From positions 186,001-250,000 of the forward strand of contig JAIVFJ010000064.1 in the NCBI GenBank assembly GCA_025765615.1: a stretch of DNA of 64,000 bases. Reading direction: 5' to 3'. Origin of the DNA: Zopfochytrium polystomum (taxonomy: Eukaryota > Chytridiomycota > Chytridiomycetes > Chytridiales > Chytridiaceae). Both the position numbers and the translations under genes were made by a program. The notes beneath the pieces were generated by a model. The model was given only the letters and a program-made list of their open reading frames with translations. It made no database searches and was not told where the DNA came from. This document shows, one piece after another, positions 1 to 64,000 of this stretch (its first letter is position 1; every line of letters begins with the position of its first letter).

Positions 1-1360
1 GAGAAACGCGTCCACGGCCCCCCAGTACTCCTTTGGGAAATCGACCGCGTGCCGCACGTGCCCGGAGCCGTCGAATCGCTTGGCATGCACCCGCGACACG
101 ACGCCACTGCCCGCCTGCTCCTTCTCCGCCGCCGCCACCGCCGCCTCCGCCTCCTTAGCGCGCTCAATGTACTCCTCGACGTGCTCCGACAGCACCAGCG
201 CGTCCTCGCGCGAGTACAAAAAGAGCTTTGGCGCCTTCGTAAACGGCACCGCCGCCGCCTCTGGCCGCGTGGATCCGCGCCCGCCGCCCTTTGGCAGCCC
301 CAGCACCTTCCGCGCAGCCTCCGCCACTACCAGCGGCTCCACCGGGATCCGCAGCGCCACGCACATCCACCGCACAGCGATCCACGCGTAAAACACCGCT
401 CGCACCACTGCCCGCGCCACGGCGCGCGCGATCGTCGACCGGATCGACACTGTCATCGCGTTCACCGCGCTCGTCACCGTCGGCCGTCCCGGCGCAGAGT
501 CGAGGATCAAGGCGCGCAGCGCGAGCGTGCGCGACGGCGTCGTTGTTTCGGGGAGGTGCTTGAGGATCTGGTCCAGCGTCACCACGCCTGGTTTATTTCG
601 GTGTGAGTGAAGAAAGCGGGTGGTGCGTTTGTGTGTGATTGGTATGTGCGTGAGTGGGTCGGGTGTCAATTTGTGTGTGCGAGTGTGCGAGCGTGTGCGT
701 GGGGTGCGTGGGGTGCGTGGGGTGTGCGTGGAGGGCGGGGAGAGACAGAGAGTGAAAGGAGGGAAATCGCGAAAGAGCTAATGAACGCGAGAGAGAACGC
801 GAGAGAGGGCGAGAGCGAGCTATCGAGAAGGTGAGAGTGAGGTCAAGAATGGGAGGCTTCGGGCCAAGGGCCGCATGATCGAGAAGGGGGGGGGGGGGGG
901 GGCACGCAGCACTTCTCACCTCCGTTTGAAAACGCATGGACGATCGTGCCACCCTTCTTGGGGTCAAGGGCACCAGCGGCCTCCAACGCCGGCGCGGCAT
1001 CGGCAGCGACCTGCTTCCCTCCGCCCAGGAACACATCTGCCCACCAGATAAAAGAATAGAAATAGACGAACTTTCGGTGAGGACGAAACAGCAGGGAACG
1101 CCGATCAAACGCAAAGCTTTCCGATCGGCTCATTCGCAAACTCAACTCTTCCAGGTTGACAGGCCCAGCACGACCGGGTGGCCCCTCTCCAGGTAGAAGG
1201 ATGCGTACTTTTCGACGTTCTTGTACTTGCCGTCCATCCACCCCAGCAGCAGGACGGCGGACTTTGCCGAAGTCGTCGTCGTTGTCGTTGTCGTCGTCGT
1301 TGCTGACCCCGTGGCGGCGGCCGCCGCCGCCTTCGGCAGCAGCGTAGTGAATGGCGGCAT
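1..1360 (-). CDS. DUF829 / TMEM53-like alpha/beta-hydrolase-fold protein, 3' end outside window
   Basis: Three exons fit in phase: 1360-1147, 1036-920 and 587 to beyond base 1, giving at least 306 residues without reaching a stop. The start at 1360 opens a low-complexity Ala/Thr leader, then LLLGWMDGKYKNVEKYA (about residues 37-53), the usual first strand and helix of the DUF829 (PF05705) family. Exon 2 ends in VHAFSNGGG, which corresponds to the nucleophile-elbow region. Exon 3 carries PKLFLYSREDALV and FDGSGHVRHAVDFPKEYW, the conserved C-terminal Asp/His region. Donors (gttgag, gtgaga) and acceptors (gggcag, accag) are canonical and the phases match exactly. In animals the family includes the nuclear-envelope protein TMEM53; its role in fungi is not established. 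Only a short C-terminal piece should be missing. Confidence 0.88.
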
Positions 1361-1718
1361 ATGTTCGGCTAAACTGATCCCGAGTCTATTTTTACTTTTT
1401 TGTTGTTTTTTTTTTCGTTTGTTTTTAGTTTTTCTTTACAGCCGGCTTAGGAATCCGACACGGGCTGTTCGATTCTACCGCAACCCCGCCGTTCGGCTGT
1501 TCAATTGCTCCGCAATGATGGTGAAACACATGGTGCGATGGGCGACTATTAAATATAATAATTTTAGTGCTCCCTTGTGCATCTTAAGGTAGTATTCTCA
1601 TTCCAAAAGAGAAGAGATAACAATGTATTGGGAACAGCAAGATAATTACTTACAGTCTTGCCACCCAAGGCCTGTCTTTGTCTGACGCTTCCCGCGCCCA
1701 CACGAAGAAACGAACAAC
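1361..1718. promoter_or_regulatory. Divergent intergenic region
   Basis: This is the 358-bp gap between the minus-strand DUF829 start and the proposed plus-strand start at 1719. It is T-rich near 1390-1440 and AT-rich near 1550-1640. No convincing TATA box or other defined element was found; a shared promoter is inferred from the geometry only. Confidence 0.3.
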
Positions 1719-2717
1719 ATGGCAACTGCCGCCCCGACGGTCGCGGCGCCGGTGCAGCAAAGCGACACCGGCCTCAGCGATCTCCGCGATCGCGCGCTCG
1801 GAGAAACTCCAGCATTTGATAGTCGCGCACACTCCCATTGACACTGCGGTCGTCGGCTCCCACGAACGTCGCGCGTCGCGCGTGCCCCTGTCATTTTCTA
1901 CGCTGCCCGCGCGGTTCGCCGCGCCGCAGCAGCAGCAAGACCACAGCCGGCGCCGGCACCCTCTGCGTGACAGTAAACAATTCTCCAGTCAGGAACAGAC
2001 TCATGTTCGAAGCTTGGATTCGGCCTTCATGGCTGCCCATTCGGTTATTCACAATCACTTTTGCACAGACGACGAAAGCCTTTCTGCTGCGGCGAGGAAT
2101 GTTGTCAAGGCAACTATGAAGCTGTGGTGTGCAAGCAGCAGACCTTCCACCCATTCATCAGATCTATTTTTGGACTTTTGTAATTGTCTTCGGACTCAAC
2201 TGCTGGCTATAATCCAAGAGAGGTGGGCTGGGAGGAGATTATCTTTGAGAAGATTCTAAAGCACCTGGACAAAGCAAGTTGCGTGTCTGCGTGGGAGGCT
2301 GCTGTCCGCTACATCAGTGAAAGCAGCGAATCAGGAGATTTTGCAGTAATGCGTGTTGCATTATACTTAACTGCAGAACTTCTTTACCATCGTGGAGAGT
2401 CTGCTTTTGAAATGTTTGCTGCTGATGTTTGTTCAGCAACTCACCCAGTGGACGTAATCTCAAAGCGGTTTAACAAGTGGAATTCCCACAGAGCAAAGGA
2501 TGGGAATTTGGAGGATGATAGAAGCGGACTAGCATTCCTGCATTACATCAGCAGAGCAGCAGAATACACATCACAAGTGCCACTTCCAGCTGTTTGTGTG
2601 GACTCAGTCTTAGAATTTCTGGCATCGGACTGTAGACTTGACAAAATGACTGACGTCTATGCCAACATAGTCAGTCTGCACGAGAGTGAATGGGTGTCAT
2701 TGCACGACCCCTATTAG
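1719..2717 (+). CDS. Unknown helical protein, C-terminus cut by a repeat
   Basis: The family is not recognised. A plausible N-terminus starts at 1719 (MATAAPTVAAPVQQSDTG). The strongest coding stretch is 2184-2713: about 175 residues, helix-rich and non-repetitive, with segments such as GWEEIIFEKILKHLDKA and VALYLTAELLYHRGES. A middle exon around 1990-2150 (AHSVIHNHFCTDDESLS) seems likely, but exon joins are not resolved. The frame runs straight into the 158-bp repeat at 2714 and stops at 2717, so the natural C-terminus appears to have been lost. It may be a truncated gene or a pseudogene. Codon use is less GC-biased than in the neighbouring genes. Confidence 0.4.
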
Positions 2718-2871
2718 ACAGATCAGTAGGGATACTTCATGGACAAAGGCAAGTAGTAGGTTGAAACACCCCCTAGACAACAGCCCAATAAAGTTAGTTT
2801 TAGCCTATTATTTGTTTTCCCTCACTCTAGGGCCCAGATCCCGGGGTCAAAGGAGTGAGTATAGTCTCACA
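2714..2871 (+). repeat. 158-bp interspersed repeat, copy 1
   Basis: This segment runs from TTAGACAGATCAG to AGTCTCACA and matches the minus strand of 32354-32511 over the same length, with only a few differences. It contains AATAAA and a CTCACTC/GAGTGAG stem, and it ends in GTCTCACA, like the end of the 1.9-kb element at 35447-37363. It may be the 3' part of an LTR or a short non-autonomous element. Confidence 0.75.
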
Positions 2872-3156
2872 CCGGCCAGGTTAGAGGAAAAACTTTCAAA
2901 CCTGGAGTTGGTTAGTACTGCGGGCCGACTTCTCCTTTCCTTGTTCGACAGCGCCTTGGCAAGACATCGCTTGGCCCCTTACATGTCAGCTCGATTGTTC
3001 TGGCGAAGAGGAGGAAACCGATTCCCCCACAGCTTCGTGCGCAGTCACCGTCACCGCATCGCTTTCGCTGGTGCTGCAAAGGGCAGGGCAAACTTGCAGG
3101 GCGAATCCACAAGAAGCTTCTCCTCCTCCCACGGCAGCAGCAGGCTTCAGGTTGCA
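2872..3156. other. Intergenic, no gene seen
   Basis: The frame of the downstream gene stays open through here, but composition and the upstream repeat suggest non-coding 5' flank. No defined element was found. Confidence 0.4.
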
Positions 3157-3801
3157 ATGACGTCATCAATGGACCAGCTCCCCGCGGCGGACGCTGCAGG
3201 TGCTGCCTTCCTCGCCACGTTCGACAGCGTGAAGTACGACTTTGGCAACACGCTCCTCTGGGTCGAGCACAACAAGGGCGACTCCATCTCCGACGGCGCA
3301 GTGATCCACGCCATCTTTCCCCCCACCGCGGCCGCCGCCACTTCCACCACCACCACCGACGGCAGCGCGCTGCAGCCGCCGGCGCCGCCTCCGCCCCCGC
3401 CCACGGAGATCGCCGTTTTCATCAAAACCTTCCGCGACTCCGAATACTCCCGCTGGACCGGTGACGCCTGGCAGGCGGAACTGGGCTACCAATGCCCCAC
3501 CTACAGCCTTGCCCCGCGCCCGGCCGATCTGTCCTCCCTCGGCTGGTGCTGGCGCGGCACCGCGGACCAGCTCTACGCCGTGGCCACAGATCTCGTGCCC
3601 GATCCTCCGTCGCCGGAAGACACGGCCGCAAACTCGGATGTGTCTGTGGAGCGTCTCCTCGAGCGCAGGAAGGCGTTTGCGGATCTCACCGGCCACCTCG
3701 AGTCGGACGAGTTCCCGCTGCTAAAAATGTTCAGGCTGTGGTATGAGGAAGGCAGGACAAGGGACTGGACGAAGCTGCCAAAGTACAGGGCGTACACGTG
3801 A
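3157..3801 (+). CDS. Hypothetical protein, 214 aa
   Basis: Single exon; the family is not recognised. The ATG at 3157 was chosen because the upstream open frame derives from the interspersed repeat and its flank, and because strong GC-rich coding composition begins here. After a short N-terminus the sequence is globular (ATFDSVKYDFGNTLLWVEHN), then has a Thr/Ala/Pro linker (about residues 54-86). The second globular part contains AVFIKTFRDSEYSRWTGDAW and a Trp-rich segment (GWCWRGTADQLYAV), and ends in a charged region with FRLWYEEGRTRDWTKLP. No signal peptide or membrane segment is visible. It is probably soluble. No function is proposed. Confidence 0.65.
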   Translation: MTSSMDQLPAADAAGAAFLATFDSVKYDFGNTLLWVEHNKGDSISDGAVIHAIFPPTAAAATSTTTTDGSALQPPAPPPPPPTEIAVFIKTFRDSEYSRWTGDAWQAELGYQCPTYSLAPRPADLSSLGWCWRGTADQLYAVATDLVPDPPSPEDTAANSDVSVERLLERRKAFADLTGHLESDEFPLLKMFRLWYEEGRTRDWTKLPKYRAYT

Positions 3802-4545
3802 AAAACGGGGTATGGCTTGGAGATGGCGGGGGTGGGCACCACCATCGCAGTGGGCGCAGACGCGGTGATACATGTGGACTTGGCTGTAGACTAAAAAAAA
3901 TTGCTGTTAGAGAGAGAGAACGAGAGAGAGAGAGAGAGATAGAGACAGAGACGGACAGGGGGAGAGAGAGAGGTGAACTCGGCGAGACAACCAAATGCCA
4001 CCCACCGCCCACTAGCAACGGCTGCTTCGCAACCTGCCGCAGGAAGAAATGAGATTTTTTAATTCCCGCGTTGCCGCCAATTACATGCAAGTATTTGGCC
4101 TCACGAACAAAAACAAAAACAAACCAAAACGGGCAGCAGCAGCCGTCGCCACCAGGCAGGCGGCGGGGCGGCTTGTGCGCCGCGAAACCTTTTTGTCTTT
4201 TCTCTCTCTCTCTCTCTCTCTCGTTGCTTGCGCGAACAACCTGCTTGCAAAGCGTCGTCGTGCCACGGGCTTTTTTTTAAGTGAGAGGCGAGGGAGCGAG
4301 ACAGATAGACCGACCGACTGACCGACCGACCGACCGACAGACAGACAGACAGACAGACCGACAGAGCTTTGAAGACCAGATTTTGGCCAGATCGTCCAGT
4401 CCAGCAAGTACCATCATTTACTACAAATAGGTTGGTGCTCCCTCAAATTGCGCGCGACTCCACTGCCAGTGGCCCCTCACCCCTTACCCCCCCTCCTCCT
4501 CCTCCTCCTTCCCCAACGTCCCATCAAGCATCCCCCTAAGCAATC
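3802..4545. repeat. Intergenic microsatellite cluster
   Basis: Contains a GA-rich tract (about 3908-3973), a (CT)n tract (about 4200-4222), and a GACC/GACA tetranucleotide array (about 4306-4360). A run of CTC triplets (about 4491-4510) lies some 35-55 bp before the next start and may act as a pyrimidine-rich promoter element. No gene was found. Confidence 0.8.
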
Positions 4546-5373
4546 ATGAGACCCACCGGTTCTGGATCGAGAAGCACTACCGCATTACTTTTCGCGTTCC
4601 TTCTTCTTGTCGCCAACCTTGCGATTCCCTCGTCGGCTTTCCCTCGCAAGTACAACAAGAATAATGCCTTGCCCGCGTCATCTTCGTCATCCTCGTCCTC
4701 TTCGTCATTGTCTTCATCATCGTCGTCCTCTTCAAAGTCTTCATCCTCTTCGTTGTCCTCGTCGTCGCCTTCGTCATCGTCATCGGCCAGCAGTACTTCT
4801 TCGACAACCAGGGCGACCACGGTCACATCAACCATCACAATGACTACCTCCACAACTTCGCGACTGTCCTCGGCTTCAACCATCACTACGGTTGTCATCA
4901 CCGTCGCTCCCAACATTGCCATTGTCGTGGTCACCCTCCCTCCCTCGTCCACCACGGCTCCTCCAGCTACCACTACGACCAGCATGTCCTCAAGCTCTTC
5001 GTCCTCTGCGTCGTCTTCATCACCATCCTCGTCCTCGTCATCGTCAATCCCTGCGACTAGCACAAGTACCACCTCGACGTCGTCGCTGCCCTCGACGTCC
5101 ACAACCATGTCCAGCAGTGGGACTATCTCGACAACTGCAGTAGCTACCATGTCGGCTACAACAACTGGCACCGCGACCACCACCGGTGGGACTGTCACAA
5201 CCACGGTTACAATCACCACGTCAACGACGACAAACAGCATGTCCTCCTCGTCCTCTCTGTCGTCGACGTCGCTCTCGTCGTCCGTCTCCACTTCGACCGT
5301 GACCGTAACACAAACTGCCGCGGCAGCAAACACAAATCCGTTCTTTCCAGTAATTTGGCAACTACCCTTGTAA
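4546..5373 (+). CDS. Ser/Thr-rich secreted, mucin-like cell-surface protein, 275 aa
   Basis: Single exon. Residues 1-32 form a typical signal peptide: a basic start, the hydrophobic core TALLFAFLLLVANLAI, and a small-residue cleavage region near SSA-FP. The rest is almost entirely Ser and Thr, in poly-Ser blocks (about residues 45-85 and 145-165) and Thr-rich blocks, consistent with dense O-glycosylation of an extracellular stalk or wall protein. No clear GPI signal is present; the C-terminus (NPFFPVIWQLPL) is only mildly hydrophobic. The long TCN/ACN runs make length variation likely. The reverse strand is also open because of this composition, but it lacks a credible start context. Confidence 0.7.
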   Translation: MRPTGSGSRSTTALLFAFLLLVANLAIPSSAFPRKYNKNNALPASSSSSSSSSSLSSSSSSSSKSSSSSLSSSSPSSSSSASSTSSTTRATTVTSTITMTTSTTSRLSSASTITTVVITVAPNIAIVVVTLPPSSTTAPPATTTTSMSSSSSSSASSSSPSSSSSSSIPATSTSTTSTSSLPSTSTTMSSSGTISTTAVATMSATTTGTATTTGGTVTTTVTITTSTTTNSMSSSSSLSSTSLSSSVSTSTVTVTQTAAAANTNPFFPVIWQLPL

Positions 5374-5907
5374 CAGCATCATCCAAGAACCCTACGTGTC
5401 TCCTTGCTATTTTAGGATCGCCCTGACGCCGGCCCCTGTCATAACTACGTTTTTATTTGGCTTATTCCGTTCTGTGGGAATGCGTTGTGGGATGCCGGCA
5501 TCCCACTTCCCCCCTTTCAACTTCTTTCACTGCGCGGCCTCCGCTTCGAATTCAAGCCCACTTTTCCAACATTTTCGTATCCTTTTTTCGGTCGTTCGCT
5601 TCCTGTTTGAGCAATATCATCTTTTTTTTTTCCCCCCTGGGTCATGCACGGCCTGACGACACGACCTAACTGTCTGACAACACTGAAATTAACTGCAATG
5701 AATCGATTTACCACCAATTCAGAGTCCAAGGAGGAGTTCAGTTCGCTTACACCAGATCAGGCGGCGTCCTATCATTCAATCGCACAGCATTCCCCTCTGT
5801 GCCTCTTCGCATCAATCAGGACAGACGGAGCACCATGCTGGGAAGTCATTGGGATTCAATCTTTGTTTCTCTTCTGGTGAGGTTGTCTCTCTCTCTACAC
5901 TGGGGCA
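5374..5907. other. Intergenic, no gene seen
   Basis: T-rich in 5440-5640. Short open frames here do not look coding. A pyrimidine-rich stretch (about 5869-5900) precedes the next start. Confidence 0.5.
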
Positions 5908-7554
5908 ATGTCCACTCCTCGGCACCAAACTCTCATCGCTGCCCCAATCTGCTCCTACCTGCCTGGTCGCGATCGCTTCCTCCTTGCGACTCTCCTCCGC
6001 CTGGCATCCCTTCAATCGCTCGCCCTCTACTCGATTCCATCAGCCACCATCATCGCCGCGAGTCGCCGCGGCCTCCCTGACCTCATCCGCTTCCGCTTCC
6101 AACACGCGATCCTCTCGCTTGGGGCGATCAAGCCGCCCGACACGCTCCTCTGGCGGCTGGGCCACTACGACCTGCCGACGGCGCACACCCCGATCTTCAT
6201 CGAATGGTGGACGCAGTTCGGACAGATCGACTACTTCATCATCATGGCCTCCGAGCGCGGCCACGTCGACGTCCTACAGTGCTGGTGGGACCTCCCTAAA
6301 CAGCCGTGGATCGACATGAAACGCGTCGCCGTCGACTGCGTGAACGGCGCAGCCGCCCACGGCCACGTCGACGTCCTCGAGTGGTGGCGAACCAGCGGCG
6401 CCGTCTCCGACTGGTCTGCCACCTACGCCCCAGTCCGCGCTAGCGCAAACGGCCACCTCCCCGTCCTCCTCTGGTGGCAAGCCCACCGCCTCCCGCTGCT
6501 CAACGCTCGCGCAGCCATCCGCGCCGCAGCAGGCTGCGGCGCCGTCCACGTCCTCGACTTTTGGCGCGCCGCCGCAGCAACCGCCGACTTCCCCGCCCTC
6601 TGCGACGCCGAGCTCGCCATCAAGAACGGACAACTCGCCGCGCTGCGCTGGTTCGCCGCCGCCGGCGTCCCCATCGGCCGCCGCGCGCCGCTCACCGCCC
6701 TCCTGGCCGACCAGGTCGCCGTCCTCGAGTGGCTGAGGGAAAGCGGGCTGCCGCTGGAGTGGGACGCCGCGCTGCCTTCGTCCGTCTTGGAGGTCGCGGC
6801 GGCGGACGGCCACTTCCGCGCCGTCCGCTGGTTCAGCGACACGATCGGCGTCAAGCCCGTCTATCGCTTCGTTCACCTCAAGGCCGCCTGCAGAACGGGC
6901 AACATTGGCCTGCTGGACTATCTCGTCGACGCAGGACTCGAGCGGGCGTGGAACGACAACCTTTTGGAGTTTGCAGCCGCGGCGGGACACCTCCGCGTGT
7001 TTGAATGGCGCGCCGAGCGCATCAAGCTGCCCCTCTCCTCGGTGCCTCCTCGCGTGCCCGTCAGCGCGAGCAGGTCGGGCCACGTCGAGATCTTGCAGTG
7101 GCTGAAAGACCGCGGCGTCGCCCTGGCGGCAACCGAGGACGTTGTGCACGCGGCCTGCCTCGGCAAAAGCTCCGCCACCCTCCAGTGGTGGCTCGACAAC
7201 GCGACCGCCCTCTGCTTCGACTCCACTGTCGTCCTTCGCCGCTCCATCGCGGACCGGAAGACCCTGCAGTGGTGGAGGCAGAGCGGGCTCGCGGTCGACT
7301 GGCCGCCGTCGGTCAACATGCGTGAGCTGTGCCGCCGCGCCTACGGAACGCGCCTCGTCGACGCGCTGCAGTGGTGGAAGGAAAGCGGCGTCTCGTTCTA
7401 CGGGGTGGCCGAAGCGACAGAGTTTCTGATTTCGAGGGAGGAAGTCCCCGCCTTGGAGTGGATGAGGATCAGCGGAATGGAAGTCAGGCAACCGCGAGAT
7501 GTGGAAGAAGGCGGCAACTTTGCGCGGTGGTGGGGCGAGCGGGCCAACATGTGA
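5908..7554 (+). CDS. Ankyrin-like repeat protein of the W-W type, 548 aa
   Basis: Single exon. The sequence is built of about a dozen degenerate 30-40-residue helical repeats, each with a core such as GHVDVLEWWRTSG, GHLPVLLWWQAH, GHVEILQWLKDRG or LVDALQWWKESG. The GH-x-x-VL-x-WW pattern is the ankyrin helix pair with the loop Gly-His kept and paired Trp at the outer helix. The N-terminus (APICSYLPGRDRFLLATLLRLASL) resembles a short F-box-like helical segment. Such proteins usually serve as protein-protein interaction scaffolds, but the partner cannot be read from sequence. It lies 291 bp upstream of an F-box/LRR-like gene on the same strand. The start at 5908 is the first ATG after the pyrimidine-rich leader. 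Confidence 0.8.
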   Translation: MSTPRHQTLIAAPICSYLPGRDRFLLATLLRLASLQSLALYSIPSATIIAASRRGLPDLIRFRFQHAILSLGAIKPPDTLLWRLGHYDLPTAHTPIFIEWWTQFGQIDYFIIMASERGHVDVLQCWWDLPKQPWIDMKRVAVDCVNGAAAHGHVDVLEWWRTSGAVSDWSATYAPVRASANGHLPVLLWWQAHRLPLLNARAAIRAAAGCGAVHVLDFWRAAAATADFPALCDAELAIKNGQLAALRWFAAAGVPIGRRAPLTALLADQVAVLEWLRESGLPLEWDAALPSSVLEVAAADGHFRAVRWFSDTIGVKPVYRFVHLKAACRTGNIGLLDYLVDAGLERAWNDNLLEFAAAAGHLRVFEWRAERIKLPLSSVPPRVPVSASRSGHVEILQWLKDRGVALAATEDVVHAACLGKSSATLQWWLDNATALCFDSTVVLRRSIADRKTLQWWRQSGLAVDWPPSVNMRELCRRAYGTRLVDALQWWKESGVSFYGVAEATEFLISREEVPALEWMRISGMEVRQPRDVEEGGNFARWWGERANM

Positions 7555-7845
7555 CAGTGGGTTGGGGAAGTGGACTTTTCGCACACTTGCGGGCGATCTC
7601 ACCAACAAAACAAAGCCGCCCGTCGACACAATTCCTATAGGCAGGAGCCACGCGCGTGGCAGTTTTTTCAAACTGCGCTACTCGCGCGGTCCAAGCGCGC
7701 GGTTCGTGGGATTTAGCGCGGGGACCCAACTTCTTTCGTTTGATCGTGTGTTGCCCCTTCGAATTTTTGGTGGATTTTTCGATCCAATTTTGTCGAGGCT
7801 CATTCACGGGTGGGGAACAACGAGGGCCGGCCACGAATTTTAGAA

Positions 7846-9115
7846 ATGATCCCGCCGTTCCTGATCGCGCAGGTCATCGCACAGCTTGCCGGCCACCCGG
7901 CGTCGCTGCGAGAGGCGCGGGCAGTCAGCCGCGCTTGGTATCACGACGCGGAACCCGTCGTCTGGCGTACCTTCAAGCCGCTCTACCTCGACGACTTTCT
8001 CCACTTCTTCCGCGGCCTCGATCTGGAAGCCTTTGCCGTCGACGCCGATCGCCTTGCGCCGTCCGCCGTCGAGGCTGCCCTCAAAGCGGCAACAGCGCTG
8101 CAGGGGTCAACCGACGACAGCGACGAAAGCGACGACGCCTCGGTGGAAGAGCAGCGCCGGGCCGCCGACGATCGAGCTGTCGTGGGCGTGCCCGCTCGGA
8201 TCGTCCGAAGGGCGAGAGTCATGGTCACGATCGACCTCAAGCGAATGCAGCACTGGTGGGATCTCGACACCGACGCCGTGTGGCCGCGGCTCTCGCTGCT
8301 GTTTCGCCTTGCCGTCAACCTCGACAACGTCTACCTGCCGTACGCCACCTTTAGCAGAGCGCCGTTCAGCATGTACCGCAGCATGTGCCTCTACTGCCCG
8401 CGACTGTTGGCCTTTGACAATCCGCTTCCGGCGCTGCTGGTTTACGTCCTGCGACGGCTCGAGGCCGGCGGCAAGCTGTCGCCGAAATCGCGGTCGCGGC
8501 AGGCCGCCCCGCCGGTGGACGTGCGCGGGCTTTTGCTCCGAAGGTTCCCCGCGCTCCAGGAGTTCAACGCGTGGGGGCTCGATCACCTCCGCATCCCCAA
8601 CGTCCGCCTCGTAACGTCGGTGACGGCCCCCGTCGCCGTGGAGATCCTCCGAGCCGCCGACTCGACCTTCTCCAAGATCGAAGCGCTCGAAGTCATCGGC
8701 AGCCTCGCAGCCTTCGACGCCGTCGCGTCGGCCGTGGCCTCTGGAACCAGCGCGGTGATTCCCGCGCCGTCCCTCAAGCGGCTGTCGATCCGCATGGACC
8801 GCTCCAACGACTTTTTCAACGACCAGGCGCTGGACACGGTGCTCGCCCACCTCCCGAACCTCGAAACCTTCCTCTGCAGCGTCCGCGACCAGGCCGTCCT
8901 CACCGACACCACCCACTCCTTGTTCGCCCGCCGCTGCCCGAAACTGACGACCGCATCGTTCACCCTGTGCGAGGCGAGCGCCCGCACCCTCGTCGCGATG
9001 CCAAAGCACCTCGTCCACCTCTCCCTCACCGACGCCTACGTCGAGACCTTCAAGGCCGCAGAGGTGCCCGACTCGTTCTGGGCGAGGCTCGAGTCGTTCA
9101 GCATGACCTTTGACC

Positions 9116-9150
<35 letters not shown>

Positions 9151-9876
9151 AACGATGGCGACAACGACGCGACGGCCGACGACGACGTCGACACCGACGC
9201 GCGCTCCGGCTGGCCCGCCCTGCGCGACCTCCTCCCGCGCCTCGCAAACATCCGCAGGCTCGGCTTGCCCCCGATCCGCATCCGCCAAGCCGCGTCCGAC
9301 CTCGGCGACTCCGAGCGCGCCGCCGCTCGCCGCCGCCGCCAGCAGCAGCAGCAGCAGCCGCCCCCTCCTCCCGCCGCCCCAGCCGCGCCGGCGGCCCCCG
9401 CGCCGCCGCCGCCGCCGCCACCACCCGCCCCCGCCCCCGCCGCCGCGCCCGCCGCCCGCCTCGCCCGCGCCGCAGCCCACCGCCGCAAGCGCCGCCGCCA
9501 CCCGGCCTTCCGCCCGCGCGCGCTCGCCCTCGCGCTCGCCTCGTGCCCGTCCCTCGTCTGGCTGCGCCTCCTCGCCTACGACACGTGCCGCGACACCGAC
9601 GACGACGCGTACATGCTCAGCGCCGACGACTGGAGCAGCGTGCTCGCGCTGGCGGCGGCGGCGGCCCAGGGCTCCGGCGGAGCGGGCGGCGCGGGCGGCG
9701 GTGGCGGCCAAGGGGCCGGCGGGGTGCCGAGCAGGGCGCGCGCGCTGAGGGTCGTCGAGTGGGACGCGACCGAGGCGTGGGAGGCCGAGAAGAGGGCGCT
9801 GGCGCTCGTTGCCGAGGGGTTGGGCGTGTCGTTTCAGAGGCCGGCGGGGTGGGTGTGGCCGTTTGATGTGTGCTAG
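7846..9876 (+). CDS. F-box/LRR-like protein with acidic and Pro/Ala-rich inserts, 676 aa
   Basis: Single exon. I prefer the ATG at 7846 over 7810 because it directly opens MIPPFLIAQVIAQLAGH, followed by LREARAVSRAWYHDAEPVVWRTF, the usual helix order of an F-box. The middle (about residues 180-430) has leucine-rich-like segments (LPNLETFLCSV, CPKLTTASFTLCEA, HLVHLSLTDAYVETF). A poly-Asp run follows (encoded near 9121-9165), then a Gln/Pro/Ala linker (about 9340-9465), then a last LRR-like part (ALASCPSLVWLRLLAYD). F-box proteins recruit substrates to SCF ubiquitin ligases; the substrate is unknown. The low-complexity parts are GC-rich and probably length-variable. Confidence 0.65.
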
Positions 9877-10749
9877 ACGGTTGCGGGGGGAGGGGAAGGG
9901 GAGGGGTTATGCGTCGGGATGCGGAATGAGGGTGGGTTAGTTTTTTTTCTTCTGGCGCTTTAATAAGCGCAGTTGGGTATGGGGGTTTTTTTTGAGGGGT
10001 TTTGTCTGGGCTTGGGGGGAGGCTCGTAGAACGGTTTTGCGGTCAGCTTTTTCTTTAACCTCCTGAATCGCTGTTCGATGGCAGTGCGTTAGAATGAACT
10101 GAAGAGGGGATAGCTTCGGTTTTTCGAAACTGTTACCCCCCTTCGCTTGGTTCGTGGTCCTCCCCAACTCCTCTTCCTTGGACGCCACAAAGCCTAATGG
10201 TGAAGGTCTAGACCGACAAGATCGATTTAAAGTTGGACCAACAAGGATCGAGCGTTTGGCGAGTAGCCGGGGTTCTGCCCATTTGCCCACGCCATGTATG
10301 CACTGAAAGTGCAATATTCGGCCGCAACGGGCTCAAGAGTTTCACTCTCCCCGGCCAAACCCGATTCAGCAGTCAAAGCAGCACCAACTTTCTGCATTCC
10401 TGCAACTGGGGCTTCGAGCCGCAAGCAATTGGCTTTTGGCTCTTCGCAGTGATTGGTGGACATGTTTCAATGTCACGTTCAGAGGGCTCATGTGCTGAAG
10501 CTTGAAATCTTCACGACTTTTTTTTTCTAATAAAAGAACAAGGTGCAACATAGACAGTGACAGTACACTTGGAAAAGGGGAAGGTAGCGCATACAATGGG
10601 ACAGATGGCAGAGAATACGGAGAAAGAGGACGCAAAAAAGGGTAAAGACGACGAAAAAAAAAAAAAAAACCGCGATATTCAACAAGGGGGGTCGTGTGGC
10701 GTTCACTGACACACGTAAGTAGTAGCAAGGGTAGAATAGGAAAACAGTT
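9877..10749. other. Intergenic between tail-to-tail genes
   Basis: No convincing gene. Open frames on the minus strand (9937-10314, 10366-10728) are basic and low in complexity. A-run at about 10658-10670. Confidence 0.45.
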
Positions 10750-13745
10750 TCACTTCTTCCGGCCTTTCGGAGCGGCCGGCTTCCGTGCGGGTGCCGCCGC
10801 CTTGCGGGGTGCGGCCTTGCGCGGTGCTGCCTTGCGGGGTGCTGCCTTGCGGGGCGCTGCCTTGCGCGGCGCTGCCTTTCGTGGAGCAGCCGCCTTCTTG
10901 GAAGCCGCCTTGCGGGGCGCGGCTTTCGCTCCCTTCCGAGGCGCCGCCGTTTTTGGCCGACCAGGCGCTCCCTTCTTCCCGCCAGCTACTGCGCGTCCCT
11001 TGCCGCCCTTGCCTCCACCAATCTTTGCGCCCCGCACCGCCTTGGGAGCCTTCGTTAAGCCCTTCGGTTTCACGCCCCTCGCCCCCGTGGTCGTCCGTCC
11101 AGTCCCCTTGGCTCCCTTGGTCCCCTTCGCTCCCTTCGCTCCCTTTGCGCCTTTTGGCGCGCCCTTGCCCCCCCGTCCGATCGCGCCTTTTGTGCCTTTC
11201 ATCGCCCTCACCCCCTTTGCGCCCTTTCCACGAAGCTGCACTCCGTTCCTCCCGCCCTTCACCGCCTTGGCCCCGCGCGACAAGCCCGTCTTGGTGCCCT
11301 TGGGGTCGCCGGCCTTGAATCCGCCCCTGCTTCGCGCAGGTCCCACGGCCTTCGCCCCTTTCGCCCCTTTTTCACCCTTCATCTCCTTCGCCCCCGCAGC
11401 GGACCCCAGCCCGCGATCCTTCGCCCCCGCCGCGCTCCGCGTCGGCAACTTGCACGCAATAGGACCGCGCCGCACCAGCACCACCCCGCCGCTCGGCAGC
11501 GACCGCCGCACCACGCAGCCCGCGCCGGCGCCTCCCGACGCCGCCGACGACGACGAGGCTGCCGAAGCCGACGGCGAGGACGGCGCGGACGGAGCTGAAG
11601 GCGCTGAAGGCGCTGAAGGCGCGTGGGCGGCCGGCTCCGGCGGGTCGTGCTTCTTCTCCATGTCCTTGACCTTGATCTTTGCCGCGTCGCCCACCACGCT
11701 CGTCCCGATCGACATGCCGGCCGACAGCGCGGCTCCTGCGACCGGGTTCCACGCTGAGACGCCGTGCTTGACGGCTTCGCCGACGCCTTGATTTGTATGT
11801 CGGGTTTTGTGCGTGAGTGGGAAGTGTGTGACGAGAACTGGGAGGCGAAGAGGAGTGTACGATAGTGCAAGGAGTGGGGCACTGACCTCCCATGACTGCT
11901 TGGACTCCAGCCTTAGCGTTGTTGCCTTTACAGAAAACGAGAGATTAGTAACTTTAGAGGTGATTGTGAAAGGCAAGTCTATGCGTACCGGACTCGTCGC
12001 TTTGTTTTTGCTTTTCACCGCCAAACCGCTTCTTCACGTACGATTGCGTTGCACTGCCCAGTGCGCTGACGGCACCGCCTACGGTAGGCGAAAACAAGAT
12101 TTGATTGAACAAGGAAAGAATCGGGCCATCAGATGAGTAAAAGATGGGCCGAAAGGGGAAGAGGAAATGCGCGTTTTATGAGTGGGACATTACTTGCAAT
12201 GGGACCGCCGTACATTCCAGCAACACCCGAAGCCGCGCCGAACGCTGCACCGTGTGCGACCCGCGCCACCGCTTTGGATGGGAACAAAAAGAAAAGGTTC
12301 AGCTTTCCGATGGAAGAGGTGGGTGGTCGCAAAGCTGCTACTCAACTGGCTCGCTTGTCGACTCCGTCGATTTTAGCGTTACGATACTCCTTGAGGCCGC
12401 CCACCGTACCGCCGATGACAGCCGCAACGGGAACAGCGACGGCCGGTAATGTCGCACCGATGGTGGCCTTCACGGCGCTGGTCGCGATGCTGGTCACTCC
12501 GCTGGCCACTGCGTTTGTGATCTTTTACGTTCGTTAGGAAAAAATTAACTCCTCGTTGAGAGCTGCATTAGCAGGGATACGTACCATTTTTTGGCCCTGG
12601 GGTAGGTGGGGAGAATGATGAATCGAAAGTTTAAGACGTTGAGCCAAGGCCCGCCAACAAGAGCGAAACGTGAAGAGCATGAAGCAGTAGAGCCTTTGGC
12701 GATTCCCTGATCTAAGGGTTTAAGCAGGTTTACTTACGTCTTTCGTCTTGGCGAATCTGAAAAAAGGTGAATGTTTCGCATACGGAGTGGTCGAGGTTAC
12801 GGGGGGAAAGAGGATGAAGTGCGAGATTGGGAGTTGATTCGGTCAGACAAAAACAAAGGGAGAAGAATGCGGGCTCACTCACTCGTATCCTGCAACGGCT
12901 TTATCCTTGACGTACTTGCCCCCAGCCACAGCCTTGTCCTTGACGTAGGTCCCTCCGGCGACGGCCTTATCCTTTACGTAACTTCCACCCGAAACCGCCT
13001 TGTCTTTGACGTACGTCCCACCGGCGACCGCTTTGTCCTTGACGTATGTCCCGCCGGCGACCGCCTTGTCCTTTACGTAACTTCCACCAGCGACCGCCTT
13101 GTCTTTGATGTACGTCCCGCCCGCAACTGCTTTATCCTTGACGTACGTGCCACCGGCGACCGCCTTGTCCTTGATATATCTTCCGCCGGCAAGAGTCTTA
13201 TCCTTTGCATTGCTGCGGTGAGAGAGGAGGAGGATTCAGGTTTAGTGGGTCTCTTAATTTTGGAGGAGAGCTGGGCAGGCAAGACACGCAAAATCGAAGA
13301 CTCTCAAGACATCACCTGGAGCTCACCTGAAAAACCGAGAAGCGCGAGACGGTGCAGCAGCACCGTTGGCTGCAGGGGCGGGGCCAGCCGAGCCAGCAGC
13401 CGAGCCCGCCCCCGATGAGGAGCCGAGAGGCGTCATGGGAATGTACACGGCCCCGGGGGACCCAGGCGAACCGGGGTCGGCTGCCGCCGAGCCGGAGGCA
13501 GCGTCGTCGCCTTCGCCGTCCCTCCGCAACAGGGAACCGGCGTCGTCTGGCTGCTGCTGCTGAGCGACAAAGGGTCCGATGCGCATGGGGCGCATGGCGC
13601 GGCGGCGCAGGTGGGAGACGAGATCGGTCGCGGCACGGCGCTGGTTCGGCTGGCGACGGAAGCGGCGGGCGAGGGCGGCCAAGTGGGCGGCGTAGGCGTC
13701 GCCGCTTGCAGCAACCGAGGCGTCGAAGCTGAAGAAGCTGTCCAA

Positions 13746-13776
<31 letters not shown>

Positions 13777-13991
13777 AACGAGGGCGGCTCCGACGGCGGG
13801 AGGGACGCTGCGGATGCGGCTGCACTGGCGTGGGCCGAGGGAGCGGAGATGGCCAGGAAGGCAAAGACGGCGACGGCGACGGTCAGGAGAAGGGATGATG
13901 CTGCAGTGGCGGTGAGGGTGCGAAGGAAGGACGAGGAGGAGGAGGAGGACGCTGCGACGGGTGCGGCCGATCTAGAAGATGGCTCTGGCAT
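10750..13991 (-). CDS. Unknown 814-aa protein with 11-mer KDKAVAGG repeats and basic tail (paralogue 1)
   Basis: Nine exons fit in phase: 13991-13327, 13212-12883, 12756-12738, 12596-12585, 12521-12347, 12271-12194, 12078-11989, 11925-11887 and 11786-10750. Exon 1 encodes a hydrophobic leader (LLLTVAVAVFAFLAISA) followed by an Ala/Ser-rich and Arg-rich region. Exon 2 is nine-plus 11-residue repeats. Exons 5-8 encode Gly/Ala-rich, glycine-zipper-like helices (VAHGAAFGAASGVAGMYGG; VAVPVAAVIGG) that could be membrane-embedded. Exon 9 starts with SAGMSIGTSVVGDAAK, contains a VLVRRGPIACK motif shared with the paralogue, and ends in Lys/Ala/Pro/Gly repeats (KAAPRKAAPRK), histone-H1-like in composition. 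The family is not recognised. The paralogue at 17316-19941 supports every small exon. Secretory or organelle-membrane targeting is inferred from the leader only. Confidence 0.8.
12883..13212 (-). repeat. 33-bp tandem repeat exon encoding KDKAVAGGTYV units
   Basis: Nine full units and one partial unit of 33 bp on the minus strand encode KDKTLAGGRYI, KDKAVAGGTYV, KDKAVAGGSYV, KDKAVSGGSYV, KDKAVAGGKYV and variants. Synonymous codons differ between units (aag/aaa, gat/gac, four kinds of Gly-Gly) while the residues stay fixed. There is no in-frame ATG, so this exon is easily missed. Acceptor: ccgcag before 13212. Donor: gtgagt after 12883. Confidence 0.9.
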
Positions 13992-14115
13992 GTTTGATGT
14001 TTGGGGCAAGGGTGGTGGTGGTTGACTGTGCTTGTTTGATTCTCTCGACCAGCAGCAAGAGCAGCGCACGGCCGGGGGGGAGTAGAGGCCACGGCTGTGA
14101 GAGTGAGCTGCTGAG

Positions 14116-14159
<44 letters not shown>

Positions 14160-14542
14160 CTTTCTTTATCTATATATGAATCCAGTTGAACGGCGGGGGG
14201 CGTGTCTCGCTCTCTCTCTCTCTCGCTGGCACACTTGAAAAGTAATATGCATGTTCTGACACTCGCACGCACACACACACCCACACGCACACACACACAC
14301 ACACACACTGTCTCTCTCTACATCTCTCTGTCTCTCTCTCTCTCTCGCTCTGTCTCCACTATCTTCCCTTTTGTGTGTCTCACTCTAACCAATTTGTCTG
14401 GTTCCAATCCGGCCCTCCTTTTTTTTTTTGTCTATCGGTGTGCGGTCGTTGTTGGGCGCGTGCGACATGGCGCAATCGAGCATTGGGCGGGATCCGTATT
14501 TGATGTGTTTTCCTTCTTTCGTTTTTATTTTGAAGAGAGCGT

Positions 14543-14574
<32 letters not shown>

Positions 14575-15018
14575 GAGAGAGAGAGAAAGTGAGCGAGATT
14601 GAGAGAGAGAGAGACATATATTTCGATTGAGATGAGGGTGTGAGCGCGAGTGTGTGAGTGTGTGGGAGTGTGTGTGTGTCTCGGCAGATTGTTTTGACAA
14701 GGTAAAACCATCGTTGACCTTTGTCGCCTCCTCGTCCTTTAGACAGTCCCTCCTCCAGCTCCACCTCCTTTGCTACAGCTCCTCTTCCTCCTCCTACCTT
14801 CCAAATCCTCTTCCTTCTCCATGCAGCGGGGGGCGGCATTTGCAATGAAATGAATAAAATGAATGAAATGAATATTGATTGTTTGAGGCCACCCCTCCCA
14901 CATCTTCCCTCTTATAATTGACTATCTCCATAGTAATGCCCTGTGCCTCTCTTGCGGGTGTCTCGGCCCAATTCGAATCCAATCACTCACTCACTCTCAC
15001 TCACTCTCACTCATTCGC

Positions 15019-15083
<65 letters not shown>

Positions 15084-15293
15084 AAATCCATCAATTCCAT
15101 CCATCCATCCATCCATCCAAAAAACGTGTTCCAGCTACATCCTTAGAATGAGCGCCTTCGAAGGGACGCACGCACGCACGCACGCGGGCCGGGCGCCAAC
15201 AAATAAAACGCAGGAACAGCCAATCAGAAGAATCTTTTTTTTTTATGAAGGCTGGCGGACAGGGCAGACAGGCAGACAAAAATCACAAACAGC
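13992..15293. repeat. Intergenic microsatellite cluster
   Basis: Divergent gap between the minus-strand paralogue 1 and the plus-strand propeller gene. It holds (TG)n at 14116-14158, (CT)n at about 14207-14224, (CA)n at about 14268-14309, CT-rich at 14310-14356, GA-rich at about 14535-14615, (AATC)n at 15017-15079, (CCAT)n at about 15096-15118, and (ACGC)n near 15168-15186. No gene was found. Confidence 0.85.
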
Positions 15294-16820
15294 ATGATGA
15301 ACAGCGCCGCACGAGTGGGAAGACAGCCTGCCGTCGACGCCGCCGGCGCCGCGACTCCCTTTGACGACCACCTCTTTGTCACGGGCGTCGAGAGCGACCA
15401 CGTCGTCGCCGTCCAAAAGGCCTCGGGCGCCGTCGCATGGCGCAACGCCGTCCCCACAAACCCCGGATACCACCACTCCAACTCGCTGTTGCCGCACCCG
15501 CCCACAAACTCGGTCATCGCCGTCGTCGGCAACATCCCCGTCGCCTTCGACGCCCGCTCCGGCGCCGTCGTCTGGCGCGCCAAGGAGCTCAAGCACGGCG
15601 GCGCCCGCCCCACTTCCACAATGGACGTCGGCGTCCTCGCCGACCAGGCCGACGAGGACGCCTGGTTCGCCGCCACCTCCTCGGATCGTGGCTCGGGCGA
15701 CAACACGAAGGAGGCGCGCGCCGACGACGACGCCTTTCTCCGCAATTTGATTGTCTTTGCCGTCAACTACCAGGTCAACGCCATCCGCCTCTCCGACGGC
15801 CTCGAGCAGTGGACCTTTACGAACCGCGAGCTGGGAAGCAGTCCCACTGTTCTGATCGAGGACGGCGTCGTATTTGTCGGCGGCGAAGGCGTGCTCTATG
15901 CCCTCAACGCCCGCACCGGGTCGCAAATTTGGGGCTACCGCATCGACGAAATCAAGGTGCAGCTGCACATCGCCACGATGCGGTCGTCCACGCTCTACCG
16001 GCCGCGAAACTACGACCCGTCCTCCCCGCGCCGCGCCTCCCCGCCGCCTCCGGCGGAAAAGAAGTCTGCCGCACCCGCGGCCCCGCCCCTGTACGTCGCC
16101 ACCTTGAAAGAAATCCTCCAGCTCGACCCGGCCTCGGGCGAGTTCGTCCCGGGCGCCCCCGCCATCCGCCACGGCTTCTCCGACTCTACCAACTCGACCG
16201 GCATCATCCCGCTCCCCGCCACCCACCGCGCGCTCGTCTGGTGCGGCGACGCCATGCTCGTCTGCGACACGCACTCGGGTGCCGCCGTGTGGCAGAAAAA
16301 AATCCCCACCTCCAGAGACGGCGACTCGCCCAACGTCGTCTGCGGCCCGGGCGCGCCGCCCATCCGCCCCGCCGCCGCCGCTAAGGCCGCTGCTCCCGCG
16401 GACCCCGCCGCCCCTCCCGCGTACTCTGCCTCCGCGTCCTCATCTTTACCGCTCTCGTCCCCGGACCGCGGCAACCGCCTCTACATCTGCATCGGCGACG
16501 CGCTCGTCTGCCTGGACCCTGCGACCGGCGCGCTCCTTTGGAAAAAGACCTTTGGCGGCCTCTTCACCGCTTCTCCCGGCGCCGCCACCCTCGTCGCGGA
16601 CCCCACCCCGTCTTCCTCGCTGCCCCCGCTGCTCTTTGCCGGCGGTTCCGGCTCCGCCTTCGCATTTGACGCCCGCACGGGCGAGCAGGTCTGGCGCAAG
16701 AAGCTGCGCGACGGCGCGCACCACGTCAGCGTCGCCACCGACGGCGCGGGCAACGGCGAGGTCAACCGCGGCCCTGAAATTGGGCCGGCGCTCGCCGCGA
16801 CGCTGCTGATCAACTTGTGA
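15294..16820 (+). CDS. PQQ-type beta-propeller protein, 508 aa
   Basis: Single exon. It shows repeated propeller blades of the PQQ/BamB kind, each with an AFDARTGxxVW-like turn: VVAVQKASGAVAWRN, VAFDARSGAVVWRAKE, LYALNARTGSQIWGYR, LVCDTHSGAAVWQKK, LVCLDPATGALLWKK and AFAFDARTGEQVWRKK. Intact spacing suggests a complete propeller of about 7-8 blades with an Ala/Pro linker near residues 360-385. No clear signal peptide is present, so it is probably cytosolic. Fungal relatives are mostly uncharacterised; binding of a PQQ cofactor is not implied, since many PQQ_2 proteins are scaffolds. It stands between the two paralogues on the opposite strand. A second ATG immediately follows the first. Confidence 0.85.
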   Translation: MMNSAARVGRQPAVDAAGAATPFDDHLFVTGVESDHVVAVQKASGAVAWRNAVPTNPGYHHSNSLLPHPPTNSVIAVVGNIPVAFDARSGAVVWRAKELKHGGARPTSTMDVGVLADQADEDAWFAATSSDRGSGDNTKEARADDDAFLRNLIVFAVNYQVNAIRLSDGLEQWTFTNRELGSSPTVLIEDGVVFVGGEGVLYALNARTGSQIWGYRIDEIKVQLHIATMRSSTLYRPRNYDPSSPRRASPPPPAEKKSAAPAAPPLYVATLKEILQLDPASGEFVPGAPAIRHGFSDSTNSTGIIPLPATHRALVWCGDAMLVCDTHSGAAVWQKKIPTSRDGDSPNVVCGPGAPPIRPAAAAKAAAPADPAAPPAYSASASSSLPLSSPDRGNRLYICIGDALVCLDPATGALLWKKTFGGLFTASPGAATLVADPTPSSSLPPLLFAGGSGSAFAFDARTGEQVWRKKLRDGAHHVSVATDGAGNGEVNRGPEIGPALAATLLINL

Positions 16821-17242
16821 GGGGTGTGTTAAGGGAAGTGGTTGGTTGGGTGAAACATGGGGGTTTTTTGTTCTTTTTCAGGTTTGTTGTTTAGACCATT
16901 CCTTTTTTTTTTTTTTTTTGTTTTCGCGCGCAAAAGAATCTTTGGGTGCTTTCATCTCGCCTTTAGGGGTCCCTTCAGAACATTGTTTGGGCCACAAGGA
17001 GAATCTATTCATCTCTCTCGCTCTTGTCCAAGTGGGTGTAGTCTATACGCACACAACCCTCTTTGCCGAGGACACCTATTCAGAATGGTGGATTTGAAGC
17101 ATCGGAAAGTGGCACAGCTTGTTTCAAAGAAGACAAAAAGACCAAAAAAAAAACAAAAAAAAAAAAAAAAAAGGAAAACTTAAGGCAACACTCAAGAAAG
17201 CTGATAGGCTATAGGTGGATAACGCACACGACAGCAAAAAAG

Positions 17243-17274
<32 letters not shown>

Positions 17275-17315
17275 CAATCGCCACTGCACGGAGAACGGAG
17301 AGTCGTAAACCCTCT
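16821..17315. other. Convergent intergenic with homopolymer runs
   Basis: T-run at about 16903-16919, A-rich runs near 17143-17172, and an A31 run at 17243-17273. It lies between the convergent 3' ends of the propeller gene and paralogue 2. No gene. Confidence 0.7.
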
Positions 17316-19941
17316 TCACTTCTTCTTCCCCTTTGCCGCGCCCGCTGCTGGCTTCCCCGCCACCGCCGCCGTCGCCACTGCCTTTGGCGCAGCTGCTTTC
17401 GCTTTCGTCTCGGCCTTTGGCACCGCCGCCGCGGCAACCTTGCAACCCGCGCCCCCGCCGGGCCCGCGCCGCACGAGCCCCAACCACCCCGGCCCCGCTG
17501 CGCCAAACCGCCCGCCGCCGGATGCACACACCACCACCCCCACCGCTGCCACCGCCCACGCCGCCCGCAGCAGCAGCAGCAGCCGGAGTACCAACAGAAA
17601 CAGCAGAAGCAGCAGCGGCAGCGGGCGCCGACCCGTGCGACGCGAGCTGACGTGGTGGTGAGCCGCCGACTGCGGCGCGAGCTGCCGCGCTGAGCCCCCG
17701 GTCCCAGCCAAAGACGCGGCGCGTGACCCGCCCGGTGCGACAACCGCGCCTCCGCCGCCGCCGCCGCTCCCGCCTGCCGACGGCACCGACGGCGGCTGCG
17801 GCTGCGGCGCTGGTAGCGGTACTACCCCGCCCCCGCCGCCGCCTGCTGCCGGCACCGACTGCTGCGGCTGCGGCGCCGGTAGCGGTACCACCCCGCCGCC
17901 GCCGCCGCCGCCGCCTGCTGCCGGTACCGACTGAACGACCGGAGGATGCCCCTGCGCCTGCACCGGCTGCAGCTGCGGCTGCTGCTTCGGCGCCGGTGGC
18001 GGAACCCCGCCGCCGGCGCCGCCGGCCGCCACCGCGTTGCCCAGCTTCGTCCCCACCCGCTTGACCATGTCCCCTGCCGCGCTCGTCCCGCCGACAACCC
18101 CGCGGAGGCCGCGGCGCCAAGGACTGGTGACACCGACGAGAGTGCGGCTTTCGCGGCTTCGGCGCCGTCTGTTGTGGGTTTAGTACATACGAGAATCCCG
18201 TTCAAGAGGGGAGAAGCAAGGGAGCGTCCGCGCGGGAATATGCTTGGGGACTATGAGACGAAAGAAAAAAAAAATAACTTACAGCCCATTGCGAGTTGGA
18301 AGGCGGCCTTGCTGGCTCCGCCTGCGCGGGAATGGGGGAGGTCGGAGGGATAAAATGTGTTTTTTACCATCAGCGAAATGTAATAACAAAAAAAAGCAAA
18401 AAAAGCCAATCCCGGTGAAAAAGTTCGAAACGGGGGGAGAGGGAAGGGGGGTGTTCTTCGTCCTCACCCGACACGTCGCCAAGCTTTTGAGTTTCCCCGC
18501 CAATGTACTTTTTCACCGCCGGCTGCAGCGCGCTCCCAGCTGCGCTCACCGCCGCGCCTTTTTTTTGCGTGTGGTGCTGTCAGTAAAAGGGAAGAGGATG
18601 ACCCGAAAAAAAGCAAAGCGGTTCCCTTACTCGCAACCGGGCCTCCGTAGAGTCCTGCCACGCCCGAGGCCGCGCCAAACACGGCGCCGTGCGCCACTCG
18701 AGCCGCAACTGGAAAGAGGGTGGGGTTGGGTCAAAATAAAACTGCGAACCATCTTCCAACCGGGGCAGGTAAAACTCAACTGGCGCGCTTGCTGCTGACG
18801 CCATCGATCTGCGCATTCTTGTACTCCTTGTAGGCGCCCGTGCCCGCGCCGACGGCTGCCGCGACCGGAACGGCAACCATCGGCATCGCCGTGCCGATGC
18901 TCGCTTTGATTACGCTGCTCGCGATGCTGGTTACTGCGCTTGTGCCCGCGCCGACGAGCTGTGAGGGGGGGTTTTTTTTTGGGGTCAATGGTGGGTGGTG
19001 CGTGAAAGATGTACGTACGTGTAAATTAGAAGGCGGGTGGGGGGTTACGGTTAAATGCGGAGGCAAACCATTTTCTTCCCCTGCAGGTGGTAGCGTGCAA
19101 GTTTTGTTGGCATACAAAAAAAAGAAGTTGTTGCGCGGAGGGGTTCTTTTCGTTAGCTATTTCAAAAGCAGACCGGACGCCATCGAGAGACAAGGAAAAA
19201 AGGAAAAAAAATCCGGAACTCACGTCCTTCGTCCTAAACGCAACAGGGCAAGGCAGCGGAGAGAAAAGATAGTCCGAGGGGGGATTACGGCGGAGACGCA
19301 CGTTCACGGTGGCGACGTTGCCCAAAGCGTGGGGAAAATGGTGCGTCAGATCAAGACCTGTTCACTATACTGTACGCCCCCACGGACCCCGCCCCCGCCA
19401 GTGCAGAAAAAAAAAAAAAAAAAAACAAAAAAACTCACTGCAAAAAAGCCTTCGCCTTATCCACAAAGCCCGGCGCCGCAGCCGGCGCGCCGGCGCCAAC
19501 TCCAACGGGCGGCGCTGGCGCTGGCTGCGCGACGACCGGCGCCGGCGGTGCGGCGTTGGGGTCCGGAACGGCGGCGGCGGCGCCGCTGGGTGCGCCGCCG
19601 CCGGCACTGCCGTTCCGCCGGCCAAGACGCTGCGGCCGCGACCGCGGCCCGACCATGGCCGCGGCAAGCCGCCGCCGAAGCCGCTGCCGGGCCGCGCGGC
19701 GGCGCAGGGTCGGCTGAACCGTGAGCCCGCTGCGGTGCAGCGCGAGCTCGAGGGCCGGCGCTGCCGGCGCCGTGGGTTGGGCGGCGGCGACGGCGGCGGG
19801 CGTGGAGGTGGCGTCAATGAGTAGCAGCAGCGTAAGGAGAAGTAGGTGGAAGACGATCAGGAGGCGGCCAGCGGCTGCGCCGCGGCGGCGGCGGCGGTCG
19901 ACTCGTGGCGTCCCGGTAGCAGGCTTTGGCGTCGTTGACAT
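17316..19941 (-). CDS. Unknown protein, paralogue 2 of the 10750-13991 gene, with a 1-nt frameshift
   Basis: Eight exons fit in phase: 19941-19439, 19233-19224 (10 nt), 19080-19069 (12 nt), 18958-18781, 18708-18631, 18557-18468, 18321-18283 and 18168-17316. Exons of 12, 78, 90 and 39 nt match paralogue 1 exactly in size and phase. Exon 1 has a hydrophobic leader (LLIVFHLLLLTLLLLIDA) and ends KAKAFLQ. Glycine-zipper segments recur (VAHGAVFGAASGVAGLYGG; VAVPVAAAVGAGTG). The last exon is one base short: homology to the TSVVGDAAK region of paralogue 1 continues in another frame (GTSAAGDMVKRVGTK) after about 18100, in a run of four C on the plus strand. The tail has a GLVRRGPGGGAGCKV motif and ends KGKKK. 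There is no 11-mer repeat exon. It may be a sequencing error or a recent pseudogene. Confidence 0.72.
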
Positions 19942-20909
19942 TTGTTTTTTTTCTCAGCGCGGCTGGTAGTGGAGCGTTTGATGTGCTGCCTTTGCTTTCC
20001 CGAATAGCCCCTTGTTTTTATTTTTTAGTTGTGGGTGTAGTCGCCTAATCTGTTGGTTGCTCGTTATGTTTGGTTGGTCGGAAGGTGGCAGGCGACGGGC
20101 TTACTGTGAGGGATTATAGAAAGCCCCGACAACTTTTATACCGTTGGAATGCCCCACCCCTCCACCCTCTCGGGAACGCCAGTATGCAAGCTCCACCATT
20201 ACAACGGCGCAGAACGGGTGTCAGAGACGCGATTATGTCTTGCTCTCTCCTTTGCATCTCTCATCTTTTGGGTGTTATAGATTCAGAGTAACTCTTTCTT
20301 GAAGGGGTGGAGGCAGGGGGTGGAGCGGAAGGGGAGCGAGTTGCGATTGCTGGGAAAAGGAAGGGGTACAGAGAGGGGGCAGACTGAGATTAATGTGAAC
20401 AGTGCGCCGGGTGAGGTGTTGGAGCGTTTTGTCGCCGAGTGTCTGTGTCTCCTCCCAGTAAACGGGAGAAGGGGCCATCTGCCCGTCCCTCTCGACGTGC
20501 ACGCGCCGGGCCCTCTGCGTGAAAGGCAACTGGGGGAGGAAAGTGATGGGAGACAGGGCCGTGTGTGGCCGCGCGGGAGCAATTCATTGCGATTGTCTGT
20601 CTCTCCTGTGCTTGTGTGTGGTGTGTGTGCGTGTCTTCATCCCTGGACTGTCCAGCTTTCAACACCAATGGACGCAGTTGCGTGTTGCACGCGCGCGTTC
20701 CCTCCCCATGAATACTGCCCACCTCACAAGACGTCTCGATTTCTTGGTTTTTTCTTTCGGTTTACTGCAATTCTTGACTTTTTAGTTCCCTTAACTTGCA
20801 ATTCAATAGGGCCAGCAATTGGGGTGGAGGGGCAGCTTCGAAGAAGACAGGGGAACAGGTCGCTGAGCAGGACTGTTCACAAGGGATAGGTCCAAGGCAA
20901 GGTGAAAGA

Positions 20910-21025
<116 letters not shown>

Positions 21026-21487
21026 TGTGCGTGAAGGTGGGGGGCGGTTTGGTTTTTGTAGGAGGTGTGTATTCGTTTCGTGTTATTTAATCTTTTTTTG
21101 AAAATAAAATCCTCCGTGTGGCATGTACCAGCTGGGGGTCGCCACGTCCAGATGCAGCGCAGCGAGTGTGGCGTGGCGACAGAAGTCAAGGTGTAAGAGC
21201 CCGCCTGCAGCAGTGCGTTCCTCTTATCATTGCAAGCTCTCCCACTCTTCACCGACACATAGTTCCACTCGGAGCATTCATTGCCAGTTTTGCTCCCGCC
21301 CACGCCGCCCTGTGTGGGTGGTTCATTTCTTTCCTTCCTCTTTTCCCTCCACTCCTTTCCCTGGTCTGCCTGTTTACCAGGCCGGCCGCCATCTTCGTTT
21401 CGGCTTCCTCGGGATTCCACCCCCCGGGAAACGGAGGTGGAGGGACTCTTCTTCCCAATCGGAGGTTTCACCCGATGATTGGGAAGA

Positions 21488-21540
21488 AGTGTTTATCCCA
21501 TTACTTAAGCCAAAAGTGTTCTCCCATTACTTAAGCCAAA
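21488..21540 (+). repeat. Two-copy tandem repeat, about 26 bp
   Basis: CCCATTACTTAAGCCAAA occurs twice in tandem with similar leaders (TGTTTAT/TGTTCT). Confidence 0.8.
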
Positions 21541-21873
21541 TCGCTCTCATTGCAATAATTCATTCTCCCCCCCTCCAGCAACGATGGGTCAGGTTCCACT
21601 CCACCCGGTCTGGCCCGTTTTCGTTTTTTCCTGCGAGGAAAGAAAGTGACAACCCAACTAACCACATACCCCTTTCGATGTGTTCCACTCCCTCCCGGGT
21701 TATTTTGGGTCTGCGCAATGTTTTGCAAATTGCATTAGGGGTAAAATGTTACACTAAGCAGGTAAGGGGAGTTTTTTGTAGTTTGCGGGAAAAAAAAAGC
21801 AAGGCAATTAGGCAGAGGCTGTTACACTTTCCGCCCGCGAAAGAGCCAAAGTTCCTCCTCCCCGTCCCCCAAA

Positions 21874-21906
<33 letters not shown>

Positions 21907-22611
21907 AGATAGGTATGCAAGTATAAAACAAGCGGATGGCCACTAGTATTTGAATGAACCCATTTTTGTTTAATTTTGGGCGGGGAAGGGGTGGATGATT
22001 GAAAGCCTTTTTACTACGCGGGGGCGTCACTGTAAATGTCTTTCTTGGCTTTGCGAAAGCCTTGCTTAAGGGTTTCAATGTAATTTTTTTTTGTTGAAAC
22101 CTTCCCCTTTTTCGATAGCCTGCGCTGGGCCTCATCCGAAGGGGGCAGATCAAGCAAGGACGGAGGGCTTCCCTTTTTTCTATGCCCTTTATTTTTGTGA
22201 CTCTCAACCTTTTTTTTTTCTTGGAACCAACGACGAGGCCGTGGGGAGAGAGAAGCGCAAAGATGGAGAGACAGAAAACACGGAGATAGACGACGAGGAT
22301 GGGAGTTGTTGAATGGAAACGGGGATAGACAGATGGACCGGATGAATCGATGAGTGGACGAATGTGGGACAACGAGGGGTCGATGGAGAGGAAAGGCTGT
22401 GAGGTAAGAGGAAAAAAGAAGAAAAAAAAAGGTACTGAATGGGCGATGGATTACTGCAGGGAGGGGCGAGTAACACGACAAAAAGACGAACGAGAAACAC
22501 AACACGCGAAACAATAACGAGAATAAGATGTCTCATTTTTTATCTTCGCAGCAGCCGCGCAGCGGCCGTGGCCGGGGCGGGCAGTGCGATCGCACACGCG
22601 GGGCTTCGCCC

Positions 22612-24105
22612 TCACAGCCCGACGTTCACGGCGCCCGCCATTCCGCCGGCACCCAAGAAAAACGACGCCACCGTCCGTGACACGGCCGCCTTGTCCACCG
22701 ACAGCGTCCGCTTCGGTCCGCTGCCCGACGACGGCCCCGTCGGCGACGTCGGCGACGTCGGCGTCGACGACGAAGACGAAGATGATGATGATGACGACGA
22801 GGACGATGCCGCAAGCGTGCCGAGCATGTACTGGTTCTTGCGCGCCTCCAGCGACAGCACCGACGACGCGCGCGCCGCCGCCGCCGCCCGCGCCTCGTAC
22901 CGCAATTTGGCGCGCAGCTCCTTGCGCGCGCGGATCCGCTCCAGTGACGCAGCTTCTGCCGCGTCCATCGCCGCTGCGGCCGCTGCCGCGGCAGCAGCAG
23001 CAGCAGCAGCAGCAGCGTCGTCGTGTTCTACTTCACCGCCGTCAACCTCTTCCCCCTCCCCTTCGTCCTCTTCCGCCTCCGCAACTTTCTTCGTCGCCTC
23101 CTCCTTCTCGGCCGCGGCGGCGGCCGCCGTCACCTTGCTTTTGATCCCCCCGGCATCTTCCTCCTCTTCTTCGTCGTCGTCGCGCGCAGACCGCACGGGC
23201 GGCGGCGGCGACCGCTGCCGCCGCCGCTGATGGGGCCTTCCGACGCCGTCAAGACCATCAACCCCGAGCCCGACGGCCGCCACAGACCGTCCGAGGCGGC
23301 CGGCCGCCTTCTCGTCCGCCTCGGGCGCGCTGTGCCGCCTCGCGAGCCCCAGCGCGGCCGCCGACGACGACGACTTGCCGGCCTTCACACCGGCTGCGTC
23401 CTCGTCGGCCCAGTGCACGCAGCGCCCGCTGCTCCGCCGCCGTCCCCACGCGGCCGACCCCGGCGACGCGCATCCGTCGGTTGCAGCGCCGGCGTCGGCG
23501 GCGTCGTCGGTCTGGCGGAGACTCGACTTTTTCCGTGTGGCGGCGGCGGCTGCTGCGGCGAGGGCGATGCCGGAGCCGGCGGATCCGGCGGGCGGCGGCC
23601 AGGAGGTTGAGAACGGCGGTGGCGTCGGCGGCGAGGATGGGGTGGTGGTGGTGGTGGGTGTGTGTGTGGAGAAGGAGGGGGAGGAGGAGGAAGAAGGCGA
23701 CGAGGACGACGACGGCTTGCGGAGGCGCGGAAAGCGGGTTGTTGCGGCGTCAAAGAGACGGCGGAGGGATGAGCGCTGCGGGGTGGAGGTGGTGGAGGCG
23801 GGGGGCGAGGGCGGCGTTTGCGAATCGGCGGCCGGCGACGGCGGGAGCGGGTCAGAGAAAGCGCGGGCGGCGGCAGCGGCTGCGGTGGTGGTGGTTGTGG
23901 TGTTGGTGGAGTTGGTGGAGGCGATGGGGTAGGACGATGGCGAGGGTGGCGAAGATGGTTGTAGCGGGGTTGCGTGCTGCTGCTGCTGCGGATGCGGATC
24001 GTCGACGTCGACCAGCGTAGTGTTGGTGTCGATGGTGGCGGTGCCAAGAGGGGCAGCCGCAGCACCGGCAGCATCCGCGGCCACGGTGTCGTCGGTGTCG
24101 GCCAT
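22612..24105 (-). CDS. Low-complexity Ser/Ala/acidic protein, 497 aa
   Basis: Single exon from the ATG at 24105. The family is not recognised. The N-terminal half is Thr/Ser/Pro-rich, with STPQRSSLRRLFDAATTRFPRL (phosphosite-like) and a poly-Ser block. The middle has TRKKSSLRQ and RRRSSGRCVHWADED, the latter resembling the SILK/RVxF-neighbour style of disordered regulators, though this is only a resemblance. Acidic and poly-Ala stretches follow (encoded near 22975-23010), with a probable coiled coil around AAEAASLERIRARKELRAKLRYEARA, then a poly-Ser run and a Gly-rich end. It is probably mostly disordered and cytosolic or nuclear. The 1.5-kb uninterrupted frame supports a real gene, but opposite-strand frames are also long because of high GC. 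Confidence 0.5.
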   Translation of the reverse strand: MADTDDTVAADAAGAAAAPLGTATIDTNTTLVDVDDPHPQQQQHATPLQPSSPPSPSSYPIASTNSTNTTTTTTAAAAAARAFSDPLPPSPAADSQTPPSPPASTTSTPQRSSLRRLFDAATTRFPRLRKPSSSSSPSSSSSPSFSTHTPTTTTTPSSPPTPPPFSTSWPPPAGSAGSGIALAAAAAAATRKKSSLRQTDDAADAGAATDGCASPGSAAWGRRRSSGRCVHWADEDAAGVKAGKSSSSAAALGLARRHSAPEADEKAAGRLGRSVAAVGLGVDGLDGVGRPHQRRRQRSPPPPVRSARDDDEEEEEDAGGIKSKVTAAAAAAEKEEATKKVAEAEEDEGEGEEVDGGEVEHDDAAAAAAAAAAAAAAAAMDAAEAASLERIRARKELRAKLRYEARAAAAARASSVLSLEARKNQYMLGTLAASSSSSSSSSSSSSSTPTSPTSPTGPSSGSGPKRTLSVDKAAVSRTVASFFLGAGGMAGAVNVGL

Positions 24106-25085
24106 AGATCAGACACTGATGCGCCTGAAAAAGAACTCTTCTTCTTCTTCTTCTTCTTCTTCTTGCACTCTGCTCTCGCCGTTTGCTGGAACTTGGGTGC
24201 AGCGAAGATAAAGGGTGAAAAGCGGGGGGCGGCGGCGGCGGCGAAGGCGGCGGCAGGTGGTCACACCGTGGGTATTTAGAAAGGAGCGTGTGACCTGTGT
24301 GACCTGATCAAAAGCAAAGAGGCGATGATTGATTGATGATGTTGTTTTTTTTTTTATTTTTATTTTTTTTTTTATATTCTTTGAGGGGTTTTGATCGCTT
24401 TCTTGTCTTGTCTCATCTCTCCCCTCACACTCACTCACTCTCTCACACACACGCACACACACACACACACACTCTCTCTCTCTCTCTCTATCTTCGCCTG
24501 TCTGTCTCTGGGACTCTGTGCGCCGCCCAATAGCGACCTTTCCGTCGCGCAATTCCTGAAACAACACCTCACCCTCTCTGTCTGTCTGCCTATCTGTCTG
24601 TCGGTCTGGCTGTCTGTCTCACCCACCTCCTTCTCACACACGAAACGCACTGCTTTTGCGCCAGTTTGGCAATTTCACAAATTTTTTGGTTTCACTAATA
24701 GACAAAAGTGTTTCGCAATTGGCAAACGTCGTTTTTCCCAGTTTTGTGGCTGCGGACTGTTTGGCAGTTTTCGCTACTATGAAAACCTGTGCAAATGTAA
24801 AACACAGCCTCTCCCCTGTTTTTCGATTCAACAGGTTTGGACTTCGACAAAAAATGGGCAAATCAAGCAAACCCTCCAAGTCAGAGCAGTCAGCAGCAGC
24901 TCGCACACGGCACCCACAAGTCAACCCACCAAGGCCGACGAAAATGGAGGGAGAGTATCTCTTGGTGTCCCTGACGCCTCATCAGTTGGAACATCATCAG
25001 CCGCAAGCAGCACCACAGCCTCCAGACATTGCTCCCAAAGCCTCAGCAGCAGCAGTGAAGAATGCAGCTGCAGCTGCAACAGTGA
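24106..25085. other. Intergenic, with (CA)n/(CT)n tracts
   Basis: TTC repeats at about 24136-24164, T-runs near 24340-24372, CA and CT runs at about 24444-24490, and TGTC repeats near 24580-24620. An upstream exon of the next gene (open frame with MGKSSKPSKSEQSAA near 24854) may lie here, but its link is not proven. Confidence 0.5.
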
Positions 25086-25549
25086 CTCCAACAGCGATCC
25101 AAGAATTGGAAGTGGGTTGCCAGCAAGTCTGGTTCCTTCAAGTGGACTGTCGTTCTTGAAGCTGCCCTTGCAGAGGCATATATTCAGCTTCCAAACCATA
25201 CTGCTGACAACAAACTCAAGATATCCAAGTGGACAATCGTGCTATTGATGTTCAACCAGGGACTTGGGCAGAATGCGTCTGTGAAGCAGCTAATCAGCAA
25301 GTGGTACAGAGTAGGTTGAGCGTGAAAATGCCCAACCAGCCTGTTTGACTCAAGACTCAGATCACATCAGACTTTGATGCGTTGAAGAAATTGCAAAGTA
25401 GCGATGGTGGATCCAGCTGGGGATGGGATGATGTGGAAGAGATGTTGGTCCAGCCCAGCAAAGTCGCTTGTTGGCGCACTTGGAATGGAAAGCCGGTTGT
25501 GCTGACCTTTGCTTTGTCAGACAACGATGAGTGCGGCATGGCAGTCTGA
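25086..25549 (+). pseudogene. Myb/SANT-like DNA-binding domain fragment
   Basis: Two exons fit: about 25086-25310 and 25361-25549, with donor gtaggt and acceptor actcag. The first has FKWTVVLEAALAEAY and NASVKQLISKWYR, matching the first part of the Myb/SANT-like domain (PF12776). The second has DFDALKKLQSSDGGSSWGWDD, the matching second part, then diverges and stops early. The gene at 62162-63678 has the same order (KWTDEMESALVDAV; YKALKPFRGSEGGSGWSW). The lower half of the domain (fp-x-yd) and the C-terminal region are missing, so this is a truncated copy, probably transposon-associated. Confidence 0.55.
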
Positions 25550-25789
25550 AGCCTCAACACCCTCGCTGATGTGGACCCAGCCACCGTTAACCAAACTTTG
25601 CTGCTTTGCGGTTGATGCTTGTACCGCCTGTGTCTTCAACAATATTCACCATTCTATTCATCTTACATGGCTGTTGAGCGAGCTCAACCAGAAAACTAAT
25701 TAGCACGTGGACACCCAATGGCCCAAAAATATCAAATAAAGCTGGGTTTTCATTGAGACATCAGCTTCTGTCTGTCAATCAGATGATGG

Positions 25790-26045
25790 CTTTTCGAGGT
25801 GTTTGATAGTCCTCCCACATCTTGTCCGTGAACTTGTCCTGAAATTCAGCAGCCTCACGGTACCTGGCTAAATTACTGGTTCTAGCTTTCTCATTTGCGG
25901 CTGCTGCGTCATGAGCACGCTGTTCATGACGTCAGTTCTGTTTTTGTTGCAATTCCTCCTGCACCTGACACTCGCCGATCTCAGCCAAATATTCTGCAAT
26001 ATTGTCATCATTTTCTCTCAGCCTACGAGCGTCCGGAGTTAAATA
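25790..26045 (-). pseudogene. Coiled-coil coding remnant with an in-frame stop
   Basis: Reading from about 26035 to 25790 on the minus strand, a charged helical sequence is visible: LRENDDNIAEYLAEIGE, then VQEELQQKQN, a TGA, then AANEKARTSNLARYREAAEF. The composition is typical of the C-terminal coiled coil of transposon-borne Myb-type or transposase accessory proteins. No start, stop or neighbouring exon could be assigned. Flanks 25550-25789 and 26046-26783 hold no gene; the latter is purine-rich near 26400-26720. Confidence 0.3.
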
Positions 26046-26783
26046 AAGAAAGCAGAACACGAAGTTACTACTCACTCAACATTTGCTGATCCCATTCCTT
26101 CAAGTGGTATCATACACCCCAATATGGAACAAGTGCGTCCATGCACAGGGGATAGCCAGCATCTGCTGGAAAGAATTTACGTGGCACTGATGGAAACAAC
26201 GCAGATGGCGATGATGGTCCAGTGACCAAAACAGCCCTGCAACACCTGGCACCTGTGAAAAATTTGTGGCGCTTCTGCCTCTTGTTTACTTCCTCAGATT
26301 ATTCATTTCTTTGTTTTTTCTTTTTTTTTCTTTTCTTTTTTCTCTCTCTCTTACGGCTCCATCCATCTTCTCTAGGTAAAACATAGGTGAGAGGACTCGA
26401 TGGCGCGCGGAAAAAAACAAAACAAAGAGGCTCCAGGTAAGAAGAGAGACAGTTGTGGAGGGCAGACGACAGAGGGAGCAAGCGAGGAGAGCGGTTTCTC
26501 TTGGAGAAAGAAGAACGACGGCGGCGGCAGCGGCGATGACGGGGATCGACGCAACAACAGAAAAGAAAGGGAAGCAGAGGCGCACGGGAAACAGAGAGGG
26601 AGGGGTGGAAGGTGGTGGAGGAGAAAGTGGAGAGGGCGCAAGTGGCCGCCTTGGAGTTTCGAGCGCGCTAATCGAGATGGAGCTATCGAGGACCGCGGCC
26701 GGAAAAGAATAACAGAAGGAAAAAGAAATTCTGGGCGACAGTAACACACCGCCACCACCTCCTTACAATTCCCCTTGATACCC

Positions 26784-28300
26784 TCAGAAAGCAGCCAGCA
26801 CGGCCTGGGCGACCTTCTTGCCGACGGCCTGCCCCTCGCTGCCGGCAAATGCAAAGTGGATGCCGCCCAGCACGCGCGACCTCGCGTTCTCGTCGCTTAG
26901 CGCGTCCAGCGAATTGTACGTCCGCGTCAGCACCCCGACCGAGTCCGTCGTCACATTGATGCTGTACGTCACCGACACGGCGTCCGTCCCCAGCAGCGCC
27001 TGCAGCACCGTGACCGCCGCGCGCCCCGCCGTCGCGTGGTTCGAGGGATAGTCCTGGTGGTCCGGCGTCGCAATCAGCGGCGTCCACCCGGCGTTGTACA
27101 CGTTCACCCCGCCCGCCAAAAACGTCGCGTTCCGTCGGAACACCGACACCGGCCGCCACGTGTTGTACTCGTACTTGGTGTCCCACGCCGCGATCGACGC
27201 GTCCGCGATCGCAAAGTTCAGCGCCGCAAACAGCTTCGCCGTCTCGCGAACCCCAAACGCCCCCGCCGCACCCGTCCCGGACCCCACCAGCAGCCGCGCG
27301 AGCTTGTTGAACCGCGTCGGCGTCGGCTCCAGCCAAAAGTACGCCGTCTGCGTCTCGTACGATGTGCGGTTCGCCTGCGCCCCGGCAACCCCGACCGAGT
27401 TGACTTCCTGCACGGCCGTGAGGTATGCCGTCGAGTTGATCGCCGGCGGCGGCGGCGCGCGGAATGCGGAGATCGGCGACGGTGAGCACGAAGGGAGTGA
27501 TGTACCGCCCGTTGGGCGAAACCGGCGGCCACAGGTACGACGGCGGCGTCGCGACGTAAACGCCAATCGGCCCCGTCGTGTTCGTCCCCGTCGTGTTGTA
27601 TGGAACGTACGCGCTGTACCCGTCCTCGTCGCGGTCCTGTTATTCAACGAAAGCAAAAAAAAGGTAAGCCCCGAATCAAGGCAACACCTCCCACCCTCAA
27701 ACTCACCGTCACAAAGTTCCTCGCGGCCTTGACCCCAATCTTCTTCCCCTTCTCGACGACCTCCGCCGCCGTCGCCGCGTCCAGCCCCGCCGTCGCAGCG
27801 CCCAGCCACGCGACGAGCGCCGCGTCGTACCCGCGCTGCGCGTTCGGAAACACCCGGCTCAGCGCCCCGTGCGCCGCGTACGACACCGCCGCGCCTTCAA
27901 ACACGCTGAACGGCTGCTTCCCGTGCGGGCTCGCGGACTCGGCGGCTTCCACCGCCGCGTGGATCGCCCCGTGGATCAGGGCGTAGTTGCGCGCGAGGAG
28001 CGGCGAGGACGCGGACGGCGTCGGCGTCGTTACCGCGCTGACGATTTGGTCGGCCCCTATTGAGAAAGGGGGTTTAGACGTTAAGCGAGAGGGTGGATCA
28101 GGGGGGGAGGGGGGGGGGTAAGGGGTGTATTTCCGCTCACAGTAGAGAATTGGGTTCGGGGCGTCTGCGGCCGCGCCAGGGGCCGTGGTGAGCACGCCGG
28201 CGGAGGCGGCAATGGCGGCGGCGGCGGCGACGGCGACGGCCGAGGCCAGGCGGGGACGACGCCGTCCCGCCGTGGCGCTGCTGGTGTCGGTGGGATGCAT
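26784..28300 (-). CDS. Vanadium-haloperoxidase-like (PAP2 superfamily) secreted protein, with frameshift
   Basis: Three exons: 28300-28141, 28056-27707 and 27636-26784. Exon 1 encodes a signal peptide (VAVAAAAAIAASAGVLTTAPGAAA). Exon 2 contains WADQIVSAV and LLARNYALIHGAIHAAVEAA, the N-terminal helices of this family. Exon 3 carries the vanadate/phosphate-site motifs: KYEYNTWRP (Lys...Arg-Pro), YPSNHATAGR (family PSGH, here PSNH), and SRVLGGIHFAF (Gly-x-His). Exon 3 is one base too long: the frame shifts between PFVLTVADL and FRAPPPPAI, at about 27458-27480. Family members oxidise halides with H2O2 or act as phosphatases. The Gly-to-Asn change next to the catalytic His and the frameshift leave activity doubtful. 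Expected product is about 450 aa. Confidence 0.72.
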
Positions 28301-28504
28301 TTGGTTTGTAGTGTTGTTTTTTTTCCTCGGTTTTTGTTCTTGCTTGCGGGTAAGAGGTTGCTGAAAGAAAGAGGAGCTGGTTGTTGGATGCGGAGGGAGT
28401 GAGGGAATGGGCTTGAGATTTATAGGAAGGACGGCCCATACAGAGAACAATTTTGGGAAGACTGGGATCGGGAGAGCTGCGCACATCATACACACACACA
28501 CACA

Positions 28505-28547
<43 letters not shown>

Positions 28548-29559
28548 TGTCTCCTTCTCTGTCCCTCTCCCCCCTTCTCTGTCACTCAGGTCACTCTCCC
28601 CATCTGCGATCCTCTTCGTCCGCATGGCGCGTCCATTGCGACCGCTGTAATCACACCTTGGTGGTTTTTTCCTGTTTTTGTTTTGTATTTGGTTAGGCCT
28701 GGGCACGCACGCGGGAGGCCCAATATGTGAGGACAGCACAACACTGCACTACTGGAAGCCCTTTCAATCCCATCTGTGTGTGTCTGTGAGTGGAGACGGG
28801 AAAGTGCAGGAAATAATAGTGAATGGCGCGGTAATCACGCAATCTAAAAACCAAGACCAAACGCGGAAATTTTTTGATAAAATAAATATCTATTTACATT
28901 ACGAATAAATTTCCTTTTCCTGGCTGCTGCGCCTTGATTCCCGCCAACCCCAAAAAAAAAAAAAAAAAAAAATTCATGCTGCACACAGCAGAAATCGGAT
29001 CGGGTTAGGTCGAGGGCCCAAACGCACACAGACTTTCTCTCTCTCTCTGTCTCTCTCGCTCTCTCTCTCCCTCTCTTGTATTTACTTTGTCTCACCTACG
29101 CCATTTTCCAGCTCCAGGCCGGTGACGGTGTAATTGCGCGTGCGTGTTAGCGTGGGCGAGCTCAGACGGAACCTGCATGTGTGGGCTGACCCTTGCCAGG
29201 AGGGGGCGAAGAACCCACACACTTTCACACGGTGCTTGACCTTCGTTCCCCATCGCTCTTTTCGCAAAACTCATTAAAGCACACACTCGTTCTGTTCAGA
29301 TTCCTCTTGAAGCTCTGGTCGGTCTAATTACGCTCGAAGACACACGCGCAAAAAAAAAGGCCCTCGATTTCTTCTTCTTTATTGCGGTCTGTATTGGCTG
29401 GCCGTTCTCCGTTTTTACTCTATTTATTTGATTTTCAGCTCACGCAAACCAAACGAAAAAAGCAATGCGGCGCCGTTGGGGTTTATGTGTAAGTGTGAGT
29501 TGAATGCGTTGCGCGAGAGCGTGAGAAGAGCCCCGAATTCCGCTTCACCCACTAACTCT
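28301..29559. other. Intergenic with (CA)/(CT) microsatellite
   Basis: CA then CT runs at 28490-28545 lie upstream of the minus-strand haloperoxidase start. A-run at about 28952-28970; CT-rich at 29035-29075. A 60-residue minus-strand frame at 29082-29267 has ordinary composition but no recognisable family. Confidence 0.5.
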
Positions 29560-30396
29560 CTCAAATGCCCCTCTCATTATCTCACCAGCGCGTCCGATAA
29601 TGTCCAACGTGTCTTTGACACCTCTTCAAAGATGTCCAGGACAACGCCGTTCTCCTTCTTGTTGGCCTAGGCGGCTTCGATCTTCCTTCGCCAGGACGCG
29701 GCGAGCAGGCCGGCGTCATTTGCGTGCTCCTTGACCCGGAAGGAGGGGTTCAGCAGGGCGCGCTGGCGCTTGTAGGCGGCGCCGACGGAGCTGAGGAGGC
29801 TCTCGCCACTATCCTATGTGCAAAGGAAAGAATGTTGGTGACGAGTCCCCAGGCCCAGTGGAAAAAAGGTCTCGAAGCGATCTTGCAGTGGGAGGGGGAA
29901 CGGGCAAGAAGAGGGAGCGGGAGGGGAGATTCACCGTGGGTGGGGGGCAACTCACTCTTTGATAAGGTCCGACTTGCTGTGGAGATGCGCGTGCGTGCCG
30001 TAGATCCTCCTCAGCGCTGCGGGATCGGTGACGAGAAGGACAGGCGTATTGAGCAGTGCGCGAAATACGACGACTCCGCCGTACTGGTTGGCCCAGCGGA
30101 GAAGGAGCAAGCCGGCTTCTTCCTCCTCGCGAGCTCGGGGATGTTGCCCTTCAGCGTCCAGGGACCGCAGGAAGTCTTGCGGAGAGGGGAGAGTGGAATG
30201 GCTTGATGTCGACCCTACACGCTTAGCGCCAAGGGGGTGCGAGTACCGGTAGAGGCGATTGCCAGCGCTTGTTCCGGGCAGGACCTGTCCGCACCGAGAA
30301 GGGAGGCCAGAAATTCTTGATGGAATTGGCGACGGCGGCGCCGAGGCAAGCGGTGACCGACGAGGAAGCTATGCTGCTGCTGGCTACTGTCAACAT
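29560..30396 (-). pseudogene. Cytochrome P450 pseudogene A (5' exons only)
   Basis: Homologous to the minus-strand P450 at 40252-42535. The start ATG is at 30396 (MLTVASSSIASS), then a degraded anchor region with a deletion. Exon 1 sequence returns near 30190-29960 (PVLLVTDPAALRRIYG equivalent), and exon 2 occupies about 29810-29590. Exon 2 has an in-frame TAG (minus reading GCC GCC TAG GCC, near 29668). Exons 3-5, including the I-helix, ExxR and heme-Cys region, are absent. The upstream block at 30559-30600 matches the promoter blocks of the two intact copies. Confidence 0.85.
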
Positions 30397-30410
30397 TTTG
30401 AAGAGGTGCG

Positions 30411-30470
30411 GATTTGCTTGCTTACGAGGCGGCTACTGAACTGTCTGGTTTTTAACTTATGATAGTTTCT
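30411..30470 (+). repeat. About 60-bp direct repeat, left copy
   Basis: GCTTACGAGGCGGCTACTG and its flanks recur at 33531-33588 with few differences. The two copies bracket the LINE insertion; this copy belongs to the 5' flank of P450 pseudogene A. Confidence 0.8.
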
Positions 30471-30558
30471 TTTTTCTTTTTCGGTGGTAGTGTTTTAAGA
30501 AAAAAAACTCACAGGCGGGTGGTTTGCGGGGAGTTGTTGTGTGGGCGCACAACCCTCC

Positions 30559-30600
30559 AATTTAAAGTTTGCTCGCGCGCGAGATGAGCCAAGCAGCTGT
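30559..30600 (-). promoter_or_regulatory. P450 upstream block (pseudogene A)
   Basis: AATTTAAAG with a downstream GCGCGCGAGATGAGCCAAGC, 163 bp from the ATG. It matches the blocks before the two intact minus-strand P450s. On the transcribed strand it reads CTTTAAATT, a TATA-like element. Confidence 0.5.
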
Positions 30601-30668
30601 GGACGCCGTTGATTGTGTTCCGTTTAGGCCTGCTGTCTTCGTGGTATGGGGACCCCGGTGAGGGTTTA

Positions 30669-30705
<37 letters not shown>

Positions 30706-32353
30706 CATTGTTCCAGCCCCAGAGGGGCTGGCAGGAAGAGAAAGAGCCATCAACAGTGTACTGTAATGGACTACATCCAGGTGTCACCTCAGTAAACCCA
30801 CCCCATGCGCTACAGACTTACAGGGTCATCAGGCATCTCCACTGCACATAAAGGCCAATGACCAAAGGAGAAGGGAAAACACAGAATCAAGAAAATAGAG
30901 AAGTGAGTCTGAAGGAGTCAGTGTAGGAGAGGGGAACAGCTGTGAAAATTCAGAGGTTGGGATAAGTCAGATTAGGCTACGGCCCATGTCAAGATTGAGA
31001 GGGGCAACAATGGGCTCAGTGAACGTCGGGGGCTCAGCAGGAGATAGGTGACGAGTGGCTCTTGCTTGTTGGCATGAGGGAAGTTGTATTGTGTGGTGAA
31101 GCCAGATAATGCCAAGAAGCCTTGGTCCACCAAAGCCAGATGCCTGGGCAAGTGTCAATGGAGTGCCGGCGACTACATGTGGTTCAGCGAGGTTGAGAGG
31201 GTTGTGAAGAGCTGTTGTGAGTTCTGTGGGATGATGGAGTGGGAGGAATGGAAGAGTTGGTGTTTGGAGAAGACAGTGGGTGAGAGGCTGCAGAACGAGG
31301 GTGAGGGGCCTGGGAATTCGGTGGAGGGGATCTGCAGGGCTTGGAGCGCTTGTCAGAGGGCTTGATGGACTTTGACTTCTCCCAAGAGATAGTGTTGTTG
31401 CAACAGGGAATCCAAATAAGTCAATGGGCATCAAGAAGGAGCTGATGGAAGCAGTGACAAGGGTTTTAAGGACAGAGGCAGCAGGGTTATCACATGAGAA
31501 TAAGGAGTCATAAAAGGATTGAGGGATGAAGTCACGAAGGAGGGAGGAAAAATTGATACAAGATTGATGATCAAAGAGAAATTCAGGGCGGGAGAGTAAA
31601 TGGGATGGGCTTGGGGAGGAGAGTGACCATGAGGTGCAGGAGGAGCAGAGGACGAAAGAGTTTCAGCAAAGGTGTTGCAAATCTTGGTAATGGCGTCAGC
31701 AGCTGCAGGGCATTGCCAGACATGCTCTGTGGCTTCCAAAGTGTGGTGGCATCCATGACACAGCCCATCAGGGTAGACATGAGGGTGTTGTTGGTATAGA
31801 ACTTTTTGGGTGGGCAAAGTGTTGCTGAGGATTTGAAGTTGATACTTGCGACGAGCAGAGCCAGGGAGGGTGCCAAAGATGGAAGAGGGTTAATTCCAGA
31901 GTGGAGAACAAGAAACGTGGCTTCCCAATGAACTGGGTCGGGGTTGTGGGTGATGTGGGCAAAGGCTGAGGTGTTCAGAAGTGCAAAATGGTGAGAGAGA
32001 TATGTGAGGAGTCGCAGTTGTTGTCCAAGTTGGCCCAAGACTGGGGTATTTGAGATGAAGGCAGTGGCTGGGAGGATCTGTTGTGAGAGGATTGGTAACA
32101 AAGTTGGGTTGGAAGTCAAGGGTACAGATGATGCCAGCTTGTCTGCTCACTCGTTGCCAGCGTCGCCGTTGTGTCCACGAACCCAGGAAACTTGTGGAGG
32201 GGGGCCAATCCAGGACTGTAGAGTGGCTGCAACGCATGCCCAAAGGGTGGGGTGGGAAGTGGTGTGCAAAAGACGATGGAGGGAATCAGAGAGAGGAGGT
32301 GTGTTGAGCTCACTGTGCAGATGGGGACTAAAGGAGTTTGAGGGAATGAGTTT

Positions 32354-32511
32354 TGTGAGACTATACTCACTCCTTTGACCCTGGGATCTGGGCCCTAGAG
32401 TGAGGGAAAGCAAATAATAGGCTAAAACTAACTTTATTGGGCTGTTGTCTATGGGATGTTTCAACCTGACTACTTGCCTAGTCCACGAAGTATCCCTACT
32501 GATCTGTCTAA
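32354..32511 (-). repeat. 158-bp interspersed repeat, copy 2
   Basis: Reverse-complement match of 2714-2871, same length. It lies inside the LINE between RT and RNase H sequences, directly next to the repeat at 32635-33115. Confidence 0.8.
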
Positions 32512-32634
32512 CAGTGGTCTCAAACACAAGAATGAACATTCAGAGGGGCAATCCTCTGAAGGATCGGTGCCAGAGCACCGATTACTCACGTGGCTGCAGG
32601 CCGATGCGAGGGGAAACGGAAGGGCACTCCCGAG

Positions 32635-33115
32635 GGTGCAACACAACCGCAGAATAAAGAGAGAGAAGAGGGAAACAGGGGTTTTTATCTCAGGAACCTA
32701 ATCTCAAATACAACAGGAGCGGTTAATAGTGACAGGTCGGCAGGGCACGACCTGGCGCCCCTCATCGTCGACTATGTAGGGGTCAGAAGGTCGCCAGCAG
32801 GGAACTCGCACGCAGAAACACCTGTGATCGTACACGCACCCTGCCAGGCTGCATCAGCACGATCACTCGACCAACTGGCTTTATCGCATCGCACTCGTAC
32901 TCACACATCTCACACTCACAGCAATAGGACCAAGGCAGGCACTTGTAGATCAAACTCTCAGGTGTCAGGGGCTGCACCAAGCGCAGCCACCAACACCCTC
33001 ACAGGGACAGGAAGGTTGGGGACGACGACGCCGTCGTTGTCGCCACCACCACCACCATTGTCGCAGCGGGCGGGTGCCATGATCCTCACTCCAACGCAGA
33101 GCCAGCAGTCACACA
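32635..33115 (-). repeat. Interspersed repeat R2, copy 1
   Basis: Homologous to 54316-54728 over most of its length. Shared landmarks are AATAAAGAGAGAGAAGAGGG, CCTAATCTCAAA-ACAACAGG and GACTATGTAGGGGT. The position within the LINE and adjacency to the 158-bp repeat suggest a nested LTR-like insertion read on the minus strand. Confidence 0.6.
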
Positions 33116-33530
33116 GTCGGTGGTGGAGCCAGCTGCATTCCCCACCCGCGGTCCCTTGAGAGGAGCCCCCGAAGGGACCATGTACTCACCTGGGTGCGTA
33201 CCACCTCTACGATCAAGAACGCAAAGAACAGGGTCCCAAAAGATACTCCAATCAAGGGGTCCCTCAAGGGAGCCTTGCTGAATCATAGTGCCAATGGGAA
33301 GGGAGGGGATGGGCCAACAGCTGTGATGACAGAGGAGCGAAAACGATGTTGGGAATTGACACACATGTGAACATAAGAAGAGGGGAGGTAAAAACGTTCC
33401 CAGGAGGCAATGAGGCCAGCAACAGGGGCACTGTCAAAAGCTTTCTTAATGTCGTTTAAGAGAAGGTATAAGGGCTGTTTAGTGGAATGGGCAAGGTCAA
33501 GGGCATAGCGTACAAGGTGGAGAGGCGGGG

Positions 33531-33588
33531 ATTTACTTGCTTACGAGGCGGCTACTGTACTGTCTGGTTTTAACTTATGATAGTTTTT
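33531..33588 (+). repeat. About 60-bp direct repeat, right copy
   Basis: Second copy of 30411-30470, immediately upstream (minus sense) of the LINE's RT-encoding end. Confidence 0.8.
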
Positions 33589-33590
33589 TT

Positions 33591-34273
33591 TTTCCCCCCT
33601 TTTTTCAGGGTTAGGGTTTTTTTTGCGAGTGGCAGAGCTTTCATTGATTGAAAGATGATGGGGGTGTGATTTGGAGCAGTTTCAACGATGCCCCACCTTC
33701 CTTTCTTTATTCTGAGCCCGCGCAGCGGGGGAGGATTTAATTCTACACGTGATTTTTGATTAGTGAATTAGGGGAACCAATCATTAATTCGCTTAGGGGT
33801 TTTGTCAGAAATGTTTAGAAAACAGGAAAGGACAAAAAAAAAAGAGGAAAAAAAAAGCAGACAAATAGAAAAAAAAGCAAAAAAAGAGTAGAAAAATAGA
33901 AAAAAGGAGAAAAGATCGAAAAAAAAAAGTAAACTTACAACAACAGCAAGCCCACAACTCGTTGTCGTCGTCTGCTGTCAGTGTCTGCTGTCGTCGTCTG
34001 CAGCTGCCGCCATCACCACCACCACCGCTGTCAGATCCCAACACAGCCTGCTGTCCCTGAATCGCAGGCTGCTGCTGCTGCTGCTGGCTAATATTCGTGC
34101 ATGTGAGTGAGTGAGTGAGTGAGTGTGTGTGTGTGTGTGTGTGTGGTGTTTGTGCAGTAAATTTTTGTATTTAGTCTGTAGGCCTAATGGATACTGCTAT
34201 TCAGAGAGGCAGGGTGGGTGTAGATTGGATTCCCTTGCTCTGCGTGTGAGAGCACTCACATAATTTTTGAAGA
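33591..34273. other. Intergenic; GAGT/GT microsatellite
   Basis: Poly-A-rich at 33830-33935; (GTGA)n then (GT)n at about 34103-34144. One TTAGGG-like hexamer lies near 33609, but there is no array. No gene. Confidence 0.5.
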
Positions 34274-35446
34274 ATTTCTGGAAAGGTCACTGCAAAAATT
34301 GTTCTCAGGAGAAATGATCCATTTATGAATCCACATTGTCCTCAACAGCTTCACCATTGGAGAGGAAATGTGGACCTCCAAATTATTATTGATGTGAGGG
34401 CTGCGTTTGAATATATGGTCAAGTATGCATCCAAGGCTGAAAAGTGCAGCAGAAACATCAACAGCACATTCAATGCAGTTGTTCAAAGAGCAGGAGATGA
34501 TAAAGACCCCTCTACTGTTCTTCGCTCCATAATGCTGCAAACACTGGAGCGCAGGGACATTGGTGGAGGTGAAACATTCAGACTTCTTTCTGGAGGCCAG
34601 CACGTCAGCTGCTCATTGGAGTTTGTCCATATCAGCATCAACTTTGACTCCGAGCGATTTGATGTGATGAGGCAAGCTGCTGATGCCCCTGCTGAAATCA
34701 CTGCTGCAGACTCAACATTGCTCAAACTGTACATGAAAAGAGATACGAATGTTCTGTATGCCAACATGATCTTGTTAGATTTTTGCATTGGGCATAAGGT
34801 CAAGAAAGGAGCTCTTGATGAAAGAAGTAGTGAGAGCTCTCAGAAAGTAGTTGTTGTGTTTACTCCAAAACATCAGCCAAGCAAGGACGGAACTGATGCT
34901 CAGAAGAAATACTGCTGGCAACAACTAGCCAAGTACAAGCCATGGCATGAAGCATCTTTTCAGCAGCTCAGAAACTTGGAAGGAGCTGAAGAGGACTGGA
35001 AGAATTTCCTTTTGCACTGCAGCAATGTCCTGAAGCGAATTTGTGAAATGGACCATTTCCTGGCAGCTGAATTGAAAAAAATGCGTGACAACCAGAATGA
35101 AGCTGCAAGACAGGGAAGAGATGTTATGGCAATGGAGGAAATGGATTTGGTCAGGGAAATGTGGATGAATGCTGCAGATGAGCTTCCACGGGCAGATGTG
35201 CAACAAAACACACAGTCTGACAGACTTGGATTGGACCTACCATTGGCAGCAAACTATGACTGGAGTATCCATCGTTTGAGGTATTCAGAGGAGAAACTTA
35301 AGGAGGGCATCAAATTTGTTGAAAAAAACAAGCAAGCACTGGGAGATGGCCCTGAAGGTGCAGAGGCTCCTTATGTCAGCCCAGAGAGTCTGGATCCTAT
35401 CCAACGGCAGGTTTTTGATCACATATTGAATGAAATGAGGGATCAA

Positions 35447-37363
35447 TGTGAGGACGACAGGCTGTTGAGCCTGCGACCTCAAATAAAAAGAGTATACCAT
35501 GCTTTTTTTTAACTGATAACTTGTGAGGATTATCAATTTGACTTGACCAAACAACGTTTCACGAAAGTGACGTAACACGGCTGGACCCCATTTCTTATTA
35601 TTTTCATGGGTTATTATTGTCCCTGCAAGCTGAACCACTGAGATTTGGACTGTCTCTTAGCCGCGGCATGTATATTATTCATGGGCCGAATGGGTCAGGC
35701 CGCTCTGCACTACTGGCCAGAGGCCCTCTAGCTCAGTGGTGTAGAGAGGCCTCATGAAAGGGTATGAGACCATAGGGTTTTTTCTCCTTTCTTTGTTGAT
35801 GATTTTTACTTATTTTTTCAATCAGTAGTTTATCCTGTTTTTCCTGTTTTTACTGTTTTATCTTTTAATTATTTGTTTGTTTGTTGTCTCTGTGTGTGTC
35901 TCTCTTTTCTTTTGTGGCTGTGAGTGACTGTCTTCCTCTTTGCACCAACCAGCTCTCCCCATCTCCTCCATCTTTCTTGGCAGCTGATGCCAAGAAATGC
36001 TCCATGATGTTCTGAGCTGTCTTCCTTGTTTGATGGCTCAGCCCCATTGTTTAGTGACTCACTCCTCCTCTCTCTTCTTTGTTGTTTTATTTATTGTTTT
36101 GTTCTTTTGTATATGTTTTCCCTTCTTTTCCCCTCCTTCTTCCTTCACCCTGCTGATTCCAACCCTCTCCTATTTAAGCAGCCCACCCCCATTCTTGTTG
36201 CCCCTTAGAACCTGTACCTGAAGTCTTCTTGCCTTCCCTTATTCCTTCTCTGACTGTGTGTATGAGCTGGGGGTGGCAGTCCCCTGGTGTGTGACAGGAG
36301 AATTGGTTCTCTTGGCCATTTATGGCAGTGTGCTGGGTTCAAGTCCCAGTGCACCTCACCATTCTGCATACTGTTTAGGCTGGTCTGGGGTAGAAGCTAC
36401 TTGATGATGGAAGGTGGGAGGGTAAAACTGTGGTAGTGCCTCGCCGGTTCCTGTCAATACATCGCTTCAAATCCAGGTCTCTCAAGGTGATATGAATGAG
36501 TTGGCTGGTCAGGTATTATGTGGTGGTATGGTCTCTCTGGTATTCCTCCCTGTCCCTGGTGATGGTTCCTTTGGCCTTTGGTGGGCCTGGTTCACTGGGT
36601 TCAGACCCTCTTCCTTTCATGCTAATACCTGTGGTTGTCTTTGGTGTCTTCCTTGTGTGTGGGAGTGGGTATTGACCTTCCTTGCTTCTAAGACAGGTTA
36701 TCCTCTCTGGCTTGGTGAGGCAGAAGTCTGTCTCCTGGCAGGATGAAGCAAGAAGAGTCCCACTGTCTCCCACCCTGGTTGCACCCTCTTCCTTGGATTG
36801 AGTTGGAACACTCTCCTTGGAGTGAGACAAGTTGTGTCTGGTTCTGTTAAGTGGAAAACAGTTCTGATTTGGTTCAACAGGCACCTCTGCACACTAACTG
36901 TTCCTTGTGTCTGCCCTTCGTCTCTCCAACCCCCTCCAACTCAGGGTTTGACTTGTTGTTTATTTCTTTTGTTGTTTCTTTTAATGGGTTGTAGTGGCTT
37001 GTCACTCCCCTTACTGATTCAGTCGGTCTTACCGATTCAGTCGGTTCTGTCTCTGGTCTAACTTGGCTTTTTGGCCTTGTGCCCCAGATGAAACCCTTCT
37101 GTGTCTTGCACCAGAGGATTATGCTTTCTTTTGTGATTGTGTCTGTTTCATGCTTTGGTGTGAGAAACCCCTCTTTTGTGTTAGAGATTTATTTGTGTTT
37201 TTCTTAGGCTTTTTAAGACTCCAAATACACTTTCCTGTCTAGTGCCCCTAGACACCCTCCTTTTAACCCTTTGCCCCTTTTCATTAGCAGGATTGGTATT
37301 TAGGTCCATGCTCTAGTTTCCACCTATAGCCCTAGGTGAGGAGTTAGAGAGCACAGTCTCACA
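35447..37363. mobile_element. 1,917-bp insertion with TG...CA ends and TCAA target duplication (solo-LTR-like)
   Basis: The element starts TGTGAGGACGACAGG and ends AGTCTCACA. It is flanked on both sides by TCAA (35443-35446 and 37364-37367). Removing it with one TCAA leaves the helicase frame continuous. Inside there is no long coding frame, but CCTATTTAAGCAG (about 36168) could be a core promoter. Terminal TG/CA with a short inverted TGTGAG/CTCACA and a 4-bp duplication is what LTR retrotransposons leave after recombination to a solo LTR. A related sequence occurs at 52370-53570. Confidence 0.75.
36275..36362 (+). other. tRNA-like pol III box pair inside the insertion
   Basis: GGTGGCAGTCCCCTGG (A-box-like) is followed about 55 nt later by CTGGGTTCAAGTCCCAG, a perfect T-arm-like stem-loop with a B-box core, then TGCACCTCACCA. 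The related copy keeps it near 53321-53413 (CTGGGTTCAAGCCCCAG). The acceptor stem does not pair, so this is not a functional tRNA gene; tRNA-derived SINE ancestry is possible. Confidence 0.35.
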
Positions 37364-38776
37364 TCAAAATCAGTCCCTCTTTATACTGAATGGCACAGCA
37401 GGCACTGGGAAGTCCCATGTAATCAATGCTCTGTCCAGCAGCTTTTTGCAAAATGAAGTTGTTCGTGCAGCCTTCACAGCTAAAGCTGCGTTTGCCATTG
37501 GAGAAACAACTTTACACTCTCTATTGAAGCTTGATGTACGTGGATCAAAGAGGGGTGGCTTGATCTCAGGAAAACAGCTTTGAAATCTTCAGCAGGTTTT
37601 TTGCAATGTGAGGATGCTCATTGTGGATGAATACTCAATGGTCAGCTGTGAAATCATGGGCAAGATGGACTCACGCTTGAGGCAGGCATTTGTTAAGCCA
37701 GATGTGCCATTCAGGGGCCTTTCTATCCTGTTGGTAGGAGACTTGGCTCAGATACCTCCAGTTGGAGGTACTCCGTTATTTAATGGCACGAGTGCAAAAA
37801 CAGACCAAGGAAAGGCTGGTTATCATTCCTATAAACTTTTCAACAAGACTGCGCGCCTCACAACAATCCATCGTCAGCAGGTTGTTGGCCATGACCCGAA
37901 CCAAGCAACTTTTGTTGACCTCTTGAGGGCATTGCGCAATGGCATCATGACAAAAGATCACTGGAGATTTCTTATGAACAACTGCAGTTATGAAAGGGCT
38001 GGTGCACGTGAGATTTACCAAAACCAATTTCGGGATTCAGTGCACTTATTCTTCACAAACTCTGCAGTTGAGGAGCATAACCGCGCCCAGCTGCAGCAGC
38101 TTCGCTCTCCAATTGTTCAGGTAACTGCACTCAATAATCCTGAAGATGCAAGAAGTAAGGATTCCAAGGACTTTCAAAACTTGGAGAACTTCATTTACAT
38201 TGCCATTGGGGCAAGGATTGCCCTAACATCAAATATGTGGAAGTGTGTTGGGCTTACAAATGGTGCACTTGGTACTGTCCAAGATATAGTTTTTGGATCT
38301 GACAATGCTGTTTGTGGTGGTTGAAATGGACCAATATGCTGCTCCTGGTCCCTCTTTTGACGACAGTGTTGAGGGACATGAGAAATATGTGGCTCTCTCC
38401 GATATCAGTTGATGGCACTAATGGAGGAACACGTACAGTTGCCCTTGAGGCTGGCTTATGCGATGACAATTCACAAGAGTCAAGGGCAAACACTTATGTT
38501 GACATTGGCTCCAAAGAACAAACAACTGGGCTCACGTTTGTGGCTCTGTCACGTGTGAAAAACGTGGCTGGCCTCATGGTGAAGGGTTTTCTGTATGACA
38601 GGATGTCATCACTCTGGGAGAGGCCAGGGTTCCAAAAAAGGTTGGCAGAAGATCAAAGATTGGATACTCTTTCTATCTTGCTGGATCAATAATTGCATCG
38701 GCAATGCAGAAGTTGCAAAAATAAAGTTTAACCAAGTTTAATCCAGCTCCCCTCTGGGGTGCTGGATTACAAATAT

Positions 38777-38807
38777 CCTCGCGGGCGAGGTGGTAAGGCG
38801 TAGCCTT
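38777..38807 (+). repeat. Two adjacent short hairpins after the Helitron helicase
   Basis: CCTCGC-GG-GCGAGG (38777-38790) and AAGGC-GTA-GCCTT (38795-38807). Helitron 3' ends carry a short hairpin just before a CTRR terminus; no clean CTRR follows within 12 nt, so the exact end is undecided (a CTAA is at about 38906). Confidence 0.4.
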
Positions 38808-38923
38808 CCCATATCTTATATTCTCTCGTTTGGTGGAAAAATTGCATGGAAACATGGTCATGAGGGAAAACGCACGTAATTATGACCCTGCGTCAAAGCT
38901 TTGTCACTAAATACAGCGGAAGA

Positions 38924-39585
38924 TCACGCTGGTCAAGCAGACGTTGGAGTCGAGCGGCGGAGGAAAGGAGCGGAACAGGGTGGTGTTGAGGACGGCGGCG
39001 CTGGCAGTGACGGAAGCTAAGATGAATGATGGGATCTATTTGAACAAGCTGCTCGTGAGCAACAACGTCACTGCGTTCTACATGATGAACGGATCGGTTG
39101 GAGTATGGGTATGACTCTCGAGCGGGCAGGCGGAAAGAAGCTTCTGATCGAGGTGTCATGGAACGGAGGCGGCTCCACCTGCCGGCCACGCTCTCGCGAA
39201 GTACCTGTTCCTCGCCACAACAGTAGGCCAGTAGAGTACGACGTACGGGCGACCACGGTTCAGCAAGAGCTCTTCCGGGTGACGAAAGCGTCGAACTACA
39301 GCCGCGGCATGGTTTGGTTGGGGGACTTGTTGACGCCGAACGGCACTCAGACCCAGTCGTTTGACGACATTTTCGTGCCGTGGGTGGAGGCGGTGCGCGG
39401 CGGCGTGGGCGGAAGGTACAGCAACAAGTTTCAGCTGGATTGCAGCGATGCGTTGGCGCCCAAGGTGCTGAACGCGACGCTGTTTCCTCAGCTGCGAAAT
39501 GGGTGGGACGCCACCAGTGTTGTGTTTGTGAGCAACGGGCTGTGTCTGTCGTCGTGTGCGATCGTCAATTCGGTTCTGCCGGTTG
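38924..39585 (+). pseudogene. Peptidase S41 family pseudogene
   Basis: The reading frame changes at least twice. The first part gives NNVTAFYMMNGSVGVW. The second, from about 39106, gives GGKKLLIEVSWNGGGSTC, matching the S41 LIxDxxxNGGG core. Then ALAKYLF in another frame, PVEYDVRATTVQQELFRV, and WDATSVVFVSNGLCLSSCAI, the strand with the catalytic-Ser position. The N-terminal half and the C-terminal lysine region are missing. The homology pattern is that of secreted fungal S41-type proteins. It begins shortly after the Helitron remnant. Confidence 0.65.
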
Positions 39586-39766
39586 CTGAGTGTCGCTGGG
39601 CCAATTTTTATTTTGGTTTGCGAAGTTATAAGAGAAATAATGTGCTGGATTACCGATGTCCAGGCAGGGCGAGGTTTAAGACTTTGCCTTCACATATTTA
39701 ACAGTGTTTTGGAAAAAGACTTCCAGGCGAGTGGTGTGTGGAGAGTCGTATGAGAGCCCATCCCTA

Positions 39767-39812
39767 AATTTAAGGGGTTTTCGAACGCGATAACCCAAGC
39801 AGCGGAGGAAGC
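39767..39812 (-). promoter_or_regulatory. Orphan P450-type upstream block
   Basis: AAATTTAAGGGG...GAACGCGATAACCC...CAGCGGAGGAAG aligns with the block before the intact P450s, but no P450 coding sequence follows on the minus strand; the S41 pseudogene does. The surrounding 39586-40251 interval holds no gene. Confidence 0.35.
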
Positions 39813-40251
39813 CTCAACCCACTCCCATTCACACATTCTACTAATTTTCCGAAAATAAATTGTTGGCAAAACTGAACACACACTCAAAGATGCCAAGCCG
39901 CTGCGGAGTCGTTTCAGGTTTACCACAACTCTCGAGCGTCTTGAGCTCCATCCCGATGTTGCCGACGTTTATCGCCGATGAGGAGGATGAGTAGAACGCG
40001 GACATCCTGAAGGTAAGGAAAGAAGTTTTCTAGTTCCACTGCTTATTTTGATGCACATTCGAATTATTATTATACTTTCTTTTTGAATTCAACTTCATGG
40101 AATACAGGTCGCTGCAACTTGGGGGAGGTTGGGCATTTTGGGAATGAGCACAGGCAGTTTGATAAAAGGAAGAGTGGGCCTCCACATCGCAGCTGCACCA
40201 TTAGCAGGCAGTTTTCTCCCACTTTCCCGCCATCCACACAGCAACGAGAAT

Positions 40252-42535
40252 TTAGCGGCGCGGCGTAACACGGAGGTGCACCAACGGCTTCATGGTCGCC
40301 AGCAATTCGTGGGAAGGTGGGATGCCCGGGACGGTTGCAAATGAAAACTGGTGGATCAGGACCGTCAGCAAGATTTTCAGCTCGGTTGTGGCGAAACGGG
40401 CGCCGATGCAGTTTCTGGTGGAGGAGTGGAAGGTGGTGGTAGGGGAGGAGGCGTACTGTTAGTTTGCCATGTTGCGGATGGGTGAGGGGGTGGTTTTTGT
40501 GCTATTGCTCCCAAACAGCAGGCTGGTGCGGTCGGAGGGGAGTGGTATTCTTGTTCTTTGCACGTGCCAAACACGCACCTGGGTCCAAGGCTGAAGGGCA
40601 TAAACGCGCCAAAGGCCCTCGCTTCCGATTTTGCGGGCTTGTCGCTATCGACAGCGCCAGTTTCGGCAGCGTTGGCTACCGGGCAAACCTTCTCCGGGCT
40701 TCCGGCCGCCGCGTCCGCGGTGAGCCACCTGTCCGGGTTGAAACAGTCCGCGTCCTCGCCCCACAGCGACTTCAACCTGTGCATCACGATTGGCGGAGTG
40801 ATGATGGTCGTGCCCTTCGGCACTTTGAACCCCAGCAGCTCGTCGTCCGCCATGTTGGACCTGTAGAGGAACGGAACCGTCGGGATGAACCGCAGAGTTT
40901 CCTTCACGACCGCGTCCGTGTACTGGAGGGAGTTTGCGAGGTCATACGAGAGGAGGAGCGGGTCCAGCTTGGGCAGCGCGGCGGTGATCTCGGCGTGGAG
41001 GCGAGCCTGCACGTCTGGGTGCTCGGCGAGGTGGAGAAGCGCCCAGGTCAAAGTGGTGCTGGTGGTTTCGTGGCCGGCGAGTACAAATGTGAGGATCTAC
41101 GGGGAAACGAAACGGTGAGGGTTCTCTTCTTACACAATGAGGGTTGGGAAAAGAAAACTTGCTTCCCAGACAGCTCGACTCCCTCGCTACCCCGCCCCAT
41201 ACCTGATCCCTCAGCTCGTTTCTTGACATTTTCTCCGTGGCGTCCTGGTTTGCGCGGATCAGCGTACTCAGCAGATCCTTGCAGCCCCCTTTCTGAGAGC
41301 TCTTGACCCTGGCCTCGTAAATCTCATCGCACTTTTCCGCGAGGACCTTCCTGGCAGTCAGGTAGCGGCGGCGAGCGGCGGTCGGCAGGAGCTTCAAGAT
41401 GGGAAACAGTGAACGGAGCGCGCTGAAGCCGACGAATGCGTTGAACGACATGATTTCCTGGAACGCGAGGTGCAGCTCGGACTTGTGGTCTTGGACCGCA
41501 CGGAACTCGTAGCCGAAGGCTTTTTTTTTTTTGGGAGGGGGTTTGGAGGTTGGCAGGGAAGTGTAAGACACAGAGAACGTGAGTGCTCATTTAAACCCTG
41601 CAAACGCCCCTCTCATCATCTCACCAGCGCGTCCGATAATGTCCAACGTGCACTTTGACACCTCTTCAAAAATGTTCAGCACAACGCCGTTCTCCTTCTT
41701 GGAGGCCTCAGCGACTTCGACCTTGCTTCGCCACGACGTGGCGAGCTCAAGACCGGTGAGTGCAAAGGTCGGCGTCATTTCGGCGAGCTCCTTGACCCGG
41801 AAGGAAGGGTTCAGCATGGCGCGCTGCCGCTTGTGGACGGCGCCGACCGAGCTGATGAGGCTTTCGCCGACCAGCCTATGTGGAGTAAGAGTGTAAGAAA
41901 GGGTTGAAAAATAGGCACCTTCGGTTGGAGATGGTGATGGGCGGGGTGTGCACCGAGAAAGAAAAAGGCCAAGATTTTGAAGATTTTGCGGGAGGGCTGG
42001 ATCCAGTGAGTGGAGGAGGAATGGGAGGGGGGGAGGGGGGATAATTTCGACGGGTGACTCACTCCTTGACGAGGTTCTGCGAAAACTTCGACCTCCTGTA
42101 GAGGTCCTGAGAGCCGTAGATCCTCCTCAGTGCAGCCGGGTCGGTGACGAGGAGGACGGGTGTATTGAACAAGGCGCGGAAGAGGACGATTCCGCCGTGG
42201 CGGTTGGCCCAGCGGAGGAAAGGCGCGCCGGCCTCCTCCCTCGCGAGCTCGGGGATGTTGCCCAGAAGCGTCAGGGGGTTGCTGGGGGGGCCGGGGATCT
42301 TGCGAAGCGGGGACAGCAGGAAGGGCTGGACGAAAACCTTGTAGATGATCCAGGTGGGCACGCCAAGAGCGAGCAGCGCGCGAGCGCCGGCTGCGACCGC
42401 CCTCCCTTGGTTCGGGGAGGCGCTGCCCTTGCCGAAAAGAGAGATCAGCCAGGACTGGAAGGCCTCCACAACGGCCGCGCCGAGACGAGAAATGACCAGG
42501 GAGGGAGCTATGTTGCTGCTGCTGACCGTCGACAT
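40252..42535 (-). CDS. Cytochrome P450 B, 573 aa
   Basis: Five exons in phase: 42535-42063, 41875-41625, 41519-41203, 41096-40579 and 40414-40252. The N-terminus has a membrane anchor (ALLALGVPTWIIYKVFV) and the proline hinge KIPGPPSNP. Exon 4 starts with the I-helix AGHETTSTTLTW (about residues 354-365), then the K-helix KETLRF (Glu413, Arg416) and FNPDRW. An intron splits the heme loop, so FSLGPR joins NCIGARFA (axial Cys about 522). All P450 landmarks are intact, indicating an ER-anchored monooxygenase of fungal microsomal type; the substrate is unknown. It is a near-identical duplicate of 48101-50378 and head-to-head with the P450 at 43772. A long T-run (minus A-run) abuts the exon 3 acceptor. 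Confidence 0.93.
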
Positions 42536-43771
42536 TTTGAATGATTCGATTAATTTGGTTTGCGGCCGTTGTTTTTTTTCTTTCCAAGGATTGAAAGCTG
42601 GCAGAGTGGGGAGAGTTGTTTGGGTGGTGGTGTTTTGGGATGTGTCGGTGGCTGCCTCTCAATTTAAAGTTTTCTCAACGCGAAAAGCCAGTCAACGGAG
42701 GAGGCGTATAGAAGCTTTTGATTTTTCACAACGTCTTCGCGGCGGTTCACGGAACAAGTTGTTCCGTGGACTGGTCCGTCCGTTTTGATTGAACGGAGGT
42801 GTCAAATGTCGAACCATGAACCCAGCTAGACACAGGCAAACAACGGTGAGGATTTGTGGAACGAGACAATTATGAAGGTGCTTTTTTCGGTTGATGCTGG
42901 GACTGAGTTGATGTCCAGATAGAGTGACTCCGATTGCACGTGAAGGTGATCTTCTGCTTTCACAATCGTCGCCGACTTCGGTTACAATGGAGTTTATTGA
43001 ACATTCAATAATTTACTTTGTTTTGTGGTTTGCCTCATCGGAGACTTATTTATCAGGACGTCGCTCGGCCAATCTGCCAATAACAAGCAAGGCCTGAATA
43101 AATCAAGGGCTTTTGTCGTCTAGCAACACTAATTTCCGGGGCTTCACGCGCAACTCTACCTCCCATCAATAACTAACTCCCCTTCCACCCCCCATCCCCC
43201 AAAAGCGCACTTCATTGGCCAGCACTCTGTGCTGGACACTGTCCTTTGTGGCCAGTGTCGTTGGGCTCACTGCGTTGAGGCGCTTCATTCTGTGCCTCCT
43301 GGTTGGAGTAAGAAGAATTGTACCAAGGAGAAAGCGGAAGTGAGGTTCCTCGCTTTGGGTGCCTGTCCCACCCACCCACCCATCAGCACTGCGCTCGAAC
43401 CGAATGTCTTCACCGCTCACCTACCTAATCGCTTGTCAGCTTGTCAGAACAGCGGCGGCACACTGTTTCCTTTCGGGTGAGAAAGGGCGACGAAACTGAG
43501 TAACGACCAGATGACGTCAGCAAAACTAGGGAGGAAGCGGAAACCGAGGCGGTGGCACCCCACAAGACAATCCAATTCTTTTTGACAGGAGAGCCAGCAG
43601 CTGTCTTTGTCTTCCTTAATTGCTTTTCCCCTGACAAGTCACGCGATTGCAGTCTGTTTGTGGCAACACATTCGAAACTTTGCTCATTGTCACCGGTGCT
43701 GGGAAAACAACAAAGCGGGGGTTGGAAGGGCACCTCCACCTACCCCACCCTAACCCCTGCAAGCCTTCAAA
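42536..43771. promoter_or_regulatory. Divergent region between two P450 genes
   Basis: About 1.2 kb between start codons. A conserved block at 42661-42703 (AATTTAAAG ... AACGCGAAAAGCCAGTCAACGGAGG) lies 126 bp from the minus-strand ATG and reads CTTTAAATT on that strand. No gene is supported in between; the plus-strand P450 side lacks a TATA-like element. Confidence 0.5.
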
Positions 43772-44357
43772 ATGTCGACGGTCGCCATCGGCACTGCCTC
43801 TTCATCATCATCGTCGGCCATCTCCCGTCTCGGAGCCGCCGTCGCGACCTCCATCGAAATCTGGCTGGCCTCGCTGTCCGGTGCGGCCCCAGCAGCCTCA
43901 GCCGATCGTGTGCGGGTGATCGTGGGTGCCGCCCGCGCCATTCTCGCGCTGGGCGCGCCCGCCTGGATCCTTTACAAAGTCTTCGTGCAGCCCTTCCTCC
44001 TCTCCCCGCTTCGCAAAATCCCGGGCCCCTCCAGCAACCCCCTGACGCTTCTGGGCAACATCCCGGAGCTCGCGAGGGAGGAAGCCGGCGCGCCTTTCCT
44101 TCGCTGGGCTACTCGCTACGGTGGAGTGGTTGTTTTCCGCGCACTCTTCAACACACCCGTCCTTCTCGTTACAGATCCTACCGCCCTGAGGAGGATCTAC
44201 GGCACGCATGCCCATCTCTACAACAGGCCTGAGTTCATCACAAACCTCGTAAAAGAGTGAGCTGCATCCGCATTTGGCTTTCTCTCTTTCTCCAACAAGG
44301 CGTAATGTCTGTTTGCGCAACTTTACTCTCACCCCCCCACGCGCACCCACCCTCACA

Positions 44358-44389
<32 letters not shown>

Positions 44390-45982
44390 TACAAACACCT
44401 TACACAGGTTGGTCGGCGAAAGCGTCCTCAGTGCCGTCGGTGCCACCCACAAGCGCCAGCGCGCCCTTCTGAACCCCTCCTTCCGCGTCAAGGAGCTGGC
44501 CGGAATGACTCCGACCTTTGCTCGGACCGGCTTCGAGCACGCCGCATCGTGGCGGCGCAAGATCGACGCCGCCGAGGCTGCTGTTGCCACTACCGCCACT
44601 TCGGGAGAGCAGAAGCAGATCGGTGTCGTGCTGGCCATCTTTGAAGAGGTGTCAAAGTGCACCCTGGATATCATCGGGCGCACCGGTCAGCACGAGACTG
44701 TGGCAACCTCTCAGTTCCTGACATTTGGCTCGCTCTCACACGCACACACACTCGCACCTTCATCCCCCGCCCCTCCCCAAACAAAAAACTCATCCGACAA
44801 AACAGCATTTGGTTACGAATTTCACTCGCTTCAAGGACAAGAGTCCGCACTGAATGTCGCGTTTCAAGAAATCATGAAGTACAACGCGTTTTCCGGCGTT
44901 GGCGCGCTCCGCGCCGTGTTCCCCTTCGTGAAGCTCTTGCCGTCCTCCGAGCGCCGAAGCTATGTGGCCGCGAAAAAGCTCCTCAAGGAAAAGTGCGACG
45001 AGATTTTCGAGGCTAGGGTCAAGAGCGTGGAGCAGGGTGACTGCAAGGATCTCCTTAGTATCCTGATTCGAGCCAACCAGGACGCTGAGGAAAAGATGTC
45101 GCGGAACGAGCTGCGAGATCAGGTTCCGTTGGCTGTTTCCTTTTTCCTCAATTTCTGGAACAACAGTGTTAACCTCTGTCGGGTTAATTCCCTGTATGAA
45201 AAACACCTACTCTCCCAACCCCCAGATCCTCACCTTTGTCCTCGCTGGTCACGAAACGACCAGCACTACACTGACCTGGGCGCTCCTGCACCTCGCCGAC
45301 CACCCGGCCGTCCAGGCTCGCCTACACGCCGAAGTCGCCGCCGCAATCCACTCCCCGTCCCCCGACACCCTGTCGTACGACCTCGTAAACTCTCTTCGCT
45401 ACACCGACGCTGTCGTCAAGGAGACTCTCCGCTTCATCCCCACTGTCCCCTTCAACTACAGATACGCCGACGAAGATGACATCCTTCAAGGATACGCGGT
45501 GCCGAAGGGCACCATCATACTCACCCCACCCATCGTCATGCACAGATTGAAATCCCTTTGGGGCGAGGATGCCGATAGTTTCAACCCGGACAGGTGGCCC
45601 GCCGCCGCCGCGAACGGCGATGATACGGCCGTTTCATCCGAGAGGGCGTTTGGCGCCTATATGCCTTTCAGCCTCGGCCCCAGGTGCAGATTTTGCCGTG
45701 AAGGTCAACCCCCACCCCCCACCCCCTCCCACCGTCCCGACCGTCTTCTATCTTGCCGCGTCACTCAACGCCCTTATCCTTTCTCCACAACCCCCGCCCA
45801 GAAATTGCATCGGCAGCCGCTTCGCCACGGTCGAGCTGAAAGTCCTTTTGGCGATCCTGATCCGCGAGTTCGAGTTCGCCCCCGTCCCGGATATGCCGCG
45901 TTCCCGTGAACTCCAAAACACGATGAAGCCGATCGTCCACCTCCGCGTCACGCCGCGGAGCCCGACTGTGATTGCGGCTTGA
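43772..45982 (+). CDS. Cytochrome P450 C, 572 aa
   Basis: Five exons in phase: 43772-44256, 44408-44685, 44806-45122, 45226-45683 and 45802-45982. Exon order and phases equal those of P450 B. It has an anchor with hinge KIPGPSSNP, I-helix AGHETTSTTLTW (from about residue 367), KETLRF (Glu426, Arg429), FNPDRW, and FSLGPR joined across intron 4 to NCIGSRFA (Cys about 515). It differs from B in exon 2, which has a longer Ala/Thr insert (AAEAAVATTATSGEQ). Intron 1 contains a (CA)n tract. It appears functional. Head-to-head orientation with P450 B could allow shared control, but no common motif was seen on this side. Confidence 0.93.
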
Positions 45983-45997
45983 GCGAGGCCTTGCCGC

Positions 45998-46025
45998 GGG
46001 GGGGGGGGGGGGGGGGGGGGGGGGG
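45998..46025 (+). repeat. G28 homopolymer
   Basis: 28 consecutive G residues begin 15 bp after the stop of P450 C; potential G-quadruplex and a probable assembly-error site. Confidence 0.9.
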
Positions 46026-46470
46026 CCGGTGGCTGAAACGAGGAATCTGCCTCAGTTTGGAAGAGAATTTGCCTCATGGTCGACAAAGGGAACATCGCTT
46101 GCAATGTATGACCGGTAGTGATTGTGACCGTTCGGTCCGCTAGGATAATAAAGCAACAATAGCTCTCGTTTGAGACGAAATTCTCTGACTGACTGCCTGA
46201 TTCCGCCAAGTGCCGAGTTCCCTCGAATTGCTGCAGCTGCCGCTGACTGTTTGAATCGGCTTCGACAAACTGGACGACGAACTGACATGCGTCGTGAAAT
46301 CGACGTGCTTCTCCTCTCGCCAGAAACATTAATTTAAAAACAATAGCTAGGTGTGGGTGATGACGCGATGCCTGTGTTGACAAAAAAAGCCACAATTAAG
46401 GCTGGCCGCCGGCATTCGGCGAGAAGAGTAAAATAGAGGTAGCCAAGAAGAGAAGCGCAAGCGCTCAATT
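46026..46470. other. Intergenic, duplicated 3' flank
   Basis: About 46385-46490 matches 55310-55400, the 3' flank of the heme peroxidase (AGAGGTAGCCAAGA...GAAGCGCAAGCGCTCAATT). No gene. Confidence 0.6.
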
Positions 46471-46848
46471 CTATGAGTGAGATATTCGAATGAAGAACTT
46501 CCGGTGCGGGGACGTTGAGTTCAGCGGCACGTAGCCCATGAAGTAAATGTAGTCGTTCGACGCCGACGCCGCCGGGCTAAGGAAGTTCTTCTTGTTGGTC
46601 AATTGATTTACAAGTAATTTCCAGCTGCTGAACGAAGCGTATGCATCGATCAACAGCCCTCCATGCACCTCGACGTTTCGCGCTGTGCAGTCCAAGAAGG
46701 CTAAAAAGCGTTTGTCAGGAACCAAGACAGCAATACCGCTCAAACTCGCTGCCTGGTTCGACAGAAGTTGCGCTGACCCAGCCGGCCCAGTGGCGGTTCC
46801 CAGGCACAACCCAACCGCAGGAAGACCCTCCTTCGCAAGCTTCGACAA
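46471..46848 (-). pseudogene. Heme-peroxidase 3'-exon fragment fused to unrelated sequence
   Basis: The last part of this 125-residue frame, SASNDYIYFMGYVPLNST...IRISHS, matches the C-terminus of the heme peroxidase (SARNDYIYFMGYVPLNST...IRISHS) at 55379-55711. The upstream part (KRFLAFLDCTARNVEVHGGLLID) has no counterpart there. The catalytic exon is absent. It is best read as a duplicated 3' end with its flank. Confidence 0.6.
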
Positions 46849-47091
46849 TATTGAGGCGCTGATCGCGTTTTATGGTTGACGTTGAACATCAGGCGGACGG
46901 CATAGGAAAATGCAGGCAGAATTGTGTGTCACTCCGCTCATTGCGCTTAGTCGATGCTATAGACTTGTTTAGTATTGGAATTCCATTTGGTTACGCTGTT
47001 CACATGCGCTCTCTCGGCAGTAGCATGTTCTGCACTTTCTCCTTTGCACCAATTCTATTCGTTCTCTTATTCATCATAGCATTTCATTCTT

Positions 47092-47493
47092 TTATTCATC
47101 GTTACTCTTCATTCTCCTGTTCATCGTAGTCACCATCGACTTAATCTTCAAAGTGATCATTGTAAAATACCAGTGATAGACAATTTGGAGTCTCGTCACA
47201 CTACCGTGCATTGGCAATTGAACTAGGAAGCAGGTCTTGTTGCTTTGGACAAAGTATGACGTCACTAGACTCAAGACATTCCCTTTACATCGGGAAACAA
47301 CTGCATTTGGAAGGTCGCCGCTCTTGGCGAGCTGGAGAATACGGTGCGCAATTAAGAAAAGGCAGTTTGTGGAAGAAAAACAGAACGCAACGAGGGCGAC
47401 TCTCGTTAACGTTGCTGGAATCTTACAATCGTCCTCATATTCAGCATAGTTATCGTCATCAATCTTATTTAAGAGTTCCTCGATGTAGTCCAA
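47092..47493 (-). CDS. Doubtful hypothetical protein, 133 aa
   Basis: An AT-richer frame with ordinary composition (MDYIEELLNKIDDDNYAEYED, a hydrophobic stretch VALVAFCFSSTNCLFLI). No family is recognised. Another frame at 47620-47814 may belong to the same broken gene. The rest of 46849-48100 has no supported gene; a 36-bp duplicated segment (GTGGTTAAGGCGAAAACAAG) occurs at 47834 and 47877. Confidence 0.2.
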   Translation of the reverse strand: MDYIEELLNKIDDDNYAEYEDDCKIPATLTRVALVAFCFSSTNCLFLIAHRILQLAKSGDLPNAVVSRCKGNVLSLVTSYFVQSNKTCFLVQLPMHGSVTRLQIVYHWYFTMITLKIKSMVTTMNRRMKSNDE

Positions 47494-48100
47494 TTCTAAC
47501 CAAGTAAGCTGGACTCAACGACCCCCAGGCGTCGTTGCACATGGTGGGTGGATTGCGCCCAACTCTTCAAACACGGCCAGGAAGCGTTTGCACACAGCTC
47601 GCAAATGCTGAATGAATCTTCAATCTCCTTGTGGGTAGGGGCTTTGGGCGGCAAGCTCGCTCAACGACGAGTTCGGGAATCTGATCACCAGCATCTGAAG
47701 TGATGGGTGGCGATTGGAGTGTTGAAGCGGTGGGAAGGCGGCGGGTTTAGGCGGTTGGCGAGCGAGACAACTCTGAAGATCGACAGCACCAGCGCCTCGA
47801 ATTTTGAAGTGCAAAACTGATGTAAGTTCTTGATGTGGTTAAGGCGAAAACAAGTGAAATGATGCAATTTCTCGATGTGGTTAAGGCGAAAACAAGTGAA
47901 AATCAAAGCGAAAGTCTGTCCAAATCGAGGCCGAAAAGTTTGCGGTAGATGTAAGGCTGTAAATACCCACCGAAATGACACCACGCTTCTGCACCATACA
48001 GAGGCGGTTCATCTCCACTTTCCCGAACTCCCCTCGCCCCCTACCCCCACGGCCCCCTCCCCTCCCCCCCTTAATCTTCCTCATCCCCGCAGCAGCGAAT

Positions 48101-50378
48101 TTAGCGGCGGCGCGGCGTAACACGGAGGTGCACCAACGGCTTCATGGTCGCCAGCAATTCGTGGGAAGGTGGGATGCCAGGGACGGTTGCAAATGAAAAC
48201 TGGTGGATCAGGACCGCCAGCAAGATTTTCAACTCGATTGTGGCGAAACGGGCGCCGATGCAGTTTCTGGTGGAGGAGTGGAAGGTGGTGGTGGGGGAGG
48301 AGGCGTGCTGTTAATTTTGCCCTGTTGCGGACGAGTGAGGGGGTGGTTTTTGTGCTGTTGCTTCCAAACAGCAGGCTGGTGCGGTCGGAGGGGAGTATTC
48401 TTGTTCTTTGCACGTGCCAAACACGCACCTGGGTCCAAGGCTGAAAGGCATAAACGCTCCAAAGGCCCTCGCTTCCGATTTTGCGGGCTTGTCGCTATCG
48501 ACAGCGCCAGTTTCGGCAGCGTTGGCTACCGGGCAAACCTTCTCCGGGCTTCCGGCCGCCGCGTCCGCGGTGAGCCACCTGTCCGGGTTGAAACAGTCCG
48601 CGTCCTCGCCCCACAGCGACTTCAACCTGTGCATCACGATTGGCGGAGTGATGATGGTCGTGCCCTTCGGCACTTTGAACCCCAGCAGCTCGTCGTCCGC
48701 CATGTTGGACCTGTAGAGGAACGGAACCGTCGGGATGAACCGCAGAGTTTCCTTCACGACCGCGTCCGTGTACTGGAGGGAGTTTGCGAGGTCATACGAG
48801 AGGAGGAGCGGGTCCAGCTTGGGCAGCGCGGCGGTGATCTCGGCGTGGAGGCGAGCCTGCACGTCTGGGTGCTCGGCGAGGTGGAGAAGCGCCCAGGTCA
48901 AAGTGGTGCTGGTGGTTTCGTGGCCGGCGAGTACAAATGTGAGGATCTACGGGGAAACGAAACGGTGAGGGTTCTCTTCTTACACAATGAGGGTTGGGAA
49001 AAGAAAACTTGCTTCCAGGCAGCTCGACTCCCTCGCTACCCCGCCCCATACCTGATCCCTCAGCTCGTTTCTTGACATCTTCTCCGTGGCGTCCTGGTTT
49101 GCGCGGATCAGCGTACTCAGCAGATCCTTGCAGCCCCCTTTCTCAGAGCTCTTGACCCTGGCCTCGTAAATCTCATCGCACTTTTCCGCGAGGACCTTCC
49201 TGGCAGTCAGGTAGCGGCGGCGAGCGGCGGTCGGCAGGAGCTTCAAGATGGGAAACAGTGAACGGAGCGCGCTGAAGCCGACGAATGCATTGAACGTTAT
49301 GATTTCCTGAAACGCGAGGTGCAGCTCGGACTTGTGGTCTTGAACCGCACGGAACTCGTAGCCGAAGCCTTGTTTTTTTGGGAGGGAGTTTGGAGGTTGG
49401 CAGGGAAGTGTAAGACACAGAGAACGTGAGTGCTCATTTAAACCCTGCAAACGCCGCTCTCATCTCACCAGCGCGTCCGATAATGTCCAACGTGCACTTT
49501 GACACCTCTTCAAAAATGTTCAGCACAACGCCGTTCTCCTTCTTGGAGGCCTCGGCGGCTTCGACTTTGCTTCGCCACGACGTGGCGAGCTCAAGACCGG
49601 TGAGTGCAAAGGTCGGCGTCATTTCGGCGAGCTCCTTGACCCGGAAGGAGGGGTTCAGCATGGCGCGCTGCCGCTTGTGGACGGCGCCGACCGAGCTGAG
49701 GAGGCTTTCGCCGACCAGTCTATGTGGAGTAAGAGTGTAAGAAAAGGTTGAAAAATAGGCACCTCCGGTTGGAGATGGTGATGGGCGGGGTGTGCACCGA
49801 GAAAGAAAAGGCCAAGATTTTGAAGATTTTGCGGGAGGGCTGGATCCAGTGAGTGGAGGAGGAATGGGAGGGGGGGAGGGGGGATAATTTCGACGGGTGA
49901 CTCACTCCTTGACGAGGTTCTGCGAAAACTTCGACCTCCTGTAGAGGTCCTGAGAGCCGTAGATCCTCCTCAGTGCAGCCGGGTCGGTGACGAGGAGGAC
50001 GGGTGTATTGAACAAGGCGCGGAAGAGGACGATTCCGCCGTGGCGGTTGGCCCAGCGGAGGAAAGGCGCGCCGGCCTCCTCCCTCGCGAGCTCGGGGATG
50101 TTGCCCAGAAGCGTCAGGGGGTTGCTGGGGGGGCCGGGGATCTTGCGAAGCGGGGACAGCAGGAAGGGCTGGACGAAAACCTTGTAGATGATCCAGGTGG
50201 GCACGCCAAGAGCGAGCAGCGCGCGAGCGCCGGCTGCGACCGCCCTCCCTTGGTTCGGGGAGGCGCTGCCCTTGCCGAAAAGAGAGATCAGCCAGGACTG
50301 GAAGGCCTCCACAACGGCCGCGCCGATACGAGAAATGAACAAGGAGGGAGCTATGTTGCTGCTGCTGACCGTCGACAT
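48101..50378 (-). CDS. Cytochrome P450 D, 574 aa, near-copy of P450 B
   Basis: Five exons: 50378-49906, 49719-49469, 49368-49052, 48946-48429 and 48266-48101. Exon lengths equal P450 B except the last, which has one extra codon (Arg repeat before the stop). Exon 4 looks identical at the residue level: AGHETTSTTLTW, KETLRF, FNPDRW. The heme loop is again split by intron 4 before NCIGARFA. N-terminal differences include SLFISRIGAAV for SLVISRLGAAV. The duplication extends through the introns and about 200 bp of upstream DNA, so it is recent. All catalytic landmarks are kept. It lies head-to-head with pseudogene E. Confidence 0.92.
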
Positions 50379-50523
50379 TTTGAATGATTCGATTAATTTG
50401 GTTTGCGGGTGGAAGTGGTTGGCCACCGCCGTTGTTTTTTTTCTTTCGAAGAATTGAAAGCTGGCAGAGCGGGGAGAGTTGTTTGGGTGGTGGTGTTTTG
50501 AGATGTGTCGGTGGCTGCCTCTC

Positions 50524-50565
50524 AATTTAAAGTTTTCTCAACGCGAAAAGCCAGTCAACGGAGGA
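50524..50565 (-). promoter_or_regulatory. P450 upstream block (P450 D)
   Basis: Same AATTTAAAG ... AACGCGAAAAGCCAGTCAACGG block as P450 B, 146 bp from the ATG; TATA-like CTTTAAATT on the minus strand. Confidence 0.5.
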
Positions 50566-50829
50566 TGGCATAAGGTCTTCGCGGTTGTTCAACGGAACAA
50601 GTTGATCCGTGGAGTGGTCTTCCGTCTTTTTCGGAGAATATTGTCGCCTGCAAAACAGCGAGCCTGTGTCTCTGGCCTTTCCCCGAGTGGACAACGCGAA
50701 TCATCTCCCTTCCCCTTTTGATTGCACACGAAAATATTGCGGAAACGGCTGCGGCGAGAGACGACGCAAAACCCGAAACATGGCACTTTCAACCGCAAAG
50801 TGGAAAGAAAACAAACAAAAAACTGCCCC

Positions 50830-51555
50830 ATCTCATCATCATCAACATTGTCGGCCATGCATCTGCCGTCTCGGAGCCGCCGTCGCGAACTCCATCGAAA
50901 ACCGGCTGGACCGGACGGACTTCGACATGACCCTGAGGTGTCGGCCTGCGGACTGCGGGTGATCGTTGCCACACCGCCCGCCCGTGCATGGTCCGTCGCG
51001 CCAAGCACCAGAACTTGCGGAACACGCGGTGTTCTGTTTTTCTGTCTCACCCTCTGTCAGAAGCGGTCATTTCACGAAGTGGCGCGCGTAAAACGACTGC
51101 GACTGAGGGTTAGACAAACAACCCTTGTACTGTATATGCGTGCTCCATCGTTTACAAGGTCTTCGTGCTGCACCCCTTCCTGCCGCAAGATCCCAGGCCC
51201 TCCAGCAACCCCTTGACGCCTCTGGGCAACATCCCCCGAGCTCGCGAGGGAGGAAGCCGGCGCGCCTTTTCTTCGCTGGGCCAGCCGCCACGGCGGCGGC
51301 ATCGTTGTTTGCCGAGCCCTCTTCAACGCACTCGTCTTCTTCGTCACAGATCCCGAGGCACTGAGGAGGATCTACGTCACGCATGCCTATTTCTACAACT
51401 GGCCTGAGTTTATCGCGAACCTCGTCAAAGAGTGACCTGCTGCATCGGAATTCGGTTTTCTCTTTTGTCGCCTCGCCCTTTCTCTAACAAGGCGTTATGA
51501 TTGTTTGCGTTGACGCACAACCCCACTCTCGTCCCACGCGCACTCACACACAAAT

Positions 51556-51592
<37 letters not shown>

Positions 51593-51716
51593 CAACACAC
51601 ACACAAACACACAAACACACAAACACAGGTTGGTCGGCGAAAGCGTCCTCTGTGCCGTCTGCGCCACCCACAAGCGGCAGCGCGCCCTTATGAACCCATA
51701 GGAGCTGGCCGGAAGT
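50830..51716 (+). pseudogene. Cytochrome P450 pseudogene E (copy of P450 C)
   Basis: Sequence matching exon 1 of P450 C appears from about 50850 (LGAAVANSIENRL equivalent), but the start is lost and frame changes occur. The hinge (KIPGPPATP) and ALRRIY...LVKE region are present, ending at 51434. A CA-rich intron follows, then exon 2 (VGESVLCAVCATHKRQRALMNP) with a small deletion, breaking at about 51716 after GAGCTGGCCGGAA. Exons 3-5 are missing. It is in the same orientation and position relative to P450 D as C is to B. Confidence 0.85.
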
Positions 51717-52369
51717 GCGATGCCTTCCCATTATCGTGAGTTAGCAATTTCCCACTGTGTTTTGAATTTTGCGCGTGGGGACCCTCGTCTCAGAGTGCAT
51801 GGTCCTACTCTGCGGAGTTTGAGAGAACAAGCAGGTTTTGGACAGCCTAGCTGTGGCAGTTTGGGTGCGTAGGTGCGCGTTGTTCGCGTTGCTGAGACTT
51901 TGTGGGCAAGTCGCCTACGTCTGGCCAGCCACAGGGCTTCTACAGTTTGAGATCCTTAAGTTTTAAATTGTGGAGCTTGACATAACGGTAAAGTTAGAGT
52001 CGAGGAGAGAGCAAACAGCGGGTAGTCCGCGAGAAGAAGGGCAGGAAAACACTTGTGACGGCGAGAAAACGTGCGTGAGGGTGAAAAACGCGTGCGTGGG
52101 CGAGAAAACGCGTGAGAGGGCAAGAATGCAACGGATAAGGCACCCCACAGCTCGAAAAGGACGCTCACCTGCTCCAAACCTAACAAAGAGAAATTGGAAA
52201 AAATTAACAATGGAAGACACCTAAGTCCCAATCACCTGGTTGTTCAGACGACCAGGATAACATCATGGACAAGCGTGAAATTGAAAGAGTGGAAGACCAG
52301 GAGGACCAAGAGGACCCGGAGGACCCGACGGACCCGGCGGACTTGAACTCAGAGGACTTCAAGGAATCT
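51717..52369. other. Unassigned sequence at the P450 breakpoint
   Basis: No gene recognised. A short frame from about 52265 (MDKREIERVEDQEDQEDPED) is built from imperfect GAGGACCCG repeats and runs into the next repeat; probably not a gene. Confidence 0.4.
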
Positions 52370-53570
52370 TGTGAGGACAACAGGCTGTTGAGCCTGTGAC
52401 CTCAAATAAATTAAGTGTATAGCCACCTGTCTTGACCTGCACTTTGCTGGCAAAACGTGACTAGGCTTGGATTCCTACTCTCTTATTATTTATTGGGTTT
52501 CCATACAGCCTCTGACTGGCTCCGTCTGTCTGCCTCTGAGCTCTACTTATTATTAATTATTTTTATTATTTATTATTGGCGTCGTTGCAGACAGAAAGAC
52601 TCAGTCTTGATTCTAATTGCTGATTCAAGGTTCCCTTGCTCAGTGATTAGAGTACCTTCAATTGGGAAGGTGCCAAGTTCAAGACTGGCTAGTTGACAGA
52701 CTGAACAGAAATGCATGGAAATGATGTAGGACTGAAACTCTTCTGTGGGAGAAGTGCTAGGCCCAGATGGACAGAGTTAACAAGATGATGGCAGAGCTAA
52801 CAAGCTCTACCACGTGCTACCATGATGTAATGCCTCATAAATGGGTATGGGATCACAGGGTTTTCTTATCTATTCATTGGTGATTTTTACTTATTTTCTC
52901 AATTAGTAATTTATCCTGTTTTTCCTGTTTTTCCCGTTTTCTCTTTTATTTCTTCCTTGTTGTCTCTGTCTGTGTCTTTCCTTTCTTCTGTGGCTGAGAT
53001 CGACTGTCTTCTTCTCTGCACCAATCATTTCTTGCCAGCCCTCTCCACTCTGTTTGCCAAGAAATGCCCATGATTCTCGGGCTGTCTTCCTTGTTTGGCT
53101 GGTTCAGCCCCATTTCTTGGTGACTCACTCCTCCCATTCTTTTCTTTACTATTTTATTTATGGTTTTGCTGTTTTGTATGTGTTTTCCCTCCTTTTTCCC
53201 TCCTCCCTGGTGATTCCAACCCTTTCCTATTTAAGCAGCTGCCCTCCATCTTGTTGAGTGTGTGAACCTGTGCCTGAAGTTGCCTTGCCTGCCCTTTTCT
53301 TCCTGACTGTATGTAGAGCTGGGGGTGGCAGTCTCCTGGTGTGTGACAGGAGGTTGAAGTCCTCTTGGCCATCATGGCACTGTGCTGGGTTCAAGCCCCA
53401 GTGCACCTCACCAATTCTGCATGCTGTTTAAATTGGACTGGGTAGGAGCCACTTGGTGATGGAAGGATAGAGGGTAAATCTGTGGTGGTGTCTCTAGGTT
53501 CCTGTCAATAACATCTAGTCAAATCCAGGTCTCTCAAGGGGATATGAATGAGCTGTCTGGTCAGGTACTG
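52370..53570. repeat. Relative of the 35447 insertion (LTR-like)
   Basis: It starts TGTGAGGACAACAGGCTGTTGAGCCTG like the element at 35447 and aligns again from about 52807-53570 with 35745-36520, including the tRNA-like T-arm. The middle differs, and no matching 3' end was found. A second D-arm-like stretch (TTGCTCAGTGATTAGAGTA) lies near 52637. Confidence 0.65.
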
Positions 53571-53714
53571 CTGCAGGAATGGTCTCTCAGGTATGTCCCC
53601 TCCTCACTGGTTGTTGGCTCCTGTCACAGCAGCTCCAGGTCAGTTGACTTTTGTCTCTGTGTGCAACACCCTTTGTCTGCTGTGCAGATACCTCTGTCCA
53701 GGCCTCTGAACACC

Positions 53715-53960
53715 CACTCGTTGATTTGCAATGCTCCCGATGATTTCAAATCATCTTATGTCTGTGGGAAGACTGGTCACTGCACATAGACCTCTGGACA
53801 GACCTTGGTTGATTTGAAATGCTCCTGAAGATTTCAAATCATTTTCTCTCTCTGTGGGGAGACCAGTTGCTTGCACACAGGCTCCACACAGAGCTTCGTT
53901 GATTTGAAATGCTCAGATTATTTCAAATCCCCCTCCCTCTGTGGGAAGGGGCTTACAACA
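53715..53960 (+). repeat. Three-copy tandem repeat with internal inverted repeats
   Basis: About 80-90-bp units, each with TTGATTTGAAATGCTC (TTGCAATGCTC in the first) followed by GATTATTTCAAATC or a variant, then a CTGTGGGAAG-like tail. GATTTGAAAT and ATTTCAAATC can pair within a unit. The rest of 53571-54315 holds no gene. Confidence 0.7.
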
Positions 53961-54315
53961 CTCCCCAGAGCAAAGTCCTGTCTGAAGCAGTTTGCAACTT
54001 GTTCAGATAGGCAAAACAGGAAACTGGTCAACTTCCCTGCAGGAGTATAAATTGGGTAGAGTTTTCTTATTGAAAATAAAAGGCACTCTCACTCCAATTT
54101 GCCAGTCCCTGTCTAAAACAAGCTCCCTTCGCCCACTTGCCCTTGGTCGCTTTCTACACTTGCTCCCTTGTACAAGTCCTTGATTTAAACTTCAGTTGTA
54201 TCCTTTCTTTCTTTCGACCTCTCAGCCACTTGCTTCGCTTTGCAGCCTCGACCCTTCCACCTTCTTGCGACACTGCCTTCACTCACAACGTCGCCTTCTA
54301 CACTGCAACTTCAAC

Positions 54316-54728
54316 AACTCCCAAGGGGCGCAACACAACTACACAATAAAAGAGAGAAGAGGGCAACAGGGGTTTTATCTCGCAAAGAACCTAATCTCAA
54401 ACACAACAGGTGCAGTTAATAGCAATAGGACAGACAGGATGCGACCTAGTGCCCCTCGTTGCGGGGGGTGCTGGAGCTCTTGTCGTCACCAGCAATGGGG
54501 AGAGAGAGATGGAATCGACTATGTAGGGGTTGGAAGGTCGCCAGTTGGGAACTCGAAACGGAAACACCGACGGTCATACATGCACTCCACCAGGCTGGGT
54601 TGGCATGATCACTTGACCAACAGGCTTTATTGCCAGGCGGCGGCCCACCGTCGTCATCGTCGTTGTCTTCGTGGTGGGCAGGCACCTGGGATCCTCACTC
54701 CAGCAATAGAGCCTGCAGTGTCATACCG
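54316..54728 (-). repeat. Interspersed repeat R2, copy 2
   Basis: Homologous to 32635-33115: AATAAAAGAGAGAAGAGGG, CCTAATCTCAAACACAACAGG, GACTATGTAGGGGTTGGAAG. Diverged, with small indels. The downstream interval 54729-55378 shows no gene. Confidence 0.6.
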
Positions 54729-55378
54729 TCACAAGAGGGGCCAACGACATACTCTCTATACTCTGTATTGGTGCCAAAGGACAGAAATCAGATTGAAGAA
54801 AAAGGAAAAAGGGGAATGGCCCAAAACAGAGAGAGAAAATTGCAAGTCAACCCCCATGACTTGGAGCATCCAGCACAAATGCTCCAAGTTCCCCAACCCT
54901 GTGCATGTATTTACCAAATACCCCTCTACCCAAATCTTCTCCTACCTTTCACATTCCTTGTATGCAGTCACCCCGCTACTCTGCTAGTGGGCCAGAATTC
55001 CCATTAATCCATCGGCGCACATCGCTGAACAAGACAACATCGCTGACGACAAAGATGGAATCGGCAACTGTGGAGTTCTATCGGCCATTGTTGGAGGACT
55101 CACGCCATCCGCTTTATTGGCGCCAATCTGATGGCTTCAGGTGTGCACCAATGACACCCCCTTTTTTGCTGATGAAGAGCTCCCGCTTGACTCTAAACGC
55201 TCTCGTCAACCCGCTCATACTGCCAGGTAACTCGCTACCTGCTGCATTCCGCTGTTTCGCTGAGTGCCATGTTCTCTCGATCTCGTTTTAACTAAAAAGA
55301 CACAACAAGGCTGGCCGGTGGCATGCGGCGAGAGGAGTAAATAGAGGTAGCCAAGAGGAGAAGCGCAAGCGCTCAATT

Positions 55379-57239
55379 CTATGAGTGAGATATTCGAATG
55401 AAGGACAAAAAAACAACACAATTAAAAAAAGAAATCCATTCATGGGCAACCGAAATAGGAACCGACGGTCCGCAGTGAGTCCGAGACGTCGCCAACAGAA
55501 CCAGCGCCGTCGTCTGGTGCGGGAACGTTGAGTTCAGCGGCACGTAACCCATGAAGTAGATGTAGTCGTTCCGCGCCGACGTCGCCGGGCTCACGAACGG
55601 CTCCATGGTCAGGTTGCCCGGGACCAGGATGGGCAGGCCAGTCAGAGTGTCCGTGGCGAGCCAGTATGAGAGCACGACGGGAGTCGCGGTCGTGTCGAGC
55701 GACTTGTGGATCTAGTGTTTTTTGGTGTGCATGTGGGAACGAATTCAGAAGCCGGGCATAAAACAAAGAGGCGATCGCGTGACGACAAACGGAACATCAA
55801 CTCACAGCGGCAACTATCTTGCCGTTCACGTCGCGGCAAGACTGCTTGTCGTCGACGAGCACGCGGTCCTGCAGCGGGAACCCGTCGCCGTTGTTGTCCT
55901 GCACCTCCTCGGTCCCGTCGGTCAGCGTTATGCGGACGCGGACGCTTGTCACGGACGCCGCCTGCGTCACATTGCGCGCAAAGGCGTAAAACGCAAACGT
56001 CTCGTTCCCAAGTCCGCTCTTCCCGACCCCGTTCCAGGCCGTCTGTCGCACGGCCGGCACCGAGCACGGTGCGTCCGCGCAGCCGGTGTCCGAGCGATCC
56101 ACAAAATCCAGCGCCACGGCGGCAATCGCTTCGGCGGGCCGCTCAGTCACGCGCACCCGCACGTCGCCCGTAAACAACAGCTGTCCGTCCGCCGTCGGTA
56201 GCAGCCGCCAGTTGCGCGGCTTGACCTCGTACGGCACTACCGGCTCCGACAGCCGCACCGCCGCCGGCACCGTCTCGATCATGCGACCCAGCACCGCGGC
56301 ACACGTGTCCGCAAACGAGCGCGGCGACGCGGCCATGGCGCGGACGGTGCGGTTGCCGTCGGCGGCAAACAACCGCGCGTCCGATCGCCGCAGCTCGTCT
56401 GGCCCGTTGACCAACGGGTTCGTCGACGTCCCGGCCACGTACGCCGTGACCACGGCGTCGTCAAACGTCGCGGGCGTCGCATCGAACGTGTGGAACTGGT
56501 TCGGGTACGTGCCGTCGTCCGGCACGATGGTCGGGAAGTCGCCTCCGTGCACGCCGCCCATCGAGTGCCCGCACGCCACCATGGCGATCGCCTCGGGCAG
56601 GCTGAACCCGGCGCGGCGGAACGTCGTGGCAAAGTCGTCCGCGGACTGGTCTGGGGCCGGCACACCACGCGGGCCGGGGCCGGTGGCGTCGATCCGGCCG
56701 ACGCGCAGCGGGATGGTCGGACCGCCGCAGTGCCCGACGGCCGTCACCAGCGCCAGCGCGACGAGGTCCGCCAGCGGAGTCTGGCTGTCGTAGAATTTGC
56801 CGATCACGTCCAGCGTCGTCGTGAACGCGCTGCCCGGGTTCTCGTCAGCGCGGTCCAGCTCGAACCGCAGCGACGCGTCCACCCCGCCCGTGCCCGCCGC
56901 CGCGTCGTGCGTGATCATGTCGTGGAACGCGGTGCGCACCCACTCGGCCGCCGCGACGTGCCCCGCCCCGCCGCCAGAGTGCGTGCACGGCTCAATGTCG
57001 GTAGCGATGAAGCCGAACGCGGCGTAGCCGCTTTCTTGGTAGAGGAGGTCCTCGAAGCGGTCGTACGCCGGAGACGGCCAGGTTGGGCCACGTCCGGCAG
57101 CAGAGGCAGCCGCAGCAGCAGGTGCGGCGAGCAGGACGATGAGGGCTGCGGAGAGGGTAGCGGGGATGCGGAGGTGTTGGCGGGGGAGGCCGGCTGTTGC
57201 TGCTGCGTCAGCGAGTTGTTCTGGTGCTAGTGATGGCAT
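55379..57239 (-). CDS. Secreted-type heme peroxidase, 588 aa
   Basis: Two exons: 57239-55806 and 55711-55379, intron of 94 nt (donor gtgagt, acceptor tttag). The N-terminus has a hydrophobic segment (LSAALIVLLAAPAAAAASA, residues 29-47) after an unusually long 28-residue lead. The plant/fungal peroxidase core follows: distal Arg102, His106 and Asp107 in EWVRTAFHDM, then TPLADLVALALVTAV and GHCGGPTIPLRVGRIDA, and the proximal His225 in ACGHSMGGVHGG. Residues 300-588 form a beta-rich extension with no counterpart in classical class II enzymes. The Mn/Trp sites of lignin peroxidases cannot be assigned. It uses H2O2 to oxidise an unknown donor outside the cell. Its 3' end is duplicated at 46.4 kb. 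Confidence 0.85.
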
Positions 57240-57394
57240 CGCCGAAGGGAGGAGAAAGGAATGGAGGAAGGAAGGAAGGAAGAAGTTGGCAACGACGGTT
57301 GATGATCATTTGCTGGGCGGTTTGGTTTTATGATAAAATGCCTTTGATGACCCTGGCGCATCTCCACAAACGCGCGCGCACACACACACACACA

Positions 57395-57547
57395 AGAAAT
57401 AAAAGGGAAAAATAAATAAATAAAATAAGCGCCACGCCGGCCGGCTGCGGATTTCGTGTTGTTGTTTGTCTGTTGTCCGCCGGCTTTTCTGCGCATCTCC
57501 TTCAAATTTCTCTTCTTTTTCGCTTTTCCGAATATGGCAATGCCTGT

Positions 57548-57597
<50 letters not shown>

Positions 57598-57732
57598 ATA
57601 TCTTGAAAAAGAAGAGAAATTTGAAGGAGATGCGCAGAAAAGCCGGCGGACAACAGACAAACAACAACACGAAATCCGCAGCCGGCCGGCGTGGCGCTTA
57701 TTTTATTTATTTTTTTTTTCCCTTTTATTTCT
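57395..57732. repeat. Large inverted repeat, arms about 127 bp, 83-bp spacer
   Basis: 57395-57521 is nearly the exact reverse complement of 57605-57732, apart from a small A/T-run difference. The spacer holds a (TG)n tract. It begins 156 bp upstream of the heme peroxidase start codon (minus strand). Confidence 0.92.
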
Positions 57733-58463
57733 TTTCCTGTTCATGTTTTTTTCGCGGGTGAGCAGCCTCACACAGCCACGCGCATTCCATCCCGCAATTT
57801 TTTCCTCGAGGGTCAATTGGGCAGTCATCTATCTATATAATAAAAAAAACAAGGATTTGCGGCTAAACTGATTTTCTAATTGCAATTAGTGGAGCAGGGG
57901 GGGGGTTAATTTTTTGTCTTTGGTGCCCAATCAAAAATCGGCGGAAAAATCGGAAAAGGAAGGAGCTCAATGCGTTGTCTGTCTCGGCGGAAAAATCGGG
58001 AAAGGAAGGAGCACAATGCGTTGTCTGTCTATCAGATTGTCTGTCTATCTCCCTGTCTGTAGGACTGGCAGTCAGTGGGCTGTCTGTCTCTCTGTCTGCC
58101 TTTCTATCTATTCGCTCTGTCTCTCTTCCTGTCTCTCTGCCGGCGTCTCTCACTCTGTCTCTCTGTCTCTCTTCTCGGTTTCTCTCCCTGTCTCTCTCTC
58201 CCTCTCCCTCTCTATCTCTCTCTCCCTGTCTCTCTCCCTCTCTCCCTCTCTCACTCACTCTCTCTCCCTGTTTCTCTCTCTCCCTGTCTGTAGGACTGGC
58301 AGTCAATTGGCTGTCTGTCTCTCTGTCTGTATCTCTATCGCTTCGCTCTCTCTCTCTGTCTCTCTTTCTCGGTTTCTCTCCCTGTCTCTCTGTCTGTCTC
58401 TGTCTCTCACTCTGTCTCTCTCTCTCTCTCTCTCCCTGTTTCACTCTCTCCCTCTCCCTCTCC

Positions 58464-58506
<43 letters not shown>

Positions 58507-60384
58507 CCTCTCCCTCACTCTCTGGGACTGACAGTCAACAGGCTGTCTGTCTCTCCATCTCTTCGCTCTGTTGCTCTCTCTCTCTCACTCTCTCTCTCTC
58601 TCTCCCTCTCTCTCTCTCTTTCTCTATCCCTGTCCTTCTGTCTCTCGCTCTCTCTCTCTCTGTCACACACACACACACTCTCTCTCTCTCCTCTCTTTTG
58701 AGCAGGGGGGTTGAGGGGGGGCAGCAGCCCCCCCAGGGGGCGGGAGCCCCCTGACTCAAAAACATATTTTCCTCCGTCTCTCTGTCTCTTCATTATCTCT
58801 CTATCTGTTTCACTGTCTCTGTCTCTGCCCTCCCTGCAGTTCTTGGTTACTTTCTCGCTTGGGGGTGGGGCGACTCTGACCATGTCATTGGAGGCAGACC
58901 AACCCATCAGACAAGGCAGCTGCAAGCCACTCGACACAACCACAGGAAGGTGTCAGGATAGACAAGTGAGGAGTCTCTTTCTCTCTCTCTATCTCTCTTG
59001 ATCGATTGAGCAGGGGTGGAGGGGGGTGGGGAGCCCCCTGACGGAAAAAACAACCCAGATTCTCTCTCCCTCCCTCCCTCCCTCCCAACCTCTCTCTCTC
59101 ACTCTCTCTCTTTTGCATTTCAATCATGCTCTAAAAACTAAAAATGGAATGAAGTCAACGGGCTGTCTGTCTAAAAGAGTGGCAGTCAACGGGTTGTCTG
59201 TCTATCTCCCTATCTCTGGGAGTGGCAGTCAATGGGCAGTGTGTCTTGATATCTATCTCTCTGTCTCTTTGCAGTCTGTGCCTTGACAGGCGCTGTAGGG
59301 TACCTCTTCAAAACACTCCCTCTGTCTGTCTCCTTCTGAAGCAAGCTGCTCTACTCAAGGGACCAAAGTGTGCATCAGTGTCTCCAACTTTGTGTGAATG
59401 TTGCTTTTCCCCTTCTTTGAAGATTTGCAACCAACCCAAAGGGAGAAGCAAGGGGTGGAGGGGAGGCTGCAGCCACCCCTCCTTGGGGTCACTGGGAGGA
59501 GGAGCCAACTGAAATGGTATATCGGTTAATGATTTTGCAAAGTCAACGGGCTGTTGTCTATCTATCAATCAATGACTGCCTCTTTGTTTGAACTAAAGTC
59601 AACGGGCTGTTTGTGTTTCTCCCTCTGGGTTCTGTGAGCACTTTGGAGCCAGTGCCCAGCTGACTGTTGCATTCAACAGGCTGTCAGTCTTCCTGTTGCA
59701 GTCAAATGGGTTGCTCCATGAGCGGCCAAAGGCTGCAAGGCCAGCACTCAGTTTGTCAGAGGTCCCAGGTTTGCCAGTGTGGCTGTGCTGAAAGACTGCG
59801 ACTTCTCTCTCTTTCTGTCCCCCTTTGTCTGTCAGTGTGTCAGTGGCTTGGGGCTAACACTCCAAGCTTTGTTGGTCACTCTCTGCTTGGCCTGCCACAC
59901 AATGTTCATTGTGGCATGCCACTCTCCTTTCAATCCAGGGACAGATTGCCTGTGTGTGGGACAACCAATATCCATTGAAGGCTTTGTCTTTTTTTTTTTA
60001 TGTTTTTTGGCAAGGCTTACAAGTTGACGGGCATCCCCTAGTCAGATTGAAAAAGGGACAGCAGGGCAGGAGGGAAGAACAGGGCGACTCGGCAACGCTC
60101 GCTCGACGTCCAACACAGAGATGCATTGGTGCCGAACGAACACGGACCATTTGATCTTCTTATTGGCAACATGCCAATTCCTGCTTTCTCTCATTCTTTA
60201 AGATATTGGAGAGCATATTCCTCTAAGTAAAGGATAGACTAGGCTGGGCAAATCGCGTGCCTGATCTGGCGCAATTCCTTCGTTACTCTCCCGCCCCCTC
60301 CCGCTCCCTCGTAGTGGTGATCTGCTCAAATCTGGTGTGCGTATCAGAACAGACTTGATCTACTGGAGCGTGCCGCTATAAGTT
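57733..60384. repeat. CT/CTGT satellite region with interspersed GTCAACGGGCTGT motif
   Basis: 57970-58700 is almost pure CTCT/CTGT/CCCT low-complexity DNA. Between 58067 and 59710 about ten copies of a motif near GCAGTCAACGGGCTGTCTGT occur. GC-rich GAGCAGGGG...GGGAGCCCCCTGAC blocks occur at about 58698-58754 and 59010-59042. Open frames here are composition artefacts. 59720-60384 is unique sequence with no gene seen. Confidence 0.8.
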
Positions 60385-61890
60385 GAGCGGACGGTTTCAT
60401 CATTGTGAGGAGAAGCTCGCTTGCCCGGGACGAGGGCAAAGTCGAATTCGCGGATCAGAATCGCCAAGAGAATTTCAGCTTGACAATTGGCTGATGCAGT
60501 TTCTGTTGGGGCACGGTTCCATGATTAGACTCAGAACCGCGCGGAGGCAGAGAGCGCGTCAGAGCCTCTTCGGCTTCGGCCAGCTCACCTGTCGGGGTTG
60601 AAGGAGTGCGCATCGTCGCCCCCAAGGACTTTAATCTATGCATGACGATCGGCAGCGGGAGGATTTGGAACTTTGTAGCCTTGGATCTCGTCGACTTCGG
60701 CGGCATGCCTGTACAGGAAAGGGAGCGTGTGTATGAAGCGGATCGTTTCCTTGACGACGGCGTCTACGTAGTGGAGCGAGTGGGCGAGGTCGTACGAAAG
60801 GACCAGCGGATTCGACGTGGGGAGTGCGGCGGCGACTTCGGCATGGAGACTCGTTTGGACGGCCGAGTGCTCGGCAAGGTGAATGAGCGCCGAGGTCAGA
60901 GCAGTGCTGGTGGCTTCGTGGCCCGCGTGGACAACGGTGAGGATCTGGGGATCAGATAGATGTGGGATGGTGCAATGTTAAGAATTTGGAGAAACTACGA
61001 AAGATAGCGGAAAACTGGTCTCTCAGCTCATTCCTCGACATCTCCCCGCGGTGTTTTGGTTGGCGCGGATTGCAGGTCCTTGGATTCCCCGTGCGCCGAG
61101 TCCCGACCCTGACGTCGTAAATCGGTCGGCAAGAGCTTTAGGACCAACAGCGCACGGAGTGCTTGGAAGCCAGCAAACGCGTGTTGTCCACAGCCGCTTT
61201 GAACGCGGCACCCAGCGCGGAGTTGTGGTCTTTGATTTCGTGAAAATCGTAGCCGAATGCTGTTTTGTTGGAAGTTATGTCCGCGCGTGAGTTTTCCGGT
61301 GTCAGTGAATCGGCGACAACTCGCCAATACACTGTTCTCCTCCCTCCCACACAAAAACAAACACACAGACACACGCTACACACCAGTTCGCCCAATAATG
61401 TCGAACGTGCACTTTGACACCTCTTCAAAGATATTCAGCACGAGGCCACCGTCCTTCGGCTGTCCCGCGGTCCTGGCGACTGCTGCTTCAGCAGCCACGA
61501 CCTTGCGCCGCCACGACGCCGCGAGCTCGAAAACGGTCATCGCAAAGGTGGGGGTTATTTCGTCCAGCTCTTTGACACGGAACGAGGGGCTTAGCATCGC
61601 TCGCTGGCGATTGTGGGTGGCGCCGACGGCGCTGAGGAGACTGTCGCCCACTTGCCTGTTGTATTTTTTTTTTTTTGTGTATGTTTTTGTGGTGTGTGGG
61701 GTTGGTCTTTCGTGGTGCAAAATGTATCCGAGCCGGGGAAAAAGCAACAGCCAGATTAAGTTAGCGAGAAGCGGATGCAAAAGGATGTGGTGTGCGGTTC
61801 GGCTCACTCTTTGACGAGGGTCTGAGTGTGCCAACGTCTGCGGCCGTCGTTGGGAAAGTGCGGTTGAGAGACATTGCCCCCGTGGCGGTC
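60385..61890 (-). pseudogene. Cytochrome P450 pseudogene F
   Basis: Same five-exon layout. Exon 1 is reduced to a decayed end (about 61890-61807). Exon 2 (about 61658-61385) is open: VGDSLLSAVGATHNRQRAML, FEEVSKCTFDIIGRTG. Exon 3 (about 61264-61020) starts AFGYDFHEIKDHNSALG but has a frameshift and deletions. Exon 4 (about 60945-60600) keeps AGHEATSTALTSALIHLAEH and KETIRF (ExxR present), then breaks after IVMHR. The heme exon is degraded; NC-x-G is not readable. It is the most diverged member here. Confidence 0.85.
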
Positions 61891-62161
61891 AATTCGACAA
61901 CATTCGATGAAAAAATAACCACCTTATTGGTCCAATGCCTGTCTTCTTCTAGGGGTCGTTCGGGAGGCCGTTTATTTGGGTGTTTGTCTGCCAAAAAAGT
62001 GGGGGGGTTGTTCGGGAGGGCACCGTTTGTGGGGGCGTGTGGGGGGGGTGCGTTCGTTTGCGGTGCAGTGGCGTTTCTTTTTCCGGTTTTTTTCCTAATT
62101 GCGAAAAAAACAGGGGGGTGGCTGTTTATTTTCTGTCTTTTCCGTTTTGCTCCTTTCACCC
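61891..62161. other. Intergenic 5' flank
   Basis: G-runs and T-runs (62000-62120) precede the Myb/SANT gene. No element defined. Confidence 0.4.
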
Positions 62162-63678
62162 ATGCCTCGCGGCACAAAGGCGACCAGCAGCAGCGACGAC
62201 GATGACACCAACGCCGACACCCACGCTGACACCCTCGCCAGCGACTCATCTGATAGTTTGAGCGACGGGGTTGATGAGGCCTTCATCAGGAAACTTGCAA
62301 AGAAGTTCTCAAAGAAGAAGCAGAACCTCAAGGAGAAGAAGAAGGTTTGCAATGCATGTTGAATGGGCTCCACTTACACATGTTGTCACGAATCCTCTGT
62401 CAGGCTCCACAAACAGCTTTGCAATTGAAGTCGCGTTCATCAAAGACTGTCCGAGCAAAGTGGACTGATGAAATGGAGAGTGCTCTCGTCGATGCTGTGC
62501 ATAGCACTCCTGATCGTGGGACTGACAATAATCTCAAGACGCAGTCGTGGAACGAGATCTTGAGGAATCTTCAGGCATCAGATCACCCAGATTTAGCAGA
62601 GAAGTTTGATGATCCTGCAATCGACTCTGAAGCCCTACGCAATAAGTGGAATGCAGTAAGATATTTCTCGTGAGGTTGTATCTGACGTCGATTTAACCGT
62701 CTGTTCAGCTTGTTGCAGACTATAAGGCCCTAAAACCCTTCCGAGGGTCAGAAGGTGGAAGCGGCTGGTCTTGGTGTGAGAAAACGCACATGCTGATTCA
62801 AAACGACAAAGGGATTTGGGCTGAAGTTATTGAGGTACGCTGGCAGTTTCTTGTTCCCAGTAATAACTAAATTCACATCTCAAAGAAGAAACTGTTGAAG
62901 CCCAAATTCCAGAAACAGGGCTTCCCACATTACGACAAGATTGCAGAAGTGGTGGATGGTAATAAGGTCTTCACTGTTTTAATCAAGCTAACGAATATTT
63001 CTGCCTGAAGGGAAGTACGCAACTGGCAACGCTGCGTTGTCCCTGGTGAAAGTGGAACAACTATCGAAACAGCAGAGAAACCCTGCATGTGCGCCATCAG
63101 AAGCAAAGTCTGTGTCGACGCCCATAACACCACGTCGTTCCTTGGCTGACGACTACAGCAACAATCAGCACACACCAATGCCAGTGTCCTCGACGCCGAA
63201 GCAGTTGATGCCTTCCACACCGCAGCAACTGTCGTCTTCAAAAAAGAGGATTCGTGACGACAGTGATTCAAACTTCAAGGCTCTTTTGGCGGTGATCTCG
63301 GATTACACAAACTGCCTGAAAGCAGAAACCACTTCTACAGCGAGTACTCCCACCGTTGCTGCGTCAAATGACCCAGTTGAGACTGCCTACCGTATTGTTA
63401 ACGAGGAGGAGTGCGGTAGAGTTGTGCAACTTGCAATGCAGGCGTTTGGAAAGGACAAAAGCCTTGCCTCTGCGTACATCAAAACGGAGGTGGCAGATAA
63501 ACGGCGCCGATTGTTGTACAACTATCTTGGCTATGACCGTCATCCGTCTTTCGAGCAGGAAAATTTCCATCAAGCCGAGCCTGCTTATGAAAACCATTTC
63601 TGTGAAGCCGAGCGTGCTTCGGAGGACACTAACACATCACGCCTTGAGGATGGTATTCCTCGAAGCGACCAGCTGTGA
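62162..63678 (+). CDS. Myb/SANT-like DNA-binding domain protein, 433 aa
   Basis: Five exons in phase: 62162-62344, 62404-62655, 62709-62834, 62886-62958 and 63011-63678. An acidic/Ser N-terminus is followed by a Lys-rich stretch (nuclear-signal-like KKFSKKKQNLKEKKK). The Myb/SANT-like domain (PF12776) spans exons 2-4: KWTDEMESALVDAV, SWNEILRNL, ALRNKWNALVADYKALK, GGSGWSWCEKTHMLI and KFQKQGFPHYDKIAEVVDGKYATG. A Ser/Thr/Pro linker then leads to a C-terminal helical domain (ETAYRIVNEEECGRVVQLAM; AYIKTEVADKRRRLLYNYLGY). The family is common in fungi and plants and often travels with PIF/Harbinger transposons or derives from them. No transposase is seen beside it. A second, broken copy lies at 25086-25549. 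Codon use is less GC-rich than in the P450s. Confidence 0.85.
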
Positions 63679-64000
63679 CCACTACAATAACCACATATTT
63701 ATCTTATCATTATTGTTGTTTTTATTTTTTATCCCTTTCCTGCTTTGTACATCGTGCGGTACCCTTCAACCTGATGCTTGTTATTATTTTCGCTCACCCC
63801 CCTTTCCTGTGTGTCAAACCACTGGGGCAAAAATGCTGTTTCACTGTCCCTGCAATGCTGCTGTAATACAACGTTCATCATGTGGCCCATCCCTTCGAGC
63901 GCTGTATGCTTCCCACATCGCTGTCGCAATTTCATCTCGAAGTCTAGCGCCGTCTACCCTTTCGTTGCCAACCCCATGTCGATCATTCTGAAGGGGTGCT
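63679..64000. other. 3' flank, no gene seen
   Basis: T-rich with no recognisable coding or structural element before the window ends. Confidence 0.4.

Follow-up and report, generated by a model that had tools for sequence, protein, structure and literature searches.

A minus-strand segment of Zopfochytrium polystomum DNA (13212-12883) that encodes a tandem array of 11-residue units is, on our splice model, a genuine internal coding exon of a predicted gene with nine exons, here called gene A. The repeat is conserved as protein, with the units changing mostly at synonymous sites. All positions refer to the window, the 64,000-nucleotide stretch of DNA that was analysed, unless another contig is named.

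Gene A, on the minus strand, starts with an ATG at 13991 and ends with a stop codon at 10750, and its nine exons join into one frame of 814 residues (Table 1). All eight introns have GT-AG borders and are 63-141 nt long. The repeat segment forms exon 2 (330 nt, or 10 x 33, phase 2-2), and the borders proposed for it in a first-pass annotation of this DNA proved exact: the AG acceptor CTCTCACCGCAG precedes 13212 and the GT donor GTGAGTGA follows 12883, and the exon fits in frame into the gene model. The description of the segment as an exon lacking its own Met also stands, this being an internal coding exon, and for the same reason the accompanying word 'cryptic' was too strong. Nine full units lie in exon 2, the first reading KDKTLAGGRYI and the others KDKAVAGGTYV with small changes. 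A tenth unit, KDKAVAGYEFA, starts in exon 2 and is finished by the first seven bases of exon 3, so that the 11-residue period continues across the splice junction and the annotated count of nine or more 33-bp units holds.

Two neighbouring glycines are present in nine of the ten units, and Val and Tyr (or Leu, Ile, Phe) are found in all of them. Lys and Arg outnumber Asp and Glu both in exon 2 (22 versus 11, a charge of +11) and in the strongly basic gene A protein (137 versus 41). Tandem Repeats Finder reports a 33-nt period in the array together with a higher-scoring 99-nt period. Units 2-4 and 5-7 constitute a 99-nt super-repeat with 3, 6 and 3 differences per 33 nt, so part of the array stems from duplication of a three-unit block. 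Because exon 2 is a multiple of three in length and has equal phases at both ends, its gain, loss or skipping preserves the reading frame.

Table 1. Coordinates of predicted features of genes A and B and of other features discussed in the text.
Feature	Position	Strand	Basis or remark
Gene A exon 1: Met start, hydrophobic segment (residues 30-48), low-complexity linker, phase 2 end	13327-13991	-	Splice model; hydropathy peak 2.44
Gene A exon 2: ten-unit array bar its last residues, 330 nt, phase 2-2	12883-13212	-	Splice model; repeat analysis
Nine full 33-nt / 11-residue units, consensus KDKAVAGGTYV	12909-13205	-	Sequence inspection
First 26 nt of tenth unit (remainder 12756-12750 in exon 3)	12883-12908	-	Splice model
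Gene A exon 3: 19 nt, encoding FAKTKD after the split E	12738-12756	-	Splice model
Gene A exon 4: 12-nt micro-exon GQKM, equal length in four family members	12585-12596	-	Splice models
Gene A exon 5: first half of the glycine-rich hydrophobic domain	12347-12521	-	Splice model; AF2; hydropathy
Gene A exon 6: 78 nt, encoding the second hydrophobic stretch, equal length in four members	12194-12271	-	Splice models; core alignment
Gene A exon 7: 90 nt, equal length in four members	11989-12078	-	Splice models
Gene A exon 8: 39 nt, as in B and C; 51 nt in D	11887-11925	-	Splice models
Gene A exon 9: Ser/Pro linker, Arg-rich motif holding two cysteines, Lys-rich tail, stop codon	10750-11786	-	Splice model; motif by eye
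Open frame antisense to exon 2, with ATG, judged a by-product	12771-13418	+	Residues vary between units
Gene B, without repeat exon: exons 19941-19439, 19233-19224, 19080-19069, 18958-18781, 18708-18631, 18557-18468, 18321-18283, 18168-17316	17316-19941	-	Splice model
12-nt micro-exons in the window	12596-12585 (gene A); 19080-19069 (gene B)	-	Splice models
12-nt micro-exons outside the window	L032 2252-2263; L033 1778-1789		Splice models
Cysteine/RR motif regions in the window	11786-10750; 18168-17316	-	By eye
Cysteine/RR motif region outside the window	L032 3159-3666		By eye
Duplicated open frames, first pair	40443-41306; 48197-49075	+	Shared identical stretches
Duplicated open frames, second pair	41811-42674; 49720-50526	-	Shared identical stretches

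The first-pass annotation held that the protein repeat rather than the DNA is kept, and comparison of the units bears this out. When a synonymous excess between units was looked for, 4, 1 and 11 variable columns were counted at codon positions 1, 2 and 3, respectively. The nine in-exon units form 36 pairs, over which pN was 0.078 and pS was 0.736, and the resulting pN/pS of 0.106 was matched by none of 635 usable null sets (median 1.0, minimum 0.25; 2000 sets were tried and those containing stops were dropped), although these figures are descriptive because the 99-nt super-repeat makes the units non-independent. The sense frame keeps 84% of residues between units and has no stop. One antisense frame keeps 82% but contains three stops, whereas the antisense frame that is open keeps only 43% and was therefore rejected as the coding frame.

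Codons for identical residues differ in 0.529 of pairs, compared with 0.501 (sd 0.043) for random draws with gene A codon usage. This agreement suggests that synonymous sites are near equilibrium. Draws as codon-diverse as the array numbered 290 of 1000 with gene A usage and 28 of 1000 with the usage of the window genes; codon scrambling beyond equilibrium was considered and set aside, being absent by the first measure and mild by the second. The GC3 of exon 2 is 0.66 versus 0.85-0.86 in three window genes, with gene A exons 1 and 9 nearer at 0.77, and its synonymous score is -0.18 versus 0.44-0.64 for the same three genes. Codon scores place the sense strand only slightly above the antisense strand (log-odds -0.001 versus -0.19; synonymous score -0.18 versus -0.204).

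Relatives of gene A were located in the same genome. Gene B (19941-17316, minus strand), about 3 kb further up, is 60% identical to gene A over 154 residues (E 2e-22). A protein search of the 80-Mb genome followed by modelling added gene C on contig C9 and gene D on contig C139, the latter with a 98.9% identical copy on contig C36. Genes A-D share a glycine-rich, hydrophobic core that aligns across all four, exon lengths of 12, 78 and 90 nt, and equal phases, those of the later gene C exons assuming a start. The micro-exon of 12 nt is present in four of four modelled members (GQKM, GKKM, NKKA or NEKM) and is followed by an exon that measures 175 nt in A, 178 nt in B, about 184 nt in C and 181 nt in D, and then by the exons of 78 and 90 nt. 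In gene C, the acceptor before the ~184-nt fourth exon is ambiguous and the 3' end lies beyond the contig. This work brings to light a predicted gene family with a conserved 12-nt micro-exon whose core appears to be without relatives in the searches made. Neither a 294-aa piece nor the core alignment, each used as a query in a protein search, found any among proteins shorter than that of gene A.

Each family member has an N-terminal hydrophobic segment, with 19-residue hydropathy peaks of 2.44, 2.51, 3.19 and 2.53 in A, B, C and D, respectively, and this segment is preceded by an Arg-rich start in B, C and D, but not in A. In gene A it is a predicted signal peptide or anchor, as judged from hydropathy, and Arg-Arg sites are visible by eye in exon 1. 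An AF2 model of exon 5 together with a paralogue is a single long helix (residues 2-51, mean pLDDT 66.6). The repeat exon is absent from the three modelled loci of B, C and D, and no remnant of the repeat was found in gene B intron 1. In these paralogues, the core is preceded by one short basic stretch with a net charge of +3, +4 and +5 (segments picked by eye). When the genome was searched with the repeat, the window was the sole match below E 0.05 among nine listed at E <= 10. Weak genome matches on contigs C4 (530355) and C43 (300910) were seen by protein search. We also noted that the last exon of gene B is interrupted by a stop codon in its entry frame and that a gene A-like tail sits in another frame, an arrangement that may reflect an intron, an assembly error or decay. 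Furthermore, two cysteines surround RR-containing motifs near the C-terminus in A, C and, in the tail frame, B (by eye).

The interpretation that we favour, and hold tentatively, is that the array is an expanded basic spacer next to a membrane-type domain, in a nine-exon gene for a secretory-pathway protein. The 814-residue product would follow the plan of family A-D, in which an N-terminal hydrophobic segment and Arg-Arg processing-like sites are combined with a glycine-rich hydrophobic domain that is probably seated in the membrane as helices. The ten-unit array would replace the short basic segment that precedes this domain in the paralogues, and would serve as a spacer, positively charged (+11) and either flexible or loosely helical, that keeps the N-terminal region apart from the membrane-embedded domain. 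Its lysines might bind anionic lipid head groups or wall polymers. The signal peptides and membrane helices of A-D are predictions from hydropathy, and the secretion, topology, spacer role and binding proposed here are likewise putative. Two observations count against a spacer: the conservation of Gly, Tyr and Val exceeds the needs of a plain one, and exon 2 departs in its codon usage from the three window genes.

Alternatively, the array might be a beta-structured or elastomeric segment of a wall or matrix protein, with AVA and TYV as strands, GG and KDK as turns, and cross-linking through Tyr and Lys. Its strongest periodicity on the Fauchere-Pliska scale is 5.5 residues (0.454), equivalent to two apolar patches per unit, and on the Eisenberg scale this period ties with that of 11 residues (0.380 and 0.382, respectively). 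The Lys-rich tail and the N-terminal hydrophobic segment would also suit a secreted structural protein. However, the two-residue beta alternation of the array is weak (0.113 at 163.6 degrees), and a homologue of this kind was not found in the searches made. Furthermore, the AF2 model of the array alone has no strand, although this single-sequence model (mean pLDDT 36.2) is itself uninformative. We consider this explanation unlikely.

The first-pass annotation likened the array to the amphipathic 11-mers of LEA, perilipin and synuclein proteins, a comparison that was not borne out by the properties calculated here. We consider it improbable that the array is an 11/3 amphipathic helix of the kind seen in synucleins, perilipins or apolipoproteins, which would fold on meeting a membrane. 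The likeness lies in the 11-residue period, the Lys content (K-x-K in every unit) and the long tandem arrangement, and a report on perilipin 4 (PMC5889406) describes an additional 33-residue (3 x 11) order that the array partly has at the DNA level. On the Fauchere-Pliska scale the array has an 11/3 hydrophobic moment of 0.085 and the unit one of 0.052, the latter value being reached by 96% of unit permutations; on the Eisenberg scale the unit moment is 0.156 and is reached by 77% of random orders. By comparison, the perilipin 4 repeat has a moment of 0.257 (Heliquest), called the smallest among known lipid-surface helices in PMC5889406. The array does not show the 11/3 amphipathicity by which the synuclein/perilipin lipid-surface class is recognized, and it contains a different unit, which follows a signal-peptide-like segment and in nine of ten cases includes the adjacent glycine pair.

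Profile searches gave similar results. The Pfam Synuclein model (PF01387) scores the array at 21.8 bits, below its cut-off of 23.3, and three of nine permuted arrays outscore this value on unrelated Pfam families. The match was dropped as evidence after these permutation controls, although none of the nine permuted arrays matches Synuclein itself at E <= 0.1. The genome holds other 11-mer proteins, a point in favour of a lipid-surface helix, and one of these, encoded on contig C163, lies above the Synuclein cut-off (25.5 versus 23.3), although the permuted arrays indicate that such scores can be spurious. This protein was the only one listed in a genome-wide Synuclein search, which did not list the array. 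Perilipin membership was judged by a Pfam match (PAT domain and four-helix bundle), and exons 1, 5 and 9, the array and cores A-D gave no match to the Pfam perilipin models at E <= 1.

The LEA_4 unit comprises 11-mers with an acidic-Lys-Ala element and Tyr, at a spacing similar to that of the array. A LEA-like or other disordered protective repeat, which would shield membranes or proteins in drying or cold, agrees with the Lys/Asp/Ala/Gly-rich composition of the 11-mer, with the very low AF2 confidence, which fits disorder without showing it, and with the weak LEA_4 score of a related 11-mer protein, P0002 (23.8 bits, cut-off 51.1). This explanation is nonetheless doubtful. LEA_4 (PF02987) does not match the array at E <= 1 (a genome-wide LEA_4 search, which gave zero matches even for its controls, is uninformative). 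In contrast to LEA group 3, the array is Gly-Gly- and Val-rich, with Val and Tyr (or Leu, Ile, Phe) in each unit, and is connected to a hydrophobic domain, with a signal-peptide-like segment ahead of it. The array resembles lipid-binding and LEA repeats by period, not by physical pattern.

According to the first-pass annotation, no described family has this exact unit. This is correct for the libraries and literature that were searched, where the exact strings KDKAVAGG, VKDKAVAG, YVKDKAVA and AVAGGTYV were not found in 5.39 million papers, but near-identical units do occur in undescribed proteins. A protein search with the full-length query, scored over residues 222-520, returned seven of 7995 scored proteins at E <= 0.01 (P0001-P0007), all holding short arrays of 11-mers with the same spacing. 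Alignments were made of the exon-2 peptide with P0001, P0002 and P0006, and of part of gene A with P0007. Exact residues in common with the gene A protein number 13 for P0005, 10 for P0007, 8 for P0002 and P0006, and 7 for P0001, P0003 and P0004, compared with at most 5 for nine permuted arrays, a comparison that is biased because the matches were chosen by words of the true query. P0005, which carries a DUF883 C-terminal glycine zipper (PF19029), holds YVKDKAVAGGKYV exactly, and the class 3 lipase P0007 (PF01764) has KDKAVAGYEF, ten residues of the tenth unit, which spans an exon junction in gene A. The unit is therefore not unique.

P0006 is from Paracidovorax anthurii. The other matches appear from their domains to be bacterial or phage proteins, P0005 on account of seven viral-contig relatives, and in our judgement P0001 is tape-measure-like. 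The strict motif is found in none of these seven relatives, and thus the array looks optional in this group also; a looser four-residue pattern occurs once in four of them. P0005 resembles gene A in having related 11-mers adjoining a glycine zipper, but is phage-looking, has about four units in its main run, and no further likeness was seen; the PF19029 profile has no match in cores A-D at E <= 1. P0002 (PF01764; RDKAVQGYDYA) and P0003 (eCIS core domain, PF13699; KDKAVAAGGWI) have the same Asp/Glu-Lys-Ala-aromatic spacing. The 11-mers of the lipases P0002 and P0007 and of P0003 are N-terminal or internal, and these proteins differ from gene A in being bacterial-looking, with shorter arrays and unrelated partner domains. 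The 11/3 moments are 0.526, 0.163, 0.088, 0.261, 0.162 and 0.082 for P0001-P0005 and P0007, respectively, and hence low amphipathicity is common to some of these proteins, but not to all.

A degenerate YxKDKAVA[GA]G scan, for which we estimate less than one chance match at even base composition, found three stretches in the genome_contigs collection, one in Paracidovorax and two representing one Caulobacter protein that has a single copy of the pattern and no repeats, and none in viral_contigs. Matches to three designed repeat proteins in the PDB (best E 7.7e-4) were discounted as low-complexity likeness, and the best PHROGs match (phrog_9838, E 2e-7, over 15 residues) as short-word likeness. 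The likeness of the bacterial and phage 11-mers to the array may be convergence. A broader proposal, which we regard as a long shot, is that x-[DE]-K-A-V-x-[GA]-x-x-[YWF]-[VIAT] constitutes a separate 11-residue module, for the most part non-amphipathic, that has repeatedly been acquired as a tandem insert, optional in nature and placed next to membrane or delivery domains (in a eukaryotic secretory protein, in bacterial eCIS-type and lipase proteins, and in phage proteins), and that would act unlike the LEA/synuclein class. If this likeness goes beyond chance, the role of a non-amphipathic 11-residue period becomes testable. Finally, a neutral amplified low-complexity insertion of little function would fit the presence of the array in one of four modelled family members and the tandem duplication seen in its 99-nt super-repeat, but is very unlikely given that residues barely change while synonymous sites are near equilibrium.

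Several other 11-mer proteins were observed in the genome. The C163 protein (64297-64617, minus strand) is a 201-aa open frame that starts like a signal peptide and contains an LARR site and eight 11-mers of the NTVKDGAVNAA type; its 11/3 moment is 0.287, and its units are unexceptional versus permutations (28-31%; 13-23% on the second scale). An open frame at C4:455788-456306 (plus strand) likewise starts like a signal peptide, contains a VARR site as well as long 11-mer-like repeats, and scores 32.6 bits on Pfam Apolipoprotein, below the cut-off of 90. A LEA-like Lys/Asp 11-mer array at C5:70380-70691 (minus strand) scores 28.4 bits on the same model, also below cut-off, and has no LEA_4 match at E <= 0.1. 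Ala/Gly-rich 11-mer proteins of the AGSAVKSGAEA type, in several copies, occur on C265, C51, C519 and C41, and an open frame at C82:222178-222366 (minus strand) has a few tandem 11-mers read as IKDRIMDGAEG. Between genes A and B, the window holds an open frame for a PQQ-type beta-propeller (PF13360, E 7.1e-24) at 15249-16820 (plus strand). It also contains a segment duplicated about 7.8 kb apart, recognized from two pairs of open frames with long stretches of identity.
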